Positions 1 to 64,000 of a DNA stretch of 64,000 nucleotides are shown one piece after another. The translations under genes and the position numbers were made by a program. Numbering within the stretch: the first letter of the stretch is position 1; every line of letters starts with the position of its first letter. The notes below the pieces were generated by a model that was not told where the DNA came from, did not search any database, and saw nothing but the letters and a program-made list of their open reading frames with translations. Origin of the DNA: Geothrix sp. (GTDB taxonomy: Bacteria > Acidobacteriota > Holophagae > Holophagales > Holophagaceae). Where the stretch lies: contig NZ_CP126625.1 of NCBI RefSeq assembly GCF_030219325.1, forward strand, positions 3,398,857 to 3,462,856, given 5' to 3'.

Positions 1-338
1 CCGCCCGGTCCAAGAAAGCCTTCCGCATCCGCCTCGTGGACGTGAGCCAGATCGCCAGCTTCACCGACACCATGGCCTTCATGAGCGGCGGCAGCGATCG
101 TCAGAACCGCGCCATCGCGGAAGCCATCGAGGATGCCCTGAAACTGGCCGACGAGCGTCCCATCTCCCGCGAGGGCGAGGCCAACGGCAACTGGGTCCTG
201 CTCGACTACGGCAACCTCGTGGTCCACGTCATGGACGAGGAGACCCGCCGCCACTACAACCTCGAAGGCCTGTGGAGCACCGGCCTCGAGCTCGAACTGC
301 CCGCCGAAACCCATCCCGATTCCGAAGTCCGCTCCTAG
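1..338 (+). CDS. rsfS: Ribosomal silencing factor RsfS, 5' truncated
   Basis: The reading frame is open from base 3 to the TAG at 336-338 and gives about 111 residues, so the true start lies before the window. RsfS (Iojap/DUF143) binds ribosomal protein uL14 and blocks subunit joining when nutrients are scarce. The family pattern is visible: a VSQIASFTDTMAFMSGGSDR stretch near the N-terminus and WVLLDYGNLVVHVMDEETR followed by a Tyr-Asn-Leu-Glu block near the C-terminus. RsfS proteins are usually 105-130 residues, so only a few to about 20 residues are missing. The GTG at 36 is an internal Val codon, not the start. The stop overlaps the AGGAG ribosome-binding site of the next gene. Confidence 0.88.
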   Translation, partial: ARSKKAFRIRLVDVSQIASFTDTMAFMSGGSDRQNRAIAEAIEDALKLADERPISREGEANGNWVLLDYGNLVVHVMDEETRRHYNLEGLWSTGLELELPAETHPDSEVRS

Positions 339-350
339 GAGACGACCTCC

Positions 351-1604
351 ATGCCCGCCGCCCCGATCAATCCCTACGAAGCGATGCAAGCCCGGCTGCG
401 GGTGGCCGCCCAGCTCTACGGGCTGGATGACGCCCTCTTCAAGGTGTTCATGGCCCCCAACCGGTCCATGATCGTGAGCCTGCCCGTGCTCATGGACAAT
501 GGCCACTGGGAGGTCTTCACGGGCTACCGCGTCCAGCACAACGTGGCCCGCGGCCCCGCCAAGGGCGGCATCCGCTACGACCTGAACGTCAGCCTGGAGG
601 AGATCAAGGCCCTGGCCGCCTGGATGACCTGGAAGTGCGCCGTGGTGGACGTGCCCTTCGGCGGCGGCAAGGGCGGCATCGTGTGCGATCCCAACCGCCT
701 CAGCGTGGGCGAGAAAGAGCGGCTCACCCGCCGCTACATCGCCGAGATCATGGACATCATCGGCCCTGACCGCGACGTGCCCGCCCCGGACATGGGCACG
801 GACGCCCAGACCATGGCCTGGGTGCTCGATACCTACAACATGCACGTCCGGCGGACGGAGAACGCCGTCGTGACCGGCAAGCCCCTGGGTCTGGGGGGGA
901 GCCTGGGACGCAACGAGGCCACCGGCCGCGGCGTGCTCATCACCGCCCGCGAGGCCATGCAGCGCCTGGGCAAGCCCCTGGCCGGCGCCACCGTGGCCGT
1001 GCAGGGCTTCGGCAACGTGGGCAGCCAGGCCGCGCGCCTGCTGCACGAGGCCGGCGCCCGCATCGTGGCCGTCAGCGACCTCAAGGGTGCCATCAAGAAC
1101 GACCGCGGCCTCGACATCCACGCGCTGCTGAAGCACGTGGCCGAAGCGAAGACCGTCACCGGCTTCAAGGGTTCGGAGCCCATGGAGGCCGCCTCGCTCC
1201 TGACCCACGCCGTGGACATCCTGGTGCCGGCCGCCTCCGAGAACCAGATCACCGAGGAGAACGCGGCCCACGTGCGGGCCAAGGTCATCGTGGAAGGTGC
1301 CAACGGGCCGACCACCCCCGAGGCCGATCCCATCCTGCTCGAGCATGGGGTCCTCGTGGTGCCGGACATCCTGGCGAACGTCGGGGGCGTCACCGTCAGC
1401 TACTTCGAGTGGGTGCAGAACCGCCAGGGCTTCTACTGGCGCGAGCGCGAGGTCAACGAGCGGCTCGTGGACTACATGACCCACGCCTTCCAGGCCACCT
1501 TCGCCACCACGGACAAGTACAAGACCAACCCCCGCATCGGCGCCTACATCCTGGCCCTCGACCGCGTCGCCCAGGCCATGAAGTACCGCGGATTCTACGC
1601 GTGA
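351..1604 (+). CDS. gdhA: Glu/Leu/Phe/Val family glutamate dehydrogenase
   Basis: A 417-residue protein of normal length for hexameric glutamate dehydrogenase, which interconverts glutamate and 2-oxoglutarate plus ammonium in the cytoplasm. Visible are the substrate-binding lysines in GPAKGGIRY (K71) and VPFGGGKGG (K95 and K107 region), and the Rossmann nucleotide motif GFGNVG at residues 219-224. An AGGAG at 337-341 lies nine bases before the ATG at 351 and fixes the start. It follows rsfS by 12 bases and its stop overlaps the GTG of the next gene. Cofactor choice (NAD or NADP) cannot be read with confidence. It could supply glutamate for the arginine genes further on, but no direct link is visible. 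Confidence 0.92.
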   Translation: MPAAPINPYEAMQARLRVAAQLYGLDDALFKVFMAPNRSMIVSLPVLMDNGHWEVFTGYRVQHNVARGPAKGGIRYDLNVSLEEIKALAAWMTWKCAVVDVPFGGGKGGIVCDPNRLSVGEKERLTRRYIAEIMDIIGPDRDVPAPDMGTDAQTMAWVLDTYNMHVRRTENAVVTGKPLGLGGSLGRNEATGRGVLITAREAMQRLGKPLAGATVAVQGFGNVGSQAARLLHEAGARIVAVSDLKGAIKNDRGLDIHALLKHVAEAKTVTGFKGSEPMEAASLLTHAVDILVPAASENQITEENAAHVRAKVIVEGANGPTTPEADPILLEHGVLVVPDILANVGGVTVSYFEWVQNRQGFYWREREVNERLVDYMTHAFQATFATTDKYKTNPRIGAYILALDRVAQAMKYRGFYA

Positions 1605-2521
1605 TCCAAGGCTACATCCAGGTCTCCCGGAAGGCCTGGGCTTACAGCGCCCAGGCCTATGGGACACCACCTGGGCAGGGGAAGCACCTCAAAAGGCACC
1701 TCCGCTGGGCGGCCCTGGCCGTCCTCCGGGAGGCCGCCGTCCAGGGCTGGTTCTCCTTCCTGGAGGAAGCGGTCATCCGGCCCTTCGTGACGGCCAATCC
1801 CAGGCTGGCCTTCCGGCCCATGGGAACCTACATGTCCCGCCGGTGGGGCTGGTCCAGGCGCTTCAAGGTGATCCGCGAAACCTACTTCTTCGTGAACGCG
1901 AAGGGCGGAGTCTTCCAGGAGGCCATGCTCCGGCAGGACGGGCTCCTGCTGGCCAGGATCCCCCTCGAGAAGACGGGGGCCATGAACCTCCGGATGCGCG
2001 CCGACGCTCAGTTCCGCAAAGAGGGGGAGATCGGCGTCTTCCTGGAGATCGACGGCATCCCGGGCTCCGTCAGCTCTTTCGCCTGCTCCCTGGAGCGCCT
2101 CCCCACGGGCTGGACCTGCTATGTCGGCGCCCTGCAGGGCCGGAAGGGCGGCGATGAGGAGACCATCAAGCTCGCCACCAAGGCCATGCATGGCCTTCGG
2201 CCCAAGGCACTGATGGCCTTCGTGGCCCAGGAGGTCGCGCGGTCCCTGCGCGTGGCCAGTCTGCTCGGGGTGGGCAATGACATCCATGTGGCCCGGGCCA
2301 GGATTCTCGGCCCCGCCAAGAAGATCCTCTTCGACTACGACGACCTTTGGCTGGAAGCCGGGGGCATCCGCCAGCCTGATGGCTGGTACCAACTGCCCTT
2401 GAAGGCCCCCCGGAGAGGGCCAGAGGAGATCAAGCCCAATAAACGGTCCATGTACGCCAAACGGTACGCCTTCATGGACAGCCTCTCGCGGCAGATCCGG
2501 ACCGTCCTCACGGCCTCCTGA
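1601..2521 (+). CDS. DUF535 (VirK/YbjX) family protein
   Basis: The frame starts at GTG 1601, whose last bases form the gdhA stop (GTGA overlap), giving 306 residues, usual for DUF535. Family landmarks are KEGEIGVFLEIDG, the YVGALQGRKGG strand, the ATKAMHGLRPKALMAF helix and a C-terminal KRSMYAKRYAFMDSL block. VirK/YbjX proteins in enterobacteria have been linked to envelope stress and antimicrobial peptide resistance, but the biochemical activity is not established. No signal peptide is seen, so it is probably cytoplasmic. There is no clear ribosome-binding site; translation may be coupled to gdhA. A longer frame opens inside gdhA, but residues upstream of 1601 are a shadow of that gene. Confidence 0.8.
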   Translation: MIQGYIQVSRKAWAYSAQAYGTPPGQGKHLKRHLRWAALAVLREAAVQGWFSFLEEAVIRPFVTANPRLAFRPMGTYMSRRWGWSRRFKVIRETYFFVNAKGGVFQEAMLRQDGLLLARIPLEKTGAMNLRMRADAQFRKEGEIGVFLEIDGIPGSVSSFACSLERLPTGWTCYVGALQGRKGGDEETIKLATKAMHGLRPKALMAFVAQEVARSLRVASLLGVGNDIHVARARILGPAKKILFDYDDLWLEAGGIRQPDGWYQLPLKAPRRGPEEIKPNKRSMYAKRYAFMDSLSRQIRTVLTAS

Positions 2522-2586
2522 GCGGCCTGACTGCGACGGCGGTCACAGCCGCTGCGGGGAGGCCCCAACCCGGGCATGATTGACGA

Positions 2587-4005
2587 GTGCAACTTCTCCG
2601 CAGCGCGCCGGGTCTCATCCCTTGGCTCCTCCTCCTCGGAGGGGGCGGGATGGTGTTGTCAGCGCAGACGCCCATCGGCACCCTGATCTCGGAACAGTCC
2701 CGCACCAACTTCACCGTGCAGGGCGCCGGAGCCCGCGCCATGGGCCTGGGGGGGGCCTTCATCGCCGTGGCGGACGATGCGACCGCAGTCTCATTCAACC
2801 CCGCGGGCCTGGCACAGCTTCTCCATCCCGAAGTCAGCTTCGTGGCTCGCGGCACCCAGCGCTCCGTGCGGTACGAAGACTTCGAGACCTCGAACCGGGG
2901 CCGGGTCCTGGCCGTCAGCGATTCCCTCGTCAGCAGTACCCGCTTCGACCCGCTGTTCATCTCCGCCACCGCCCCCCTGCAGGTCGGCAGCCGGAACCTG
3001 GTGCTCCAGCTGTCCATCCAGCGGGCTTTCGCCCTCACCGACCACACCCAACGCACCCTGACCGAATCCCCCGTCACCACCTCCTCCCAACTGCCGTCCA
3101 ACCTGGTCCAGGACATCACCCAGACCGGGCAGATCGACCTCTATTCGTTCGCAGCCGCCTACGAGCTGTCGCAGCGGGTCCTCGCGGGCTTCTCCTACAA
3201 CCAGTGGCGCGGCCGCTGGGACATCACCTCGGCGAGCCTCCACACCTCGGGGGCAACCACGGCGGCCGTGACCTTCCGCCAGACCAATGCCGTGGACGGC
3301 GAGAACCTCAACCTCGGCCTCATCTGGCGCTGGCCCACCTGGAGCTTCGGGCTCGTCCACCGCACGGGGTTCCACGCCGACTACACCTTTGCCACCCAGC
3401 TGGCCACCAACCTCCCCCAGGGTGGATTCACCGGATCCCCCATGACCACGGGGCTGCACTGGCCTTCGGGATCCGGCGTGGGCTATGCCTACCGTCCCAC
3501 CGACCAGTGGCTCATCACGGCAGACCTGTCGCACACCCTGTGGTCCACCACCCGGTACATGTCGGATTCCACCCGGCTGAACGGGCAGAGCTTCTTCGAT
3601 TTCGACAAGGGAAGCCGGACTCCGAACGCCACCGACCTCCACCTCGGAACGGAATTCCTGCACATCACCCCCAGCGGATCCGTGATTCCCATCCGGGGTG
3701 GCCTCAGTCGCGAACCGCAGCCGGTGGTGGACGCGCTGACCGGCCTGCAGCGCATCATGTACCGGGTCTCCATCGGCAGTGGCCTCAAGCGGGGGGCCCT
3801 GGGCCTCGATGTGGCCTACCGGTACGGCTGGTCCAACCGGCGGGTCTCGCAGGCGCTCGAGGTGGATCAACTCCTGACCCACACGGGGTCCACTTCCCTG
3901 GGGACCGAACGGATCCGCGAGCACCGGCTGGACCTGTCCGCCATCGCCCAGTTCGACCGCAAGCCCCTGGAACGTCTTCTCCGCTACCTCTTCGTGGGGG
4001 GTTGA
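2587..4005 (+). CDS. Outer-membrane beta-barrel protein, PorV/FadL-like
   Basis: 472 residues beginning at GTG 2587. The N-terminus is a signal peptide (basic MQLLRSAP, Leu/Gly-rich core, likely cleavage after VLSA). The mature start has the block GARAMGLGGAFIAVADDATA followed by SFNPAGLA, typical of the PorV/UPF0164 branch of FadL-type barrels. Alternating aromatic and polar strands follow to a C-terminal RYLFVGG. FadL-type proteins let hydrophobic compounds cross the outer membrane; PorV acts with type IX secretion in Bacteroidetes, but no other type IX gene is seen here, so function is open. Only one base separates it from the next kinase gene, so the two are probably cotranscribed. Confidence 0.75.
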   Translation: MQLLRSAPGLIPWLLLLGGGGMVLSAQTPIGTLISEQSRTNFTVQGAGARAMGLGGAFIAVADDATAVSFNPAGLAQLLHPEVSFVARGTQRSVRYEDFETSNRGRVLAVSDSLVSSTRFDPLFISATAPLQVGSRNLVLQLSIQRAFALTDHTQRTLTESPVTTSSQLPSNLVQDITQTGQIDLYSFAAAYELSQRVLAGFSYNQWRGRWDITSASLHTSGATTAAVTFRQTNAVDGENLNLGLIWRWPTWSFGLVHRTGFHADYTFATQLATNLPQGGFTGSPMTTGLHWPSGSGVGYAYRPTDQWLITADLSHTLWSTTRYMSDSTRLNGQSFFDFDKGSRTPNATDLHLGTEFLHITPSGSVIPIRGGLSREPQPVVDALTGLQRIMYRVSIGSGLKRGALGLDVAYRYGWSNRRVSQALEVDQLLTHTGSTSLGTERIREHRLDLSAIAQFDRKPLERLLRYLFVGG

Positions 4006-4006
4006 G

Positions 4007-5590
4007 GTGGGGCGCAGGTGCCTTGGGTTGTGGATGACCCCCGTTCTGATGGCCCAGAGCCAGCCCACGTTCTATGCCGCCTATCAGGATGGGCTCGATG
4101 CAGAACGCCAGGGGCAGTGGACGACCGCGGCGGCGGCCTACCGCCGGGCCATCGAACTCAGGCCCGTGCCGGCCGCCCAGGTCATCATCTACGGCAACAA
4201 CCTGCTGAAGAATTACGCCCCCTACACCCACCTCGCCCGGTGCCTCCTGGAATCGGGGGAGCTCGAGCCGGCCCAGGCGGCTCTGGGCAGAGCCACCCAC
4301 TACGGGGAGCCAAAGACAGAGCGCGAGGTGCTCGCCCATGCCCTCGCCCGCCGGATCGCGGCGCTCCAGGTCCCCAAGGAGCTCCCTGCCCAACCGCCCC
4401 CCGCCGACGCCACCCCAAAAGGACGGGCCGTCCCCGCCCCCGCCCCACCCCCGATGGTGGAACCGGCCCCGCCCCCGGCCTCGAAGCCGATCCAGGAGGC
4501 CCCTTCCCCCATCGCCTCCGCACCGCTGCAGGGCCCGGCCGCCCAGCAGGAGCGGTCACGCCAATCCACCCCCCAGACGGCGGTCCCGGCTCCCGTCCAG
4601 AGCCCACCCCTTCGCCCGGCCCCCCCACCCACCCGCGCTCCGGAAACCAATCCAACGGGGGGGGGAGCCCCCCGCCTCGGTTGGCTCCTCGCCCTGCTCT
4701 CGGTGCTCGGAGGCGCGGCATTCCTCCGCTGGCGGCGCGGTCGGACTCGCCCAGAGGCCTCGTTCAAGGAGCCGGAACAGCTCGGCCCCTACCGGATCGA
4801 GCGCCTCCTCGGCCGCGGTGGATTCGCCAGCACCTACCTGGCCTACCACACCGCCACCCGGCGGCCGGTGGCCCTCAAACTGCTGCACCCCTACCGCCAC
4901 GATGACCCCGAGTTCCTCCGCCGCTTCAGGCAGGAGGCCAAGCTGGGAGCAATGCTTGATCACCCCAACCTGGTGCGGATGCTGGATCCGGGACCCGAGA
5001 GCGGAACGCCATGGCTGGCGATGGAATACATTTCCGGACGAAGGCTGGATCAGAAGCTTCGCGAGGACGGGCCGCCTTCCCTGTCCGAGTCCATCCGCAT
5101 CGCGCTGGAGATCGCGGGTGCCATGGCTCACGCCCATGGCCTGGGCATCGTGCATCGCGACCTGAAGCCCGGGAACGTGATCTTCGACGGCGACCAGGTC
5201 AAGGTGATGGATTTCGGCATCTCGCGCATCGTCGACTCCACGACCCTGACCACCACCTACGCCTTCCTGGGAACCCCGAAATACGCTGCCCCCGAGGCTC
5301 AGCTGAAGGCCCAGGTGGGCCCCGCCGCCGACCGCTACGCCTTCGGAATCATGCTGTTCGAGCTGCTGGCGGGACATGCCCCCTTTGATGGCGAGACCCC
5401 CTTCGAAATCCTCGAGCAGCACCAGAAGACGCCCCTTCCCGACCTCGCCGTCCTGCGCCCCGATCTCCCACCGGACCTCGTGGACCTCATCCAGAGGCTG
5501 TGCCGGAAGCAGCCCGGTGAGCGCCCGGATGACCAGGAGACGATCCGCACTCTGGAGCAGATCCAGACGGAGTTGCCACCTCGAGGGTAG
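4007..5590 (+). CDS. Ser/Thr protein kinase with N-terminal TPR sensor and central membrane anchor
   Basis: 527 residues from GTG 4007. Order: a short hydrophobic leader (about 1-17), a TPR-like helical region (about 22-122), a long Pro/Ala-rich linker (about 125-220), one transmembrane segment (224-241) and a complete Hanks kinase (about 258-527). Kinase landmarks are the Gly loop LGRGGFAS, K291, HRDLKPGN with HRD at 383-385, DFG at 402-404 and GTPKYAAPE. This puts the sensor ahead of the membrane segment and the kinase in the cytoplasm, opposite to the usual PknB order. It starts one base after the PorV/FadL-like gene and ends two bases before the SulP gene. The substrate is unknown; an envelope-sensing role is inferred. 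Confidence 0.88.
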   Translation: MGRRCLGLWMTPVLMAQSQPTFYAAYQDGLDAERQGQWTTAAAAYRRAIELRPVPAAQVIIYGNNLLKNYAPYTHLARCLLESGELEPAQAALGRATHYGEPKTEREVLAHALARRIAALQVPKELPAQPPPADATPKGRAVPAPAPPPMVEPAPPPASKPIQEAPSPIASAPLQGPAAQQERSRQSTPQTAVPAPVQSPPLRPAPPPTRAPETNPTGGGAPRLGWLLALLSVLGGAAFLRWRRGRTRPEASFKEPEQLGPYRIERLLGRGGFASTYLAYHTATRRPVALKLLHPYRHDDPEFLRRFRQEAKLGAMLDHPNLVRMLDPGPESGTPWLAMEYISGRRLDQKLREDGPPSLSESIRIALEIAGAMAHAHGLGIVHRDLKPGNVIFDGDQVKVMDFGISRIVDSTTLTTTYAFLGTPKYAAPEAQLKAQVGPAADRYAFGIMLFELLAGHAPFDGETPFEILEQHQKTPLPDLAVLRPDLPPDLVDLIQRLCRKQPGERPDDQETIRTLEQIQTELPPRG

Positions 5591-5592
5591 TC

Positions 5593-7476
5593 ATGGCCCG
5601 CACGCGCTTCCAGGATCCCTCGACCACCGTCCCCCTCCGGGCCCTGCCGGCGGCCGCCCTGCGGGCGGTGCTCGCCGAGGGCTACTCGGGACGCCAGTTC
5701 AAGCGGGACCTGACGGCGGGCTTCTTGGTGGGCATCGTGGCCCTGCCCCTGGCCATGGCCCTGGCCATCGCCGTGGGCGTACCGCCCCAGCAGGGCCTCT
5801 ACACCGCCATCATCGCCGGGTTCATCACGGCCCTGCTGGGTGGTTCCAGGATCCAGGTGGCTGGGCCCACGGCGGCCTTCATCGTCGTGCTGGCACCCCT
5901 CTACGTGAAATTCGGGCTTTCGGGCCTGCTGATGTCCGGCCTGCTGGCCGGGCTCATGCTCATCGGCATGGGCCTGCTGCGCATGGGCAAGCTCATCGAG
6001 TTCATCCCCTTCCCCGTGACCACCGGCTTCACCTCGGGCATCGCCACCGTGATCGCCGTCCTCCAGGTCAAGGACCTGTTCGGGCTGAAGCTTGATCACG
6101 TCCCGGACCACTTCATCGAGCGCCTCGGCGCCATGGGCCGCGCCTGGCACACGGTCTCCCCCTGGGAGCTGCTCATCGGCCTGGGCACCCTGGCCATCCT
6201 GCTCACCCCTCGGCTGCCCAAGCGACGCTTGGCCCGCCTCCCGAAATTCCTACGGAAGATCCCCGCGCCGCTCCTGGCCCTGCCCCTGGCAGCCCTGGCC
6301 GCCTGGGTCCTGGGGCGCTGGATCCCGGGTTTCACGGTGGACACCATCGGCAGCCGCTTCCACACCATGGTGAACGGGCACCTAGTGGCCGGCATCCCCC
6401 AGGTGCCACCCTCCTTCCTGTGGCCCTGGAGCGCCCCCGGCGTGGATGGCCAGACCATGGGACTGAGCCTCGGCACCATCCGCCTGCTGCTGCCCAGCGC
6501 CTTCGCCGTGGCCATGCTGGGGGCCATCGAGTCCCTGCTCTCCGCCGTGGTGGCCGATGGCATGGCCCGCACCCGCCACGACCCGGACGCCGAGCTGCTG
6601 GCCCTGGGCGTGGGCAACGTCATCGCCCCCTTCTTCGGCGGCATCCCGGCCACCGGGGCCATCGCCCGCACGGCCACCAACTTCCGGTTCGGCGGGCGCA
6701 CCCCCGTCGCCGCCATGGCCCACGCCCTGACCATCCTGCTGGCCATCCTGCTCCTGGCGCCCCTCATCAGCTTCCTGCCCATGGCCAGCCTGGCGGCCCT
6801 GCTGCTGCTCGTGGCCTGGAACATGTCGGAGGTCGAGCATTTCTTCCACACGGTACGGGTGGCCCCCAAGAGCGACGTGGCCGTGCTGCTCACCTGCTAC
6901 TTCCTCACCGTCGTGTTCGACATGGTCATCGCCGTGACTGTGGGCATCGTGCTCGCATCGCTGCTCTTCATGCGGCGCATGGCCAGCGTGTCGGAAGGCC
7001 ACCTGAGCCAACCGGACCACCGCGCCCTGCCCGGCCCCCTGCCGGACGGCGTGGTGATCTACGACCTCTCCGGCCCCCTCTTCTTCGGTGCGGCTGAGCG
7101 GGCCCTGAACGCCATGCGGGCCATCGGCGATGATGTCCGCGTGATCATCCTGCGCATGGAACAGGTGCCCAGCGCGGACGTGAGCGGCCTGGTGGCCATG
7201 GAGGGCGTCCTGCGCGAGATGGAGCGCCAGCACATCAAGGCCATCTTCGTCGGACTGCACGGCCAGGCTCTCAGTGTGTTCGAGCGGGGCGGCCTCAAGG
7301 ACAAGGCAGGCGAGGTGGCCTTCTGCGCCACCATGGTCGAGGCCTTCAAGGTCATGAACGCGAAGCTGCACACCTACAAGCGCCGCAACCTGGGCCCCAT
7401 CAGCTTCCAGGTCCTGCACCGCGAGAAGGCCCGGAAGGCCATCTCCGATCAGAACAGCCGCAACAGCGCGACGTAG
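5593..7476 (+). CDS. SulP family anion/dicarboxylate transporter with STAS domain (DauA-like)
   Basis: 627 residues: an inner-membrane SulP transporter with about 10-14 helices (roughly 35-460) and a cytoplasmic STAS domain (about 490-590). Signature stretches GFLVGIVALPLAMALAIAVG, GGSRIQVAGPTAAF and GAIESLLSAVVADGM resemble E. coli DauA, an aerobic C4-dicarboxylate transporter, more than classical sulfate permeases; the similarity is judged by eye, so sulfate or bicarbonate remain possible. The ATG follows the kinase stop by two bases. The last residues (QNSRNSAT) are encoded inside a 38-base segment that is duplicated from the end of the convergent barrel gene, so the present C-terminus may be secondary. 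Confidence 0.85.
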   Translation: MARTRFQDPSTTVPLRALPAAALRAVLAEGYSGRQFKRDLTAGFLVGIVALPLAMALAIAVGVPPQQGLYTAIIAGFITALLGGSRIQVAGPTAAFIVVLAPLYVKFGLSGLLMSGLLAGLMLIGMGLLRMGKLIEFIPFPVTTGFTSGIATVIAVLQVKDLFGLKLDHVPDHFIERLGAMGRAWHTVSPWELLIGLGTLAILLTPRLPKRRLARLPKFLRKIPAPLLALPLAALAAWVLGRWIPGFTVDTIGSRFHTMVNGHLVAGIPQVPPSFLWPWSAPGVDGQTMGLSLGTIRLLLPSAFAVAMLGAIESLLSAVVADGMARTRHDPDAELLALGVGNVIAPFFGGIPATGAIARTATNFRFGGRTPVAAMAHALTILLAILLLAPLISFLPMASLAALLLLVAWNMSEVEHFFHTVRVAPKSDVAVLLTCYFLTVVFDMVIAVTVGIVLASLLFMRRMASVSEGHLSQPDHRALPGPLPDGVVIYDLSGPLFFGAAERALNAMRAIGDDVRVIILRMEQVPSADVSGLVAMEGVLREMERQHIKAIFVGLHGQALSVFERGGLKDKAGEVAFCATMVEAFKVMNAKLHTYKRRNLGPISFQVLHREKARKAISDQNSRNSAT

Positions 7477-7488
7477 CCGCTCACCGTC
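7449..7488 (-). pseudogene. Relic C-terminal strand of an outer-membrane barrel gene
   Basis: Read on the minus strand this segment encodes TVSGYVALLRLF followed by TGA, the same peptide as the last 12 residues of the intact barrel gene at 7553-10042. The two DNA copies (7451-7488 and 7555-7592) match at 33 of 38 positions; the differences are synonymous or lie in the stop codon (TGA against TAG). The relic overlaps the 3' end of the SulP gene. It looks like the surviving end of a second, deleted barrel gene. A tandem duplication is the alternative. Confidence 0.55.
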
Positions 7489-7521
7489 CTCTCGGTATCA
7501 CCTCCGGCGATACGCGAGACC
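7489..7521. repeat. Imperfect hairpin repeat, also present inside the 10058-10368 element
   Basis: The segment CTCTCGGTATC...GCGATACGCGAGAC can form a stem of about ten pairs. A closely matching copy, with a perfect inner stem GTATCGGC-TTT-GCCGATAC, lies at about 10131-10163. Here it sits between the convergent ends of the SulP and barrel genes and could help to end transcription, although no T-run follows on either strand. Confidence 0.45.
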
Positions 7522-7552
7522 TCCCTTCCCGGGATCCGGGCGAACCCATCGG

Positions 7553-10042
7553 CTAGAACAACCTCAGCAGCGCGACATATCCGCTCACCGTCTTTACGCC
7601 GGCGATATCGCTTTGCAGGCCGATGCCCAGGTCCACGCGCACGGACGTGAACCACCAGAACCCCGGAAGGTCCCCGACAAGGCCCAGGCCTGTTACCCCG
7701 TATGTCTTCCCGTCATCGAGGCCCCGGGCCCGGCCATGCTCCAGGCTCACGGAAAGCCGGAGGTTCGGCCCGGTGGGAATCGCGAGGGCGGTCTTGGCGT
7801 AGGCCACCTGGTCGGCGGCGATGGCGTTGGAGCGGATGCCGGCGATGCGCACCATGGAGCCCAGCCCGCCCACGTCCAGGGAGTTGAACCGGTCGAAGGC
7901 GCGCCCCCCCACCCAGCCGGCTTCGCCGTGGAACCAGAACCCGGGCTTCACCTCCCGGTCCAGGCCGAGGCTGCCGCCATAGCGCTTGAAGTCCCCTCCC
8001 TCAGGTACGACCTGGGGATCCGCCGCCGTGCCGTAGGTGCCCTCGGGCCGCTTCCCCCACCCGTGGAAACCGCGGATCTGGAAGCCCCGGAACAGCCAGG
8101 AACCCTGCAGGGTGCCCACCTTCGTGAGCCCCGAGGGCGGCAGGGCGTAGCCCGGTGTGCGGTACTTGGTCTCTCCCTCGCTGTAGTCGTCGTAGAGGAA
8201 GTCGCCGCGGCCCTCCAGCCGGAAGCCCAGGCCCAGGTCGTGGCCCAGCTCCACGCCCGCCATGCCGAAGCGCCGGCCCACGCCATCCTTGTTGGCCAGC
8301 TTCCCGTCGATCACAGGCCGGTCCGTGCCCTTCAACAACAGGCCCATGGCATTGGCGCTGACATCGAAGCCGCCGAGGCCGCGGGGGATGGCGAGGTTGA
8401 TCGTGTCGAAGACCCCCGCCACGAGGGCGTTCAGCTGCACGCCCTTGCCGAAGGCGTTGTAGTCGAAATACACGAACCCGCCCAGGGGCATCACCGGGGG
8501 CGTCATGCCCGGATCCACCAGCACCAGCCCCGCCAGGGCCCGGCCGCTGCTCTTGGCCTTCTCGTCGATCTTCCGGGTGCCGTCCTCCTGGCGCGTGAAG
8601 TAGCGGGCGCCCTCCGGCGTAACCTTGAGCATGGTGTCATTCGAGGTGCGCGCGGCGTCCCGCTCGGCCAGGAAGTGGTCACTGTTCAGGGCGAAGTCGC
8701 GGTAGGTGAAGCGCCGCTGCACCTGCACCACGCCATCGGTGCTCACCCAGCGCTCGTAGGTCTTCACGGCCACGGGGCGCCAGACCCCGGGGGCCACGGT
8801 GCCGTAGGTGAGGATCTCGCGCTCGCTCTTCACCGTGCCCGGCAGGTCGTTCCGCTCGCGCCGTTCCACGAGGATCTTCCCGGTGGCCTCCTCCACCTCC
8901 AGCTCCCCCGCGTAGGCCAGGGGATCCGGACTCACCGGCTCGAAGCGCAGCAGGCGCCGGCCGGGGCCCGCGGGCCCGCCGTCCCGGTAGCGGTACCGCT
9001 CCGCCAGGCTGAGGGCCACGGGCAGGGACACGGACTGGCGGCTTTCGATGAGGGGCAGCTGCACCTCGCCCGTGAGGTTGGCCCTCACCCCGTTCAGCCG
9101 CACCTCCTTCTGCAGCAGCTCGGGCCAGTCCCCGGCCTGCTCGAAGTAGCCGAAGGTGAAGCCGATGTCCCCGCCGGGGCCCCGCGAGCCCTGGATGTGC
9201 AGGTCCAGGTCCGCCTTGGCCTGGAGGGTGCGGACGGCTGCCCGTGAGCGCAGGTGCGCGACGCGGACCTGCGCCAGCAGGGCGCCCACGTCGTAGGCGT
9301 CCGCCGCAGTCACCGCCACCTCGTGGCGCTCCTTCGGCAGGGGCACCGCGGTCCAGCTGCCATCCGCGAAGGTCCAGCGCTTGGCCTCCCCAGCCCGGTT
9401 GCGCAGGGTGAGGTCGCCCACCCCGCCCTCGACCTCCACGAACCCCTGGGGGATGAGCGCGGCGAGCTGCGCGGAGGAGCCTCCGGCCGGCACCACCAGC
9501 CGGCCCCCGTCACCCATCAGCGTCGCGGCCTGGGCGCCGGGGTCCTTCGGCAGCCAGAGGGTCCAGGCACGGCCGGGGAAGGTCTCCTGGGCCTGGGCCA
9601 GCTGGGTGCGCCAGAGCGTGGAATCGACGTTCAGGTCCGAAGGCAGCAGGGCCCCGCCATCCACCGCGCCCCAGGCCGTCTCGTCGAGGACGGGTACCGC
9701 TTTGGGATCGAAGGCCACGTAGAGCCGCTGGCCCGGAGCCTGGGCCTTGAGGGCCTGGGCGGCCGCCAGCAGGAGTGGGATGCGCGCCTCCCCCAGGGGC
9801 AGGCGGAGCCGCACGGCCGGGGCCTCCCGGAGCGCCGCCACCAGGGGGAGCCAGCGCTGCCGGGCGGCCTCCACCTGGGTGGCGTCCCGGTTGTCCCGAG
9901 GCAGCAGGGCGGTGGAGTCGGCCGTGGTCAGGTCCAGATCCACTGGTGGCGCCTCACCCACCCGCAGGGGGGCCGCCGGGGGTGCCTGGGCGACCAGCGA
10001 CAGCGTGAGCGTGGGAATCAGGGCGAAGGAAGGGCGCGGCAC
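7553..10042 (-). CDS. Large outer-membrane beta-barrel protein of unknown function
   Basis: 829 residues. The start is GTG (10040-10042) with GGAGG five bases upstream on the minus strand. A signal peptide (ALIPTLTLSLVAQA) leads into a soluble N-terminal half, a central region from about residue 255 to 490 that resembles LolA/LppX-type outer-membrane lipoprotein-sorting folds (long strands such as YAGELEVEEATGKILVERRE), and a C-terminal barrel of about 300 residues with alternating strands and a terminal Phe in YVALLRLF, the usual BAM recognition end. I do not recognise a named family. The 3' end has a relic duplicate at 7449-7488, and the upstream flank carries a MITE-like element that leaves the ribosome-binding site intact. 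Confidence 0.7.
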   Translation of the reverse strand: MPRPSFALIPTLTLSLVAQAPPAAPLRVGEAPPVDLDLTTADSTALLPRDNRDATQVEAARQRWLPLVAALREAPAVRLRLPLGEARIPLLLAAAQALKAQAPGQRLYVAFDPKAVPVLDETAWGAVDGGALLPSDLNVDSTLWRTQLAQAQETFPGRAWTLWLPKDPGAQAATLMGDGGRLVVPAGGSSAQLAALIPQGFVEVEGGVGDLTLRNRAGEAKRWTFADGSWTAVPLPKERHEVAVTAADAYDVGALLAQVRVAHLRSRAAVRTLQAKADLDLHIQGSRGPGGDIGFTFGYFEQAGDWPELLQKEVRLNGVRANLTGEVQLPLIESRQSVSLPVALSLAERYRYRDGGPAGPGRRLLRFEPVSPDPLAYAGELEVEEATGKILVERRERNDLPGTVKSEREILTYGTVAPGVWRPVAVKTYERWVSTDGVVQVQRRFTYRDFALNSDHFLAERDAARTSNDTMLKVTPEGARYFTRQEDGTRKIDEKAKSSGRALAGLVLVDPGMTPPVMPLGGFVYFDYNAFGKGVQLNALVAGVFDTINLAIPRGLGGFDVSANAMGLLLKGTDRPVIDGKLANKDGVGRRFGMAGVELGHDLGLGFRLEGRGDFLYDDYSEGETKYRTPGYALPPSGLTKVGTLQGSWLFRGFQIRGFHGWGKRPEGTYGTAADPQVVPEGGDFKRYGGSLGLDREVKPGFWFHGEAGWVGGRAFDRFNSLDVGGLGSMVRIAGIRSNAIAADQVAYAKTALAIPTGPNLRLSVSLEHGRARGLDDGKTYGVTGLGLVGDLPGFWWFTSVRVDLGIGLQSDIAGVKTVSGYVALLRLF

Positions 10043-10057
10043 GATGCCTCCGGATTA

Positions 10058-10368
10058 GGAGCGTGTCCAAGTAATGGGTGGGGGCTGCACTGGGGCGTCA
10101 GCCGAGCGAGGCGAGGAAGGTGACGAAGGCCCTCTCGGTATCGGCTTTGCCGATACGCGAGACATGCTGAAATCTGGTGGTTCCAAGGACGAGGAGCCTG
10201 ACGCTGCATCCCGAGAGCTGCCACCCCAGCCCGAAGGGTTGATGGCAAAGGGCTCCCATGCTGCGTCACCGGGCTTGAACGGTGAACCCGCACCGCCCTG
10301 CGCCCACTTCCTTGCCTGGAAGCCCTTTGCCGTCAATGCAGCCCCTATCGATTACTTCGACACGCTCC
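10058..10368 (+). mobile_element. MITE-like element 1 (311 bp, inverted-repeat ends, no gene)
   Basis: Fills most of the 380-base gap between the barrel gene and the F-type secretion gene. The left end GGAGCGTGTCCAAGTAATGG and the reverse complement of the right end match at 18 of 20 bases. Inside are three blocks shared with elements 34540-34865 and 42550-42817 in the same order: block A (10104-10120, GAGCGAGGCGAGGAAGG), block B (10188-10209, ending TGACGCTGCAT) and block C (10296-10315, CCCTGCG...TTCCTTGC). Between A and B is a strong hairpin with stem GTATCGGC/GCCGATAC. No convincing reading frame and no clear target duplication are seen. Confidence 0.7.
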
Positions 10369-10423
10369 AAGGAAGGCTACCGCGGCGACCCCGTTCCGGG
10401 TTATCCGGTATCCTCGAAGGTCT

Positions 10424-11611
10424 ATGCGATTCACGGTCCGACTCACTCATGCCAACGGGGAAGTGCTGGTGCGCGAGTTCGAGGCGGACAGCGCCGAGAG
10501 CCTCCGGGCCCGCGTCCTCGCCGAAGGTGGCTTCCCCCTCGCGATCACCCGGACGGACACGGCCTTCCGCAGCCGGAACCAGCTCAAGACCGAGTCCCTC
10601 GTGCTCTTCAACCAGGAGCTGCTGGCCCTGCTGAGGGCGGGCATCCCCCTCCTGCAGTCATTGGAGCTGCTGGTCGGCCATGGCAAGGATGTCCAGCTGC
10701 GCCGCAGCCTCACCCAGGTGGTGGAGCTGGTGCGGGAGGGCATGTCCTTCTCCGACGCCCTGGAGCAGGCGGGTTCCTTCCCGCCCATCTACCGCAGCAA
10801 CGTGGTCGCGGGCGAGCGCAGCGGCACCCTGCCGGAGGTGCTGGCCCGCTGGCTGTCCTTCCAGAAGTTCGCGCAGACCAGCCGCCGCCGCATCATCGAG
10901 GCCCTCTTCTATCCGACCTTCCTGGTGCTGGTCCTGATCCTGGCCCTGGGCGTGATCTTCAACGTGGTGCTGCCCCGCTTCGCCGAGTTCTACGCCGGCG
11001 GCGACATCGAGATGCCCTTCTTCACCCGGATCCTGCTGGGCGCCGGCAAGTTCGTCAGCTCCACCCTCTGGTTGCAGGGCCTCATCCTCATCGGCCTGGT
11101 CGTCCTCGGCCGCTGGATGGTGGCCTCCGAGGCCGGACGCAAGCTGGCCGAGCGGCTGCTGCTGATGCTCCCCAAGGTGGGCACCCTGTACCGCATGTAC
11201 CATTCCAGCGTCTTCTGCCGGACCCTGGGCGTGCTGCTGTCCGGCGGCCTGCCCGTCGTGCAGGCCCTGGAGGTGGTGCAGCGCACCAGCCCCAGCGAGC
11301 GCATGAAGGCCGGGCTGCTCCTGATCACGGACAAGGTCCGGGCCGGCAGCAGCCTCCACCTGTCCCTGGAGCAGGCCAAGGTCCTGGATCCCCTGGCCGT
11401 GGAGATGATCCGCGTGGGCGAGCAGAGCAGCGCCCTGCCCGAGATGCTCGACCACGTGGCGAACTTCTTCGATTCCGAAGTGGAGAAGGCCACCACCGCC
11501 GTCACCAGCCTCATCGGCCCCGTGCTCATCCTCTTCATGGGCGTCGTCGTCCTGGGCCTCCTCCTCGCCATCTACGTGCCTCTGTTCAACGCCAGCAGCA
11601 TGGTTCGCTGA
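10424..11611 (+). CDS. Type II secretion / type IV pilus inner-membrane protein, GspF/PilC family
   Basis: 395 residues with the typical duplicated T2SSF layout: a short N-terminal domain (about 1-55), a first cytoplasmic helical bundle (about 60-160), membrane helices near 165-187 and 215-235, a second bundle (about 240-355) and a final helix (LIGPVLILFMGVVVLGLLLAIYV). The family signature GERSGTLPEVL and its repeat RVGEQSSALPEML are visible. GspF/PilC is the platform protein that couples the cytoplasmic ATPase to pseudopilus or pilus assembly. No other secretion genes flank it, so its system lies elsewhere. It is followed by a two-hairpin terminator module and a convergent gene. Confidence 0.88.
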   Translation: MRFTVRLTHANGEVLVREFEADSAESLRARVLAEGGFPLAITRTDTAFRSRNQLKTESLVLFNQELLALLRAGIPLLQSLELLVGHGKDVQLRRSLTQVVELVREGMSFSDALEQAGSFPPIYRSNVVAGERSGTLPEVLARWLSFQKFAQTSRRRIIEALFYPTFLVLVLILALGVIFNVVLPRFAEFYAGGDIEMPFFTRILLGAGKFVSSTLWLQGLILIGLVVLGRWMVASEAGRKLAERLLLMLPKVGTLYRMYHSSVFCRTLGVLLSGGLPVVQALEVVQRTSPSERMKAGLLLITDKVRAGSSLHLSLEQAKVLDPLAVEMIRVGEQSSALPEMLDHVANFFDSEVEKATTAVTSLIGPVLILFMGVVVLGLLLAIYVPLFNASSMVR

Positions 11612-11612
11612 A

Positions 11613-11700
11613 TGTCCTCCGGGGGTTCCACGCTCCGCCACGCTGGGCGAACACCCCCGGTCCCCCGCGCGGATCCTCGGCAAAGCCGGGGATCCGCTTT
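11613..11700 (+). terminator. Two-hairpin 3' module A, downstream of the GspF/PilC gene
   Basis: Starts right after the stop codon. Hairpin 1 (11619-11660) pairs CCGGGGGT with ACCCCCGG around a loop that ends GGGCGAACA. After a CCCCCGC linker, hairpin 2 (11669-11697) pairs GCGGATCC-TCGGC with GCCGG-GGATCCGC around AAA and is followed by TTTCTC, so it works as an intrinsic terminator on the plus strand. The same arrangement occurs at 42825-42913, and on the minus strand at 48245-48314 and 54962-55033. Confidence 0.75.
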
Positions 11701-11706
11701 CTCATC

Positions 11707-12846
11707 CTAGCGATACCGCTTCTTCATCCACTTCTGCGGATCCTGCGGCTGGGCCTGGTGGCGGATCTCGAAGCCCAGGCGCGGGCCGTCCACCGTGTCG
11801 CCCACGGCGCCCACGGATTCACCGGCCTTGAGCACCTGGCCCTTGGTGACGCCCAGGCCCACCAGGTGGGTGTAGAGCGTGAACCAGCCGCCGCCGTGGT
11901 CGAGGATCACCATGGGGCCGTAGCTCTGGTAGTAGTCCGCGAAGGCCACCTTGCCATCGGCCACGGCCGCCACGTTGGTGCCGCCGGGGGCGCTGATGAG
12001 CAGGCCGCTCTGCATGGTCTTGGTCTTGAAGCGCGGGTGCAGGTGCTCCCCGAAGCCCAGGGCCAGCGTACCTTCCACGGGCTGGGGCAGCTCGCCGCGC
12101 AGGTTGGCGAAGGCCACGGCGGGCTCGAAGGCCTCGCCCTTGGGCTTGCTGAGCAGGCCCGCCAGCAGCCGCTCCAGCTGGACGGCCTCCTCCGCCAGCT
12201 CCGCCTGGGCCTGTTTCTGCGCCACCTCGTCCTTCTGCAGGCCATCGAGGAAGCTGTTGAGCTTCTCCTCCTGGAGCCGCAGGGCGGCCTGGAGCTGGGC
12301 GGCCTCCCGTTCCTCGGTGGCCAGGCGCCCCAGGACCTCCTTCAGGGCCTTCTCCTTGGAGGCCAAGTCCCCCTGCAGCCGCTGGATCTGGCCCAGCTGC
12401 TTCCGCTCCTGCAGGCGCGCCCAGGCCAGCATGCGGCCCCGCACCAGCCAGGCCTCCAGATCCTTGAAGGTGACGTAGAGCGCGACGTCACCCCAGGGGC
12501 CCAGGGCCTGCATCCAGCGCACCTGCTTGCGGAGGCTCCCCTGGAGCCGCTGGACCTCGCCCTGGATCCGCGTCCGCTCGCGGCCGATGACCTGCACCTC
12601 GTTCTGGGCCTGGTCCCGGCGCAGGCGGGCCCCTTCCACCTGGGCCTTGGCCCGGTCCCGCTGCAGCGAGATGCCCTGGATCTCCACCAGCACGCCCTTG
12701 CGGCGCTTCTTCAGCGAGGCCAGCTGCTGGTCCACCTGGCCCAGCCGGCCCTGGATCGCCGCCAGCTTCTGCCGCAGCTCTGCGGGATCCTGGGCGCCCT
12801 GCGCCGCGAGGATCGCGGGGAGGAGAACGGCGATCAGCGGGCGCAC
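11707..12846 (-). CDS. EnvC-like murein hydrolase activator, M23 domain with coiled coil
   Basis: 379 residues from the GTG at 12844-12846, which follows the upstream gene's stop by four bases and has GGTGGAAAG upstream; a GTG 18 bases earlier lies within the upstream gene and has a poorer site. A signal peptide (MRPLIAVLLPAILAAQG) leads to a long coiled coil (about 25-235) and a C-terminal LytM/M23 fold (about 265-375). Of the zinc ligands the motif HGGGWFTLYTH is present but the usual HxxxD and the final HLHFE are altered (GFEIRH), as in EnvC and NlpD, so it probably activates amidases rather than cutting peptidoglycan. It pairs with a membrane protein gene upstream. Confidence 0.82.
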   Translation of the reverse strand: MRPLIAVLLPAILAAQGAQDPAELRQKLAAIQGRLGQVDQQLASLKKRRKGVLVEIQGISLQRDRAKAQVEGARLRRDQAQNEVQVIGRERTRIQGEVQRLQGSLRKQVRWMQALGPWGDVALYVTFKDLEAWLVRGRMLAWARLQERKQLGQIQRLQGDLASKEKALKEVLGRLATEEREAAQLQAALRLQEEKLNSFLDGLQKDEVAQKQAQAELAEEAVQLERLLAGLLSKPKGEAFEPAVAFANLRGELPQPVEGTLALGFGEHLHPRFKTKTMQSGLLISAPGGTNVAAVADGKVAFADYYQSYGPMVILDHGGGWFTLYTHLVGLGVTKGQVLKAGESVGAVGDTVDGPRLGFEIRHQAQPQDPQKWMKKRYR

Positions 12847-12850
12847 GATG

Positions 12851-13591
12851 CTATTTCTTTCCACCCGCTGGAAGCAGCATGGCCAGGGCGCCCAGCACCA
12901 GCGGCCCGCCGATGGACAGGGGCAGGGCCAGCGGCGAGAAGGGATCCGAAGGCAGCTGGGCCATGGGCAGCAGGCGGACGATGACCTCCAGCACCTTCAC
13001 CTGGCCGGCGCTCCAGCCCAGGTCCTGGCCGAAATCGAGGAAGAAGCTGAGGCGCGGCCCCAGCTCCCGGAGCAGCAGCGTGAAGAGCAGGGCCAGTCCC
13101 GCGCTGGACTTCAGCAGGCGTGAGAGCAGCACGGCCCACAGCAGCATCTGGAGGCCCAGCAGAAGCCCATGCAGATCCGCACGGAGCAGTTCCGGCGGCC
13201 ACGCCTCACCGATGAGCCGCCAGCTCAGGGCCCACACGGGGATCAGCGCCACCTGGGAAAGAAAGAGGCCATGGGCAAAGCCCAGTCCCGTGCCCACGAA
13301 GAAGCCCTTGAAGCGCTCGCCGCGGGCAGCCGCGGCCGTCCACTGACTCACGGGGCCGAAGGCCCCCAGCAGCACCACCAGGGACACCACCCAGTACATC
13401 ACGCCCTGCAGGTTGCCCACCGCGTAGGAGCGCAGCGAGTCGGCGCCCAGGGGAATGGCCGTGCCGAAGAGCAGGATCTGCGAGCCCCCATCTCCCTGCT
13501 GGCCCCGCACCGCCATGACCACCAGCCCCGTGGCGAACAGGCAGGCCAGCACCCAGCCGATGCGCAGCTTCGAACTTCCGAACCGATCCAT
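12851..13591 (-). CDS. Multi-pass membrane protein, ABC-2-permease-like
   Basis: 246 residues from ATG 13589-13591 with GGAG five bases upstream. About six hydrophobic segments are seen (near 11-28, 60-82, 105-125, 140-165, 170-190 and 215-240). The layout and the WTAAAARGERFKGFFVG stretch after the second segment suggest an ABC-2-type permease or a member of that fold, but no ATPase gene is adjacent and I do not recognise a family. The gene runs into the EnvC-like gene with a four-base gap, so a joint role in envelope maintenance is possible; it is not FtsX, which has four helices and a large extracytoplasmic domain. Confidence 0.6.
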   Translation of the reverse strand: MDRFGSSKLRIGWVLACLFATGLVVMAVRGQQGDGGSQILLFGTAIPLGADSLRSYAVGNLQGVMYWVVSLVVLLGAFGPVSQWTAAAARGERFKGFFVGTGLGFAHGLFLSQVALIPVWALSWRLIGEAWPPELLRADLHGLLLGLQMLLWAVLLSRLLKSSAGLALLFTLLLRELGPRLSFFLDFGQDLGWSAGQVKVLEVIVRLLPMAQLPSDPFSPLALPLSIGGPLVLGALAMLLPAGGKK

Positions 13592-13632
13592 GAAGGCTCC
13601 ACAGGATCCTTCGAGTGTAGGGCAGGACGCGC

Positions 13633-14052
13633 TCAGCGTGCCGCCAACACCCGCGCCAGGTGGGCCTTCACCTCGGCCAAGCGCTCGGGCAGCACGGCCA
13701 CGAACACGGTATCGTCCCCGGCGAGGGTGCCCATCAGGCCCGGCACGGGGTCGCCGTCGAGGCTGAGGCCCAGGGCCTGGGCGAAGCCGGGGGCCGTGCG
13801 CAGCACCAGCAGGTTGGGCGGCGCCTCGGTGATGCTCACGTCGGGAAGGACCTGGCTGCCCGGCTCCACACGGCGATAGCGGCCCTGGACCTTCTGCACG
13901 CCCAGCCGCTTCAGCCGCCGGGACAGGGTGGACTGCGTCAGCTCGTGGCCCTGGCCTTTCAACCGGGCCTGAAGGTCCCCCTGGTCGGTGATGGGGGCAC
14001 CGTCCAGCAGCTGGAGGATGAGGGAATCCAAGTCCATGCATGGATGATGCAT
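13633..14052 (-). CDS. argR: Arginine repressor ArgR
   Basis: 139 residues if begun at 14052; an alternative ATG at 14035-14037 gives MDLDSLILQLL and is equally plausible because neither has a clear ribosome-binding site. The N-terminal winged helix carries QSTLSRRLKRLGVQKV, the ArgR recognition region. The C-terminal half has the trimerisation and arginine-binding core with GTLAGDDTVFVAVLPE. ArgR forms hexamers that bind palindromic ARG boxes when arginine is plentiful. It is divergent from argD, and the 150-base gap holds three palindromes of the expected kind, one overlapping its own start, so it probably controls both the arginine operon and itself. Confidence 0.93.
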   Translation of the reverse strand: MHHPCMDLDSLILQLLDGAPITDQGDLQARLKGQGHELTQSTLSRRLKRLGVQKVQGRYRRVEPGSQVLPDVSITEAPPNLLVLRTAPGFAQALGLSLDGDPVPGLMGTLAGDDTVFVAVLPERLAEVKAHLARVLAAR

Positions 14053-14189
14053 GAAATTGCATATCTCAACAAGACAAGATTTTTCAAAAGCACACCAAAT
14101 TCACACAAATTTCTGCTTGAACCCCTTTTTCAAGCGCGCATAATATGCAATCTGCCGCTTGGTTATGCACCCTCCATGCGCGCATATGC
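14047..14189. promoter_or_regulatory. Putative ArgR operators (three GCAT/ATGC palindromes)
   Basis: Three AT-rich palindromes lie in the argR-argD gap: ATGCA-TGAAAT-TGCAT at 14047-14062 (overlapping the argR start), GCATAATATGC at 14138-14148 (overlapping the predicted -10 box of argD) and GCATATGC at 14182-14189 (in the argD leader). They resemble ARG-box half sites in base composition and symmetry. The positions fit repression of both directions. Confidence 0.55.
14117..14146 (+). promoter_or_regulatory. Predicted sigma-70 promoter of the arginine operon
   Basis: TTGAAC at 14117-14122 and TAATAT at 14141-14146 are separated by 18 bases, a good match to the housekeeping consensus. The start would be near 14153, leaving a leader of about 50 bases before argD. 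The palindrome at 14138-14148 covers the -10 box. Confidence 0.6.
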
Positions 14190-14202
14190 ACAGGATGCCT
14201 GC

Positions 14203-15351
14203 ATGACCGCGACCCTTCCCATCCCCGCCCTGCTCCCCACTTACGCCCCCTATCCCTTCCCGCTCGTGCGAGGAGAGGGCGACCGGGTCTTCGACGACCA
14301 GGGCCGGGGCTGGTGGGACTTCTACGGTGGCCACTGTGTGTGCGCCACGGGCCACAGCCACCCCAAGGTGGTGAAGGCCGTGGCCAACCAGGCCGCCTCA
14401 CTGCTCTTTTACTCCGCCGCCGCCGCCCTTCCCGTGCGGGATCAGGCCGCGACCCAGATCACGGCTTTCGCGGGCATGGACTCGGTCTTCTTCTGCAACA
14501 GCGGCGCTGAGGCCAACGAAAACGCCCTGAAGCTGGCCCTGCTCCTCACGGGTCGCAAGCAGCTCGGCGCCTTCGAAGGCGGCTGGCACGGCCGCACCCT
14601 GCTGGCCCTGTCCGTCACCGACGATCCCAAGATCACCGAGCCCTTCGCCGACCAGCTGGTGCCCACGGTGCGGCTGCCCTTCGGCGACCTCGCCGCGCTG
14701 GCCGCCGCCGACTTCTCCGGCATCGCCGGCGTGATCCTCGAACCCATCCAGAGCATGGCCGGCATCAAGACTGCCTCCCGCGAATGGTTCCGGGCCCTGC
14801 GCGCCAAGTGCGACGCCTCGGGCACGCTGCTGATTTTCGACGAGATCCAGACCGGCATGGGGCGGATGGGAACGCCCTTCGCCGCCCAGTTCTATGGCGT
14901 GCGGCCCGACCTCATCACGTCGGCCAAGGGCCTGGCCTCGGGCGTGCCCATGGGCGCCCTGCTCATGACCGCTGCCGTGGCCTCCAAGCTCAAGGGCGGA
15001 GATCTGGGGAGCACCTTCGGCGGCGGCCCCCTGGCCTGCGCGGCCCTGTTGGCCACGGTGGAGGTCATCGCCCACGAAGGCCTGATGCCCAATGCCATGG
15101 CTGCCGCGGCCAGGCTGCGGAAGGAGCTCGTGGGCTCCGTGGTGACGGAAGTCGTGGGCGAGGGCCTGCTGCTGGGCCTACGCAGCGCCCATGCCGCCGC
15201 CCTCAAGAAGCACCTCCTGGCCCACCACATCCTGGTGGGCGGCTCGGGCGATGCCACGGTGCTGCGGCTGATGCCGCCCCTCAACGTCAGCGGCGAAGCC
15301 CTGAGCGCCCTCGTCACCGCCATCCATGCCTTCCAGCCGGAGCAGCCATGA
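14203..15351 (+). CDS. argD: N-acyl-ornithine aminotransferase (PLP-dependent)
   Basis: 382 residues from ATG 14203 (AGGA nine bases upstream); the frame is open further upstream and an in-frame ATG at 14176 is the only serious alternative. It belongs to class III aminotransferases and converts N-acyl-glutamate semialdehyde and glutamate to N-acyl-ornithine in the cytoplasm. Visible are the cofactor region FCNSGAEANENALKLA, the Asp of LLIFDEIQTGMGRMG and the PLP lysine in TSAKGLASGVPMGA. It is the first gene of the arginine operon and overlaps argF' by four bases. ArgD enzymes often accept both acetyl- and succinyl-ornithine, so it does not settle the acyl type. Confidence 0.9.
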   Translation: MTATLPIPALLPTYAPYPFPLVRGEGDRVFDDQGRGWWDFYGGHCVCATGHSHPKVVKAVANQAASLLFYSAAAALPVRDQAATQITAFAGMDSVFFCNSGAEANENALKLALLLTGRKQLGAFEGGWHGRTLLALSVTDDPKITEPFADQLVPTVRLPFGDLAALAAADFSGIAGVILEPIQSMAGIKTASREWFRALRAKCDASGTLLIFDEIQTGMGRMGTPFAAQFYGVRPDLITSAKGLASGVPMGALLMTAAVASKLKGGDLGSTFGGGPLACAALLATVEVIAHEGLMPNAMAAAARLRKELVGSVVTEVVGEGLLLGLRSAHAAALKKHLLAHHILVGGSGDATVLRLMPPLNVSGEALSALVTAIHAFQPEQP

Positions 15352-16340
15352 AGCACTTCACCCGCATCTCGGACCTGGGCCCCGCGGGAGTCAAGGAGAT
15401 CCTCGCCACGGCCGCCGAGTGGAAGCGCAACCGCCCCGGCGCCATCTTTGCCGACCGCATCCTGGGCATGGTGTTCTTCAACCCCAGCCTGCGCACGCGG
15501 GCCAGCTTCGAGGCGGCCATGCTGCGCCACGGCGGCCACGCCATCGTGCTGGAAGTGGGCGCGGGCACCTGGAAGCTGGAGGACCGCGACGGCGCCATCA
15601 TGAACGAGGACCGCGCCGAGCACGTGCGCGAGGGCGTGCCCGTGCTGGGCCGCTACGCCGACCTGCTGGCCGTGCGCACCTTCAGCCACGGCAACGGGGA
15701 TGCGGAGGATGAAGTCGATCCCGTCATCAACGCCTTCCGGCGCTTCTCCACGGTGCCGGTGCTGAGCATGGAGAGCGCCCGCGAGCATCCGCACCAGGGC
15801 CTCGCCGACCTGCTCACCATCCAGGAGGCCCACGGCAGCACGAAGGTGCCCGTGACCCTCACCTGGGCCCCGCACATCAAGCCCCTGCCCAAGGCCGTGC
15901 CCAACTCCTTCCTGCTGACGGCCGCGGCTTGCGGGGCGGAGATCCGCGTGGCCCATCCGAAGGGCTACGAGCTGGCACCCGAAGTGCGGGCCGAAGCCGA
16001 AGCCTACGCCGCCGCCACCGGCGGGAAGATCGTCTACACGACCGACCAGGACGCGGCCCTGGAAGGCAGCGCCGCCGTCTACGCCAAGGCCTGGGGACCT
16101 TCCACCAGCTCGGGCCTGGCTGCCGCGCCCATGGCGGACCTCGGCTCTTGGATGCCCACCGCCGCCCACATGCAGAAGGCCGCGAAGGAAGCCATCTTCA
16201 CCCACTGCCTGCCCGTGCGCCGCAACCTCGAAGTCCATGACAGCGTCCTCGACGGGCCCTGGAGCCGCGTCGTCGACGAGGCCGAGAACCGCTTCCACGT
16301 GCAGCGGGCCACCATCCACCACCTGCTCTCCCAGTCCTAA
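15348..16340 (+). CDS. argF': N-acyl-ornithine carbamoyltransferase, probably N-succinyl type
   Basis: 330 residues from ATG 15348 (ATGA overlap with argD). It transfers carbamoyl phosphate to an acylated ornithine to give N-acyl-citrulline. The carbamoyl-phosphate motif SLRTR is at 47-51, the second block is SMESAREHPHQGLADLL, and HCLPVRRN lies near the C-terminus. The block TWAPHIKPLPKAVPNSF marks the acylated-substrate branch rather than ordinary ArgF. In known enzymes one residue sets specificity: Glu92 in the Xanthomonas acetyl enzyme, Pro90 in the Bacteroides succinyl enzyme. The aligned residue here is Ala90 in EDRAEH; as I recall, replacing Glu92 with small residues including Ala makes the acetyl enzyme act on the succinyl substrate. 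Succinyl specificity is therefore inferred, not shown. Confidence 0.85.
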   Translation: MKHFTRISDLGPAGVKEILATAAEWKRNRPGAIFADRILGMVFFNPSLRTRASFEAAMLRHGGHAIVLEVGAGTWKLEDRDGAIMNEDRAEHVREGVPVLGRYADLLAVRTFSHGNGDAEDEVDPVINAFRRFSTVPVLSMESAREHPHQGLADLLTIQEAHGSTKVPVTLTWAPHIKPLPKAVPNSFLLTAAACGAEIRVAHPKGYELAPEVRAEAEAYAAATGGKIVYTTDQDAALEGSAAVYAKAWGPSTSSGLAAAPMADLGSWMPTAAHMQKAAKEAIFTHCLPVRRNLEVHDSVLDGPWSRVVDEAENRFHVQRATIHHLLSQS

Positions 16341-16360
16341 GCTCCCGCCCCGAGGTCCTG

Positions 16361-17287
16361 ATGCCCCTCTCCCCCAATCCCTACGCCGCCCTCAAGGAAG
16401 CCTCCCAGTACGTGCGGCTGTTCCGCGGCAAGACCTTCGTGGTGAAGGTGGGCGGCGAGGTCATCGCCGAACCCAAGATCCGCAAGGCCCTCTGCGAGCA
16501 GATCGCCCTGCTCTGGTCCTTCTCCATCAAGGTCGTGGTGGTGCATGGGGGCGGCGCCGAGCTGGACGCCGTCTGCGCCTCCATGAACATCCCCGTGGAG
16601 AAGGTGGCGGGCCGGCGTGTGACGAGCCCCGAGGTGCTGGACGCCGCCAAGATGGTCTTCGCCGGCCAGGTGCACATGGACCTGCTCTCGGAGCTGCAGG
16701 CCGCGGGCGTGCCGGCCGTGGGCCTCACCGGTCTCGATGCGGGCCTCGTGAAGGCCCACCGGCGTCCGCCCGTGGCCGTGATCCCCGATGGGGCCACCGA
16801 GCCCCAGCTGGTGGACTACGGCCTGGTGGGCGACATCGACGCCATCGATCCACATGTTCTCAGCCACCTGCTCGAGGGGGGGTTCGTGCCGGTGGTGGCG
16901 CCGCTTTCCGGGGGGGAAGACGGCGCCATTTACAACACCAACGCGGACACCATCGCCGCGAGCCTGGCCACCGCGCTGGGCGCCGAGAAGCTGTTCTTCC
17001 TGCTGTCGGTTCCGGGTCTGTTGAAGGACGTCGCCAAGTCCTCGTCGCTCATTCCCCACGCCACCCTGGAGGAACTGTCCGGTCTGGAGGCCAAGGGGGT
17101 GATCACCGGGGGCATGCGGCCCAAGATCACCGCCGTGAAGGCTGCGCTCCTGGGCGGCGTGCCCAGTGCCCACCTGGTGAGTGGCCTGGCCCCGGATGCC
17201 CTACTGGCGGAGATCTTCACCAACGAGGGCAGCGGGACGATGATCGTGGCCCCCGCGGTGGCGGCCACGCCCGCTGGGGCGCATTGA
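16361..17287 (+). CDS. argB: N-acyl-glutamate kinase
   Basis: 308 residues from ATG 16361 with GAGG five bases upstream. It phosphorylates N-acyl-glutamate, usually the arginine-controlled step. Amino acid kinase landmarks: FVVKVGGEV near the N-terminus, VVVHGGGAELD, the GRRVTS loop, NTNADTIAASLA and the C-terminal FTNEGSGTMIV. An N-terminal helix (YAALKEASQYVRLFRGK) like that of arginine-sensitive hexameric enzymes suggests feedback inhibition. It begins 20 bases after argF' and overlaps argE by one base (TGATG). Confidence 0.9.
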   Translation: MPLSPNPYAALKEASQYVRLFRGKTFVVKVGGEVIAEPKIRKALCEQIALLWSFSIKVVVVHGGGAELDAVCASMNIPVEKVAGRRVTSPEVLDAAKMVFAGQVHMDLLSELQAAGVPAVGLTGLDAGLVKAHRRPPVAVIPDGATEPQLVDYGLVGDIDAIDPHVLSHLLEGGFVPVVAPLSGGEDGAIYNTNADTIAASLATALGAEKLFFLLSVPGLLKDVAKSSSLIPHATLEELSGLEAKGVITGGMRPKITAVKAALLGGVPSAHLVSGLAPDALLAEIFTNEGSGTMIVAPAVAATPAGAH

Positions 17288-18354
17288 TGGGCCCCGCCGA
17301 GCTGCTCACGCGCCTGGTCGGCACGCCCAGCGTGTCGGGTGAGGAAGGCCCGCTGGCGGACCTGGTGCAGGATCTCCTCGCCACCCGGGGCTTCGAGGTC
17401 CAACGCCAGGGGCACAACCTCTGGTTCAGCCTCGGGAAGAAGGGCGGCTCCCGGCTCCTGCTCAACTCGCACCTCGACACGGTGCCCCCCTGCGCGGGCT
17501 GGGAGGGGGATCCCTTTGCGCCCGTCTGGCACGGCGCCCGCCTCCAGGGACTCGGCGCCAACGACGCCAAGGGCTGCGTGGCGGCCCTCCTGCTGGCCGC
17601 CTTCGAGCTGGCGAAACTGGACCTCGACGGGGAAGTGGTGGTGGCCCTCACCGCCGAAGAGGAGACCGGCGGCCAGGGCATCGCCACCATCCTGGGCCAG
17701 CTCGGCCCCTTCGATGGCGCCGTGGTGGGCGAACCCACGGGCCTGCGCATCTGCGCGGCCCAGCGGGGCCTCCTGATCCTCAAGTGCACCGCCCGGGGCC
17801 AGAGCGGTCACGTGGCCAACGCCCAGATGCTGGGTGCCGAGAACGCCATCCACAAGGCGGCCCGGGACATCGCCAAGATCGCCGCCATGGACTTCCCCGC
17901 CCACCCGCTGCTGGGCTCGCAGAAGGCCCAGGTCACGCAGATCCAGGGCGGCCTGCGGCGCAACCAGGTGCCGGATGCCTGCGAGTTCTTCGTGGACCTG
18001 CGCACCAGCCCCGAGCAGGACCACGATGCCCTCGCGGCCGGCTTCCAGCGGCAGCTGGAAAGCGAAGTCGCCATCCACTCCAAGCGCTACCTGCCCAAGG
18101 GCACGGATCCGGGCCATCCCATCGTCCGGGCGGCCCTCGCGGCCGCCGGCAAGGCCGGCCCCGTGGGCTCCGGCACCACGTCGGACTGGGCCTTCCTGGG
18201 GAGCATCCGGGCGGTGAAGGCCGGGCCCGGCGACACCTTCCGCAGCCACACCCCCAACGAGTACCTCACCCTGCCCGAGCTCGAAGCGGGCGTGGCCTTC
18301 TACGCTCAGCTGGTCTCCACCTTCTTCAAGCTGCAGGTGCCAAATGAAGCCTGA
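17287..18354 (+). CDS. argE: M20 family N-acyl-citrulline/N-acyl-ornithine deacylase
   Basis: 355 residues from ATG 17287, overlapping the argB stop; an upstream-open frame inside argB is a shadow. M20 zinc-site landmarks are LLNSHLDTVPP (first His and Asp), GANDAKGC (bridging Asp), ALTAEEETGG (catalytic Glu and ligand) and FRSHTPNEYL (final His). The form resembles Bacteroidetes ArgE more than E. coli ArgE. After an acyl-ornithine carbamoyltransferase, its substrate should be N-acyl-citrulline, giving free citrulline. A DapE (lysine pathway) role is possible by family but unlikely in this operon. It overlaps argH by 11 bases. Confidence 0.82.
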   Translation: MGPAELLTRLVGTPSVSGEEGPLADLVQDLLATRGFEVQRQGHNLWFSLGKKGGSRLLLNSHLDTVPPCAGWEGDPFAPVWHGARLQGLGANDAKGCVAALLLAAFELAKLDLDGEVVVALTAEEETGGQGIATILGQLGPFDGAVVGEPTGLRICAAQRGLLILKCTARGQSGHVANAQMLGAENAIHKAARDIAKIAAMDFPAHPLLGSQKAQVTQIQGGLRRNQVPDACEFFVDLRTSPEQDHDALAAGFQRQLESEVAIHSKRYLPKGTDPGHPIVRAALAAAGKAGPVGSGTTSDWAFLGSIRAVKAGPGDTFRSHTPNEYLTLPELEAGVAFYAQLVSTFFKLQVPNEA

Positions 18355-19702
18355 CGGAACAACCCTCTGGGCCAAGGACCTCCCCCTGGACGTGGCCATC
18401 CACCGCTTCACCGTGGGCGAGGATCCGGACACCGACCTGACCCTGCTGCCCTGGGACTGCCTGGGCAGCGCGGCCCACGCGAAGATGCTGGCGGCCACCG
18501 GGCTGCTGGAAACCGCCGATGCCGGCGCCCTGGTGCGGGGCCTGAAGCGCATCTCGAACCTCGCCCGGCAGAACGCCTTCCCCATTCCGCCACACCTGGA
18601 GGACGGCCACACTGCCATCGAGGCCGACCTCACCCGCAGCCTCGGCCCCGTGGGCCAGCGCATCCACCTGGGCCGTTCGCGCAACGACCAGGTCATCCTG
18701 GCCTTCCGGCTCTACCTGCGGGACGCCCTGCTGCGCCTGGGCCTCCGAGTGTCCGACCTGGCCGAGGCCTTCCTGGCCTTCGCGCGGGCGAACCAGGACG
18801 TGCCCCTGCCGGGCTACACCCACCTGCGCCGCGCCATGCCCAGCACCTTCGGCATGTGGGCCGCGGCCTTCGCCGAGGGACTGCTGGAGGAACTGGAGGC
18901 CCTGCAGTCGGTCTACCAGCGGCTCGACCGCTGCCCGCTGGGATCGGCCGCCGGCTTCGGCGTGCCCCTGCCCATCGACCGTGAACTGACGGCCAGGCTG
19001 CTGGGCTTCTCCAAGGTGCAGCGCAGCCCCATCGACGTGCAGAACAGCCGGGGCCGCCACGAGACGGCCATGCTCCAGTGGGCCGCGTCCACCGGCGGCG
19101 TCATCGAGAAGTTCCTGTGGGATGTGTCCTTCTACAGCACCGAGGAGTTCGGGTTCCTCAAGCTGCCGGACGCCTTCACCACGGGCTCGAGCATCATGCC
19201 CCAGAAGAAGAACCCCGACGTGGTGGAACTGGCCAGGGGCCGCTGCCGCGAACTGCGGGGCACGGCGGGCCTGGTGGAGCAGATCGCCTCCGGCCTGCCC
19301 TCCAGCTACCACCGCGACCTGCAGCTGCTCAAGCGCCCCGTCATCCTGGGCCTGCGCCAGGCGGATGAGCTCTTCGGCGTGCTGGTGCGGCTCATCCCCG
19401 CCCTCAGCGTGAACGGGGCGGCCACCGCCGCCGCCAGCACGGACGAGCTCTACGCCGCCCACCAGGCCTACGTCTACGTGCAGGGCGGCCTGCCCTTCCG
19501 CGAGGCCTACCGCAAGGTCGCCCAGCAGCTGCAGGACGGCACCTTCGCTCCGGACCGCGCCGCCCTCACCGCCACCCACCTCGGCGGCGCCGGCAACCTG
19601 GGCCTCGACGACCTCGCCGCCGACCTTTCCGCTGCGCGAACCTGGATCGAAGCCAAGCGCGAGGTCCATGTGGAAGCGGAGGCGGCGCTATGGGCGAACT
19701 GA
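18344..19702 (+). CDS. argH: Argininosuccinate lyase
   Basis: 452 residues, the usual length. It splits argininosuccinate to arginine and fumarate, the last step of the pathway. The fumarase-superfamily signature GSSIMPQKKNP is at about residue 284, with the HTAIEADL and GRSRNDQV regions that carry substrate-binding residues, and GYTHLRRAMPS with the catalytic His. The N-terminus (FTVGEDPDTDLTLLPWDC) looks like the Bacteroidetes branch. The ATG lies inside the end of argE. A 121-base gap with a palindromic repeat separates it from argG. Confidence 0.92.
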   Translation: MKPDGTTLWAKDLPLDVAIHRFTVGEDPDTDLTLLPWDCLGSAAHAKMLAATGLLETADAGALVRGLKRISNLARQNAFPIPPHLEDGHTAIEADLTRSLGPVGQRIHLGRSRNDQVILAFRLYLRDALLRLGLRVSDLAEAFLAFARANQDVPLPGYTHLRRAMPSTFGMWAAAFAEGLLEELEALQSVYQRLDRCPLGSAAGFGVPLPIDRELTARLLGFSKVQRSPIDVQNSRGRHETAMLQWAASTGGVIEKFLWDVSFYSTEEFGFLKLPDAFTTGSSIMPQKKNPDVVELARGRCRELRGTAGLVEQIASGLPSSYHRDLQLLKRPVILGLRQADELFGVLVRLIPALSVNGAATAAASTDELYAAHQAYVYVQGGLPFREAYRKVAQQLQDGTFAPDRAALTATHLGGAGNLGLDDLAADLSAARTWIEAKREVHVEAEAALWAN

Positions 19703-19710
19703 TGAAAGAT

Positions 19711-19790
19711 CAACGCAAAGACGCAAAGGCGCGAAGAAAAGCCACCTTGGCAACCCCTGCTCTTCTTTGCGCCCTTTGCGCCTTTGCGAC
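19711..19790. repeat. CGCAAAG palindromic repeat between argH and argG
   Basis: The left arm (about 19715-19739) contains CGCAAAGACGCAAAGGCG and the right arm (about 19764-19789) is nearly its reverse complement (TTGCGCCCTTTGCGCCTTTG), so the gap can fold into a stem of about 25 pairs. From memory, similar CGCAAAGACGCAAAGG words are dispersed repeats in several phyla. Inside this operon it could lower or attenuate expression of argG, the downstream gene and argC. Confidence 0.6.
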
Positions 19791-19823
19791 AAGTCCTTTG
19801 GCTTTCATCTGGAAGGGCCTCCC

Positions 19824-21011
19824 ATGAGCAAGCTCGCCGTCCTCGCCTTCTCCGGCGGCCTCGACACGTCCTTCTGCGTGTTCTACCTGAAAGAGCAGGG
19901 CTACGACGTGGCCACGGTCACGGTGAACACCGGCGGCTTCTCGCCGGAGGAATTGGCGCGCATCGAGGCCACCTCCCCGAAGCTGGGCGCCCTCAGCCAC
20001 ACCACCGTGGACGCCCGCGCCGGGCTCTTCGACGGCTACCTGCGCTACCTGATCTACGGCAACGTGCTGCGCGGCCAGATGTACCCGCTGTCCGTCTCCG
20101 CCGAGCGGGTCTGCCAGGCCCGGGCCGTGGCCGAGCTGGCCAAGGCCATGGGTGCCGCCGCCATCGCCCACGGTTCCACCGGCGCCGGCAACGACCAGGT
20201 GCGCTTCGACGTGGCCTTCCGTGCCCTGGCACCCGAGCTGGCGATCCTCACCCCCATCCGCGACCTGGGCCTGTCCCGGGCCGAGGAGATGGCCTACTGC
20301 GCCGAGCGCGGCCTGGTGTTCCCGGAGAAGACCAGGGACTACTCCATCAACGAGGGCATGTGGGGCACCAGCGTGGGGGGCCGCGAGACCCTCGACGCCT
20401 GGACCACCCTGCCCGAAGCGGCCTTCCCCGGCGGCATCATCGGCGCCCTGGCACCCAAGACCCTGACCCTCAGCTTCGATGAGGGCGTACCCGTGGCCCT
20501 GGACGGCAATGCCATGGATCCCGTCACCCTCGTCGCCCAGCTCAACGCCATCGGGCGCCCCTACGGCATCGGCCGCGGCGTGCACCTGGGCGACACCATC
20601 CTGGGCATCAAGGGTCGCGTGGGCTTCGAGGCCCCGGCGGCGCATCTGCTCATCGGCGCCCACCGGGAGCTGGAGAAGCTGGTGCTGAGCGGCAAGCAGC
20701 TCTTCTGGAAGGAGTCCCTGGGCAACCTCTACGGCAGCCTGCTGCACGAGGGCCACTTCTTCGATCCCCTGGCCCGCGACCTGGAGGCCTTCCTGCAGTC
20801 CAGCCAGGACCGCGTCTGCGGCGAGGTGCGCCTCACCCTGCACCCCCGCGCCTTCGTGGTGGAGGGCGTGCAGTCGCCCTACTCGCTGATGGACCCGCGC
20901 ATCGCCACCTACGGCGAGGCCAACAAGCTCTGGACCGGCGCCGAAGCCGCGGGCTTCGCGAAGGTCTTCGGCGTTCAGCAGACTTTGACACTCAAGGCAA
21001 AAGGCAACTGA
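19824..21011 (+). CDS. argG: Argininosuccinate synthase, Bacteroidetes-like type
   Basis: 395 residues from ATG 19824 (AAGGG upstream); the longer open frame upstream runs through the repeat and is not coding. It joins citrulline and aspartate using ATP. The PP-loop AFSGGLDTSFCVFYL is near the N-terminus, followed by HGSTGAGNDQVRFD and INEGMWGTSVGGRET. The order of blocks (TGGFSPEELARIE, GNVLRGQMYPLSVSAERV) matches by eye the Bacteroidetes type that travels with succinyl-ornithine carbamoyltransferase. Its stop is followed by a TCACCGCGGTGA palindrome and CCTTTTC before the next gene 34 bases on. Confidence 0.9.
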   Translation: MSKLAVLAFSGGLDTSFCVFYLKEQGYDVATVTVNTGGFSPEELARIEATSPKLGALSHTTVDARAGLFDGYLRYLIYGNVLRGQMYPLSVSAERVCQARAVAELAKAMGAAAIAHGSTGAGNDQVRFDVAFRALAPELAILTPIRDLGLSRAEEMAYCAERGLVFPEKTRDYSINEGMWGTSVGGRETLDAWTTLPEAAFPGGIIGALAPKTLTLSFDEGVPVALDGNAMDPVTLVAQLNAIGRPYGIGRGVHLGDTILGIKGRVGFEAPAAHLLIGAHRELEKLVLSGKQLFWKESLGNLYGSLLHEGHFFDPLARDLEAFLQSSQDRVCGEVRLTLHPRAFVVEGVQSPYSLMDPRIATYGEANKLWTGAEAAGFAKVFGVQQTLTLKAKGN

Positions 21012-21045
21012 TCACCGCGGTGAATCCTTTTCAAGGAACAACCTC

Positions 21046-22098
21046 ATGCGCATCCACGTCGACAAGCTCGCCTCGGTCACCCGCAACCTGCGGCTGGGCC
21101 GCACCCTGACCCTCGGCAGCGAAATCCTGCTCGAAGAAGGCTCCGTCATCGCCTGCAAGGTGCGGGGCGAGAAGAGCACCTACAACCAGCTGGAGGATCC
21201 CCACGGCCGCATGAGCACCCTGCATGACGGCGACATCCTCGTGGGCGCCCTGGGCCACCGCAACGCCCTGCAGGGCTACGAGGGCGTCATGCCCAAGGCC
21301 CTGAAGCCCGGCGACACCGTGAACCTGCTGAACATGGGCGGCGTCCTCGGCCGATGCCTGTCGCACAACCCCGACGTGGGCAAGCCCTTCGAGCTGGAGG
21401 TGCTGGGCCAGGTGCTGGTGTTCCCCGAGTTCCAGTCCCGCGCCGGCCAGCCCGCCCACATCCGCATGGGCGCCCTCAAGGGTACGGGCCTCTCTGCCCA
21501 CTGCCCGGTGGTGTACGTGGCGGGCACCTGCATGAACGCGGGCAAGACCGCCGCCGCCTGCGCCACCATCCGCCAGCTCAGCCGCGCGGGCTACCGGGTG
21601 GGAGCCTGCAAGCTCACGGGCGTCTCGCTCATGCGCGACGCCCTGGCCATGCGCGACTACGGCGCGGAAGTGGCCCTCGATTTCACGGATGCGGGCATCG
21701 TGTGCACCGATGCGGGCAGCGCCGCCGGCGTCTCGCACATCATCTTCTCGGAGCTGGCCTCCCATGGCGTGGATGTCATCGTGGCCGAGACCGGCGACGG
21801 CATCATGGGCGAGTACGGCGTGCAGGCCATCCTGCAGGATGCCGAGCTCATGGCCTTGAGCGGCGTGTTCATCGTCTGCGCCAACGACCCCGTGGGCGCG
21901 GCCGGGGCCGTGCACAACCTGACCTCCGCCTACGGCATCAAGACGGATCTCGTGGCCGGTCCCGCCACGGACAACCGCGTGGGCGAGCGCTTCGTCGCCA
22001 CCCTGGGCCTCCCCGCCCGCAACGCCCGGGCCGATGCGGATGCCCTCGGCCGCTTCGTGCTCGACCTCCTCGAGCCCAAGCTCGCGGCCAAGGTATGA
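21046..22098 (+). CDS. DUF1611-like P-loop protein in the arginine operon; candidate glutamate N-acyltransferase
   Basis: 350 residues. The N-terminal half (about 15-145) is beta-rich with DGDILVGALGHRNALQGYEG. The C-terminal half is a P-loop domain of the BioD/CobQ/MobB kind: Walker A GTCMNAGKT at 160-168, GACKLTG near 187 and VDVIVAETGDGIMGEYG at 242-258. This layout recalls DUF1611 (COG3367). One DUF1611 protein, DgcN of marine bacteria, is reported as a D-glutamate N-acetyltransferase. The gene lies between argG and argC, overlapping argC by four bases, and the cluster has no argA or argJ, so it may acylate glutamate at the first step. This is an inference; family membership itself is moderate, and an unrelated ligase or regulator is possible. 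Confidence 0.6.
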   Translation: MRIHVDKLASVTRNLRLGRTLTLGSEILLEEGSVIACKVRGEKSTYNQLEDPHGRMSTLHDGDILVGALGHRNALQGYEGVMPKALKPGDTVNLLNMGGVLGRCLSHNPDVGKPFELEVLGQVLVFPEFQSRAGQPAHIRMGALKGTGLSAHCPVVYVAGTCMNAGKTAAACATIRQLSRAGYRVGACKLTGVSLMRDALAMRDYGAEVALDFTDAGIVCTDAGSAAGVSHIIFSELASHGVDVIVAETGDGIMGEYGVQAILQDAELMALSGVFIVCANDPVGAAGAVHNLTSAYGIKTDLVAGPATDNRVGERFVATLGLPARNARADADALGRFVLDLLEPKLAAKV

Positions 22099-23093
22099 GT
22101 TCCGTGGATGTCCTCATCCTCGGCGCGTCGGGCTATGGCGGCGGAGAGCTGCTGCGGTGGCTTTCCAATCACCCGGCGGTAACCTCCATTCGCGGGACGG
22201 CGCGCAGCCACGCCGGCAAGCCCTTCCATGCCCAACACCCGAACCTGCGCGGCCTGGTCGACGGCACCTTCGAAGCAGCGCCGGACTGGGCGGCCCTGGC
22301 CCAGAGCGAGACCCCCGTGCTGTTCGCGGCCCTGCCCCACGGCGAGTTTGCCAAGCAGTGGCCCGACTTCCAAAGCGAGTGGGATCGCCTGGGGCTCACG
22401 GACAAGCTCACCATCATCGACCTCTCCGCGGACTTCCGCCTGGACCCCGCCTGGGTCTACGGCCTGGTGGACTGGCAGCCCGAGCGCATGAGGGGTGCCC
22501 GGCGCATCGCCAACCCCGGCTGCTTCGCCACGGCCCTGCAGTTGGCCCTGCTGCCCCTGGCCGAGTGGAAGCCGGCCTTCGTGGCCGTCACCGCCGCCAC
22601 GGGTTCCTCAGGGTCGGGCGCCGCGCCCAGCGACACCACCCACCACCCCACCCGTGCCAACGACTTCCGCGCCTACAAGATGCTCGGCCACCAGCACGAG
22701 GCCGAGGTGCTGCGCACCCTCGCCGTCGCGGGCTGGCAGGCGCCCCTCAGCTTCGTGCCCCAGAGTGCCCCCATGGTGCGTGGGATCTTCGCCACGGCCC
22801 AGTTCCCGCTGCCCGCTGGCGTAGTTGAGGACACCCTCAGGGCGCACTATGCAGCCTTCTACCGGGACCGTTTCTTCATCCGCATGGTGGAGGGCAGCCC
22901 CCGCGTGGCCGCCACCACCGGCAGCGCCTTCGCCGATCTTGGCGTCGCCGCCCGGAACGGCCACGCCGCCGTCATGGTCGCCCTCGACAACCTGGGCAAG
23001 GGCATGGCGGCCCAGGCCGTGCAGAACCTCAACCTGGCCCTGGGCCTGCCGGAATGGACGGGGCTGAAGGCTGCTTCGACCTTCCCCGGTTGA
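22095..23093 (+). CDS. argC: N-acyl-gamma-glutamyl-phosphate reductase
   Basis: 332 residues from ATG 22095 (ATGA overlap with the upstream gene). It reduces N-acyl-glutamyl phosphate to the semialdehyde with NADPH. The Rossmann motif GASGYGGGELLRWL is at the N-terminus; the catalytic Cys is in ANPGCFATALQL, followed by VTAATGSSGSGAAPSDTTHH, which binds substrate. Length is slightly below the type 1 average. It is the last gene of the operon and ends 13 bases before the convergent XRE gene; no terminator is evident there. Confidence 0.9.
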   Translation: MSSVDVLILGASGYGGGELLRWLSNHPAVTSIRGTARSHAGKPFHAQHPNLRGLVDGTFEAAPDWAALAQSETPVLFAALPHGEFAKQWPDFQSEWDRLGLTDKLTIIDLSADFRLDPAWVYGLVDWQPERMRGARRIANPGCFATALQLALLPLAEWKPAFVAVTAATGSSGSGAAPSDTTHHPTRANDFRAYKMLGHQHEAEVLRTLAVAGWQAPLSFVPQSAPMVRGIFATAQFPLPAGVVEDTLRAHYAAFYRDRFFIRMVEGSPRVAATTGSAFADLGVAARNGHAAVMVALDNLGKGMAAQAVQNLNLALGLPEWTGLKAASTFPG

Positions 23094-23106
23094 GGACGGA
23101 TCTGCT

Positions 23107-23568
23107 CTATCGCACCACCACCCACGCCTTCCGCCCCTTCTTGAGGGCGCGGAGGAGGGCGGCCATGGCTTCGGCGGCGTCGGTGGAGGTCTGGGTGCCG
23201 GTGCGCTCGTCGAGGAGCATGACCTGGCCGGGTGCCACCGGGGGGAGGGCCAGGGTGGTCTCCACCACGGAGCCCTCCGGCTCGGCTTCGGGCAGGGGCC
23301 GTCGCGTGGCTTCTTCCAGGAACCCGAGCCCAGTGTCCAGGCCGGCCAGGCTCACGCCATAGTGCTTGGCCAGGGCCCCCAGGGTGACGGCGCTGGGCCG
23401 GGTACGGCCCACTTCCCAGCTGCTGATCATGGCCTGCTCACAGCCCAGGGCCTGGCTCACCTCCACCTGGGTGAGGCCGGACTGCTTGCGCAGCCACCGC
23501 AGACGCTCCGCCAGCGTGCGCGGGTGCGTCGGCATGGGCGAGGTCTCATAGGGGCCGCGGGTAGGCAT
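23107..23568 (-). CDS. XRE family helix-turn-helix regulator
   Basis: 153 residues if begun at 23568; an in-frame ATG at 23535 is also possible. The HTH lies at about 17-70 (LRWLRKQSGLTQVEVSQALG and EQAMISSWEVGRTRPS). The remainder is acidic and Pro-rich with a C-terminal helix ending ALLRALKKGRKAWVVVR and no recognised ligand domain. It is divergent from the kinase gene at 23719 and convergent with argC, so it may control itself and the kinase. The same frame stays open for over a thousand codons upstream, but that is an antisense shadow of the kinase gene. Confidence 0.8.
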   Translation of the reverse strand: MPTRGPYETSPMPTHPRTLAERLRWLRKQSGLTQVEVSQALGCEQAMISSWEVGRTRPSAVTLGALAKHYGVSLAGLDTGLGFLEEATRRPLPEAEPEGSVVETTLALPPVAPGQVMLLDERTGTQTSTDAAEAMAALLRALKKGRKAWVVVR

Positions 23569-23718
23569 GGCTCCATTGAAGCCCGGGAGGAGCCGCGCGT
23601 CCAGAGATGGGGACGCAATACCTGCTTTGGTAGGAATCGAAGGAGACCCGAATTTTGCCACCCGCGGGTATCCACTGCTCCGCCGTTCCGCTAGAAATAG
23701 AGACATCCACTGCACCCC

Positions 23719-26574
23719 ATGACGCTCCTCGAAAGTGATCCCTCCCCTGAACCCGGGACGATGCCGCCCTGGGCCAGGTCTGCGGACTGCGTGGCGGTGG
23801 ACCGCTACCTCCTCGGCCCGGAGCTGGGCCGGGGCGGCATGGGCCGGGTGCATGCGGCCTGGGACCCGGTGCTCAAGCGCGTGGTGGCCCTGAAGCTGCT
23901 GCTGGGGCATGATCCCGACCTGCACCTCCGCCTGCTGCGGGAGGCCCGGACCCAGGCCAAGCTCGACCACCCGGGCATCTGCCGCATCCACGACCTGGGC
24001 CACTCGGAGGGGCGTCCCTACATCGCCATGCAGCTGGTGCAGGGCCGCTCCCTGGTGGACCTGCACCCCGAGCTGGACTTCCGGGCCATGGCCTCGGTGA
24101 TGGCGGACGTGGCGGAGGCCATCCACGCCGCCCACCTGGCGGGCCTGATCCACCGCGACCTGAAGCCGGCGAACATCCTCGTCGAGACCCGCCCGGATGG
24201 CAGCCTGCGCCCCTGCGTGGTGGACTTCGGCCTGGCCCGGGATCTCACCCTGCTGGACCAGACGCTGTCCTGGGCGGTGATGGGCACGCCCGCCTTCATG
24301 AGCCCCGAGCAGACGCAGGGCGAGGCCCTGGGCCCCAGCACGGACATCTACAGCCTGGGCGCCACCCTCTACGCGCTCGTCACCGGGCAGCCACCCTACG
24401 AGGGGTCCACGCTGGCGGGCCTCATCACGAACCAATCGGACTCGGGCGTGCGGGCCGTGCGGCGGCTCAACCCGGGGGTGCCGAGGGACCTGGAGACCAT
24501 CACCCTGAAGTGCCTGGAGCGGGAGCCAGCCAGACGCTACGGGACCGCCAAGGACCTGGGGGCGGACCTGCGCCGCTTCCTGGCGGACGAGCCCATCCAG
24601 GCCCGCCCCGTGGGCCCGCTCGGCAGGCTGTGGCGCTGGTCGAAACGCCGCCCGGCCCTGGCCGCCACCGCCACGACGGGAATTCTCGCCTCGGTGCTCC
24701 TGTTGGCCTGGAACGGCCACATCCGCGCCACCTCGCGCCTGCGGGAGGAAGCGGCCCAGCGCTTCGCCCTGGAGATCCGGGATGCGGAGCACCTGCTGCG
24801 CATCGAGCGCATGATGCCCCGGCATGACATCCGGCCGGCGGAGGCGCGGCTGCGGACGAGGATGGCGGCGATCCAGGATGAGATGGCCCGACTGGGCGGG
24901 TCCGCCCAGGGGCCCGCCCACTACGCCCTGGGCCGGGGGTACCTGGCGCTGCGGGAATACGCAGAGGCTGTCCGGCACCTGGCGGCCGCCTGGAGTTCGG
25001 GGTTCCAGGCCCCGGAAGTGGCGCACGGCCTCGCGCTGACACGGCTGAAGCAGTATGAGAACCGGAGGCTCGAACTCGTCGGCCAACTCGCCTCGCGGGA
25101 GGACCTGCGCAAAGTCGCCGCCGAGATGGTCCCGCTGGCCCTGACGTGGATGGCGCGCGCCAAAGGGGCCAGCGTGGACCACCCCGAGTACGGCATCGGG
25201 CTCGCCGCCCAGGCCGAAGGGCGCCACGACGAAGCGGATCGGCACTACGCCCTCGCCCTGGACCAGGCGCCCTGGCTGTTCGAGGTCTGGGGCTCCCGGG
25301 CCGCCAATGCCGTGGAGGCGGTGTTCGCGACCACCGACACGCCCGGTTACGACCGCATCCATGCCCAGTACAAGCGGGCCCTGGGCTACCTGAATGAGGC
25401 CGAGCAGATCGCCCCGAGCGATGACGAGGCCGTCCTCCGGCACTCGAACCTCGTCACCTCGGAGGGGATCTCCCAGGCGGCCCGCCACCGCCGCCGGGCC
25501 GAGCCCTTTCTGGAGGCCCACCGGCTGCTGGAAATCGCGCTGCGGATCCGCCCGGATGCCGAAGAGCCCCGCATCACCCTGCCGAACAGCGCCCTGCAGG
25601 TGGGATTCATCCAGCTGTCCAACGGGGGCGATCCAGCCCCCCTCGTGCGGAAGGCCGCCCAGGACCTGGAAGCCTTCGCCCCGCGCGAGGCCTGGACCCG
25701 CGAATCGGACTGGACCGCCGCCAAGGGGACCCTGCACCACCTCTGGTGGGTGGTCGCCGAGGCCGACCAGCGCTTCGGCCGCAGTCCCGACCAGGCCCTC
25801 GCCCGCGCCCGGCACTGGCGCGACCAGGTACCCGCCGACCCCCATCACGCCTTCTCCCGGCTCATTGAAGCGAAGCACCTGGCCGATCGGGGCGCGGACC
25901 CGAGGCCCATCTACGAAGAGACCCTCCAGGTCCTGGACAGCCTCGGCACCCGGGCCAACTTCAAGGGCACCGTGTTCTACAACAGCACCCTGGGACAGGC
26001 CCTCTTCGAGCGGGGCGCCTGGGAGTGGGCCCACCATCGCGGAGGCCAGGACGCCCTGCGCAGGGCTGCCCGGCAGCTGGAACCCAACCTGAAGATCGAC
26101 CCCCAGTTCGCCTACACCTTCTACCACCTGCCCAGGGCCCACGCTCTGCTCGCCCGGATGGCCCTCGCCGCGGGGCAGGATCCCTGGCCCCACGTGAAGG
26201 CCGCCCTCGCCACGGGGAAGCAGGGCCAGGCCATCAACCCGGACAATGCCAACCTGCACCTGGCCGCGGCGGATGCCCTCCTGGCCGAAGGCCAGGCGCG
26301 GGCCAGCGGAGGACTGGACGCGACCCGCTCCTGGGCGGACTGTCGCGCCGCCCTCGCCCTGGGGGAGCGGGCCAATCCCCGGGACTACCGGCTCAAGCTG
26401 CTGCAGGCGGAAGCGGAGCTCGCCGAGGCCGAAGCCGGCGGAAATTCCACCCTGCACCTTCAAGCCGCCCGGATCGCCTGTCAGGCCGGACTGGCGCTCA
26501 AGCGGAATGAACCGCAATTCCGTCGTCTGCTGGCCCGCCTGGGCAGCCCTGAGGCGGGGGCCCCCCGGCCCTGA
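23719..26574 (+). CDS. Ser/Thr protein kinase with membrane helix and TPR C-terminal domain
   Basis: 951 residues. The Hanks kinase is at about 29-290: Gly loop LGRGGMGRV, K59, HRDLKPAN (HRD 145-147), DFG 169-171 and GTPAFMSPEQ. A transmembrane helix follows at 312-331, then about 600 residues of TPR-like repeats with several HYALGRGYLALREYAEAVRH-type units, predicted on the far side of the membrane. This is the common acidobacterial and myxobacterial kinase layout. The 150-base gap to the divergent XRE gene must hold its promoter. Its target is unknown. Confidence 0.9.
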   Translation: MTLLESDPSPEPGTMPPWARSADCVAVDRYLLGPELGRGGMGRVHAAWDPVLKRVVALKLLLGHDPDLHLRLLREARTQAKLDHPGICRIHDLGHSEGRPYIAMQLVQGRSLVDLHPELDFRAMASVMADVAEAIHAAHLAGLIHRDLKPANILVETRPDGSLRPCVVDFGLARDLTLLDQTLSWAVMGTPAFMSPEQTQGEALGPSTDIYSLGATLYALVTGQPPYEGSTLAGLITNQSDSGVRAVRRLNPGVPRDLETITLKCLEREPARRYGTAKDLGADLRRFLADEPIQARPVGPLGRLWRWSKRRPALAATATTGILASVLLLAWNGHIRATSRLREEAAQRFALEIRDAEHLLRIERMMPRHDIRPAEARLRTRMAAIQDEMARLGGSAQGPAHYALGRGYLALREYAEAVRHLAAAWSSGFQAPEVAHGLALTRLKQYENRRLELVGQLASREDLRKVAAEMVPLALTWMARAKGASVDHPEYGIGLAAQAEGRHDEADRHYALALDQAPWLFEVWGSRAANAVEAVFATTDTPGYDRIHAQYKRALGYLNEAEQIAPSDDEAVLRHSNLVTSEGISQAARHRRRAEPFLEAHRLLEIALRIRPDAEEPRITLPNSALQVGFIQLSNGGDPAPLVRKAAQDLEAFAPREAWTRESDWTAAKGTLHHLWWVVAEADQRFGRSPDQALARARHWRDQVPADPHHAFSRLIEAKHLADRGADPRPIYEETLQVLDSLGTRANFKGTVFYNSTLGQALFERGAWEWAHHRGGQDALRRAARQLEPNLKIDPQFAYTFYHLPRAHALLARMALAAGQDPWPHVKAALATGKQGQAINPDNANLHLAAADALLAEGQARASGGLDATRSWADCRAALALGERANPRDYRLKLLQAEAELAEAEAGGNSTLHLQAARIACQAGLALKRNEPQFRRLLARLGSPEAGAPRP

Positions 26575-26680
26575 GGTGAGGTCGAAGCCACGGCCACCCT
26601 CTCCAACTCTCGACCCATAGGTCCTTTTATAGACAACACTTCGGGCTGTGGGATGATGGGTTCCCCTTTCCGGAGCAACC

Positions 26681-28057
26681 ATGAATCCTTCCCTTCTCAC
26701 CCGCGAGGCCCTGGGCCAGTTCGCCAACGAAAGCCGCGCGGCTTTCGAGGCGGAGCTGAAAACCCTGGTGGAGATCCCCTCCATCAGCGCCGACCCGGCC
26801 CGGCAGGGCGACGTGCGGCGCGTGGCGGAGGCGGCGCGGGCCCTGTTCGAGCGGCACGGTGGCAAGGCCGAGATCCTGGAAACCAGCGGGAATCCGCTCA
26901 TCCACGGATGGTTCGGCGAGGATCCCAGCCTGCCCACCATCACGGTCTACAACCACATGGACGTGCAGCCCGCCAACGAACCCGAGTGGACGGCCGAGCC
27001 CTTCACCTTCGTGGTGGACGGCGACACCTACCGCGGGCGCGGCAGCACGGACGACAAGGGCCCGGCCGTGACGGCATTCTTCGGCGCCCTGGCGGCCCGG
27101 CGCGCAGGCGTGCCCCTCAACATCCACTTCCTCTGGGAGACCGAGGAGGAGATCGGCTCCCCCAGCTTCGAAGGCGGGCTCAACCGGCACAAGGACCGCC
27201 TGAAGACCAACGCCATCGTGGTGAGCGACACGGTCTGGATCACCCGCGGCAAGCCCAGCACCCCCGCGGGCCTGCGCGGCCTCAAGGGCTTCCGCCTCAC
27301 GCTGGAGACGGCCGACCACGACCTGCACAGCGGCGTGGTGGGCGGCGCCGCGCGCAACCCGCTCTCCGAGCTGATCAAGGTGGTCGCCGAGATGATGGAC
27401 GGCGAGACCGGCAAGGTGAAGATCCCCGGCTTCTACGACGAGGTGGTGAAGCCCTCCAAGCAGGAGCTGGAGGAGTGGGCCCACGCGGGCTTCAGCGTGG
27501 AGACCTTCAAGAAGGACCACATGATCACCGGCATGCGCACCGAGGATCCCATCAAGGTCATGAAGCGCGTCTGGGGCCGTCCCACCATGGAGGTGCACGG
27601 CATGGTCGGCGGCTACACCGGCCCCGGCATCAAGAGCGCCGTGCCGCCCCGCGCCGAGGTCAAGATGAGCTGCCGCCTGGTGCCCGACATGGACGAGCAC
27701 AAGACCATCGCCCGCATCCGCGCCTTCGTGAACGAGCGCTTCCCCGACGTGCAGTTCCACGAGGAGCACGGCTTGGCACCCTTCAAGGGCCACGTCACCG
27801 GCCCCTACGCCGAGGCCATCAAGGATGCCTACAAGTTCGCCTTCAATGCCCCCTGCAGCTTCACCCGCGAGGGCGGCAGCATCGGCGCCGTGAAGACCAT
27901 GGAGGATCTCCTGGGCTGTGAAGTCTTCTTCCTCGGGCTGAGCCTCCCCAGCCACGGCTACCACGCCCCCAACGAGAACTACGACTGGGAGCAGGCCGGT
28001 GGCGGCATCGCGGCCTTTGCGCACTACTTCCAGACGGTGAGCGGCATCAAGAACTGA
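26681..28057 (+). CDS. M20 family dipeptidase/peptidase
   Basis: 458 residues from ATG 26681 with CGGAGC ahead. M20 metallopeptidases of this length hydrolyse dipeptides or short peptides with two zinc ions. Visible ligands: VYNHMDVQP (His, Asp), GRGSTDDKGP (bridging Asp), WETEEEIGSPS (catalytic Glu pair) and the late SLPSHGYHAPNE (His). A lid domain with DHDLHSGVVGG lies between. It has no signal peptide and is probably cytoplasmic. The gene stands alone, with TAGACA and GATGAT as a possible weak promoter near 26631-26655, and ends at a strong bidirectional terminator. Confidence 0.88.
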   Translation: MNPSLLTREALGQFANESRAAFEAELKTLVEIPSISADPARQGDVRRVAEAARALFERHGGKAEILETSGNPLIHGWFGEDPSLPTITVYNHMDVQPANEPEWTAEPFTFVVDGDTYRGRGSTDDKGPAVTAFFGALAARRAGVPLNIHFLWETEEEIGSPSFEGGLNRHKDRLKTNAIVVSDTVWITRGKPSTPAGLRGLKGFRLTLETADHDLHSGVVGGAARNPLSELIKVVAEMMDGETGKVKIPGFYDEVVKPSKQELEEWAHAGFSVETFKKDHMITGMRTEDPIKVMKRVWGRPTMEVHGMVGGYTGPGIKSAVPPRAEVKMSCRLVPDMDEHKTIARIRAFVNERFPDVQFHEEHGLAPFKGHVTGPYAEAIKDAYKFAFNAPCSFTREGGSIGAVKTMEDLLGCEVFFLGLSLPSHGYHAPNENYDWEQAGGGIAAFAHYFQTVSGIKN

Positions 28058-28070
28058 TGGCCGTTCCTTG

Positions 28071-28103
28071 CGAAAATCGCCGGCCGTTGGCCGGCGATTT
28101 TCG
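28071..28103. terminator. Bidirectional intrinsic terminator
   Basis: A perfect 15-pair stem: CGAAAATCGCCGGCC (28071-28085), loop GTT, GGCCGGCGATTTTCG (28089-28103). The TTTT in the right arm serves the plus strand and the AAAA in the left arm serves the minus strand, between the convergent M20 and SDR genes. Confidence 0.85.
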
Positions 28104-28892
28104 TCAGAACGTGCCTTGGACGAGGCCGCCGTCCACCAGCAGGCTCTGGCCGGTCACATAGGAGGCCGGGCCGCTGCACAGGAAGGCGATGACACTGCCC
28201 ACCTCGGCCGGCTCGCCGATGCGCCGGGCAGGGATGGCGGCCGCCTGGCGGGCGAAGTGCTCCTCGACGGTGATGTTGTCGGCCTTGGATTTCACTTCGG
28301 CCAAGTGCAGCTGCCGGTCGGTCATGACATGACCCGGCAGCAGGGCGTTGACGGTGATCCCGTCGGCGGCGGTCTCCAGGGCGAGGGTGCGTGTGAGGCC
28401 CGACAGTCCGGCACGCAGGGTGGAGCTGATGGTGAGCAGAGGATAGGGCTGCTTGGCCACCAGGCTCGTGATGTGGACGATGCGGCCCCACTTCCGCGCC
28501 TTCATGGCCGGCAGCACCAGGCGGGTCATGCGCACCACGTTCAGCAGGGTGGAGTCCACGCCGGAGGTCCAGTCCTCATCGCTGAGGTGGTCGAAGGTCG
28601 CGGCCTTGGGGCCGCCCGTGTTGGTGATGAGGATGTCCACCGGGCCCAGGGCCGCCACGGTGGCCGCGTGCCAGCGGGCCAGGTCCTCGGCGCTGGAGAT
28701 GTCCGCCGCCACCGCCAGGGCGCGGATTCCCAGGGCCGCCAGCTCCGCCCGGGTCACCTCCAGGGCCTCGGCGCCCCGGCCGCAGATGGAGACCGCGCAG
28801 CCCTCGGCCCCCAGCGCCAGGGCCGCCGCTCGGCCGAGGCCCTTGCTGCCCGCCGCCACCATCGCCACCTTGCCCCGAATGCCCAGATCCAT
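28104..28892 (-). CDS. Short-chain dehydrogenase/reductase with an altered active site
   Basis: 262 residues from ATG 28890-28892 with GGAGG upstream. The Rossmann motif is GSKGLG near residue 14, NTGG lies in the usual NAG position, and the C-terminus has the SDR-like YVTGQSLLVDGG. The Ser of the catalytic set is in HITSLVAKQPYP, but where YxxxK is expected the sequence reads ISSTLRAGLSG, with no Tyr or Lys. Such SDRs form a known subgroup annotated as oxoacyl-ACP reductase-like. NAD(P) binding is likely; catalysis by the normal mechanism is doubtful. Substrate unknown. It diverges from the DUF2238 gene. Confidence 0.82.
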   Translation of the reverse strand: MDLGIRGKVAMVAAGSKGLGRAAALALGAEGCAVSICGRGAEALEVTRAELAALGIRALAVAADISSAEDLARWHAATVAALGPVDILITNTGGPKAATFDHLSDEDWTSGVDSTLLNVVRMTRLVLPAMKARKWGRIVHITSLVAKQPYPLLTISSTLRAGLSGLTRTLALETAADGITVNALLPGHVMTDRQLHLAEVKSKADNITVEEHFARQAAAIPARRIGEPAEVGSVIAFLCSGPASYVTGQSLLVDGGLVQGTF

Positions 28893-28966
28893 GTCGTCCT
28901 CCAGGCCCCCAGGATAGGCGCTTCCGCCCTTGCTATGCTCAGGCCACGCTCCTCCAGGGGAACCCC

Positions 28967-29584
28967 ATGACGGCCAAGCGCCTTCCGTTGTCATTGCTCC
29001 TGTTCGTCACCGCGGCCTTCCTGCTGCTGGGCTGGCATCCCAGGGCGGACCGCTTCACCTGGTTCATGGAGAACGTCCCGGTGATCATCGGCGTGCCGGC
29101 GCTGGTGCTCACCCACCGGCGCTTCCCGCTCACGAATCTGCTCTATGTCCTGATCGCCCTGCACTGCCTGGTGCTGATGGTGGGGGGCTACTGGACTTAT
29201 GCGGAAGTGCCCGCAGGCTTCTGGGTGAAGGGCTGGCTGCATCTGGCGCGCAATCCCTATGACCGGCTGGGCCACCTCTTCCAGGGCTTCGTGCCGGTGC
29301 TGATCTTCCGGGAGGTGCTCCTGCGGAAGGGCGTCCTGAAGCCCGGGGGCTGGTCCGTGGTGGTGCTGATCCTCATGGTGCTGGGGCTCAGCGCGGCCTA
29401 CGAACTGCTGGAGTGGCAGACGGCCGTGTGGACCGGCAGTTCGGCCGATGCCTTCCTGGGCAGCCAGGGCGATCCCTGGGACACCCAGTGGGACATGGCC
29501 TGCGCCCTGATCGGGGCCAGCCTGGCCCTGGCCTCCCTTTCTAAGACTCATGATCAATTCATGCATTCCCTTTCCATCGATTAA
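28967..29584 (+). CDS. DUF2238 (YjdF family) membrane protein
   Basis: 205 residues with about five to six membrane helices. Family marks are the ARNPYDRLGHLFQGFVPVL block after the third helix, the SAAYELLEWQTAVW helix and the DAFLGSQGDPWDTQWDM loop. YjdF-type DUF2238 proteins are widespread, with no proven function. The gene is divergent from the SDR, with a 74-base gap, and a TATGCT near 28932 could be part of a -10 box. The next gene begins 63 bases later. Confidence 0.85.
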   Translation: MTAKRLPLSLLLFVTAAFLLLGWHPRADRFTWFMENVPVIIGVPALVLTHRRFPLTNLLYVLIALHCLVLMVGGYWTYAEVPAGFWVKGWLHLARNPYDRLGHLFQGFVPVLIFREVLLRKGVLKPGGWSVVVLILMVLGLSAAYELLEWQTAVWTGSSADAFLGSQGDPWDTQWDMACALIGASLALASLSKTHDQFMHSLSID

Positions 29585-29647
29585 TTCAACCTGGGAAAAG
29601 ACCGATACATTTTGCAAGGCACCCCGCCCCGATCCCAGGGAGCTCCC

Positions 29648-30799
29648 ATGGTCTTCGAGGAACAGTCTTGGCCAGAGGCATCGGCCCCGACCCATTTCGC
29701 GACGGCGGAACGGTCCAGCCCCGAGGAGCTGCGCCTGGAGGCCGAGGCCTGCCTGGGCCACCCGGTGGCCGGATTCCTGATGCACGCCCTGGACGGCCTG
29801 GTGCTGATCCTGGACGCCCACCGCCAGATCCTGGCCACCAACGACAAGATGCTCCAGGTGGTGGACACGGCCGATGGCTGCGTCATGGGGCGCCGCCCCG
29901 GTGAGCTGTTTGGATGCATCCAGGTGGCGGGCAGCCCTGGAGGCTGCGGCACCAACCACGCATGCGCCCATTGCGGTGCGGTGCTGGCCATTCTGGAAGC
30001 CCAGCGGACCGGGAAGCCCATCCAATCCGAGTGCCTCCTCACCCTCCGCCGCGGGGAGCGCACCGAGAGCGTGGAGTTCGAGCTGGTGGCCAGTCCCCTG
30101 GCCGTAGGCCCGCACCAGTTCCTCGCGGTGGTGCTGCACGACCTCAGCGCGGTCAAGCGGCGGGACGCACTGGAGCGCCTGTTCTATCACGACGTGGCCA
30201 ACCTCATGCAGGGCATCCGGGGCTGGGCGGACCTGCTCGCCTCGGGGGCCAGCACCTCCAGAGACATCGCGCAGAAGCTCGCACACCTGACCGATCTGCT
30301 GGACCGGGAGCTGAAGAGCCATCACGCCATGGCCCAGGCCGAACATGGAGAGCTGAAACCCCGGGTACGGGCCGTTCTGCCCCTGGAGATCCTGGTGGAT
30401 GTCGGCGACCTGCTGAGCCGGCATGCATTGGCCCGAGACCGGGACGTGGAGCTCCTCCCCGCCCCGGAGGAGCAGATCCACACCGATCCCGAGCTGCTGT
30501 CCCGGGTGGTGCTGAACATGGCGGTGAATGCCGTGGAGGCCTCCTTCATGGGCGAGACCATCACCCTCTCGGCCCAGCTCGAGGGGCCGGACATCCGCTT
30601 CCAGGTCCACAACCCCGGCGAGATCCCGGCGGACATCCGCACCCGCATCTTCCAGCGCTCCTTCAGCACCAAGGGCGCCGCCGGACGAGGTCTCGGCACC
30701 TATGCCATGAAGCTCTTCGGCGAGAACGTGCTGCGCGGGAAGGTGGGCTTCGACACCGGGCCCGAAGGCACCACCTTCTGGATCCTGATCACCCGATAG
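29648..30799 (+). CDS. PAS-domain sensor histidine kinase (soluble)
   Basis: 383 residues from ATG 29648 with GGGAG six bases upstream; an earlier in-frame GTG-like start at 29612 is less likely. No membrane helices. A PAS domain (about 50-175) contains the Cys-rich stretch GGCGTNHACAHCGAV (Cys at three spacings), seen in Geobacter-type kinases and a possible redox or metal sensor. The phospho-acceptor is the His of FYHDVANLMQGI, followed by a HATPase with N-box NMAVNAVEA, F-box RIFQRSFSTKG and GRGLGTYAMK. No response regulator gene is adjacent, so its partner lies elsewhere. It converges with a lipoprotein gene one base away. Confidence 0.88.
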   Translation: MVFEEQSWPEASAPTHFATAERSSPEELRLEAEACLGHPVAGFLMHALDGLVLILDAHRQILATNDKMLQVVDTADGCVMGRRPGELFGCIQVAGSPGGCGTNHACAHCGAVLAILEAQRTGKPIQSECLLTLRRGERTESVEFELVASPLAVGPHQFLAVVLHDLSAVKRRDALERLFYHDVANLMQGIRGWADLLASGASTSRDIAQKLAHLTDLLDRELKSHHAMAQAEHGELKPRVRAVLPLEILVDVGDLLSRHALARDRDVELLPAPEEQIHTDPELLSRVVLNMAVNAVEASFMGETITLSAQLEGPDIRFQVHNPGEIPADIRTRIFQRSFSTKGAAGRGLGTYAMKLFGENVLRGKVGFDTGPEGTTFWILITR

Positions 30800-30800
30800 T

Positions 30801-31322
30801 TCAGGACTGTGTGGGGCGCGGCGCCGCCGGAGGCGGGCAGCCCTGGGCCTGTCCCAGACCCTTGAGGTAGGACCGCCGCACGATCCCCGCCGCGATGGCC
30901 TTGGTGACCTGCCGCGAGGCCCGCTCGGCACCCGTCAGCTTCCGCACCCAGCCCCGGAAGGGGATCAGCGCCTCGGCGCTGCTCTTCACGGCGCCCACCG
31001 CCGCCTCGTCGATCTCGGCCCTGCCGCGTTCGGCCAGGCTGGGACTGGGGGCCTTCGGACCATCCAGGTCCTCACCCAGGGCCGCGTCCAGCAGCTGGAC
31101 CTCGGCCGCCAGCCCGCCGCAGGTCGCATCGACTGGCGGGGCATAGGGGGCCTTCAGGGCGGCCAGCAGCACCGCCGGGATCTTGGCCCGCAGCAGGTTG
31201 AGGTCACTCAGGGGTGTGGTGGCGGCACCGGCCAGTTGATGAACCACTGGGGGCGTGGTCTCCGGCTTGGAGCAGGCCACCAGCGTCAGGAGCAGGGTCA
31301 GGGCAAAGCCGGGGATTCGCAT
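30801..31322 (-). CDS. Lipoprotein of unknown function
   Basis: 173 residues from ATG 31320-31322 with GAGG just upstream. A type II signal peptide ends in LTLVAC, so Cys17 would be lipidated. The mature part is helical, with a Pro-rich start, a Cys in DATCGGLAAEV, a conserved-looking block FRGWVRKLTGAERASRQVTKA and a Cys in the Pro-rich tail. The two Cys could form a disulfide. I do not recognise a family. It is divergent from the ABC operon at 31386. Confidence 0.65.
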   Translation of the reverse strand: MRIPGFALTLLLTLVACSKPETTPPVVHQLAGAATTPLSDLNLLRAKIPAVLLAALKAPYAPPVDATCGGLAAEVQLLDAALGEDLDGPKAPSPSLAERGRAEIDEAAVGAVKSSAEALIPFRGWVRKLTGAERASRQVTKAIAAGIVRRSYLKGLGQAQGCPPPAAPRPTQS

Positions 31323-31385
31323 GGCCTCGGAGTATATCGGGATCGGCCGCCCCGTCGGCCCGGGGGCCACTGCTACCCTCGAGAC

Positions 31386-32129
31386 ATGCTCGCTCTGGAA
31401 CTCGACTCCCTCACCAAGCGGTTCGGCGACAAGGCGGCGGTGGACGGCCTCAGCCTGACCCTCGAGCCCGGGGCCTTCCTGGGTCTGCTGGGCCGCAATG
31501 GCGCCGGGAAGTCGACCACCCTGAAGATGGTGACGGGCCTACTGAAGCCGACGGCCGGGCGCATCCGCATCCTGGGGCTGGATCTCGAGGCCGATCCACT
31601 GGCGGTGAAGCGGCAGATCGGCGCCATGCCCGAGGACATGGCCCTGCTGGACATGCTCACGGGGCCCCAGTACCTGCGCTTCGTGGGGCGCATGTACGGC
31701 ATGCCCGACGCCCTCATCGACGGACGGCGCGAAGAACTCTTCGACAAGCTGGACCTGGCCGTGGCGCCGAAGCAGCTCATCGCCGACTACAGCTTCGGCA
31801 TGAAGAAGAAGGTGGCCCTCTGCGCCGCGCTCATCCACGGCCCGCGCATGGTCTTCCTCGACGAGCCCTTCGAGGGCATCGACCCCGTCACCAGCCGCAC
31901 CATCAAGGACATCCTCCACAGCCTGCAGCAGAGTGGGGTGACCCTGGTGCTCACGAGCCACATCCTGGAAGTGGTGGAGCGGCTCTGCCCCCTCATCGCC
32001 ATCCTCGACGACGGACGCCTCAAGGGCTTCGGCCCCCTGGAGGACCTGCGGCACGGTGGCGAGAGCCTCGAGCAGCTCTTCGTCAACCTGGTGGGCGGCG
32101 CCCAGAAGGGGAACCTGTCGTGGTTGTGA
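31386..32129 (+). CDS. ABC-2 type exporter, ATP-binding protein
   Basis: 247 residues from ATG 31386; an in-frame extension into the divergent lipoprotein is not used. Walker A GRNGAGKST is at 36-44, the signature is YSFGMKKKV in place of LSGGQ, and Walker B is MVFLDEPFEGID followed by the SHI switch. The altered signature is typical of ABC-2 exporters of the gliding/antibiotic type. It overlaps the permease gene (GTGGTTGTGA) and a third gene follows, so a three-gene operon is likely. The cargo cannot be told from sequence. Confidence 0.9.
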   Translation: MLALELDSLTKRFGDKAAVDGLSLTLEPGAFLGLLGRNGAGKSTTLKMVTGLLKPTAGRIRILGLDLEADPLAVKRQIGAMPEDMALLDMLTGPQYLRFVGRMYGMPDALIDGRREELFDKLDLAVAPKQLIADYSFGMKKKVALCAALIHGPRMVFLDEPFEGIDPVTSRTIKDILHSLQQSGVTLVLTSHILEVVERLCPLIAILDDGRLKGFGPLEDLRHGGESLEQLFVNLVGGAQKGNLSWL

Positions 32130-33721
32130 GCCCCTTCCGCGCCCTGCTGGCGGCCCACGGCCAGACCACCTGGAACCAGTCCGCCCGCGAGCTGGGACGG
32201 CAGGGCCAGTGGGCCCTGGTGCTCACGGTGCTCATTGCCGCCACCTTCGGCGCGGGCCTGCTCCTGGTGGGCACGGGGGTCCTCGGCTGGGTGCTCGGCG
32301 GCGCCCTGGACCGCCCGCTCCTGCCCCTGGTGCTGGGGGGCATGCTCACCTTGGTGGGCTTCGGCGGCGGCCTCATGGGCGGGGCCCTGGGCGGGGCGCG
32401 CCAACTCGCCTGGGAGTCTTACCGGGGCTTCCCCCTGCGGACCTCCACCTTGTATTCCGCCGAGCTGATGGCCGGTTTCGGTGACCTGCTCCCCCTCGCC
32501 CTGGGGAGCGCCATCGCGGGCCTGCTGGTGGGCATGGGGCTCCGCGTGCCCGCCACCCTGCCCCTGGTACCCCTGGTCTGGCTGGAGACCGTGCTCACCC
32601 TGCTGGCGGTCCAGCTGCTCATCGAGGGCCTGGCCGGGGCGCTGGTCCGCCGGCTGCGCTCGATCCTCATCGCCCTGGGCGTCCTGATCTGGCTGGGCAG
32701 CACCCTCCTTGGAGGCCGGGTCCCGGCCAAGTCCGCGGCAGCCCCTCCAGTCTCCATCTCCGCCGCCCAGGTCGAGCGCCTGCGGGCCGTCGGAACCCGG
32801 GTGGGCGCAGCGATGAACTTCCTCCCCGCCACCGCCTCCGCGCGCAGCCTCCAGCTGGCCCGCCAGGGGCGCTGGGGCGCGGCCGTCGGAACCCATGCCT
32901 ACCCCCTGGGCCTCCTCGCGCTGCTCATGCTGATGGGTGCCCAGCTCATGCGCCGCGAGGCCGAGGCCGAACGCCGGCCCGAAAAGGGCGCCCGGGGGCA
33001 GCGGCTCTGGTCCTTCCACCACCCCGCCGAAGGCATCGGCCGGCTGCACTTCCAGACCATCATGCGCAGCCACCTGGGCCGCTTCGGCTTCCTCATGCCC
33101 CTCATGACCCTGGTGCTGCTGAAGGGCCCGCTCACCCACGTCGCCACCAAGGCCCTGTGGACGGTTCCCGCGGCCTTCGCCTACCTCTCGCTCGTGGGGA
33201 ACAATTTCACGTTCAACCAGTTCGGCCTCGACCGCCACGGCGTGAAAGGGCTGCTGCTGCTCCCCGTGGCGTCCAGAGACCTCCTGAAGGGCAAGCTCCT
33301 GGGCATGGCCGGCCACCAGGGCCTGCAGGCCCTCCTGCTCGCGGGGCTGCTGGGCCTGGTGGACCACGCGCGGCCCGACCTGCTGCTCGCCGGGATCCTG
33401 CTGATGGCCTGCATCTTCCTGGCCCAGGCCGCGGTGGGCCAGTGGACCTCCGCCTGGGCCCCGCGCCCCATGGCCATGGACAGCCTCAAGAACAACAACA
33501 TGCCCTTCACCATGGGCCTGCTGAGCATGGCCACCTCAGGCCTCTGGACGGGCCTCTACGGCGGGCTCTACGCCCTCATGGCCTGGCTTTCGCCGGGCTG
33601 GCTGCTGCCGGTCCTGGCCCTGGCCTTCGTCCTGACCCTGGGCGCCCATTTAGCGATCCTGCCCCACGCTGCGGCCTTCCTGGATCGCCGCCGCGAGGTG
33701 CTGGTGGAGCGCCTCGGATGA
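32120..33721 (+). CDS. ABC-2 type exporter, membrane permease
   Basis: 533 residues from GTG 32120, with AAGGGG nine bases upstream; GTG 32126, with a four-base overlap, is the alternative. About 10-12 hydrophobic helices in two halves separated by a charged loop near 255-310 (ARSLQLARQGRWG and RREAEAERRPEKGARGQ). This double-length form is seen in exporters that work with one ATPase gene. The family is recognised from operon context and helix layout rather than sharp motifs. It overlaps the next gene by four bases. Confidence 0.78.
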   Translation: MVVSPFRALLAAHGQTTWNQSARELGRQGQWALVLTVLIAATFGAGLLLVGTGVLGWVLGGALDRPLLPLVLGGMLTLVGFGGGLMGGALGGARQLAWESYRGFPLRTSTLYSAELMAGFGDLLPLALGSAIAGLLVGMGLRVPATLPLVPLVWLETVLTLLAVQLLIEGLAGALVRRLRSILIALGVLIWLGSTLLGGRVPAKSAAAPPVSISAAQVERLRAVGTRVGAAMNFLPATASARSLQLARQGRWGAAVGTHAYPLGLLALLMLMGAQLMRREAEAERRPEKGARGQRLWSFHHPAEGIGRLHFQTIMRSHLGRFGFLMPLMTLVLLKGPLTHVATKALWTVPAAFAYLSLVGNNFTFNQFGLDRHGVKGLLLLPVASRDLLKGKLLGMAGHQGLQALLLAGLLGLVDHARPDLLLAGILLMACIFLAQAAVGQWTSAWAPRPMAMDSLKNNNMPFTMGLLSMATSGLWTGLYGGLYALMAWLSPGWLLPVLALAFVLTLGAHLAILPHAAAFLDRRREVLVERLG

Positions 33722-34539
33722 TGAACCCCGCCGCGCTGCAGCTGGCCGCGGAACTGGGCGGCACCCTACTGAGCGGCGCCGCGGGCGGCCTGGGTGGCGG
33801 TCTCCTGCTGGTCGAGCGCAACCAGGGCCATGGCCTGCCCCAGGTGGCGGTGCTTGGACGGGGGGCCGCCGATCTGCTGGCCCCGCTGGAGGCCGCGGAA
33901 CGACTCCAGGCCGCGGGTCTCCAGCTGAACCTCATGGCCCTGGTGCCCCTGCCCGGCTGCGACCTGGCATCGACCTTGGAGCTGCACCGCCGCCGCCTCG
34001 GCGCCCTGGTGGCAGCCCTGGACGCCGGCCTGCCCTGGCTGGGGGGCAAGCCCATGCTGGTGCGTCGGATGCCCGGCCGGATCCACCGCGCCACCCCGGT
34101 GCCCCTCGCCAAGGCCCCCATGGGACCTCTGGAGAAAACGGAGCTGAAGGCCTTCCTGGCGGACTGGGAGAAGGACCGCCGCAAGATGGTGTTCCGCCGT
34201 CCCGAGTGGCGCGAGGCCCCGGATCACGCGGAACACGGCGGCTTCGAGACCGAGCTCTGGCCCGGCGTGCCCCTGCCTGATGGGGCGGAGCTGCGGGTGA
34301 CGCCCCTGGAACTGCCCTGCGCCACGCCCCTGACTGATGCCCTCCGGGTGGCGCTGCGAGCCGCCACCGGCACCCCGGTCCCCATCCTTCCGCTACCCGG
34401 GGATCCTGCGCCCCTGCACGCCCTGCGCCGGCTCACGCCGGAGATCGCCGCCTTCCGCGGACCGGCGCGGGCCTGGGAGCTGGCTCTGACGAATCTGGCG
34501 CGCCTGCCGGGTCCGCCCCATTTCTGCGCACGGTGCTGA
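33718..34539 (+). CDS. Hypothetical protein, third gene of the ABC operon
   Basis: 273 residues from ATG 33718 (ATGA overlap with the permease). Begins with a Gly/Ala/Leu-rich stretch (AAELGGTLLSGAAGGLGGGLLLVE) and then alternating helices and strands, with an LNLMALVPLPGCD strand, a charged KTELKAFLADWEKDRRKM helix and a C-terminal PPHFCARC with two Cys. I do not recognise it. The tight coupling suggests a role with the exporter. The stop TGA is also the left target-site copy of the adjoining MITE-like element, so the insertion may mark the original gene end. Confidence 0.6.
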   Translation: MMNPAALQLAAELGGTLLSGAAGGLGGGLLLVERNQGHGLPQVAVLGRGAADLLAPLEAAERLQAAGLQLNLMALVPLPGCDLASTLELHRRRLGALVAALDAGLPWLGGKPMLVRRMPGRIHRATPVPLAKAPMGPLEKTELKAFLADWEKDRRKMVFRRPEWREAPDHAEHGGFETELWPGVPLPDGAELRVTPLELPCATPLTDALRVALRAATGTPVPILPLPGDPAPLHALRRLTPEIAAFRGPARAWELALTNLARLPGPPHFCARC

Positions 34540-34865
34540 GAGGGTGTAGCCGAATTCCCGCACGCCGCGACAGTGGTCAGCCACGTGATCCTGCAAGGAA
34601 GGGGTCGCAGGCCGTATCGGGTTATACGGACAAGGCCCCTGACACAGCAGGGCGCGTGGCTGGCCACTGTCCCGAAGGGCTGGGGCGGCGGGGAGGCTCC
34701 GGCTCCGCGGGCTTGCGAGTGGGAGCCAGGCACAGCGTGGCGATAGACGGAGGGCCATGCAGCGTCGCGCTCGTCGGCCGATGTCCCGCATCGGCTCTCC
34801 TCGCCCTCCTTGCCTGGCTCGCCCGGCGCTCCCAGCGCGGCCCGCGCGAGTTCGGCTACACCCTC
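34540..34865 (-). mobile_element. MITE-like element 2 (326 bp, inverted-repeat ends, no gene)
   Basis: The ends are GAGGGTGTAGCCGAATT and the reverse complement of TTCGGCTACACCCTC, matching over about 20 of 22 bases. TGA flanks both sides (34537-34539, the upstream stop codon, and 34866-34868), a three-base target duplication. On the minus strand it shares block A (34807-34824), block B (34757-34775, GACGAGCGCGACGCTGCAT) and block C (34593-34611) with the other two elements. Hairpins CCGTAT-CGGGTT-ATACGG (34612-34629) and CCGATG-TCCCG-CATCGG (34778-34794) are present. The next kinase gene starts 30 bases past its end. Confidence 0.75.
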
Positions 34866-34895
34866 TGACCGCCCCTTCTGAGAAGATGGGGCACC

Positions 34896-36248
34896 ATGCG
34901 CACCCACATCGGCAAGTTCGAGATCGTCCGCCTGCTGGGGCAGGGCGCCATGGGCGAGGTCTACCTGGGACGGGATCCGGGCATCGGACGCGAGGTCGCC
35001 ATCAAGACGATCCGCCCGGCCCTCATCGGACTCGATGTGGGCGGCGACGTCCGGGACCGCTTCGCGCGCGAGGCGAAGGCCGCGGGCCTGCTCCACCACC
35101 CGAACGTGGTCACGGTCTTCGAATTCGGCACAGATGGGGACCTGCTCTACCTGGTCATGGAATACGTGCCGGGCGACGATCTGGGCACCCTGATGGCAAG
35201 GGACGCGCTGAACCCCTCCGACCTGCTCGAGATCCTGGCCCAGGTCTGCGAGGGGCTGGCCCAGGCCCACAAGCACGGCATCATCCACCGCGACATCAAG
35301 CCCACCAACGTCATGGTGCTGCGTGAGGACGGCGAGCTGCGGGCCAAGGTCATGGATTTCGGCGTGGCCAAGCTGAGCGGCGGCGACGTGACCCAGACGG
35401 GCCAGGTGGTGGGCACCCTCGCCTACATGGCGCCGGAGTATCTGCGCACGGGCCATGCGGAGCCCGCCTCCGACCTCTTCTCCGTGGGCGTCATGCTGCA
35501 CGAAGGCCTCTGCGGCGAGAGGCCCTTCAACGGGGGCACCACCGGCGCCATGGTCTACACCATCATCCACGATGAGCCCCGCTCCCTGGAGGACACGGTC
35601 TTCGAGGGCGTGAGCCCTTCGGTGAAGGCCCTCTCCTCCCGCCTGCTCGCCAAGCACCCCGCCGCCCGGTTCTCGAATGCGGCCGAAGCCGCCAAGGCCC
35701 TGCGCGCCGCCAAGAACCCCACCTGGATCGCCCCGCTCGATGACGCCACCGTGGCCCTGCCCAGCCGCACCGGCAGCCGGGCCGGATCCGCCATCCGCGG
35801 CCCAAAGTCCAGGCGGCCCTGGGTGCTGGCCACCCTCGGCCTCGGCCTGCTCCTGGCAGTGACGGCGGGTTTCCGGGTGCTGCGGCGCCCCGCGGCACCT
35901 CTCCAGTCCCAGGTGAACGCCCACATCAACGACCTGGTGCTCGACGAGGCCGCCAATCAGCTGGATGCACATCCTGAGCACGCCCTGAAGCTGGCGCAGG
36001 AGATCATCGACGCCACGCCGGACACCGTACCGGTGGACCCGGATGCCTACGCCCTGAAGATGGCCGCCCTCTACAGGATGAACCTGCTGGAGCTGCTCGA
36101 GACCGCCGCCAACGAGGCCCGCGACCGAAAGGTCAGTGGCCAGGAGATGCTGAAGAATGCCAAATTCCGGGCCATGCTGGACCACGAGAAGACGAGGCGG
36201 AAGCTACGACCGGAATTGAGGGAGCGACTCCTGAAAGGCGAAGGCTAG
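34896..36248 (+). CDS. Ser/Thr protein kinase with C-terminal membrane anchor
   Basis: 450 residues. Hanks kinase at about 8-270: Gly loop LGQGAMGEV, K37, HRDIKPTN (HRD 131-133), DFG 154-156 and GTLAYMAPEY. A Ser/Arg-rich linker is followed by one membrane helix (309-326) and about 120 residues of helical domain (VNAHINDLVLDEAANQLDAH onward), unrecognised. The start lies only 30 bases after the MITE-like element, so any promoter must be in the short gap or within the element. It converges with lpd. Confidence 0.9.
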   Translation: MRTHIGKFEIVRLLGQGAMGEVYLGRDPGIGREVAIKTIRPALIGLDVGGDVRDRFAREAKAAGLLHHPNVVTVFEFGTDGDLLYLVMEYVPGDDLGTLMARDALNPSDLLEILAQVCEGLAQAHKHGIIHRDIKPTNVMVLREDGELRAKVMDFGVAKLSGGDVTQTGQVVGTLAYMAPEYLRTGHAEPASDLFSVGVMLHEGLCGERPFNGGTTGAMVYTIIHDEPRSLEDTVFEGVSPSVKALSSRLLAKHPAARFSNAAEAAKALRAAKNPTWIAPLDDATVALPSRTGSRAGSAIRGPKSRRPWVLATLGLGLLLAVTAGFRVLRRPAAPLQSQVNAHINDLVLDEAANQLDAHPEHALKLAQEIIDATPDTVPVDPDAYALKMAALYRMNLLELLETAANEARDRKVSGQEMLKNAKFRAMLDHEKTRRKLRPELRERLLKGEG

Positions 36249-36261
36249 GGATTGCCCCGGC

Positions 36262-37665
36262 CTACATGTTCAGCGCGCGACCATAGACGGCCCGGGCCGC
36301 CTCGGGGAACACTTCATTCAGCGTCGGGTGCGGATACATGGTGTTGATGAGTTCATCCACCGTGAACTCGCCGCCCATGAGCGCCACGCTAGAGGCCACC
36401 AGCTCCGTGGCCTTGGGGCCCAGGATGTGGATGCCGAGGATCTCGCCGTACTGCTTGTCGGCGACGATCTTGATGAAGCCGTGGGGCTCACCCACGATGT
36501 TGGCCTTGGCCATGGGCGCGAAGGGGAAGCTGCCCACTTGCACGTCATAGCCCTTGGCCTTGGCGGCCTTCTCGCTGAGGCCGATGGAGCCCACTTCTGG
36601 GTCGCAGTAGGTGCAGGCGGGGAAGCGGTCGTAGCGGATGGGGTGGGGATGCGCGTCCTTGCCCAGGCTCTGGGCGGCGTGCTCGGACGCCACGATGCCC
36701 TCGTCGCTGGCCACGTGGGCCAGCCAGGGCGTGCGCACGATGTCGCCGATGGCATAGAGGCCGGGCTCGCCGGTCTGCATGAACTTGTCCACCACCACGC
36801 AGCCACGGTCCACCTGGGCCTTGGTCTTCTCCAACCCGATGCCCTCGATCTGGGGCGCGCGGCCCACCGCCACCAGCAGGTGGCTGCCCACCACCTCGCC
36901 GGGAGTCTCCCCTTCGAGGAAGCACACCACGCCATCCGCACGCTTCTCGATGCGGGTGATCTTGGTCTTGGTGCGCACGTCGATCTTGTAGGACTTGCGG
37001 AGGATCTTGGCCAGCTCCAGGCCGACATCCTCGTCCTCCAGGGGCAGGATGGTGTCCATGAACTCCACCAGGGTCACCTTGGAGCCCAGGCGGCTGAACA
37101 CGGAGGCGAACTCCACGCCGATGGCCCCGGCGCCGAGGATCACCAGGTGCTCCGGCAGCTCGGTCAGGTCCAGGATGTGGTCGCTGTTGATCACCCGCTG
37201 GCCGTCGGTCTCCAGGCCGGGGATGGGTTTGGGCGCCGAGCCCGTGGCCAGGATGATGCGCTTGGCCTCGTGGACGTCGCCGGCCACCTCCACCTTGCCG
37301 CCGCCGAGGAGCTTGCCGAGGCCCTTCAGCACGGTCACTTTGTTCTTCTTCATGAGGAACTCGACGCCCTTGGAGTTCTTGGTGACGATGCGGCCCTTGC
37401 GCTTGACGATGGCGCCCAGGTTCGGTCTCAGGGCCTTGCCATCCACCCCGTCGATGCCGAAATCATTGGCCACCTGCATCTGCTCGAAGCGGTGGGCGGT
37501 CTCCAGCCAGGTCTTGGCGGGAATGCATCCCCGCAGGAGGCAGGTGCCCCCCAGGGCCGTGTCCTTTTCCACCAGGGCGGTGCTCAGACCCAGCTGGGCC
37601 GCGCGGATGGCGGCGATGTAGCCGCCCGGGCCGGAGCCGATGACGAGGAGATCGAACTGGGCCAT
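36262..37665 (-). CDS. lpdA: Dihydrolipoyl dehydrogenase (E3)
   Basis: 467 residues from ATG 37663-37665 with GGAGG upstream. FAD-binding GSGPGGYIAA at 10-19; the redox disulfide is C42 and C47 in GGTCLLRGCIPAK; NAD-binding GAGAIGVEF; the C-terminal catalytic His is in HPTLNE. It reoxidises lipoamide in 2-oxoacid dehydrogenase complexes or the glycine cleavage system. LLRG between the Cys replaces the usual LNVG, a minor variation. No E1 or E2 gene is adjacent. Confidence 0.93.
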   Translation of the reverse strand: MAQFDLLVIGSGPGGYIAAIRAAQLGLSTALVEKDTALGGTCLLRGCIPAKTWLETAHRFEQMQVANDFGIDGVDGKALRPNLGAIVKRKGRIVTKNSKGVEFLMKKNKVTVLKGLGKLLGGGKVEVAGDVHEAKRIILATGSAPKPIPGLETDGQRVINSDHILDLTELPEHLVILGAGAIGVEFASVFSRLGSKVTLVEFMDTILPLEDEDVGLELAKILRKSYKIDVRTKTKITRIEKRADGVVCFLEGETPGEVVGSHLLVAVGRAPQIEGIGLEKTKAQVDRGCVVVDKFMQTGEPGLYAIGDIVRTPWLAHVASDEGIVASEHAAQSLGKDAHPHPIRYDRFPACTYCDPEVGSIGLSEKAAKAKGYDVQVGSFPFAPMAKANIVGEPHGFIKIVADKQYGEILGIHILGPKATELVASSVALMGGEFTVDELINTMYPHPTLNEVFPEAARAVYGRALNM

Positions 37666-37769
37666 GAAGCCTCCATGGGTCAAACAGGGTCAGTATCCCA
37701 CGAGCCCCGGGGCTGCGCCCGCCACGGCAGCGATGGGCGCAGACCGGGATCCCTGTCGCGGGACCCGGG

Positions 37770-38921
37770 TCACGAATAGACGAGCGCGGTCCGCACTTCC
37801 AGCCGGGCGGCCTTCCACTCGGCCCAGGCAGCCTTCAGCTCGGCGCGGTGGGCGGTCATCGCCGCCTGCCACTCGGCCTTGGCCTCCCGCCAGGCCTCGG
37901 CCCTGGCAAGCCCCTTGGCGCGCCACTCGGCCTTCTTCAGAGTCCACGCTTCGTGCCGGTCGTGCAGGGAGGCGAGAGCCGCATCCAGTTTCAGGCGGGC
38001 GGCGGCAAGCCGGGCCTGCATGGGGGTGGCCACGCCGGGGCTGGCGAGGATCAGCCGCTCACGAAGCCGCTTCTCCTCCATGTGGAGCCGCGCCCGGGTC
38101 ATGGCCGCCTCGGACACGCGCCGGAAACGGCCCACCAGGCCCATCCAGGCCAGGAGGTTCAGCAGCCACTTGGTGGAGTCCCACTGGTACCAGAGGGCGC
38201 CGTTGCGGTAGTCCCACTGCCACTGGTGGTGGAAGTTGTGGTAGCCCTCGCCGTAGGTGAGCGGCGCCAGCAGCCAGTTGTCGCGGGCGGTGTTGGCATC
38301 GGTGTAGGGGCGGCTGCCGAACATGTGGGCGGCGCTGTTGATGAAGAAGGTCGTGTGGTGCGTCAGCACGATGCGGAGAACCAGGCCGAAGATCAGCTGG
38401 CCGATCAGGTTGCCCGTGGCCAGTCCGATCCAGACTGGGATGGTGGCCACCACGGCCCCGATGAGGAAGTGGTGCCGGTGCTGCCACTGCACGAGCGGAT
38501 CCTTTTCCAGGTCCGCCACGCCGGCCAGGGGGTGGGCCTGGGATTCCATCACCCAGGTCCAGTGGGCATGCCAGAATCCCCGCCGAATGCTGTAGGGGTC
38601 CAGGTCCGTGTCCACGTGCTGATGATGCACCCGGTGGTCGCTGGACCACTTGAGGGCCGAGTTCTCGAAGGCCGCGGCCCCGACGCACAAGAACAGGAAC
38701 CGGACCGGCCAGGAGGCCCTGTAGGCCCGGTGGCTGAAGAGCCGGTGGTAGCCGCCACTGATGGCCGTCCCGATGGCGAAGACCATGGCCAGGCACACCA
38801 GCGCCTCGCTCCAGCGCAGGCCCGAGGTGGCCAGCCGCCAGGGAACGAGGGCGAGGGCCAACCCCAGGGTCCCCAGGAGGAAGGTCGTGTTCAGCAGATT
38901 CCAGCGTTTGGCCAGGGCCAT
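37770..38921 (-). CDS. Delta-9 acyl-CoA desaturase-like enzyme with coiled-coil tail
   Basis: 383 residues from ATG 38919-38921 with GGAG eight bases upstream. Membrane di-iron desaturase with histidine boxes HRLFSH, HRVHH and HNFHH (in GEGYHNFHHQWQWDYRNG), plus four membrane helices; it introduces a double bond into fatty acyl chains. Acyl-CoA desaturases are usually 270-330 residues. The extra 90 or so at the C-terminus (from ARLHMEEKRLRERL) are Ala/Arg/Lys-rich and look like a coiled coil. No electron donor gene is adjacent. Divergent from the symporter at 39024. Confidence 0.88.
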   Translation of the reverse strand: MALAKRWNLLNTTFLLGTLGLALALVPWRLATSGLRWSEALVCLAMVFAIGTAISGGYHRLFSHRAYRASWPVRFLFLCVGAAAFENSALKWSSDHRVHHQHVDTDLDPYSIRRGFWHAHWTWVMESQAHPLAGVADLEKDPLVQWQHRHHFLIGAVVATIPVWIGLATGNLIGQLIFGLVLRIVLTHHTTFFINSAAHMFGSRPYTDANTARDNWLLAPLTYGEGYHNFHHQWQWDYRNGALWYQWDSTKWLLNLLAWMGLVGRFRRVSEAAMTRARLHMEEKRLRERLILASPGVATPMQARLAAARLKLDAALASLHDRHEAWTLKKAEWRAKGLARAEAWREAKAEWQAAMTAHRAELKAAWAEWKAARLEVRTALVYS

Positions 38922-39023
38922 TCCATTGACTCCAAAACAGAGTTCAATTCTACTCCCCCCCGTCCCATACGGCCCCATGCCAAACTTGCCCTAGGCCCTT
39001 AACGCTCTGCCCGCGAGGTTTCC

Positions 39024-40328
39024 GTGACCGAGAAGCGCCCCTGGTACCGCTCCAGCACCTTCTGGATCTTCGTGGGTCTGGCCATGGGCGTGATGCTCGG
39101 CGGTTTCCTGCCCCAGGACCAGTACCCCTTCGCCTACAATCTGTTCCGGTTCCTCTCCAAGGCCTTCATCAGCCTCATCAAGGGGCTGATCGTGCCCCTG
39201 CTGCTGTCCACCATCATCGTGGGCATCGCCCAGACCGGTGACATCCGGGCCGTGGGTCGCATGGGTGCCAAGGCCTTGCTGTACTTCGAAATCGTCACCA
39301 CGCTGGCCCTCTTCATCGGGCTGGCCGTGGCCAACTGGCTGCAGCCCGGCGCGCACCTGCCCATGGACATGGGTGCCCACACGACGGTGGCGGCGGTGAA
39401 GGCGAAGACCGGCTGGGAAATCGCGCTGCACCTGTTCCCCTCGAATCTGATCCAGCACGCCGCCGAGGGCGACATCCTCCCGGTGGTGATCTTCGCGTCC
39501 ATCTTCGGCGTGGCCCTGACCAAGGTGGGCGAGCGGGGCAAACCCGTGCTGGCCTTCTTCGATGGCGTGGCCCAGACCATGTTCAAGTACACGGACTTCG
39601 TCATGAAGCTGACGCCCCTGGGCGTATTTGGCGCCATGGCCTACAACGTGAGCCACATGGCGGCGGGGCACACCGTCAATGGCGTGGTGATCAAGGGCTG
39701 GACGGCCGTGTTCCACCTCCTCAAGCAGTACAGCCTCCTGGTGGGCAGCCTCTATCTGGCGCTCACCCTGCTGTTCATCCTGGTCTTCGTGCCCATCGCC
39801 TGGCTGGCGGGCATCCGCATCCTGGGCTTCGTGAAGGCCATCAAGGATCCGGCCCTCACGGCTTTCAGCACGGCCAGCAGCGAGGCGGCCCTGCCCAAGC
39901 TGCTGGAGGAAGTGGTGCGCTTCGGCGTGCCCCGCCGCGTGGCCAGCTTCGTGATCCCCACGGGCTACAGCTTCAACCTGGACGGCTCCACCCTCTACCT
40001 GGTGCTGGCCAGCCTCACCATCGCCCAGGCGGCGGGCATCCACATGGGCCTGGGCCAGCAGCTGCTCATGGTCTTCACCTTCATGCTCACCAGCAAGGGC
40101 GTGGCCGGGGTGCCCCGGGCCACGCTGGTGATCATCGCGGCCACCTGCGGCAGCTTCGGCCTGCCCGGAGATGCGGGCGTCGCCATGCTCCTGGCCGTGG
40201 ACGAGATCATGGACATGGCCCGCACCACGGTGAACGTCATCGGCAATGGCCTGGCCAGCGTGGTCATCGCCCGGTGGGAAGGGGTGTTCGGCACCGATCC
40301 CGAACCCCTGCCGGACCAGGGACCCTGA
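39024..40328 (+). CDS. Dicarboxylate/amino acid:cation symporter (DAACS family)
   Basis: 434 residues from GTG 39024 with GAGG upstream. An inner-membrane elevator transporter with about eight helices and two hairpins. Family motifs: the serine-rich TAFSTASSEAALPK of hairpin 1, SFNLDGSTLY in helix 7, and the hairpin 2/helix 8 stretch SKGVAGVPRAT followed by LLAVDEIMDMART. It takes up glutamate, aspartate or C4-dicarboxylates with sodium or protons; the exact substrate cannot be read. Followed by seven T bases at 40339-40345, a possible weak terminator. Confidence 0.9.
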   Translation: MTEKRPWYRSSTFWIFVGLAMGVMLGGFLPQDQYPFAYNLFRFLSKAFISLIKGLIVPLLLSTIIVGIAQTGDIRAVGRMGAKALLYFEIVTTLALFIGLAVANWLQPGAHLPMDMGAHTTVAAVKAKTGWEIALHLFPSNLIQHAAEGDILPVVIFASIFGVALTKVGERGKPVLAFFDGVAQTMFKYTDFVMKLTPLGVFGAMAYNVSHMAAGHTVNGVVIKGWTAVFHLLKQYSLLVGSLYLALTLLFILVFVPIAWLAGIRILGFVKAIKDPALTAFSTASSEAALPKLLEEVVRFGVPRRVASFVIPTGYSFNLDGSTLYLVLASLTIAQAAGIHMGLGQQLLMVFTFMLTSKGVAGVPRATLVIIAATCGSFGLPGDAGVAMLLAVDEIMDMARTTVNVIGNGLASVVIARWEGVFGTDPEPLPDQGP

Positions 40329-40399
40329 TCCAGAGCCGTTTTTTTCAACTTTGAGCCGGCCTGGGTCGAAAGAAGGGGAGTGACTTTCGAGGAGCTTCC

Positions 40400-40855
40400 A
40401 TGTGCATGAATCGGGCCGCCCTGCTGTGTCTTCCCGCCATCTGCCTCCCCCTGGCCGCCCAGGATGCCACCCAGGCTGAAACGGAAGCCCTGGTGAAGGA
40501 GGCCATCGCCTTCGCCAAGGCCAACGGCAAGGAGGCTGCCATCAAGGAGATCACCAAGATCGGTGGCAAGTTCCACCGGCACGGTGGCGAGCTCTACGTC
40601 TTCATCTATGACATGGATGGCAAGGTCCTGGCCCACGGCCAGGGCGCCAGCAAGATCGGCGTGAACCAGATGAACGCCAAGGATCCCGACGGCGTGGAGT
40701 TCGTGAAGGAGCGCGTGAAGCTGGCCAAGACCAAGGGCAAGGGCTGGCACGACTACCAGTACGTCAATCCCACGACTCAGAAGCGCCAGCCCAAGACCAG
40801 CTACATCGAAGTCTGGGACAACCTCATCTTCGGCGCGGGTATCTATAAGAAATAG
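40400..40855 (+). CDS. Secreted single Cache-domain protein
   Basis: 151 residues from ATG 40400 with GGAG upstream. A signal peptide (AALLCLPAICLPLAA, cleavage before QD) leads to one Cache_2-type domain (HRHGGELYVFIYDMDGKVLA, GWHDYQYVNPTTQKR, WDNLIFGAGIYK). Such small proteins are thought to bind a small molecule in the periplasm; in some they pair with transporters or kinases. It has no membrane helix and no signalling domain. It lies downstream of the dicarboxylate symporter by 71 bases, so a link with carboxylate sensing is possible but not shown. Confidence 0.78.
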   Translation: MCMNRAALLCLPAICLPLAAQDATQAETEALVKEAIAFAKANGKEAAIKEITKIGGKFHRHGGELYVFIYDMDGKVLAHGQGASKIGVNQMNAKDPDGVEFVKERVKLAKTKGKGWHDYQYVNPTTQKRQPKTSYIEVWDNLIFGAGIYKK

Positions 40856-40953
40856 TCATCGACCGGCCCCCGGCCTTGTCCGGCTGGCGCCCCGCCGCTA
40901 AGGTAGTGGATTCCCTGCACGCCGCACTGGATCCGAACCCGACGGGGGACGCC

Positions 40954-42549
40954 ATGAAGATCATCGTGACCGACGAGGTGACCGACGAGGGTCTAGCCCT
41001 GCTTCAGCGGGACCCGCGGGTCACGCTGGACGTCTGCCTCGGCCTGTCCAAGGAGGCCCTGCTGGGCTGCATCGGCGAGTACGATGCCATCATCACCCGC
41101 AGCGGCACCACGGTGGACAAGGCCCTGCTGGACGCGGCCACGAAGCTGAAGATCGTGGCCCGGGCGGGCGTCGGCATCGACAACGTGGATGTGGGCTACG
41201 CCAGCTCCAAGGGCGTCATCGTGGTCAATGCCCCCTTCGGCAACACCAACAGCGCCGCCGAACACACCCTGGCACTGCTGCTGTCCGCCTGCAGGCACAT
41301 CCCCGCCGCCAACGCCAGCCTGAAGGCCGGCGAATGGAAGCGCGCCAAGTTCACGGGCGTCGAGCTCAAGGGCAAGGTGGCCGGCGTCATTGGCCTGGGC
41401 AAGGTGGGCGGGCGTGTGGCCACGCGGCTCAAGGCCTTCGAGTGCGAGGTGCTGGGCTGCGATCCCTACATCGCCGCCAAGCGGGCCCAGGACCTGGGCG
41501 TCCGCCTGGTGGGCCTCGACGAACTCTGCCAAGCCTGCGACATCATCACCGTGCACACGCCCCTGAACGACGAGACCCGCGGCATGATCGGCATCCGCCA
41601 GCTCACCCGCATGAAGCCCGGAGTCATCCTGCTGAACGTGGCGCGCGGCGGCATCCTAGAGGAAGGCCCGCTGCTCGAAGCCCTGAAGACGGGCCAGGTG
41701 GCCCTGGCCGCCGTGGACGTCTGGTCGGAGGAGCCCCCGGCCACGCCCCTCCTCAAGGAGCTCATCGCCCAGGAGCGCCTGGTCGTCACCCCCCACCTCG
41801 GCGCCAACACGCAGGAGGCCCAGGTCAACGTGGCCATCGACGTCTCCCGCGAGATCCTCAACCACCTGGACCGGATCCCCATGGAGAACGCCGTCAACCT
41901 GCCCCGCTTCGACCCGGCCGTCATGGACCAGATGCGCCCCTACTTCAAGCTCATGGCCGTGCTCGGCGAGTTCGGCCTGCAGCTCATGAAGGGCAACCCG
42001 GACCGCATCACCTTCGGCTTCGACGGCGCCATCGCCCAGCACGACTGCTCCCCCCTGACCGTCAGCGGCCTGGCCGCCCTGCTGGACCGGGTGGCGGATC
42101 AGCCCGTGAACATGGTGAACGCCGGGCTCGTGGCCGAGCGCATGGGTCTGGTGGTGGAGGAGCGCAAGTCCACCCGGGGCGGCGCCTTCTCCAACCTGGT
42201 CACCCTCAAGCTGGACGGCCCCGGCGGCTCCCGCGTGGTGTCCGGCACCCTCTTCGAGGGCTCGCCCCGCATCGTGGGCCTGCGGGACTATGCCATGGAC
42301 TTCATGCCCGAACCGCACATGCTCCTGCTGAGCTACCTGGACCGCCCCGGCATGATCGGGAAGATCGGCACCGTGCTGGGCCAGCACGACATCAACATCG
42401 CCTTCATGAACCTGGGCCGCCGGGAGAAGAAGGGCGAGGCCATGGTGGTGCTCTCCGTGGATTCCCCCGTACCGCCGGCGGTGGTCGCGGAGCTCAGCCG
42501 GGTCACCGAGGCCACCTTCGCCCAGGCCCTGCACCTGCCTTCGGCCTAA
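40954..42549 (+). CDS. serA: D-3-phosphoglycerate dehydrogenase
   Basis: 531 residues from ATG 40954 with GGGGGA upstream; the longer frame back to 40876 is not needed. The first enzyme of serine synthesis, long form: NAD-binding GLGKVGGRVA, the catalytic Arg region NVARGGI, the Glu and His of the triad in WSEEPP and TPHLGANTQEAQ, an intervening domain (about 320-450) and a C-terminal ACT domain (DRPGMIGKIGTVLG) that probably binds serine. The stop TAA is immediately followed by MITE-like element 3, which separates it from its two-hairpin module. Confidence 0.93.
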   Translation: MKIIVTDEVTDEGLALLQRDPRVTLDVCLGLSKEALLGCIGEYDAIITRSGTTVDKALLDAATKLKIVARAGVGIDNVDVGYASSKGVIVVNAPFGNTNSAAEHTLALLLSACRHIPAANASLKAGEWKRAKFTGVELKGKVAGVIGLGKVGGRVATRLKAFECEVLGCDPYIAAKRAQDLGVRLVGLDELCQACDIITVHTPLNDETRGMIGIRQLTRMKPGVILLNVARGGILEEGPLLEALKTGQVALAAVDVWSEEPPATPLLKELIAQERLVVTPHLGANTQEAQVNVAIDVSREILNHLDRIPMENAVNLPRFDPAVMDQMRPYFKLMAVLGEFGLQLMKGNPDRITFGFDGAIAQHDCSPLTVSGLAALLDRVADQPVNMVNAGLVAERMGLVVEERKSTRGGAFSNLVTLKLDGPGGSRVVSGTLFEGSPRIVGLRDYAMDFMPEPHMLLLSYLDRPGMIGKIGTVLGQHDINIAFMNLGRREKKGEAMVVLSVDSPVPPAVVAELSRVTEATFAQALHLPSA

Positions 42550-42817
42550 GAGGTCGTAACAAAACCCCACGGCGCCGCGCGAGGGTCGCCGGGCGAGCCA
42601 GGCGAGGAACGCGAGTCAAAGCGTAGCGGGTACTACGCGCGACGAGCGTGACGCGGCATCGCGACGCCCGTCGGCCCTCGCCCGGAGGGAGAAAGCCAGG
42701 TGGGCGCCCCGCGGCGTCAGGGCCCTTGAACGATGTCCCGCATCGCCCTGCGGGCCCTTCCTTGCGGTGCATCCCACCTGGCTTCCTCGCGACATCGTCG
42801 GGTTTTGTTACGACCTC
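42550..42817 (+). mobile_element. MITE-like element 3 (268 bp, inverted-repeat ends, no gene)
   Basis: Ends GAGGTCGTAACAAAACCC and GGGTTTTGTTACGACCTC are exact inverse complements over 18 bases. Shared blocks A (42591-42608, GGGCGAGCCAGGCGAGGA), B (42641-42659, GACGAGCGTGACGCGGCAT) and C (42746-42765) appear in the same order as in elements 1 and 2. Between A and B is the hairpin GCGTAG-CGGGTA-CTACGC (42621-42638). It abuts the serA stop codon on the left; the right flank AAATGCC continues as the start of a two-hairpin module, so the insertion came between the two. Confidence 0.78.
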
Positions 42818-42824
42818 AAATGCC

Positions 42825-42913
42825 GTCCGGAGGGGACCGCCTGCTCGCTGACGCTCGCGAAGTCCCCCCCGGACCCCCCCACCGCGCGGCATGGCAAAGC
42901 CCTGCCGCGCGGT
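42825..42913 (+). repeat. Two-hairpin 3' module D, formerly next to serA
   Basis: Hairpin 1 pairs GTCCGGAGGGGAC (42825-42837) with GTCCCCCCCGGAC (42862-42874), 12 of 13 pairs. Hairpin 2 pairs ACCGCGCGGCA-GGC (42881-42895) with GCC-TGCCGCGCGGT (42899-42913) around AAA. The 5' lead AAATGCC, the loop end CTCGCGAA and the C-rich linker match modules A, B and C. No T-run follows here, so termination would be weaker. Confidence 0.6.
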
Positions 42914-42941
42914 CTGCCATCATGGAGGCTGGGAGGTTTCT

Positions 42942-43592
42942 TTGAAACTCATCGCCTGGGACTTCGACGGCACCCTGGTGGACAGCCGTCCCCTCATCGA
43001 GGCGGGCATGGCCCACGCCCTGGACGCGCTGGGCCAGCCGCGTTCCGTCATGGCCGAGTGGCTGAAGTATGTGGGTCTGCCCGTGGAAGCCGGCATCCGC
43101 CACACCTTCGAGCCCCTGGGGCTGGATGGCCCGACGGTTCTGAAGGCCTACCGCAGCTTCGGCCATGCGGAACACGAGCACATGATGCAGCCCTTCGAGG
43201 GCATCCCCGAGCTGCTGGTGGAGCTGAAGGGCCGCGGCCAGCGCATGGCCGTCGTCACCTCCAAGCGCCGCCTGCCCCTGCTCCGCCAGATGGCCCAGTG
43301 GGATTGGGAGCCCCTCTTCGACCCCATCATCACCCCGGACGAGGTCACCCACGGCAAGCCCCACCCGGAGTCCCTGGAGCAGCTCCAGGCCAGGACCGGC
43401 TTGGCCGCCGAGGACATCCTCATGGTGGGCGATACGCCCTTCGACCTGGACATGGCCCGGGCCGCCGGGGTGCCCAGCCTGGCCGTGGGACATGGATTCT
43501 ACGATCAGGAGGCCCTGGCCGCCTGTGGCCCCCGGGCCTACGCGCCGGACACCGCCGCCCTGAGGGACATCCTCCTCGCCTGGAGCGAATGA
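42942..43592 (+). CDS. HAD superfamily phosphatase (phosphoglycolate phosphatase/PpaX-like)
   Basis: 216 residues from TTG 42942 with GGGAGG five bases upstream; an ATG at 42891 lies inside hairpin 2 of the module and is unlikely. HAD motif I DFDGTLVDS, motif II VVTSKRR, motif III Lys in HGKPHPE and motif IV GDTPFDLDMA are all present, with a helical cap domain. These enzymes hydrolyse phosphoglycolate, pyrophosphate or similar small phosphates; the substrate is not determined. The stop overlaps the moaC start (ATGATG). Confidence 0.88.
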   Translation: MKLIAWDFDGTLVDSRPLIEAGMAHALDALGQPRSVMAEWLKYVGLPVEAGIRHTFEPLGLDGPTVLKAYRSFGHAEHEHMMQPFEGIPELLVELKGRGQRMAVVTSKRRLPLLRQMAQWDWEPLFDPIITPDEVTHGKPHPESLEQLQARTGLAAEDILMVGDTPFDLDMARAAGVPSLAVGHGFYDQEALAACGPRAYAPDTAALRDILLAWSE

Positions 43593-44107
43593 TGGCTGAG
43601 TTGACCCATCTGGACCCCGAAGGCCGGCCGGTGATGGTCGATGTCTCGGCCAAGGCCGTCACCCGCCGCGTGGCCGTGGCGGCGGGCTACCTGGAGCTGG
43701 ATGCCCCGGCGGCGGCGGCCCTGACCCAGGGCGGGGGCCCCAAGGGCGATCCCTGGTCCGTGGCCCGCGTCGGCGCCGTCGGGGGTGTCAAGCGCGCCTC
43801 GGACCTGATCCCCCTGGCCCACCCCCTGGCCATCGAGGCCGTGGCGGTGGCCCACCACTGGGACGCCCCCAACCGGAGGGCCTGGCTCCGGGTACAGGTG
43901 AGCTGCGAGGGACGCACCGGCATCGAGATGGAGGCCCTCGCCGGCGTGACCGTCGGGCTGCTGGTCCTCTACGACATGTTGAAGGCCGTCAGCCACGGCA
44001 TGACCATCGGCCCGGTCCGCCTCCTCCACAAGGCGGGTGGCCGGCGGGGCATCCTCACCATGCCCTGGGAGGAATGCCCCTGGAGCCCCGGCCCCGGCGA
44101 AGGCTAG
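43589..44107 (+). CDS. moaC: Cyclic pyranopterin monophosphate synthase
   Basis: 172 residues from ATG 43589 (a second ATG follows at once). Second step of molybdenum cofactor synthesis, making cyclic pyranopterin monophosphate from the MoaA product. Family marks: GGPKGDPWSVARVGAVGGVK with the RASDLIPLAHPL helix, the catalytic IEMEALAGVTVGLLVLYDM stretch and KAVSHGMTIG. Length is normal. It overlaps the HAD gene, a link that may be chance. No other moa gene is nearby. Confidence 0.9.
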   Translation: MMAELTHLDPEGRPVMVDVSAKAVTRRVAVAAGYLELDAPAAAALTQGGGPKGDPWSVARVGAVGGVKRASDLIPLAHPLAIEAVAVAHHWDAPNRRAWLRVQVSCEGRTGIEMEALAGVTVGLLVLYDMLKAVSHGMTIGPVRLLHKAGGRRGILTMPWEECPWSPGPGEG

Positions 44108-44249
44108 TTGGAAAACATTTGCATGTTCAAGGATCCGGCGCCCCGTTAAGATAGGGGATTAACTGTTCCTCATTGAACGTCACCGGGGTCCTGACCCCTT
44201 CATGGAGGCCTAGCGAAGCAGGCTTTTCCGTTCCAGCCGGGAGTCCCCC
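44108..44249 (+). promoter_or_regulatory. Leader of the LysM/M23 gene, not assigned
   Basis: 142 bases with a TTGGAAAACATTTGCATG stretch, a possible -10 TAAGAT at 44148-44153, a GGGGTC-CT-GACCCC hairpin near 44185-44198 and GCCT...AGGC followed by TTTTCC at about 44208-44228 that could act as an attenuator. The c-di-AMP and c-di-GMP riboswitch cores were looked for because they often precede such genes, and neither fits. Confidence 0.3.
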
Positions 44250-45293
44250 ATGCGTCATGCCGTTTTGACTTTAGTGCTTGCATCTCTTAGCTTAGGTCTG
44301 CAGGCCGCCCCAAAGCGAACCGCCAAGAAGGCCTCCTCCCGACCCGCCGATGGCTCGGTGCACGTGATCAGAAAGGGCGAAACGGCAGCCCAGGTGGCCC
44401 GGGCGAACAGCCTGAGCCTGGATGAGCTTGCGGCGCTGAACCCGGGCAAGTCCCTGTCCAGGCTTGCCATCGGCACCCGCCTGAACATCCGCTCCTCCCG
44501 CAGCCTGGCCCAGGCGACCCCCCGAAGCGAGGATGCGAACGCGGCCCCTCGCCCGCCCCTCTCGGCCCTGCCAGGTGCTCCGGTGGTGGTCTCCACGCCC
44601 ATGCCCCACCTGGAGCGCCTGCTGCCCTACCAGGTCCGCAGCCCCCACCCCGCCGACGGGCCCATCAGCGCGGCCCACCTCGATTCCCACCAGGCCCCCA
44701 GCACCACGGCCCAGCTCCTGGCCCGCATGCAGCCGGTGATGCCCCCGGTCACCGAGGCGGAACTCAAGGCCCTCCTTCCCACCTATGCCCCGGCGGATCC
44801 GGACCGGTTGGACCTGCTGTGGCCCGTGGAGACCCGGACCATCAGCTCGGCCTGGGGTCCCCGCATGCGGACCAAGACCGTCCGCGTGAAGGACCAGCGG
44901 AAGAAGCGCGTGCGCTACAAGGGCCGCCACCGGGGCGTCGACCTGACCGCCCCCATCGGCACCGCCGTCTTCGCGGCCCTGGACGGGCAGGTCGTACTCT
45001 CCGGAAAGCACAAGCAGTACGGCAACTATGTCGTGATCGAGCATGGCAACGGCGTGGCCACCCTCTACGCCCACCACCGGCTGAACCTCGTACAGGCCGG
45101 CGAAATCGTGCGCCGCGGCCAGAAGATCGCCGAGGTCGGCCGTACCGGCAATTCCACGGGCCCCCACCTGCACTTCGAGCTCAAGATCGACGGCGTGCAC
45201 CGGAATCCCCTGCCGGTCCTGAACGATGAAGAGGAGATCCCCGCGGAACTGGCCGCCCAGAACGCGCTGCTCGGGACGAATCCGCACCACTGA
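44250..45293 (+). CDS. LysM and M23 peptidase, secreted cell-wall hydrolase
   Basis: 347 residues. A signal peptide (MRHAVLTLVLASLSLGLQAA) is followed by a LysM domain (about 37-82, HVIRKGETAAQVARANSLS), a Pro-rich linker and a C-terminal M23 domain (about 190-320) with the full zinc set: HRGVDLTAP, and HLHFELK at the end, plus EHGNGVATLYAHH. It should cut peptide cross-bridges in peptidoglycan, tethered by LysM. The start ATG has GGGAG nearby. It stands alone between moaC and a lipoprotein gene, with a 142-base leader. Confidence 0.9.
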   Translation: MRHAVLTLVLASLSLGLQAAPKRTAKKASSRPADGSVHVIRKGETAAQVARANSLSLDELAALNPGKSLSRLAIGTRLNIRSSRSLAQATPRSEDANAAPRPPLSALPGAPVVVSTPMPHLERLLPYQVRSPHPADGPISAAHLDSHQAPSTTAQLLARMQPVMPPVTEAELKALLPTYAPADPDRLDLLWPVETRTISSAWGPRMRTKTVRVKDQRKKRVRYKGRHRGVDLTAPIGTAVFAALDGQVVLSGKHKQYGNYVVIEHGNGVATLYAHHRLNLVQAGEIVRRGQKIAEVGRTGNSTGPHLHFELKIDGVHRNPLPVLNDEEEIPAELAAQNALLGTNPHH

Positions 45294-45402
45294 ACTTCCC
45301 CGCCCTCCGCGGCACAGGATGAGAGCACGCCTTCCGATCCTCGCGCGGGATCAACCCAGGAGGCCGTGGTAGACTGGGTCCTTTCGCCGTTTCGAGGTGG
45401 TC

Positions 45403-47340
45403 ATGCCTTTGTCCCGAGCTTTCCTCCAGACCTTGGGGGCCATCGTGCTTCTGGCCATGGCCCTGGCCTGCAAAGGGAAGAGCAAGGGCAGTAGTAGCAC
45501 AACGGTCACTCCAAGCGTCTCCATCAGCGGCACCGTGACCTACAAAAGGGTTCCCTTGGCCAGGGATGCCAATGGGGTGCCCACGGGGCTGAAAGATGCC
45601 GCCATCCCGGCCAACCTGACGAGCCTTCCGGCTCGGGGAGTGGTGATACGGGCCTATCAGCAGCTGGAGCAGACCAAGCCTGATGGGACCAAGATCCTGG
45701 TCTGGACCATTGCCCGGTCCGGCGTCACGGACGCACTGGGCGCCTACGTTCTGTCGGTTCCCAAGGATCGGCCCACCATGGTCGAGGTCATCAGTTCCTT
45801 CACTGGGGGCAATTCCTCGCAGATCAACCTGGTCGCCGAACCGGGCGGGATCAACAGCACCACGGGCGCGCTTGATCGGCTTCGCTATGCACTTCGGAAG
45901 GCTGCGGATGGAACCTCCCCTGCAGGCAATAACGCACCCAGTTGGACCGTCACGGCCGATGCCGTAGTTGATTTTTCCGTCGGTCTGAATGATGTCTGGT
46001 GGCTCGTCGATCCTGCCTTTAACCTCGCCAGCAGTGAAGCACCCCTGACGAATCAGGCCGTGCTCGAAACCAGCATCTCGGGTCGGACGACTGGCCTTGG
46101 AAGTGGCAGCAGGGTATTGGGCATCGGGGATACGATCGCCACCTTCGTGACCGCATACGGCGCGGCCACCCCCGGGACCACCCTCGACCTTCACTACTGG
46201 CCCGGCCACTCTGAGCCTCGCGGTTCCTACATCGAATATGATCGATCCCTCTTTCCGCAGGCTTACGACACGTCCACCGGCAATTTCCACTATTTCGGTT
46301 CCATCCGCGGCGCAGACGTCAACGATGACGCGTGGGATGAAGGGGTGATTCTCCCCATGCTCGGGAGGAACTTCCTGTATGGCACCAACCTCGGCCGAAC
46401 CTTCTCGATCCCATTCAACCCATTGCTGCCTGCAAGCTCGGCGCAAGCGGATCTGATTCCTGATATGGCCCGCATCGAAGGGCTGGCCGACGCCATGGCC
46501 GCCAATCTCCTGAAGTCCCCGTACCTCGCCGACACTCAGGGCACCGGCTTGGCCGCTCCTGTCCTGGATATCCGTGACATCTCAGGGCTCCCGCCCAGCC
46601 AGTTGACTCCGTATTCCGCTCCGGCCATCCGGGCCTTTGCCTGGGAGATCATCCTGAAGGCGAACAGCCTGCCCTCCCCTGGCACCAGCGCGGATTGGGC
46701 CACAATCAACCCCTTGGTAATCCCCAGGTTCTTCCGCGCTCCCGTGAGCCCGACCAAGGCCGCGACCGATACAACGGCTGCCCGCGACCTGGAACCCCTC
46801 AGCATCTACAACCAGTTCGATCGGCTCAAAGAGGTCAAGTCCGCCTCGGACCCGGTAGACCTGTCCGCCATATTCACTGACGCGGCGCTGACGACCCTCG
46901 CGGCGCCCTTCGGAATCACCTGGCCCCGGCCTACCACGGCGCCCTATGCCGCCTTCGTTTCGGACTGGGGCACTGATCCGACCACGGCCTTCCCCCCTGT
47001 GACGCTCAGCATGGCCAAGGCGATCCAGGTGAACGGGTCCTATCCGAACCTCTCACAGGGGGAAATCTTCTACACCGGTTTCAGCCTGAACGCCGACAAG
47101 CGATGCACACTCGCCGCCACCATCTCGCCGGCCCTCGGGGCGGGTGCCAAAATCGAAGTGGACATGCCCGGGACGCTGCGCACCTTCTCCTTCACTGGCT
47201 CCGGTGGTTCCACCGAAGTCATCGTCATTCCTGTCGCCAACACTGCTCCCTACTACCACCCCCTGCGCCTCCGGCTGAAGAGCCCCGCGACCCTCCAGCC
47301 CGATGTCGTCGTGACGCTGGCACTCGTCCCCGCGCCGTAA
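45403..47340 (+). CDS. Large lipoprotein of unknown function
   Basis: 645 residues from ATG 45403 (GAGG five bases upstream; a GTG at 45397 is less well placed). A lipobox LLAMALAC predicts lipidation of Cys near residue 23, followed by a Ser/Thr-rich spacer (KGKSKGSSSTTVTPS). The rest is beta-rich with a carboxypeptidase-like repeat start (VSISGTVTYKRVPLARD) and later a lipid-binding-like end (FTGSGGSTEVIVIPV). I do not recognise it. Third codon positions hold more A and T than neighbours (gat, cct, aat), which may mean later arrival or low expression. It precedes punA by 22 bases. Confidence 0.65.
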   Translation: MPLSRAFLQTLGAIVLLAMALACKGKSKGSSSTTVTPSVSISGTVTYKRVPLARDANGVPTGLKDAAIPANLTSLPARGVVIRAYQQLEQTKPDGTKILVWTIARSGVTDALGAYVLSVPKDRPTMVEVISSFTGGNSSQINLVAEPGGINSTTGALDRLRYALRKAADGTSPAGNNAPSWTVTADAVVDFSVGLNDVWWLVDPAFNLASSEAPLTNQAVLETSISGRTTGLGSGSRVLGIGDTIATFVTAYGAATPGTTLDLHYWPGHSEPRGSYIEYDRSLFPQAYDTSTGNFHYFGSIRGADVNDDAWDEGVILPMLGRNFLYGTNLGRTFSIPFNPLLPASSAQADLIPDMARIEGLADAMAANLLKSPYLADTQGTGLAAPVLDIRDISGLPPSQLTPYSAPAIRAFAWEIILKANSLPSPGTSADWATINPLVIPRFFRAPVSPTKAATDTTAARDLEPLSIYNQFDRLKEVKSASDPVDLSAIFTDAALTTLAAPFGITWPRPTTAPYAAFVSDWGTDPTTAFPPVTLSMAKAIQVNGSYPNLSQGEIFYTGFSLNADKRCTLAATISPALGAGAKIEVDMPGTLRTFSFTGSGGSTEVIVIPVANTAPYYHPLRLRLKSPATLQPDVVVTLALVPAP

Positions 47341-47362
47341 TCGCTGCTTGAGAGTTTGTGGA

Positions 47363-48178
47363 ATGACCTACTCCGATGCATTGACCGCCCTGAAGGCGAA
47401 GGCGCCCTTCGTCCCCGAGCTGGTGATGGTGCTCGGGTCCGGGCTGGGAGCCCTGGCCGATAGCCCTGAGGCGAAGGCTGGCCTCGCCATCCCCTTCACC
47501 GACCTCCCTGGATTCCCCGCACCCACCGTCGCAGGGCATGGCGGCAAGCTGGTCTTCTGCGAGTTCGAAGGCCGCAAGGTGGCCCTCCAGGCTGGTCGGT
47601 TCCACTTCTACGAGGGGCATCCGATGTCCCTGGTGGTGGCGCCCATGCGCCTCTACGGGCGTCTCGGAGCCCAGGCCGTGCTCCTGACCAATGCCGCCGG
47701 TGCCTTGAATCCAGCCTTTGGCGTGGGCGACCTCATGGCCCTGACCGACCACATCAACCTATTCGGGACCAACCCGCTCATCGGACCAAACGTGGAGCCG
47801 GGCCCGCGATTCCCCGACATGACCGCCGTCTATGATCCCGCCTTCCGTCAGCACCTGCAGGCCTGCTCCCGGCAGCTGGGCCAGACCCTGCGGGAAGGCG
47901 TCTACCTGGGACTCACCGGTCCCAGCTATGAAACCCCTGCCGAGATCCGCGCCTTCCGCACGATGGGTGCCGATGCCGTGGGCATGAGCACGGTCCCGGA
48001 AGCCATCGTCGCCCGGCACGAGGGCATGCGGGTGGCCGGGATCTCCTGCCTCTGCAACATGGCCGCGGGCATCCTCCCCCAGGCCCTCACCCACCAGGAA
48101 GTCCTGGAGGCAGGCGCCGCCGCCGCCGGCCGCTTCGAATCCCTGATCCGTGCCTTCGTGCGGGAGCTGCCGCAGTAG
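47363..48178 (+). CDS. punA: Purine nucleoside phosphorylase
   Basis: 271 residues from ATG 47363; a TTG at 47348 would add five residues. Trimeric PNP (family 2): phosphate and sugar-binding VLGSGLGALAD, the substrate region TNAAGALNPAFGVGDLMALTDHINL, and GPSYETPAEIRAFRTMGADAVGMSTVPE with the catalytic residues around it. It cleaves inosine and guanosine to base and ribose-1-phosphate for salvage. The gene ends before module B, which belongs to the convergent acs. Confidence 0.93.
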   Translation: MTYSDALTALKAKAPFVPELVMVLGSGLGALADSPEAKAGLAIPFTDLPGFPAPTVAGHGGKLVFCEFEGRKVALQAGRFHFYEGHPMSLVVAPMRLYGRLGAQAVLLTNAAGALNPAFGVGDLMALTDHINLFGTNPLIGPNVEPGPRFPDMTAVYDPAFRQHLQACSRQLGQTLREGVYLGLTGPSYETPAEIRAFRTMGADAVGMSTVPEAIVARHEGMRVAGISCLCNMAAGILPQALTHQEVLEAGAAAAGRFESLIRAFVRELPQ

Positions 48179-48240
48179 GAATCCGGAGCAGCAGAAGCAT
48201 CCGCGTAAATTGGGAAGGTGCCGCGGCGATCGTCCCGGTG

Positions 48241-48314
48241 AAAAGCAGAAGCCCGGCTTCGCCGGGCTTCTGCGCGGGGGTCCGGGGGTGTGCGCGCAGC
48301 GCGGAACCCCCGGA
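48241..48314 (-). terminator. Two-hairpin 3' module B, downstream of acs
   Basis: On the minus strand after the acs stop: hairpin 1 (48281-48314) pairs TCCGGGGGTT with the complement around GCGCTGCGCGCACA; a CCCCCGC linker; then hairpin 2 (48245-48273) with a 13-pair stem, loop GAA, and TTTT (48241-48244 complement). The parts match module A and C closely. It would also act as a barrier for reading from punA. Confidence 0.8.
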
Positions 48315-48319
48315 TGACA

Positions 48320-50272
48320 TCAGGCGTTGTGCCGCTGGTGGTCGTCGATGAGGCGGCTGACCACGTCCGGCTCGGCCAGCGTGGAGAGGTCACCCAGGCC
48401 GTCGTATTCGGATGAGGCGATCTTGCGCAGGATCCGCCGCATGATCTTGCCGCTGCGGGTCTTGGGCAGACCCGAGGCGATGTGGATGACGTCGGGAGCC
48501 GCGAAGGCGCCGATGACCTGGCGGACCTGCTCCTTCAGCGCCCCGATGAGCTGCTGGTTGTCGCTTTCGCTGAAGCCACCATTCAGCAGGACGTAGCAGT
48601 AGATGCCCTGCCCCTTGATGGGATGCGGGTAGCCCACCACGGCGGCCTCGGCCACGGCCTCGTGGGCCACCAGGGCGCTTTCCACTTCGGCCGTGCCCAG
48701 GCGATGGCCGCTGACGTTGATCACGTCGTCGATGCGGCCCGTGATCCAGTAGTAGCCGTCCTCGTCCCGCCGGGCGCCGTCACCCGTGAAGTAGTAGCCC
48801 GGGTACTGGGTGAAATAGGTCTCCCGGAAACGCTTGTGGTCTCCGAACACGGTGCGCGCCTGACCGGGCCAGGGGGCGCCCAGGCACAGGGCCCCTTCCA
48901 CGCTGTTGCCCTCGATGGGAACGCCGGTGGCGGGATCCACGATGACGGGCTTCACGCCGAAGAAGGGCAGGGTCGCAGAGCCGGGCTTGGTGGGCGTGAC
49001 ACCGGGGAGCGGCGTGATGAGGATGCCGCCGGTTTCCGTCTGCCACCAGGTATCGACCACGGTGCAGTTGCCGCCGCCCACCACGTCGTGGTACCAGCGC
49101 CAGACCTCGGGGTTGATGGGCTCGCCCACGGTGCCGAGCACCCGGAGGGATTTCCGGCTGTACTTGCCGATCCATTCATCTCCCGCCGCGGCCAGGGCCC
49201 GCAGGGCCGTCGGTGCGGTGTAGAAGATGGTCACGCCAAGGTCGTCGATGATCTGCCAGTAGCGGCCGGCATCGGGATAGAGCGGCGTGGACTCGAAGAT
49301 CACGGAAGTGGCACCATTGGCCAGGGGACCATAGACGATGTAGCTGTGGCCCGTCACCCAGCCGATGTCCGCCGCGCAGAAGTAGATGTCCTCCGGATGG
49401 TAGTCGAACACGTACTTGTGGGTGAAGGCCGCGTAGGTGAGGTAGCCGCCCGTGGTGTGCAGCAGACCCTTGGGTTTTCCCGTGCTGCCCGAGGTGTAGA
49501 GGATGAAGAGCGGGTCCTCCGCGCCCATCCACTCGTTGGTGCAGGTGGAGCGCTGCTTGGCGGTCTCCTCGTCCAGCCAGAGGTCGCGGCCGGGCTGCAT
49601 GGGGACATCCCCGTCCGTGCGGCGGGCCACCAGGACGCACTCCACCAGGGACATGCCCTCGATGGCGCGGTCCACCGTGCGCTTCAGGGGCACCCGCTTG
49701 CCGCCGCGGAGTCCTTCATTGGCCGTCACCACCACCTTGCACCTGGCGTCCACGATGCGGTCGCGCAGCGACTCCGCGGAGAACCCGCCGAACACCACCG
49801 AGTGGACGGCGCCGATGCGGGCGCAGGCCAGCATGGTGTAGACCAGCTCCGGAATCATGGTCAGGTAGATGCAGACCCGATCGCCCTTCTTGACGCCGTT
49901 GTGCAGCAGCACGTTGGCCACGCGGGCCACGTTGTGCTTGAGATCCCGGTAGGTGATGTGGGTGTACTGGCCCGGCTCGTCCTGGGCCCAGATGAGGGCG
50001 GTCTTGTCGCCCAGGGCCGGCAGGTGGCGGTCCACGCAGTTGAAGCAGGCGTTGATGCGGCCTCCCGAGTACCACGAGAAATCCACTTCCTTGTAGTCGG
50101 CGTCGAACACCGACTGCCAGGGATGGAACCAGGTGAGTGCCTTGGCCTGCTCGCCCCAGAACCATTCCGGGTTGTCCAACGACAGGCGGTACAGCCGCTG
50201 GTACTCCTCCATCGTCTTGATGTGGGCCCGCTCCCGGATGTGCGGCTTCACAGGGAAGAGATCTTGGGACAT
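48320..50272 (-). CDS. acs: Acetyl-CoA synthetase (AMP-forming)
   Basis: 650 residues, usual for Acs. It activates acetate to acetyl-CoA through acetyl-AMP. Visible: ATP-binding [19 protein letters not shown], the A5 block [20 protein letters not shown], and the regulatory and catalytic Lys in [11 protein letters not shown], a known acetylation site. GGAG lies seven bases before the ATG. An MHS-type carrier gene lies upstream on the same strand, 300 bases away, so the pair may import and activate acetate or another short acid. Confidence 0.93.
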
Positions 50273-50573
50273 GGGTCAACTCCGTGCCAAGGGTGATTCA
50301 GAATCAGACAGGGCGGATGGGATCATGAAAGGCTTCGAACGCAGAGTCTTCCACGCGGATCCGTGAGGGATGGGAAAGAAGCAAGAAGGGTTGGGTGGCG
50401 ATCATTTTCCGGCCCGCGTCAGCCCTTGTCCAGTACTCGTTGCCGCGCGGCCGGTGCACTGGAAGGTCCGTTCATCCAGGCAACTGCGCAGGGAAGACGA
50501 GGCCGGGCGATGGAGTGATCCGCTCGCCCGGCCTCCTTCCTGGCTCTGGCGGCGGAGCCGCCAGAGGATCATG
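50273..50573 (-). other. Gap between acs and the MHS carrier, with tandem hairpins
   Basis: 301 bases without a gene. On the minus strand after the carrier stop are hairpin CTCTGGCGGC-TCC-GCCGCCAGAG (50544-50566) and then GAGGCCGGGCGA/TCGCCCGGCCTC with a 13-base loop (50499-50535). Both could end the carrier transcript, though the T-run is poor. The rest, up to 50273, is presumably the acs promoter and leader; I see no clear core promoter or riboswitch. Confidence 0.5.
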
Positions 50574-52235
50574 TCAGTGCTGGTAGGTACTGATGTCCCG
50601 ATCCTTGGTTTCCTTCAGGAAGAGGAAGCCGATCACCACCGTCATGAGGGCCACGATGACGGGATACCAGAGCCCGTAGTAGATGTTGCCCTTGAGGGCC
50701 ACGATGGCCGTCGCGATGAGGGGCAGCATGCCTCCGAACCACCCGTTGCCGATGTGGTACGGGAGGGACATCGAGGTGTAGCGGATGTTGGTGGGGAAGA
50801 GCTCCACCAGGAAGGCCGCGATCGGTCCGTACACCATGGTCACGTAGATGAGGAACACGAAGAGGATCAGCAGCGTCATGGGGTAGTTGACCCGAGTCGG
50901 GTCGGCTTCCTTGGGGTACCCGAGCTCCGTCAGGGTCTTCTTGAGGGTCGCTTCCGAAGTCGCACTCCACCCCTCGACGCGGGTCGTGACGATCTGGCCG
51001 GTGGTGGGGTTCTTGCCCGTGAGGGTGGCGACCACCATTTTGCCGGCCTCCGGCGCGACCTTGGTGAAATTGAGGCCCTGCTTGCCGAAGAAGTCATTCA
51101 CCCGGTCCAGCTCTGAGAACTTGCTCCAGGGGCCGACGAAAAGGTTGAAGGTCTCGTTCTTGGGGTCTCCGGCAACGGTGATCTGGGTGCTGTACTGGAA
51201 TGTCTCCAGGGCGGGGTTCACGTAGTGGGTAAGCGCCTTGAACATGGGGAAGAAGGTGAGGGCGGCGATGAGGCAGCCCGCCAGGATGATCTTGAGGCGG
51301 CCGATCTTGTCCGACAGCCAGCCGAAGAAGATGAAGAAGGGCGTGCCCAGCAGGAGCGACGCGCCAATCAGCATGTAGGTGGTCTTGAAGTCCAGCTTCA
51401 AGGTGATCTGGAGGAAGAACAGCGCGTAGAACTGGCCGGTGTACCACACCACACCCTGGCCGGCCGTGGCACCGAGGAGGGCGAGCAGCGCGTACTTGTT
51501 GTTGGGGTACTTGAGGAAGCTGTCGGTGAGCGGGGCCTTGGAGCCCTTGCCCTCGGCCTTCATCTTGGTGAAGACGGGGGACTCGTGCAGCTTCAGGCGG
51601 ATCCATACGGACACGGCGAGGAGGAAGATGGACATCCAGAAGGGGATGCGCCAGCCCCAGGTGGCGAAGGCCTCCTTGGTCATGGCCGTGCGGCAGCCCA
51701 GGATGATCCCCAGGCAGAGGAAGAAGCCTACGGTGGCCGTGGTCTGGATCCAGCTGGTGTTGTAGCCCCGGCGATTGGGCGCGGAGTGCTCGGCGACGTA
51801 GGTGGCGGCACCGCCGTATTCACCACCAAGGGCCAGGCCCTGGAGGAGGCGCAGGGTCACCATGATGATGGGCGCCCACCAGCCGATGCTCGCAAAGGTC
51901 GGCAGGAGGCCGACGCCGAAGGTCGAGAGGCCCATGACCACGATGGTCACCAGGAAGGTGTACTTGCGGCCGATCAGGTCGCCGATGCGACCGAACACCA
52001 GGGCACCGAAAGGTCGGACCAGGAAGCCGGCCGCGTAGGCTGCGAAGGCCGACAGCAGGGCGGCCGTGTCATTCCCCTTGGGGAAGAACAGGGTCGCAAA
52101 GAAGGGCGCCAGCGTCGCGTACAGGTAGAAGTCGTACCATTCGAAAACGGTGCCGACCGACGACGCAACGATCACCATCCGTTCTTCCTTGGTGAGCGGG
52201 GTCTTTGCTGCGACTTGCTCGGTTGCAAGAGCCAT
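50574..52235 (-). CDS. MFS carrier of the metabolite:H+ symporter (MHS) type
   Basis: 553 residues from ATG 52233-52235 with AGGAGG eight bases upstream. Twelve membrane helices; MHS signatures GTVFEWYDFYLYATLAPFF, GRIGDLIGRKYTF (loop 2-3) and LQGLALGGEYGGAATYVAEH. An extra hydrophilic region of about 100 residues (around 350-450, with FSELDRVNDFFGKQ) lies between two late helices. MHS carriers take up organic acids, proline or betaine with protons. Placement next to acs suggests a short carboxylate such as acetate, an inference only. Confidence 0.88.
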   Translation of the reverse strand: MALATEQVAAKTPLTKEERMVIVASSVGTVFEWYDFYLYATLAPFFATLFFPKGNDTAALLSAFAAYAAGFLVRPFGALVFGRIGDLIGRKYTFLVTIVVMGLSTFGVGLLPTFASIGWWAPIIMVTLRLLQGLALGGEYGGAATYVAEHSAPNRRGYNTSWIQTTATVGFFLCLGIILGCRTAMTKEAFATWGWRIPFWMSIFLLAVSVWIRLKLHESPVFTKMKAEGKGSKAPLTDSFLKYPNNKYALLALLGATAGQGVVWYTGQFYALFFLQITLKLDFKTTYMLIGASLLLGTPFFIFFGWLSDKIGRLKIILAGCLIAALTFFPMFKALTHYVNPALETFQYSTQITVAGDPKNETFNLFVGPWSKFSELDRVNDFFGKQGLNFTKVAPEAGKMVVATLTGKNPTTGQIVTTRVEGWSATSEATLKKTLTELGYPKEADPTRVNYPMTLLILFVFLIYVTMVYGPIAAFLVELFPTNIRYTSMSLPYHIGNGWFGGMLPLIATAIVALKGNIYYGLWYPVIVALMTVVIGFLFLKETKDRDISTYQH

Positions 52236-52358
52236 ACGTGGTGCCTCCTGGAAAAGGGACTTGGAATGAGAGCTCAAAAGGGTGCATCCGGAGCTGACAC
52301 TCAAGGTGGCAACGATCCGAAACCCCCATGGTCGGGATGCGGATAGGAGAGCTTCGTT

Positions 52359-52505
52359 ATGAGAACCGAGATGGGCACGCCATCATTCGGGACGCTTGAT
52401 TTGGGTAGGCTGCCCTTAGCTAACGCTTTCCCCGAGGTAAGGTCAAGCGAGTTCCACCAGAAATCTCACAATCCCAGCGGTAGGAAAAGACGACCCAATT
52501 CCTGA
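52359..52505 (+). CDS. Candidate 48-residue small protein (or gene remnant)
   Basis: ATG 52359 with AGGAG nine bases upstream opens a 48-codon frame ending in TGA at 52503-52505, inside a strong hairpin with a T-run. The protein contains LDLGRLPLANAFPE, close to the DLG..PLAN.F block at the start of class C-methyltransferases, but the rest of that enzyme is missing. Either an expressed small gene with its own terminator or the fragment of a lost one. A chance frame cannot be excluded. Confidence 0.3.
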   Translation: MRTEMGTPSFGTLDLGRLPLANAFPEVRSSEFHQKSHNPSGRKRRPNS

Positions 52506-52536
52506 ATACAAATGATCTTGGGATCGTCTTTTTGTT
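52485..52536. terminator. Strong hairpin with T-run and no clear upstream gene
   Basis: AAAAGACGACCCAA (52485-52498) pairs with TTGGG-A-TCGTCTTTT (52518-52532) across a 19-base loop, followed by TTTTTGTTTT on the plus strand. The minus strand also ends in TTTT. It fits the end of a short plus-strand transcript starting near 52340, or a barrier between the divergent MHS carrier and phosphoesterase genes. Confidence 0.6.
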
Positions 52537-52727
52537 TTCAGCAGCACCTTCTCAATCTCATGGTCACGACAGTCATCAACCCTGATGGCATTTTTCCGGT
52601 GGTTCCGAGAGCTTCTCCCGTCTTGCTCGTCTCGGGTTCATCAACCGACGCCTGGGGCGGGAGTTCGAAGGGTCGCCACGGCCCCGGCCCCCTATCATGG
52701 TCTTGGTCCCCTCCCTCAGGACGGTCG

Positions 52728-53468
52728 ATGCGCATCTCACTCATGGCTGACATCCACGCCAACCGGCGTGCGCTGGACGCCTGCCTGGCCCATGCACACG
52801 CGCAGGGCGCGAACCGCTTCGTGTTCCTGGGAGACTATGTCGGCTACGGCCCGGAACCCCAGGACGTGCTGGAGCGAATCATGGAGGTGACGGCCCGCGG
52901 TGCCATCGCGGTGGCGGGCAACCACGATCAGGCCGTCGCGGAGACCCGCGAGTCCATGACCTCTGATGCAGAGATCGCCATGGCCTGGACGCGGGGGCAA
53001 CTGGGCCCCGCGGAGCGCGAGTTCCTGGCCAGCCTCCCCATGCGCTTCGAGGACGACACTCGGCTCTACGTCCACGCAAGCCCCCAGACCTACCCGGAAT
53101 GGATCTACGTGAACGACGGCCCTGCGGCCAAACGCGCGCTGGAGGCCAGCCGCGCCCAGATCGTGTTCTGCGGACATACGCACCTTCCGGCCCTCCATGG
53201 CATCACGGCCACTGGGCAGCTGGTGTCCTTCCAGCCCGTGCCGTCGGTGCCGGTGCCGCTCCCCCGCCACCGGCGATGGCTCACTGTGGTGGGAGCCGTG
53301 GGCCAGTCGCGGGACGGAGATCCCAGCGCCGCCTATGCCATCCTGGACACGGACCGCTCCGAGATCACCCACTTCCGCGTGCCTTACGATGTGGAGGCGA
53401 CGGCACTCGCCATCCTCCGCGCAGGTCTTCCCCCCTCGCTGGCGAGCCGACTGCAGAAAGGGCGCTGA
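52728..53468 (+). CDS. Calcineurin-like metallophosphoesterase
   Basis: 246 residues from ATG 52728 with AGGA upstream. All five metal motifs are seen: D-x-H in MADIHANRR (Asp8, His10), GDYVGYGPEP, GNHDQAV, the HASPQTYPEW His and GHTHLPAL. This is the short YfcE/DUF-type of phosphoesterase, cytoplasmic. It is followed three bases later by a kinase with a stress domain, so phosphatase and kinase may act on the same targets or signal. Substrate unknown. Confidence 0.88.
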   Translation: MRISLMADIHANRRALDACLAHAHAQGANRFVFLGDYVGYGPEPQDVLERIMEVTARGAIAVAGNHDQAVAETRESMTSDAEIAMAWTRGQLGPAEREFLASLPMRFEDDTRLYVHASPQTYPEWIYVNDGPAAKRALEASRAQIVFCGHTHLPALHGITATGQLVSFQPVPSVPVPLPRHRRWLTVVGAVGQSRDGDPSAAYAILDTDRSEITHFRVPYDVEATALAILRAGLPPSLASRLQKGR

Positions 53469-53471
53469 ACC

Positions 53472-54929
53472 ATGAACCGGCCGGGCATCGAAACCGGGGC
53501 CACGCTCGATGGGTACCTCATCGGCGAGCGACTCCATCGTGGCGTCATGGCCTCGATCTGGAGCGTGAGCCACCCCGACCACACCGGTCCCCTGGTCATG
53601 AAGGTGCCCTTGATGTCGGAGGGCATCGATCCCGCGGCCATCGTCGGCTTCGAAATGGAGGAGATGATTCTGCCGCGGCTGTCGGGCCCCCACGTCCCCC
53701 GCCACATCGCGCAGGGCGACTTCGGCATCCAGCCCTACCTCGTCATGGAGCGGATTCCCGGTCCCTCCCTCCTGCCCATGCTGCTCCAGCTGCCCCTGCC
53801 CTGGGCCACCGTCGCCTCGCTGGGGAGGAGCATCGCCACGGCCCTGGACGACATCCACCGGCAGCACGTGGTGCACCTCGACGTGAAGCCTTCCAACCTG
53901 CTGACCCGACCCACGGGCGAACTGGTGCTCGTCGATTTCGGCCTCTCCCACCACGACGAACTCCCGGACCTGATGGGCGAGGAATTCCGCCTGCCCTACG
54001 GCACCGCCCCCTACATGGCGCCGGAGCAGGTCCTGGGCCACCGGAAGGACCCCCGCAGCGACCAGTTCGCCCTGGGCGTCCTCATGTATTTCTTCCTCAC
54101 GGGCGTCCGCCCCTTCGGCGATCCCCAGCGCCTCTCGGGCCTCAAGCGGCGGCTCTGGCGGGATCCTGTGCCGCCCCGCCGGCTCCGCCCGGACTGCCCG
54201 CCCTGGTTGCAGGAGGTCATCCTCCGCTGCCTAGAGGTCCATCCTGCCTGGCGGTTCCCCACCGCCGGACACCTGAGCGTGGCCCTGCAGCACCCGGACC
54301 AGGTCAAGCTCACCACCCGCTCCGAGAAGCTGAAGCAGGATCCCTTCCTGACAGTCGTCCGGCGTCGCTTCGCCGATCATCAGCTCGCCATCCCCAAAGC
54401 CAAAGCCCCGGCCCGCCACGATGGGGATGCCCCGATCCTGGCCGTGGCCATCGATCTGTCGGCGGAGGCGGCCCCCATCGCCGAGACCCTCCGAACCATG
54501 GTCGCCCGCATGCTCACCACCCTGCCGGGGGCCCGGGTTGCCTGCATCAACGTGCTCAAGCAGGGACGCATCACCCTGGACCAGACCCTGGACGCCCAGG
54601 GACGCAACATCCACCACCAGCGACTGGTGGAACTGCGCAGCTGGGCCATCCCCCTGGACCTGGAGGAGGGCCGCATCACCTATCACGTCCTGGAATCACC
54701 GGACCCTGCCTCGGCCATCCTGCAGTACGCGAACGCGAACCACGTGGATCACCTCGTCATCGGCGCCAGGGCCAGCTCCCTGCGCCGGTCCCTCCTGGGC
54801 AGCGTCTCCAGCCAGGTGGCCGCCCAGGCGCCCTGTACCGTCACCGTGGTCCGGTCCCGCCGGTTGCGGAAGGCAGGGTTCATCGATGACGCGAGCGAGG
54901 AGTCGAGCGGTTCCTGGACCGTGGGGTGA
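53472..54929 (+). CDS. Ser/Thr protein kinase fused to a universal stress protein domain
   Basis: 485 residues. The kinase (about 14-275) has K44, HLDVKPSN in place of HRD (135-137), DFG at 155-157 and GTAPYMAPEQ; the Gly loop HRGVMASIW is degenerate. No membrane helix. A linker with KAKAPARHDGDAP leads to a UspA domain (about 320-468) with the nucleotide-binding end GARASSLRRSLLGSVS. Universal stress domains bind ATP or act as stress modules. The gene follows the phosphoesterase by three bases. It converges with rplQ and module C. Confidence 0.85.
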   Translation: MNRPGIETGATLDGYLIGERLHRGVMASIWSVSHPDHTGPLVMKVPLMSEGIDPAAIVGFEMEEMILPRLSGPHVPRHIAQGDFGIQPYLVMERIPGPSLLPMLLQLPLPWATVASLGRSIATALDDIHRQHVVHLDVKPSNLLTRPTGELVLVDFGLSHHDELPDLMGEEFRLPYGTAPYMAPEQVLGHRKDPRSDQFALGVLMYFFLTGVRPFGDPQRLSGLKRRLWRDPVPPRRLRPDCPPWLQEVILRCLEVHPAWRFPTAGHLSVALQHPDQVKLTTRSEKLKQDPFLTVVRRRFADHQLAIPKAKAPARHDGDAPILAVAIDLSAEAAPIAETLRTMVARMLTTLPGARVACINVLKQGRITLDQTLDAQGRNIHHQRLVELRSWAIPLDLEEGRITYHVLESPDPASAILQYANANHVDHLVIGARASSLRRSLLGSVSSQVAAQAPCTVTVVRSRRLRKAGFIDDASEESSGSWTVG

Positions 54930-54957
54930 GCCCCACGATGCCTCCGGTGTCAGCGGG

Positions 54958-55033
54958 AAAAGCACAGGCCCGGCTATGCCGGGCCTGTGCTTGGGGGGCT
55001 CCGGGGGTGTTCGCGCAGCGAGAAACCCCCGGA
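54958..55033 (-). terminator. Two-hairpin 3' module C, downstream of rplQ
   Basis: On the minus strand: hairpin 1 (55000-55033) pairs TCCGGGGGTT with its complement around CGCTGCGCGAACA, then a C-rich linker and hairpin 2 (54962-54990), a 13-pair stem with loop ATA and TTTT after it. It ends the long ribosomal operon. Confidence 0.8.
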
Positions 55034-55044
55034 CAACATTGATC

Positions 55045-55437
55045 CTACTCGGCGTCCTCGGCCTTCGGTTCGGGGAGGGTGTAGTCCACGAACTCGATGA
55101 GGGCCATGTCAGCCGCGTCGCCGAGGCGATGGCCAACCTTGAGGATGCGGGTGTAGCCGCCGGGACGGCTCTCGAAACGCTTGCGGAAGTCGGCGCCGAA
55201 GAGCTTCTGCACGGCGTCCTTGCTTCCGAGGCGGGCCATCGCCAGACGGCGGTTGGCCACGGTGTCTTCCTTGGCGAGGGTGATGAAGGGCTCCACATAC
55301 GTGCGGAGTTCCTTCGCCTTCACCAGGGTCGTCTCGATGCGCTCGCTCTCAATGAGGGCGGTCGCGAGGTTCTTCATGAGGGCCTTGCGCTGGTTGGTGG
55401 TGCGGCCCAGGCGCTTGCCGGAAACGTTGTGACGCAT
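55045..55437 (-). CDS. rplQ: 50S ribosomal protein L17
   Basis: 130 residues. bL17 lines the polypeptide exit side of the large subunit. Family start [20 protein letters not shown] and the [20 protein letters not shown] helix are clear, with [19 protein letters not shown] near the end. It follows rpoA by nine bases and is the last gene of the operon, ahead of module C, as in most bacteria. Confidence 0.97.
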
Positions 55438-55446
55438 GGGGGCTCC

Positions 55447-56418
55447 TTACACTTCCTGCTCGAGCCGCATGCCGAGGGAGAGGCCGATACGAGCGAGCTC
55501 GTCCTTGATCTCCTGGAGCGACTTCTTGCCGAAGTTCTTGGTTTTCATCAGCTCGGCCTCGGTCCGCTGGACCAGCTCGCCGATGGTGGTGATGTTGGCG
55601 TTGCGGAGGCAGTTGTTGGCCCGCACGGAGAGTTCCAGTTCCTCGACGGACTTGCCCAGCCAGGTGTTGGCAGCTTCGCTGCCGAGCGTGGCGGTGCCCA
55701 TCTCCATCTCGGTGAAGTCCTCGTCCTGACGGGCGAACACCAGAAAGTGGTCGCGCAGGATGAGGGCCGCGTCAGAGACGGCTTCCTTCGGATTGACGGC
55801 GCCGTTGGTCCAAACCTGGAGGGTGAGCTTCTCGTAGTCCGTGCTCTGGCCCACGCGGGCGGGTTCGACGATGTAGTTCACCCGGAGGATGGGGCTGTGG
55901 TTGGAGTCCATGGGAATGAAGCCCAGGCCCAAGGTCTCGCTGTGGTTGCGGTCGGCGGTGACGAAGCCGCGGCCGAGGCAGACCACCATCTCGATCTCCA
56001 GTTCGCCTTCCTCGCCCAGGGTGGCGATGTGGATGTTGGGATCCACGACCTCCACGTTCTGGTTGCAGCGGATGGCGGCGGAGGTCACGGTGCCCTCGCC
56101 CTTGGCGGAGATGGTCACCGTCTGGGGCTCGCTGCTGTGCAGCTTGAAGGGCACTTCCTTGAGGTTCAGGAGGACGTGGGTGATGTCCTCCCAGACCCCG
56201 GGAAGGGTGGTGAATTCATGCATGACGCCCTTGATGCGGACGTTGGTGACGGCAGCGCCCTGGATGCTGCTGAGCAGCACCCGGCGGACGCTGTGCCCGA
56301 CGGTCGTGGCGAAGCCGCGCTCGAAGGGATAGGCCACGAACTCCCCGTAGGAGTCGGTGAGGGACCCGGGGGTCACCTCGGCGAAACGCGGCCTCTGGAA
56401 ATCGCTGAGATTCAGCAT
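55447..56418 (-). CDS. rpoA: RNA polymerase alpha subunit
   Basis: 323 residues. The N-terminal domain (about 1-230) for assembly has [29 protein letters not shown]; the C-terminal domain (about 245-315) for UP-element and activator contact has [22 protein letters not shown] and the [17 protein letters not shown] end. Both needed parts are complete. In the usual alpha operon place, between rpsD and rplQ. Confidence 0.98.
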
Positions 56419-56427
56419 CCGTCCCCC

Positions 56428-57060
56428 TTACTTGGAATACAGCTCAACGATCAGCTGCTCGTTGATGTCGAGGGTGATGTCCTCGCGGGTCGGCGCGGCA
56501 AGCACCTGACCCTTGAAGGCGGCGGCGTCCAGGGTGAGCCACTTGGGGATGCCACGGCCGGCCGAGGTCTCGACGGAGGACTTGACGCCGTCGTTCTCCT
56601 TGGCACGCGTGCCCAGTTCCACCGCCTGGCCAGGCTTGACCTGGTAGGAGGGGATGTCCACCCGCTTGCCGTTGACCAGCACGTGACCGTGCATGACCAT
56701 CTGGCGCGCGGCGGACCGGCTGGACGCGAAGCCCAGGCGGTAGATCACGTTGTCCAGGCGGCACTCGAGGAAACCGAGCAGGTTGTGGCCGGTGACGCCC
56801 TTCTTGGCGTCGGCCTTCTCGAAGTAGTGGCGGAACTGCTTCTCGAGCACACCGTAGATGCGCTTGACCTTCTGCTTCTCGCGAAGCTGGAGGGCGTAGC
56901 CGGTGGGCTTCTTGATCTTTCCCGCGCCGTGCTGGCCGGGGATCTTGCCCTTGCGGGTCTCGAACGAGCACTTCTCCTTGAAGCAGCGCTCGCCCTTGAG
57001 GTAAAGCTTCATGCCCTCGCGGCGGCAGAGGCGGCAAACGGCGTCTGTGTAACGTGCCAT
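56428..57060 (-). CDS. rpsD: 30S ribosomal protein S4
   Basis: 210 residues. uS4 starts small-subunit assembly and binds 16S rRNA; in some bacteria it also represses its own operon. It carries CRLCRREGMKLYLKGERCF and a Cys in KCSF near the N-terminus, a likely zinc site (four Cys), and the S4 RNA-binding fold (LDNVIYRLGFASSRSAARQM). Start MARYTDAVCR with GGAGG ahead. Confidence 0.97.
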   Translation of the reverse strand: MARYTDAVCRLCRREGMKLYLKGERCFKEKCSFETRKGKIPGQHGAGKIKKPTGYALQLREKQKVKRIYGVLEKQFRHYFEKADAKKGVTGHNLLGFLECRLDNVIYRLGFASSRSAARQMVMHGHVLVNGKRVDIPSYQVKPGQAVELGTRAKENDGVKSSVETSAGRGIPKWLTLDAAAFKGQVLAAPTREDITLDINEQLIVELYSK

Positions 57061-57075
57061 GTCTCTCCTCCTCTC

Positions 57076-57483
57076 TTAAACCCGGCGCCGCTTGGGCGGC
57101 CGGCAGCCGTTGTGGGGGATGGGGGTGACGTCGCGGATGCTGGTCACCTGGATGCCGGCGGCGTTGAGGGCGCGGATGGCGCTCTCACGACCGGCCCCGG
57201 GGCCCTTGACGCGAACGTCCACGGAACGAACGCCCTGCTCCTTGGCGGCTTCGGCAGCAACGCCGGCGGCCACCTGAGCGGCGAACGGCGTGCCCTTGCG
57301 GGTGCCACGGAAGTTCTGGTTGCCGCTGGAGGCCCAGCAGAGCATGTTCCCCATCGGATCAGAGATGGAGATGATCGTGTTGTTGAAGGACGCCTGGACG
57401 TGAGCCACGCCGTGGGGGACGTTCTTCTTTTCCTTCTTCTTGACCACCTTTTTACCGGCGGTCCGGGTCTGAGTCTTGGCCAT
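57076..57483 (-). CDS. rpsK: 30S ribosomal protein S11
   Basis: 135 residues. uS11 sits at the platform near the anticodon of E-site tRNA. After a basic start ([19 protein letters not shown]) come [18 protein letters not shown] and the conserved end [20 protein letters not shown]. Lies between rpsM and rpsD with 12-15 base gaps. Confidence 0.97.
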
Positions 57484-57495
57484 GTGCTCCTCGCC

Positions 57496-57864
57496 TTACT
57501 TCTTCTTGCCGGCTACGGTGCGTCGCTTGCCCTTGCGGGTGCGGGCGTTGGTGTGCGTGCGCTGGCCACGGACGGGGAGACCCTTCCGGTGGCGCAGGCC
57601 GCGGTAGCAGCCGATATCCATAAGCCGCTTGATGTCCAGAGAGATGTTCTTACGGAGGTCACCCTCAACCGTCTCTTCGGAGGTGATCACGCGGCGGATG
57701 CGGCCGACCTCGTCTTCGGTCAGATCGCGCACCTTGGTGCCGAAATCGACCTTCGCGCGGGTCAGGATGCTGTGCGCCTTGGCGCGCCCGATGCCGAAAA
57801 TGTAGGTGAGCGCGATCTCGATGCGCTTGCCGATGGGCAGATCAATGCCTGAGATGCGTGCCAT
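57496..57864 (-). CDS. rpsM: 30S ribosomal protein S13
   Basis: 122 residues. uS13 bridges the head of the 30S subunit to the 50S subunit and touches P-site tRNA. Start [20 protein letters not shown], helix-turn [11 protein letters not shown] and the basic tail with [19 protein letters not shown]. Complete and in normal order after rpmJ. Confidence 0.97.
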
Positions 57865-57873
57865 CGTTTCTCC

Positions 57874-57990
57874 TTAACCCTGACGCTGCTTGTGCTTGGG
57901 GTTCTTCTTGCAGATGATCCGGTTGATGCCTTCGCGCCGGACCACTTTGCAGTGCTCGCACAGCTTCTTGATGGAGGGCCGTACTTTCAT
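57874..57990 (-). CDS. rpmJ: 50S ribosomal protein L36
   Basis: 38 residues, short enough to be missed by length filters: starts [15 protein letters not shown] and ends NPKHKQRQG. Zinc ligands Cys11 and Cys14 with a later Cys and His in IICKKNPKH mark the C+ form that needs zinc. It lies between infA and rpsM. Confidence 0.95.
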
Positions 57991-58003
57991 GGTGTCCTCT
58001 CGT

Positions 58004-58222
58004 TTACTTGAATCGGTAGATGATGCGGCCACGGGTGAGGTCGTAAGGGGTCACCTCGACGAGAACCCGGTCACCGGGAAGGATGCGGATGAAGTTCTTG
58101 CGCATCTTTCCGCTGATGTGCGCCAGCACCTGGTGTTTGTTCTCCAGTTCGACCCGGAAGACTGCGTTGGGCAAGGCCTCGACCACTGTGGCTTCCAGCT
58201 CAATGGCTTCTTCTTTGCTCAA
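58004..58222 (-). CDS. infA: Translation initiation factor IF-1
   Basis: 72 residues: an OB-fold (S1-like) that blocks the A site during initiation. Clear [39 protein letters not shown] and the RGRIIYRFK end. It overlaps the adk stop by four bases. The map gene, often between adk and infA, is absent here. Confidence 0.97.
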
Positions 58223-58878
58223 GCGTGTTCTCCGAAGACGTGACGCAGCGATTCAAACACCAGCTCCGGTGGGCGATTGCCATCCACGCTCCGGAAGTTC
58301 GGCCGATGCTTGTAGAAGCCCAGGAGGGGCTGGAAGGTCGAGTTGAACTCGCCCATCCGGCTCTGGAAGGCCTCAGAGGTGTCGTCAGAGCGGTGCTTCA
58401 GGGGACTTCCGCACACATCGCAGACACCGGCTTGCTTGGGGGGCTTGGATTCCAGGTGGTAGATGGCGCCGCAGGCATTGCTGCTGCAGACGCGTCGGCC
58501 CACCACGCGGGCTTCCAGCACCTCCTGGGGGACATCGACCAGAACCACGTGCCCGACCTTCATGCCCTTGGAGGAGAGGAAGTCTTCCAGGGCTTGAGCT
58601 TGCTGAAGGGTGCGTGGGTAGCCGTCGAACAGCACGTCAGAGGTCTCGTCCAGCAGCCGCGCAAAGACAAGTCCGTTGACGGTGTCGTCGTCCACCAGTT
58701 TTCCCTCGGCCATGATGGCTTTCGCCCTCAGGCCGATCTCCGTCCCTTTCGAGACGGCATCTCTCAGAATGTCACCGGTTGACAGGTGAGTCAAAGAGAA
58801 TGTTTCCACCAGGCGCTTGGCCTGGGTGCCCTTCCCGGAGCCCGGGGCCCCGAGGAGGATGTGGGCCGTCAGGGTCAT
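58219..58878 (-). CDS. adk: Adenylate kinase
   Basis: 219 residues of the long-lid type. P-loop [14 protein letters not shown] at the N-terminus, AMP site [26 protein letters not shown], and a lid with C-x4-C and C-x2-C (CSSNAC and CDVC) that probably binds zinc. It balances AMP, ADP and ATP. Overlaps secY by four bases. Confidence 0.96.
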
Positions 58879-60230
58879 GCGGCACCCCCGCGGGTGGAGC
58901 GACCGCGGATGCGACCCTTCTCCAGGAACCCGTCGTAGCGGCGCATGACCAGCAGGCTCTCCAGCTGGGCGGCACTGTCCATGGCCACGCCCACCACGAT
59001 CAGCAGGCTGGTGCCGCCGAAGTAGAAGTTGAGGCCCTGGATGTTGTTGGTGATGAGCAGGGGCACCAGGGAGACCAGGGCCAGGTAGATGGCCCCCACG
59101 AAGGTCAGCTTGGACAGGATGCCATCCATGAAGATGCTGGTTTCCTTCCCGGGGCGGATGCCCGGAATGTAGCCCCCGGACCGTTTCATGTTCTCGGCGG
59201 TCTCATCGGGGTTGAAGACGATGCTGGTGTAGAAGAAGGCGAAGAAGATCACCACGCCCACGAAGACCGGGGTGTAGACCCAGAAGTGGGTCTGCGGGCT
59301 CACATAAGAAGCTGCCTTGGCCAGCCATTCCCAGCGGGTGAACTGGGCGATGGTCGCCGGGAAGAAGATCACCGAGCTGGCGAAGATGACGGGCATCACG
59401 CCGGCGGTGTTCACCTTCAGGGGCATGTAGGAGCTGCGCTGGCTGGACATGCCGGCCGAGTCGGCCCGGCGGGCGTAGTGGATGGGGATGCGCCGGTAGG
59501 CGTTCTCCACCAGCACCACGGCCAGCAGCACCACGGTCATGGCCGCGATGAGCAGGATGAAGATGCCCGGGGGCGGGACGTTCGCAGCACCCTTCAGGGA
59601 CTGGGTGATCATCACCGTCAGGGTGGTCAGCGCCTGGGGCAGGCCTGCCACGATGCCGGCGAAGATCAGCAGGCTGATGCCGTTGCCGATGCCCCGCTCG
59701 GTGATCTGCTCACCGATCCACATGACGAACATGGTGCCCACCGCCAGCGTGAAGGCCGCCAGGAAGCGGAACGCCGTCGGGGAGATGGAGCTGGTCACGA
59801 CTTCGAGGCCCGGCGCGTTCTGGCTCTGCGCCAGGGAGGCGATGCCCAGCCCCTGCACGAAGGCCAGACCCACGGTCAGGTAGCGGGTCCACTGGTTGAT
59901 CTTCGCGCGGCCGGCTTCGCCTTCCTTCTTCTGGAGGTTCTCCAGGTAGGGGACGACGGCGCCCATCAGCTGCAGCACGATGCTGGCCGTGATGTAGGGG
60001 GCGATGCCGAGGGCGAAGATGGAGAACTTCTTGAAGGCACCGCCCGAGAAGAGGTCGATGACGTCAAAGAGGCCGCCGCCGCCGCGACGAAGCGCTGCCG
60101 CCAGGTTCTCGGCATTCACCCCGGGCACGCTGACGTGCACGCCCAGCCGGTAGATGGCCAGGAGGAGCAGGGTGAAGAGGAGCCGCTTGCGCAGCTCCGG
60201 GATGGCGAAGAGGTTCCTGAGGCGGTTCAT
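58875..60230 (-). CDS. secY: Preprotein translocase subunit SecY
   Basis: 451 residues with ten membrane helices; the central pore of the Sec channel. Family marks GIAPYITASIVLQLMGAVVP, the IGEQITERGIGNGISLLIFAGI stretch cut in two (helix 4-5), and the cytoplasmic loop DPDET-like FNPDETAENMKRSGGYIPGI. It starts six bases after the rplO stop. Confidence 0.97.
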   Translation of the reverse strand: MNRLRNLFAIPELRKRLLFTLLLLAIYRLGVHVSVPGVNAENLAAALRRGGGGLFDVIDLFSGGAFKKFSIFALGIAPYITASIVLQLMGAVVPYLENLQKKEGEAGRAKINQWTRYLTVGLAFVQGLGIASLAQSQNAPGLEVVTSSISPTAFRFLAAFTLAVGTMFVMWIGEQITERGIGNGISLLIFAGIVAGLPQALTTLTVMITQSLKGAANVPPPGIFILLIAAMTVVLLAVVLVENAYRRIPIHYARRADSAGMSSQRSSYMPLKVNTAGVMPVIFASSVIFFPATIAQFTRWEWLAKAASYVSPQTHFWVYTPVFVGVVIFFAFFYTSIVFNPDETAENMKRSGGYIPGIRPGKETSIFMDGILSKLTFVGAIYLALVSLVPLLITNNIQGLNFYFGGTSLLIVVGVAMDSAAQLESLLVMRRYDGFLEKGRIRGRSTRGGAA

Positions 60231-60236
60231 GGGCCG

Positions 60237-60698
60237 TTACTCGGCCGACTTCGCGGCGGGCTCCTGGATGGTGCCGCCCTTGGCCAGGATGGCTTCCCGG
60301 GCGCCCTTGGTGATGCGATCGGCAACGACGTTCACCTTGGCGGTGAGTTCGCCGCTGGCCAGCACCACGATCTTCTCGACGCGGGAGTTGACGAGCTTCT
60401 TGTCGCGCAGGGCATCGAGGGTCACCGTCTCGCCATCCTTGAAGTGGATGGAGATGAGGCTGAGGGTGATCTCCTTGGTTTCCGGAGCGAAGATGTTGGT
60501 GAAGCCGCGCTTGGGAAGGCGACGGACGAGGGGCATCTGGCCGCCCTCGAAGCCGCGCTTGCCGCGGTAGCCGGAGCGGGACTTCTGGCCCTTCTCGCCG
60601 CGACCGGAGGTCTTGCCGAGGCCGGAGCCCTTGCCGCGGCCGAGCCGCTTGCGGGTCTTGGTGGCGCCCTCTGCGGGGCGGAGTTCGTTGAGCTTCAT
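60237..60698 (-). CDS. rplO: 50S ribosomal protein L15
   Basis: 153 residues. uL15 binds 23S rRNA late in assembly. The Gly/Arg-rich N-terminus (GATKTRKRLGRGKGSGLGKT) and GFEGGQMPLVRRLPKRGF are typical. Its stop lies near the secY start and it follows rpmD with a three-base gap. Confidence 0.96.
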   Translation of the reverse strand: MKLNELRPAEGATKTRKRLGRGKGSGLGKTSGRGEKGQKSRSGYRGKRGFEGGQMPLVRRLPKRGFTNIFAPETKEITLSLISIHFKDGETVTLDALRDKKLVNSRVEKIVVLASGELTAKVNVVADRITKGAREAILAKGGTIQEPAAKSAE

Positions 60699-60701
60699 GG
60701 T

Positions 60702-60899
60702 CTACCCCTTCACCTTGACGTCGATGAGATGGGGAACGAGCTTGACCATCCCGTGGACGTTGGGGGTGTATTCGCATTCGCGGGTATCGCCGGGACGCTT
60801 CAGGCAGAGGGTCTGCATGAAGGCGCGGTGCTTGGGAGTGGTGCAGATGATGGAGCGCTTGAGGGTCAGCACCACCTGCTTGCCGATGAACTGCGACAT
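60702..60899 (-). CDS. rpmD: 50S ribosomal protein L30
   Basis: 65 residues, the bacterial short form of uL30. GKQVVLTLKRSIICTTPKHR and the end NVHGMVKLVPHLIDVKV show the fold. Its start follows rpsE by one base, suggesting coupled translation. Confidence 0.93.
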   Translation of the reverse strand: MSQFIGKQVVLTLKRSIICTTPKHRAFMQTLCLKRPGDTRECEYTPNVHGMVKLVPHLIDVKVKG

Positions 60900-60900
60900 G

Positions 60901-61431
60901 TTAAACCTCCGCCTGATCCAGGCCCCGATTGGTCAGGACCGTGTAGGGATCCATGAGTTCCCGCAGCCCTTCGAACGTGGCGCGAACCACGTTGTGGGGG
61001 TTGGAGGAGCCCAGGCTCTTCGTCATCACGTTGTGGATGCCGGCGGCTTCCATGATCGCGCGGACCGCGGCGCCGGCGATGATGCCGGTGCCCTCGGGGG
61101 CGGGCTTCAGCAGCACGCTGCCGGAGCCGAAGATGCCCGTCACCGGGTGCGGCAGGCTGCCGTTCGGGGTGAGGGGGACCCGGATCATGTTGCGCTTGGC
61201 GCTCTCAATGCCCTTCTTGATGGCCGAGGGCACTTCGAGGGCCTTGCCGAGACCGAAGCCGACCTTGCCATTGCCGTCGCCCACCACCACCAGCGCAGAG
61301 AAGGAGAAGTTCTTGCCCCCCTTCACGACCTTGGTGACGCGGCCGACGTAGATGACCTGGTCCTTGAATTCCCCGGCTTCGGGGTTGCGGGATTCCTTGT
61401 TGTCTTTGACTTCTGCGATCGCCATGGTCAT
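60901..61431 (-). CDS. rpsE: 30S ribosomal protein S5
   Basis: 176 residues; uS5 affects translation accuracy at the mRNA entry. A short extra N-terminus ([14 protein letters not shown]) precedes the core; [20 protein letters not shown] and [20 protein letters not shown] are clear. A start two codons later is also possible. Confidence 0.96.
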
Positions 61432-61434
61432 CCC

Positions 61435-61797
61435 CTAGAACTGAAGCCCGGCTTCGCGGGCGCTGTCGGCCAGCGCCTTGACGCGGCCGTGGTAGACGTA
61501 GCCGTTCCGGTCGAACACCACCGAGGTGATGCCCTTCTCCTTCAGGCGGGCAGCGATGCTGGCGCCGACGGCCTTGGCGGCCTCGATGTTCGCGCCGTTC
61601 TTCAGCGAAGCGCGCAGGTCCTTCTCGAGGCTGCTCGCGGACGCCAGGGTGATGCCCTTGGTGTCGTCCACCGCCTGCACGTAGATGCGCTTCAGGCTCT
61701 TGTAGATGGTGAGGCGGGGCCGCTCGGGCGTCCCGCTCACGCGGCCGCGGATGCGGGCCTTGACCTTATCTCGTCGAATCTGGATCTCGTTCGCCAT
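61435..61797 (-). CDS. rplR: 50S ribosomal protein L18
   Basis: 120 residues; uL18 carries 5S rRNA into the large subunit. Basic N-terminus [20 protein letters not shown] and [19 protein letters not shown] with the end [20 protein letters not shown]. Complete, with gaps of three and nine bases to its neighbours. Confidence 0.96.
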
Positions 61798-61806
61798 GGG
61801 TTCCCC

Positions 61807-62343
61807 TTACTTCCCGGTCTTGCCGGCCTTGCGGCGGATGACTTCGCCGGTGTACTTGACGCCCTTGCCCTTGTAAGGCTCGGGCTTGCGGAACTTCCGG
61901 ATGTCGGCGGCGACCTGGCCGACCAACTGGCGGTCGATGCCGGTCACGACGATGTGGGTGGTCTTCTCCACGGCCATCTGGATGCCCTCGGGGGCTTCGT
62001 AGTTGATGGGGTGGCTGTAGCCGAGCTCGAGCTTGAGCTTGGCGCCCTCCATGGCGGCCTTGTAGCCGACGCCGACGATGTCCAGTTCCTTCTTCCAGCC
62101 CTCGGTCACGCCGGTGACGGCGTTGCCAAGCAGGGCACGGGTCAGGCCGTGGAAGGCCCGGTTCTGGGGTTCGTCATTGACGCGGGAGAGGACAACGGAG
62201 TCGGCCTGGATGTCGAGCGTGATCCCGGCAGGGATCGGGCAGCTGAGCTTGCCCTTGGCGCCCTCGACAACGGCCTCGGACCCGGCGACTGTGACCTTCA
62301 CGCCCTTGGGCAGCGTCACGGGCTTCTTTCCGATTCGAGACAT
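61807..62343 (-). CDS. rplF: 50S ribosomal protein L6
   Basis: 178 residues; uL6 lies near the factor-binding site. Start MSRIGKKPVTLPKGVKV and end GKGVKYTGEVIRRKAGKTGK are standard. A 48-base gap parts it from rpsH. Confidence 0.97.
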   Translation of the reverse strand: MSRIGKKPVTLPKGVKVTVAGSEAVVEGAKGKLSCPIPAGITLDIQADSVVLSRVNDEPQNRAFHGLTRALLGNAVTGVTEGWKKELDIVGVGYKAAMEGAKLKLELGYSHPINYEAPEGIQMAVEKTTHIVVTGIDRQLVGQVAADIRKFRKPEPYKGKGVKYTGEVIRRKAGKTGK

Positions 62344-62391
62344 GGGTGATTCCTTAGATGAGGGCGGAGGCTCCGCCCATTTCAGGATGGG

Positions 62392-62787
62392 TTACCAGAC
62401 GTGGGCGAGGACTTCGCCGCCGACGTTCTGCTTCTTGGCGTCCTTGCCCGTCAGGAGACCCTTCGGGGTGGACAGGATGGCAATGCCGAGGCCGCCGTGG
62501 ACGTCCGTGATGTCCTGGGCGCCGGTGTAGATGCGCAGGCCGGGACGGGACACGCGGCGCAGGCCGTGGATCACGTTCTCCTTGTCCTTCACGTACTTCA
62601 GGTTGACGATGAGGTACTCGCGGCCCTCATGCTCGACCTGCTTGAAGGAGTGGATGTAGCCCTCCTGCTTCAAGATGCCGCAAAGGCCGGCCTTGATCTT
62701 GGAGGCGGGAACGACCACGGCATCGTGACCGGCCATGATGCCGTTGCGGATGCGGGTGAGGTAATCAGCGATGGGATCGGTATTCAT
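62392..62787 (-). CDS. rpsH: 30S ribosomal protein S8
   Basis: 131 residues; uS8 binds the central domain of 16S rRNA and in E. coli represses the spc operon. DPIADYLTRIRNGIMAGHD at the start and GLRIYTGAQDITDVHGGLGI are clear. Confidence 0.97.
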   Translation of the reverse strand: MNTDPIADYLTRIRNGIMAGHDAVVVPASKIKAGLCGILKQEGYIHSFKQVEHEGREYLIVNLKYVKDKENVIHGLRRVSRPGLRIYTGAQDITDVHGGLGIAILSTPKGLLTGKDAKKQNVGGEVLAHVW

Positions 62788-62799
62788 GGGTCCCCTCTC

Positions 62800-62985
62800 C
62801 TACCAGCTGCTCTTCTGGACGCCCGGCAGCTCGCCATTGAGGGCGAACTTGCGGAAGCACAGACGGCAAAGTTCAAACTTGCGCATGTAGCCCCGGGGCC
62901 GGCCGCAGCACTTGCAACGATTGCGGTGCTGGGTCGAGAACTTCGGCTTGCGCGAATCCTTGACGATCTTGGAAATCTTGGCCAT
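62800..62985 (-). CDS. rpsN: 30S ribosomal protein S14 type Z
   Basis: 61 residues, the short zinc form of uS14, with zinc Cys at 24, 27, 40 and 43 ([10 protein letters not shown] and LCRLCFRKF). Start ATG 62983-62985 with AGGAG upstream. The open frame runs further up into rplE, but that is not used. The zinc form, along with zinc forms of L36 and S4, suggests steady zinc supply. Confidence 0.95.
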
Positions 62986-63002
62986 CGGTATGATCTCCTT
63001 GG

Positions 63003-63566
63003 CTATTTGCGGAAGGGCATACCGAGGTGGGCCAGCAGGGCCCGCGCTTCGGCGTCGTTGGCGGCGGTGGTCACGAACGTGATGTTCATGCCCTTCATCT
63101 TGTCCACCTTGGAGTAGTCGATCTCCTGGAAGATCAGCTGGTCCTTGAGGCCCAGGGTGTAGTTGCCGCGGCCATCGAAGGACTTGGTGGGCACGCCGCG
63201 GAAGTCGCGGACGCGGGGCAGGGACAGGGTCACCAGGCGGTCGAAGAACTCCCACATGCGGGGACCGCGCAGGGTCACCATGCAGGCGATGGGCATGCCG
63301 GCGCGCAGCTTGAACTGGGCGACGCTCTTCTTGGCCTTGCGGACGACGGCCTTCTGGCCGGCGATGGCGGTGAGCTCGTCAACGGCCACATCCAGCACCT
63401 TGATGTTCTGGATGGCGTCGCCGACGCCCATGTTGATGACGATCTTCTGCAGGCGGGGCACCTGCATGGCGGAGGAGAAGGCGAACTCCTCCTTGAGCTT
63501 CGACACCACCTCCTGGTGGTAGCGAGCCTTGACGCGGGGCTCCGCGTGGCCTTGCGTGGCAGTCAT
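63003..63566 (-). CDS. rplE: 50S ribosomal protein L5
   Basis: 187 residues from ATG 63564-63566 with GGAGGA six bases upstream; the open frame extends about 30 codons further but those residues are Pro/Arg-rich and outside the family. uL5 touches 5S rRNA and the P-site t[21 protein letters not shown] and [20 protein letters not shown] are clear. A 187-base gap lies before rplX. Confidence 0.96.
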
Positions 63567-63753
63567 GGATTCCTCCATTTCCGAGGGGCGGCTATGCCCC
63601 AGGGGTTCGGGAGAGCGGGGGGGCTTGGGACGGCGGTCCGGCCCGTTTCCCCCCAACCTCGGTTGTCATGGCGCGGAATGCGCCGTGGATGCCCGCCCCG
63701 CGCACGGGGCAGAACGACCATCCTCCCACGAAAGCAGGAGGATGGAAAGCGAT
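63567..63753 (-). other. 187-base spacer between rplX and rplE with hairpins
   Basis: Most bacteria have only a few bases here. The spacer holds a nine-pair stem CCATCCTCC/GGAGGATGG with a ten-base loop (63718-63745), a GCCCCG-CGCA-CGGGGC stem further on and a GC-rich run up to the rplE ribosome-binding site. No promoter or gene is convincing. It could be a processing, attenuation or repressor-binding site. Confidence 0.5.
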
Positions 63754-64000
63754 TTACTGAGGACGCTTGCGGGTGCCCTTGCCGGTCTTGGGATCCAGGA
63801 TCATGACGTTGGAGGCGTGGATGGACGCTTCCTTCTCGATGATCCCACCGCCCTCGCCGGTCTGGGGGTTGGGCTTGGTGGCCTTCTTGATGATGTTGAG
63901 GCCGGCCACGACGACGCGGTTGGAGGCGGGGCTGACCTTGGTGACGGTGCCCGTTTTGCCCTTTTCCTTGCCGGCGATGACGACGACCTGGTCGCCCTTC
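63754..64000 (-). CDS. rplX: 50S ribosomal protein L24, cut by the window end
   Basis: The last 81 or so codons are present, ending GKGTRKRPQ and TAA (63754-63756). The KOW start [21 protein letters not shown] and the [20 protein letters not shown] stretch identify uL24, an assembly starter near the exit tunnel. About 20-25 N-terminal residues are outside the window. Confidence 0.95.

Follow-up and report, generated by a model that had tools for sequence, protein, structure and literature searches.

An arginine operon with an additional P-loop gene

The window (the whole stretch of 64,000 nucleotides of Geothrix sp. DNA that was analysed) carries an arginine operon in which argD, argF', argB, argE, argH and argG are followed by a gene for a P-loop protein and then by argC. 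The following features were assigned in and around this gene, all on the forward strand.

14203–15351, + strand: argD, acylornithine aminotransferase (TIGR00707, 329.8 bits)
15348–16340, + strand: argF', N-acylornithine carbamoyltransferase, with A90/P181/E295 (NF003384, 392.6 bits; alignment to 3kzc)
16361–17287, + strand: argB, acylglutamate kinase, single domain (TIGR00761, 215.5 bits; Pfam AA_kinase only)
17287–18354, + strand: argE-like M20 deacylase (Pfam Peptidase_M20; ArgE and DapE models below cut-off)
18344–19702, + strand: argH, without a GNAT fusion (TIGR00838, 287.8 bits)
19824–21011, + strand: argG (TIGR00032, 309.6 bits)
21046–22098, + strand: P-loop protein, proposed glutamate N-acyltransferase, probably an N-succinyl-L-glutamate synthase (ORF; family and conserved context; AlphaFold2 model, pLDDT 95.8)
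22095–22098, + strand: ATGA overlap of 4 bp between the stop of the P-loop gene and the start of argC (sequence)
22095–23093, + strand: argC (TIGR01850, 287.3 bits)

The P-loop gene encodes a product of 350 aa with the motif GTCMNAGKT at residues 160–168, and lies between the argG stop at 21011 and the argC start at 22095. When the ORF and sequence were re-read, the reading frame, motif, position and four-base overlap were all as given in a preliminary description of this DNA, and the profile assignments of argD, argF', argB, argE, argH, argG and argC bore out its statement that every other step of arginine synthesis is encoded in the cluster. The ATGA overlap suggests that the P-loop gene and argC are translationally coupled. 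Just downstream of the operon, a large ORF (23719–26574) resembles Ser/Thr protein kinases, and its sequence suggests a kinase domain together with a repeat region.

Conservation of the P-loop family and its neighbourhood

No Pfam or NCBIfam model recognised the P-loop protein above its cut-off. Its homologues were 87–98% identical within the genus and 65–70% identical in Myxococcota, a level of conservation similar to that of argF', argH and argB and above that of argC (51–55%); given this conservation at the sequence level, the ORF is far from a chance reading frame. Eighty close loci were kept, drawn from Holophagaceae, Myxococcota and gammaproteobacterial MAGs, and in every one (80/80) arg genes flanked the P-loop gene, with argG before it and argC after it nearly wherever the contig reached that far; in one locus (L129) it is preceded by argF-argB. 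All of the strong-clade homologues whose flanking sequence was examined (Acidobacteriota, Myxococcota, gammaproteobacterial MAGs) belonged to arg clusters, in nearly every case immediately before argC, and the remote acidobacterial members (31–42% identity) still precede argC. The expectation that the gene would track argF' was not upheld: several families carry clusters of the P-loop gene with argC, argD and argB that do not include argF' (L134, L161, L163, L164, L166–L168, L170, L183, L184 and L186). What stays constant beside the P-loop gene is thus the set of genes for the acylated part of the pathway (argC/argB), and not argF'.

A profile made from 39 diverse members gave at least 389 bits for full-length true members and 167–212 bits for a paralogous clade, with nothing full-length in between. 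Carriers made up 99 of 396 Acidobacteriota genomes and 58 of 179 Myxococcota genomes, and in the present searches Myxococcus xanthus was among the many myxobacteria that have the P-loop gene and lack ArgJ. The weaker clade (29–36% identity) was considered as a set of orthologues and rejected; it was set aside as paralogous because it is never found in arg clusters, occurs together with ArgJ and is separated from the true members by the gap in scores. In addition, a fragment 87% identical to the Geothrix-type gene was found in a genome from a different family, where it sits at the end of a contig (G109:C221:1-567) and is probably assembly contamination.

Known glutamate acylases in the Geothrix genome

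According to a published genome survey, most Holophagaceae (Geothrix, Holophaga) lack an N-acetylglutamate synthase (PMC11561045). We searched the Geothrix genome, which consists of one contig of 3.73 Mb and is 96.65% complete. The ArgJ profile (PF01960) had no match in this genome, whereas the control was positive in 10 of 14 genomes. Pfam found no fused GNAT domain on any arg gene of the operon and, since ArgB and ArgH are both single-domain proteins by Pfam, neither an NAGS/K nor an H-NAGS fusion exists. The vertebrate-like NAT domain (PF04768) was without a match in Geothrix and in all control genomes alike, which makes this search uninformative.

A profile search of the whole genome identified about 20 GNAT proteins. 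In an NCBIfam scan of these proteins, a kind of scan that a distant GNAT could escape, none came near the cut-off of an N-acetylglutamate synthase, the top scores being 26 bits against a cut-off of 154 (PRK07757), 23 against 180 (PRK07922) and 21.6 against 280 (CG3035 family). The preliminary statement that ArgA, ArgJ and GNAT genes are missing is thus correct for the cluster; for the genome it has to be amended as to GNATs, of which there are about 20, while the genome-wide check returned no ArgJ, no GNAT resembling an N-acetylglutamate synthase and no kinase or lyase fusion.

Mutual exclusion of the P-loop gene and ArgJ

Among the Acidobacteriota, ArgJ was present in 144 of 396 genomes and in none of the 99 that carry the P-loop gene. 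The same pattern was seen in Myxococcota (ArgJ in 77 of 179 genomes, and in 0 of 58 carriers), and in the carriers reached via loci outside Acidobacteriota, gammaproteobacterial MAGs included (0 of 9). Genome-level p-values are overstated by shared ancestry, and the fairer measures are the repeat in a second phylum and the family-level figure: of 87 acidobacterial families, 19 had carriers, 30 had ArgJ and none had both (Fisher p = 2e-4). As an internal control, the paralogous clade and ArgJ were found together in five acidobacterial genomes, so the exclusion of ArgJ is specific to the clade found in arg clusters. Exclusion in two phyla would be expected if the P-loop protein replaces the acylating enzyme, and not if it has an accessory role.

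About ten argF' genomes of Acidobacteriota, mostly of one family, had neither the P-loop gene nor ArgJ. In most of them argR stands directly before argC, at the usual place of the P-loop gene (L171–L178, L180), and a replacement synthase sought beside argC/argB in these clusters did not turn up, the neighbours there being ArgR, small proteins that look exported, or none at all; nor did a short NAGS score above cut-off in the argF' genomes without the P-loop gene. These organisms must either have another synthase outside the cluster or be auxotrophic, and there may be a further glutamate acylase in the genomes of L171–L178 and L180. Since these related genomes show no synthase in the cluster, one could also lie elsewhere in Geothrix, and this is the chief ground for caution about the P-loop protein. 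Glu at the specificity position was seen in the argF' cluster of one genome only (G064); this genome lacks the P-loop gene, and its argB, at ~435 aa, is of a length consistent with a kinase-synthase fusion.

Structure and conserved residues of the P-loop protein

The AlphaFold2 model comprises two domains, and residues listed below as invariant are so across 39 homologues.

21046–21480, + strand: N-terminal beta-rich domain, ~residues 1–145 (model; invariant Y46, E50, R72, A74, G77, G80 and P83)
21508–22095, + strand: C-terminal SIMIBI-type P-loop domain, ~residues 155–350 (model; invariant K189, D198, E248-x-G250-D251-G252 and D281)
21523–21549, + strand: Walker A motif GTCMNAGKT, residues 160–168 (invariant G160, M163, G166, K167 and T168)

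Assignment to the SIMIBI class follows from the Walker A residues G160, G166, K167 and T168, which were present in 39 of 39 homologues, and from the matches listed by Foldseek and VIA, which are SIMIBI proteins. The top VIA match was the DUF1611 protein TM0796 (2g0t; Z 17.0, rmsd 2.8, 173 residues), followed by CTP synthase and BioD (Z 14–16), a second DUF1611 protein, Ava_3511 (2obn; Z 14.9), and DgcN (7xrj; Z 14.3, rmsd 3.5, 182 residues); differences of less than 1 Z unit are ties, and CTP synthase and BioD lie within 1–2 units of 2g0t. The N-terminal domain modelled alone (pLDDT 84.7) gave no convincing fold match, either with Foldseek (best E 0.8) or with VIA (best Z 3.0, the LexA C-domain), a lack of matches that is no proof of a new fold. 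As invariant residues occur in both domains (Y46, E50 and R72 in the first; K167, K189, D198, E248, D251 and D281 in the second), the active site, we infer, may lie between them.

At the sequence level the relationship to DUF1611 was more distant. The P-loop protein scored 15.4 bits with PF07755 against a cut-off of 25 (23.3 for the best relative tried), the same profile had no match in the whole Geothrix genome, and the DUF1611_N model (PF17396) did not match the protein at E up to 10, although HMMER filters can hide weak matches. Given a score below cut-off and the lack of DUF1611_N, the protein is better regarded as a distant relative or sister family of DUF1611, and the earlier label 'DUF1611-like' describes its fold, which matches 2g0t, 2obn and DgcN, and not its Pfam membership. 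GNAT domains were also sought with Pfam at E up to 10 without a match, in keeping with a P-loop fold, and the ArgJ domain (PF01960) is absent from the protein. With the protein or either of the two alignments as query, searches of PDB sequences returned only matches to the Walker A region or at chance level.

DgcN resembles the P-loop protein in its SIMIBI C-terminal domain and in acting on the amino group of glutamate, as is proposed here for the P-loop protein, but it is catabolic, uses D-glutamate and is only 14% identical where the two align. We know of no link between DgcN and argC. BioD and the synthetase domain of CTP synthase have the P-loop fold in common with the protein and match its profile weakly at the Walker A region, but the match is limited to the P-loop domain and both serve other substrates and pathways. 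DgcN is among the structural matches, at a score that does not rise above those of BioD or CTP synthase. Because these match equally well, the fold gives the class and permits a DgcN-like activity, and does not indicate acyl transfer specifically.

Proposed function and alternative explanations

Taken together, these observations argue that the P-loop protein probably catalyses the otherwise missing first step of arginine synthesis, as an L-glutamate N-acyltransferase. It would acylate the amino group of L-glutamate, and the resulting N-acyl-L-glutamate would then be processed by ArgB, ArgC and ArgD. By analogy with DgcN, the reaction would most likely be acyl-CoA + L-glutamate -> N-acyl-L-glutamate + CoA, in which the P-loop would bind the phosphate groups of CoA or a nucleotide. 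A P-loop is not expected of an acyl-CoA transferase, which counts against this explanation.

It is possible, though rather unlikely, that the same step is carried out by the P-loop protein as an ATP-dependent ligase, which would phosphorylate free succinate or acetate for attack by the amine of glutamate. BioD and CTP synthase, whose folds match as well as that of DgcN, use phosphorylation to activate their substrates, and the invariance of the Walker A motif, K189, D198 and E248-x-G-D-G in 39 homologues is in line with such chemistry, as is the lysine of a KLTG motif after the P-loop, which we take to occupy the position of BioD's conserved lysine. Against ligation stands the classification of DgcN, the nearest enzyme with an assigned glutamate reaction, as a D-glutamate N-acetyltransferase in the acyltransferase class (EC 2.3.1.312; PMC11747546).

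The identity of the acyl group was assessed from argF'. Acetyl-type enzymes (AOTCase) have E92, N185 and K302, whereas those of the succinyl type have A/S/P/V/Q, P and V/I/E at these positions (reviewed in PMC4581275). Geothrix argF', aligned to 3kzc, has A90, P181 and E295 at AOTCase positions 92, 185 and 302, all three of the succinyl type, and the first position was occupied by Ala in 51, Pro in 10, Gln in 3 and Thr in 1 of 65 related loci. Because the argF' residues are of the succinyl type, the product in Geothrix (and Myxococcus) is more likely to be N-succinyl-L-glutamate; the route would then resemble the Bacteroidetes pathway, whose presumed synthase is also found in the arg locus. 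The original idea that the P-loop protein acylates glutamate is largely supported, with the correction that the group is probably succinyl and not acetyl. On this residue comparison, the NCBIfam name for Geothrix argF', N-acetylornithine carbamoyltransferase (392.6 bits against a cut-off of 288), is probably a misannotation that extends to most close relatives.

Transfer of acetyl by the P-loop protein, with the argF' residues uninformative on the acyl group, nonetheless has this NCBIfam name in its favour, together with the report of DgcN as an N-acetyltransferase (title of the 7xrj record; PMC11747546) and the Thr, which belongs to neither type, at the specificity position in most of the distant acidobacterial members in family f22. 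We consider it doubtful, given that Geothrix has the succinyl type at each of the three diagnostic positions and that Ala or Pro is found at the first position in 61 of the 65 close relatives. The argF' genes with Thr at this position include those of L154, L156, L160, L162, L165 and L171–L178.

A quite improbable account is that another enzyme, a GNAT or an unknown one, acylates glutamate and that the P-loop protein is a regulator, assembly factor or feedback sensor. The SIMIBI class does include the metal-enzyme chaperones HypB and MeaB, the ~20 GNATs of the genome are without an assigned role, and some related genomes must have a synthase outside the cluster. These points are countered by the exclusion of ArgJ in two phyla, which extends to clusters without argF', and by the lack of resemblance of any Geothrix GNAT to a known synthase. 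That the gene is an unrelated passenger of the operon is contradicted by its conserved context, with a place kept in several phyla, 65–70% identity across phyla and a 4-bp overlap with argC, and is extremely improbable.

Relation to known arginine pathways

The N-succinylglutamate synthase of Bacteroidetes (BT3761 / Cabys_1732) shares with the P-loop protein its proposed reaction, pathway and place in an arg locus; it is presumably of the GNAT type and is set apart from the P-loop protein by this description. The presumed Bacteroidetes-type synthase is encoded in the arg locus, which in Caldithrix is argAGCBEH (PMC5317091, PMC7311316). The reviewed synthases comprise ArgA, the NAGS/K fusion, S-, O-, H- and C-NAGS and ArgJ, none of which is described as a P-loop protein (PMC4490483); they perform the same first step and have no detectable sequence relation to the protein studied here. 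In a literature search with few subscription journals covered, we found nothing tying DUF1611, COG3367 or the P-loop family to arginine.

In arginine synthesis the P-loop family may well form a third structural type of glutamate N-acyltransferase, beside GNAT and ArgJ, consisting of a SIMIBI P-loop domain and a new N-terminal beta domain, with N-succinyl-L-glutamate as its product and possibly driven by ATP, in much of Acidobacteriota and Myxococcota and some Gammaproteobacteria. DUF1611/DgcN-like proteins already provide examples of the fold and of a related reaction; the pathway would be new for P-loop enzymes of this kind. If this is correct, it would close the gap recorded for most Holophagaceae as a lack of N-acetylglutamate synthase (PMC11561045), bear on the many myxobacteria that carry the P-loop gene without ArgJ, Myxococcus xanthus included, and put a name to an enzyme family that is outside all general libraries. 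It would also add another non-homologous answer to a much-studied step of amino-acid synthesis, suggest that the use of succinylated arginine intermediates extends beyond Bacteroidetes, where they are known, to other phyla, and assign to DUF1611-like P-loop enzymes, which are poorly understood, a part in primary metabolism that can be tested.

Paralogues outside arginine clusters

The paralogues (L135–L148) have a two-domain layout like that of the P-loop protein, no Pfam match and a place outside arg clusters. Their neighbours vary and include ABC-transporter-like and M20-peptidase-like genes. In two cases a paralogue adjoins an M20 deacylase-like gene (L143:6938-8146, and L146 near 8768–9328), an arrangement suggesting that these paralogues act on N-acyl amino acids in pathways other than arginine synthesis.

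Follow-up and report, generated by a model that had tools for sequence, protein, structure and literature searches.

Behind serA in a Geothrix sp. genome, a 268-bp MITE-like element is inserted between the stop codon of the gene and an older two-hairpin 3' module, and the element is present at this junction in only one of the 30 Geothrix genomes compared. The whole explanation proposed here, namely a trans-mobilised MITE-like insertion into the TAA stop codon of serA, with an exchangeable core, a chimera formed by gene conversion and arms kept alike by template switching, is considered highly probable. The window is the whole stretch of DNA that was analyzed (64,000 nucleotides), and all coordinates refer to it.

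The features of the insertion site are as follows:

40954-42549, plus strand: serA (phosphoglycerate dehydrogenase), whose TAA stop codon at 42547-42549 is the left copy of the target duplication
42550-42817, plus strand: MITE-like element of 268 bp, defined by its sequence, its copies and its end repeats
42550-42567, plus strand: left terminal inverted repeat GAGGTCGTAACAAAACCC, 18/18 complementary to the right end
42800-42817, minus strand: right terminal inverted repeat GGGTTTTGTTACGACCTC, ending at 42817
42579-42681, plus strand: internal hairpin A, bounds approximate (alignment positions 30-132, consensus fold of 102 copies)
42689-42788, plus strand: internal hairpin B, bounds approximate (alignment positions 140-239, same consensus fold)
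42818-42820, plus strand: AAA, presumed to have been TAA and to be the right-hand copy of the 3-bp target duplication (from the joins of relatives and the TNA duplications of other copies)
42821-42913, plus strand: serA 3' module of two hairpins, TCCGG...CCGGA and ACCGCGCGGCA...TGCCGCGCGGT (from its sequence and the junctions of relatives)
42942-43592, plus strand: next gene, a HAD-type phosphatase, TTG start assumed

The gene name serA is taken over from the first-pass annotation, and the downstream gene is presumed to be of the HAD type on account of its motif DFDGTL. That annotation had placed one element exactly between the serA stop codon and the module, which is borne out, as GAGGTCGTAACAAAACCC starts directly 3' of the TAA and AAATGCCGTCCGG, directly after 42817, begins the two-hairpin module, the terminal repeats pairing perfectly over 18 bp. 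Its remark that other modules of the window lie close to stop codons likewise stands, since those at 11610 (plus strand), 48307 (minus) and 55026 (minus) adjoin, or trail by a few bases, TGA, TGA and TAG. In each of these three, a hairpin of the TCCGGGGG/CCCCCGG type precedes a GC hairpin and its T run, an arrangement resembling an intrinsic terminator; no such T run is present in the serA module.

Copies, fold and pairing of the ends

The serA element is a repeat rather than a chance structure, as a search of its own genome (the 3.73-Mb contig containing the window) gives 16 matches at about 14 places: L001 to L008, L009 with L014 (a single copy interrupted by an additional hairpin), L010 to L012, L013, and L015 with L016. 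Matches are found in 44 of the 47 Geothrix genomes and in 59 of the 77 genomes of the family; in the nearest relative (G018) there is a single weak match, and most other members of the genus have several to 25. The plasmid search for the element returned no match, the Rfam search on seven loci gave three matches, all far below gathering scores, and the literature searched, on Geothrix and wider, yielded no description of this element family. The many dispersed copies, the empty sites, the target duplications and the 18/18 terminal inverted repeats of the serA copy are those of a MITE. The element is a MITE-like non-autonomous element, the label "MITE-like" being used because no autonomous element sharing the GAG/TNA ends was found in the genomes searched.

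Folded as single-stranded DNA, the element reaches -90.5 kcal/mol (z = -6.5, equalled by 0 of 200 shuffles), and the consensus of 102 copies is a three-way fold made up of a terminal stem, P1, and hairpins A and B, with plentiful double changes in the stems. The two ends change together. The same heptamer stands at both ends in 88 of 103 end-defined copies, a set that excludes L010-L013, L009, L228, L278 and any copy not starting with G or having fewer than 15 of 18 pairs, and on which counts lean upward because the ends were allowed to shift by up to 8 bases to improve complementarity and the match of the targets. Sixteen different heptamers occur, a few rare ones among which may be shifted end placements, and the pair at P1 position 4 is T-A in 51 copies, C-G in 32 and G-C in 17.

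A rival reading takes the element for a structured RNA, or for a portable terminator working in both directions, that selection retains behind genes, its spread being secondary. P1 is a GC stem with A-rich and T-rich flanks, pattern matching gives a terminator-like site on one strand only (minus, 42584-42565; shuffles give a mean of 0.5), the 50-nt form folds into a 22-bp hairpin of -37.6 kcal/mol, and the abundant double changes would also be expected. However, mismatches in P1 are nearly balanced (G-T 59 versus A-C 54) and separating the copies according to which way the adjacent gene runs gives no G-T excess on the transcribed strand, so that P1 carries no sign of one-strand RNA selection; moreover, none of the seven loci reaches the gathering score of an Rfam family, and the insertions at all three sites tested are private to one genome. 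RNA selection on P1 is thus not supported, and this explanation of the element as a whole is regarded as rather unlikely. The mismatch counts point to a pairing of P1 that is kept at the DNA level. On the fold strand, hairpin A has 62 G-T versus 21 A-C mismatches and hairpin B 121 versus 17 (38 versus 17 without the pair 157-219), and from this G-T excess the core may have an RNA role.

Inverted repeats are known to be homogenised by switching of the template from one arm to the other (PMC8604942), and the arms of P1 probably stay complementary by such switching within the hairpin. A separate transposase for each end type is a less attractive alternative for the matched ends, because the end types are many and the transposase genes few.

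Target sites and the source of movement

A perfect 3-bp target duplication flanks 30 of the 103 end-defined copies, fitted as stated above, and in 29 of these 30 it is a TNA (13 TAA, 13 TTA, 2 TGA, 1 TCA and 1 TAG in total). Where ends were placed by alignment alone, with no fitting, perfect 3-bp direct repeats were obtained in 10 of 29 copies. The duplication is imperfect in the remaining 73 of 103, the serA copy being one of them: here two of three bases match, and the duplication is backed by the joins found in relatives. The flanks read Y-TWA-R, with TAA as the left flank in 28 of 103 copies and TGA in 12. According to the portion of PMC12016507 that concerns targets, members of the IS1031 group prefer TNA and produce an exclusive 3-bp repeat, a rule that the perfect duplications seen here fit.

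Considering these left flanks, and a gene-like stop codon exactly adjoining 45 of 115 GAG-type copies (39%), the element might be thought site-specific, aimed at stop codons and hence at gene ends. Yet 15 of 44 non-disruptive TWA sites in the window abut a stop without any aiming (34%; a control based on heuristic gene calls, 53 genes covering 86% of the window, and on one window only), so that there is little excess to explain, and 70 of the 115 copies, the L002 site included, have no gene-like stop exactly at either end. Targeting of stop codons was rejected on this comparison and is held to be very improbable. In GC-rich DNA such as this, TWA is scarce, and a third of the TWA sites that can be hit harmlessly are stop codons, which explains why stops are hit; chance and survival thus suffice to place a TNA element exactly behind serA.

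The transposase responsible was sought by end patterns in the window's own genome, in 47 genomes of the genus and in 77 of the family, and by the transposase families PF13340 and PF01609 combined with detection of ends, and none with GAG/TNA ends was found by these searches. PF13340 has no match in the own genome or in copy-rich genomes such as G003, which holds 18 element matches and a match to neither family, and the one PF01609 match of the own genome has no detected end repeats. All end motifs in the own genome with at most one mismatch belong to known copies. In the 47 genomes of the genus the end pattern, which is blind to ends continuing with C (the pattern applied to the 77 genomes covers those in part), gave five matches, four being known copies and the fifth a 406-bp pair in L198. 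The mover either comes from another transposase family or is gone.

REP/REPIN sequences, which are associated with the RAYT tyrosine transposase, offer a further model, in which a Y1 (RAYT) transposase would act on single-stranded hairpins. Strong hairpins, extragenic location and many copies would suit this model. RAYT elements, however, are not known to make a target duplication on insertion, while duplications are present here and their 3-bp TNA form fits a DDE transposase, and movement of the REP/REPIN kind is accordingly thought to be very unlikely.

Empty sites and the order of events

The junction between serA and the HAD gene was compared in 30 Geothrix genomes including the window's own, all 30 loci being checked by blast; the protein identity of the serA orthologues is 75-97% (full-length Geothrix matches). 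The element occupies this junction in the window's genome only. Among the 29 relatives, five have the module without the element (G006, Geothrix limicola Red804; G027; G009; G001; G008), two have a partial module (G046, G017) and 22 have no module. One of these 22, G004, has a different long insertion; its serA and HAD gene are separated by a 391-base spacer (L078).

Since five relatives have the module and lack the element, the element is younger than the module and has moved, as the first-pass annotation had proposed. That annotation had also named the sequence expected at an empty site: deleting exactly 268 bases at serA leaves CCTAAATGCC as the join, that is, a TAAATGC in which the stop codon runs into the module. 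The joins of the five module-bearing relatives are CCTGATGCC, GCGTGATGCC, CCTGATGCT, GCATAATGCT and CCTGACGCG, or, at the boundary of stop and module, CCTGA-TGCC, GCGTGA-TGCC, CCTGA-TGCT, GCATAA-TGCT and CCTGA-CGCG. The stop codon is followed directly by TGC in four of the five, with one A fewer than in CCTAAATGCC. The prediction thus held in that the relatives lack the element (0 of 29) and the stop codon of the module-bearing ones runs into the module, but it was off by one base. Read to the letter, the refuting condition set in that annotation, an empty site differing from the predicted join, is triggered by this single base, for which the 3-bp duplication accounts. The true empty site is one base shorter because the insertion duplicated a 3-bp TNA target: as we infer from these joins, the event comprised 268 bp plus a duplication, with TAA on the left and a TAA mutated to AAA on the right, and the unoccupied serA site would have read stop-TGC, not TAAATGCC.

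The nearest relatives, G018 and G025, read TAATGGA and have neither module nor element, so that the relative ages are read from species further away. Their state implies that both have lost the module, and exactly this TAATGGA would result if the stretch between the ATG repeated in TAATGCC and in CATCATGG had been deleted. An element ancestral at serA and lost precisely from every other genome, although losses can in principle occur and the module appears to have gone from the nearest relatives, is hardly credible, as 0 of 29 relatives carry it, four of the five module-bearing ones read stop-TGC without a trace, and many precise losses would be required.

Two further insertion sites of the own genome were compared with relatives, and the element is absent from all 29 relatives' loci at L008 and likewise at L002 (0 of 29, one of which, L381, could not be anchored). 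At L008 the own genome reads CTGA-element-TAAACCCGGAGTATCC and G029 reads CTGAACCCGGAGTATCC, which is the join expected after removal of the element and one 3-bp duplicate. All three insertions tested (serA, L008 and L002) are therefore private to this genome, in agreement with the earlier claim of real movement. In relatives without the module, G004 aside, serA and the HAD gene are 20-56 bp apart, from which the two may be co-transcribed; in the window's genome the element places a long hairpin between them.

Probable exchange of ends and cores, and likeness to known systems

The core of the serA copy is identical at 205 of 210 positions to that of L002 in the same genome, which has GAGTGCC ends, and its P1 is identical at 57 of 58 positions to that of L236 in G027, which has GAGGTCG ends and a core matching at only 174 of 210. 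By these identities the serA copy combines two lineages in one chimera, its ends and its core having different histories. Among 75 copies with common end types, 49 have the same heptamer as the copy nearest to them by core, versus a mean of 21.5 and a maximum of 36 with shuffled labels; ends and cores hence go together in the majority of copies, with the serA copy among the exceptions. A quick core tree of 90 copies with nine end types requires at least 33 end-type changes, a figure that serves as a hint only.

Seven loci (L401, L404, L408, L412, L413, L414 and L415) hold core-less copies of 49-53 bp, four of them with perfect 3-bp repeats, and judging from these the ends alone seem to be the moving part. 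Other copies measure 128-204 bp or 309-331 bp, besides the 406-bp pair. L009 of the own genome (contig C1, about 2695450-2695762) is 312 bp long, with an extra hairpin inside core hairpin B, and similar lengths of 309-312 bp occur, with different end types, in L228 (G001), L278 (G008) and L422 (G007). In G071, from another genus of the family, the ends GAGGTGG...TAACAAAAC stand on elements of 331 bp (L420, partly related in its core) and about 270 bp (contig C165).

Related cores also stand between ends of other kinds. The own copies L010-L013 have a core 72-82% identical to that of the serA element, but bear the ends and CTAG targets of other IS5-type elements: those of L010-L012 match L341 (G024, contig C487), an IS5-type insertion sequence with CTAG targets, and those of L013 match an IS5-type insertion sequence of G030 (L282-L302), also with CTAG targets. 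These classes do share their ends with an autonomous element.

In the mechanism that we propose, a DDE transposase of the IS5/IS1031 kind would have been supplied in trans by a source element no longer in the genome, would have cut at the GAG ends and would have inserted the element into the TAA trinucleotide that is the serA stop codon. The left TAA would have remained an intact stop codon, leaving serA unharmed because the 3-bp target is duplicated, and the right copy would have landed before the old module and later become AAA. The mobile part would be P1, since copies of about 50 bp with P1 alone still carry target duplications, and the two-hairpin core an exchangeable cargo. Gene conversion between copies is the simplest way in which GAGGTCG-type ends would have come to flank a core from the GAGTGCC lineage, and the P1 arms would change yet stay complementary, probably through template switching in the hairpin. 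A stronger version is put forward only tentatively: the hairpin of about 50 bp would be the mobile unit, its arms co-evolving by hairpin-templated copying, its cores swapped among several transposase systems, and its harmless insertion into stop codons by TNA duplication leaving a terminator-like stem behind.

The serA insertion itself is ordinary; the coupled ends, the chimera and the core-less forms are moderately interesting. At this site a small mobile element can be followed cleanly, with empty sites and a dated order of insertion, and a seeming aim at stop codons is explained without any aiming, by a TNA target in a GC-rich genome and a duplication through which the stop is restored. Through its co-varying ends, chimeras and core-less hairpins, the family lends itself to a natural test of whether transposon ends are kept alike by template switching, which can usually not be told apart from transposase specificity.

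With the bacterial MITEs ERIC, RUP and Correia (PMC2229807) and MITEAba12 (PMC6382973) the element has in common its short length, the lack of a protein, terminal inverted repeats, a target duplication, a whole-element fold as a stem and a presumed foreign transposase. In contrast to them, it is GC-rich, 268 bp long and folded three ways, duplicates TNA rather than TA or 9 bp, and has no partner found for its family, whereas MITEAba12 has a resident one (PMC2229807, PMC6382973). The family differs further in its variable yet complementary ends and its core-less 50-bp forms. Tourist-type MITEs, those of PIF/Harbinger, are eukaryotic and duplicate TWA. Their 3-bp duplication (PMC2213677) is shared with the element, a likeness of mechanism only. 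The IS1031 group of the IS5 family, as represented by ISLrh in the part of PMC12016507 cited above, shares with the element the TNA target, the 3-bp direct repeat and ends starting with GA; the serA element differs from it in having no transposase and in its end sequence beyond the first bases.
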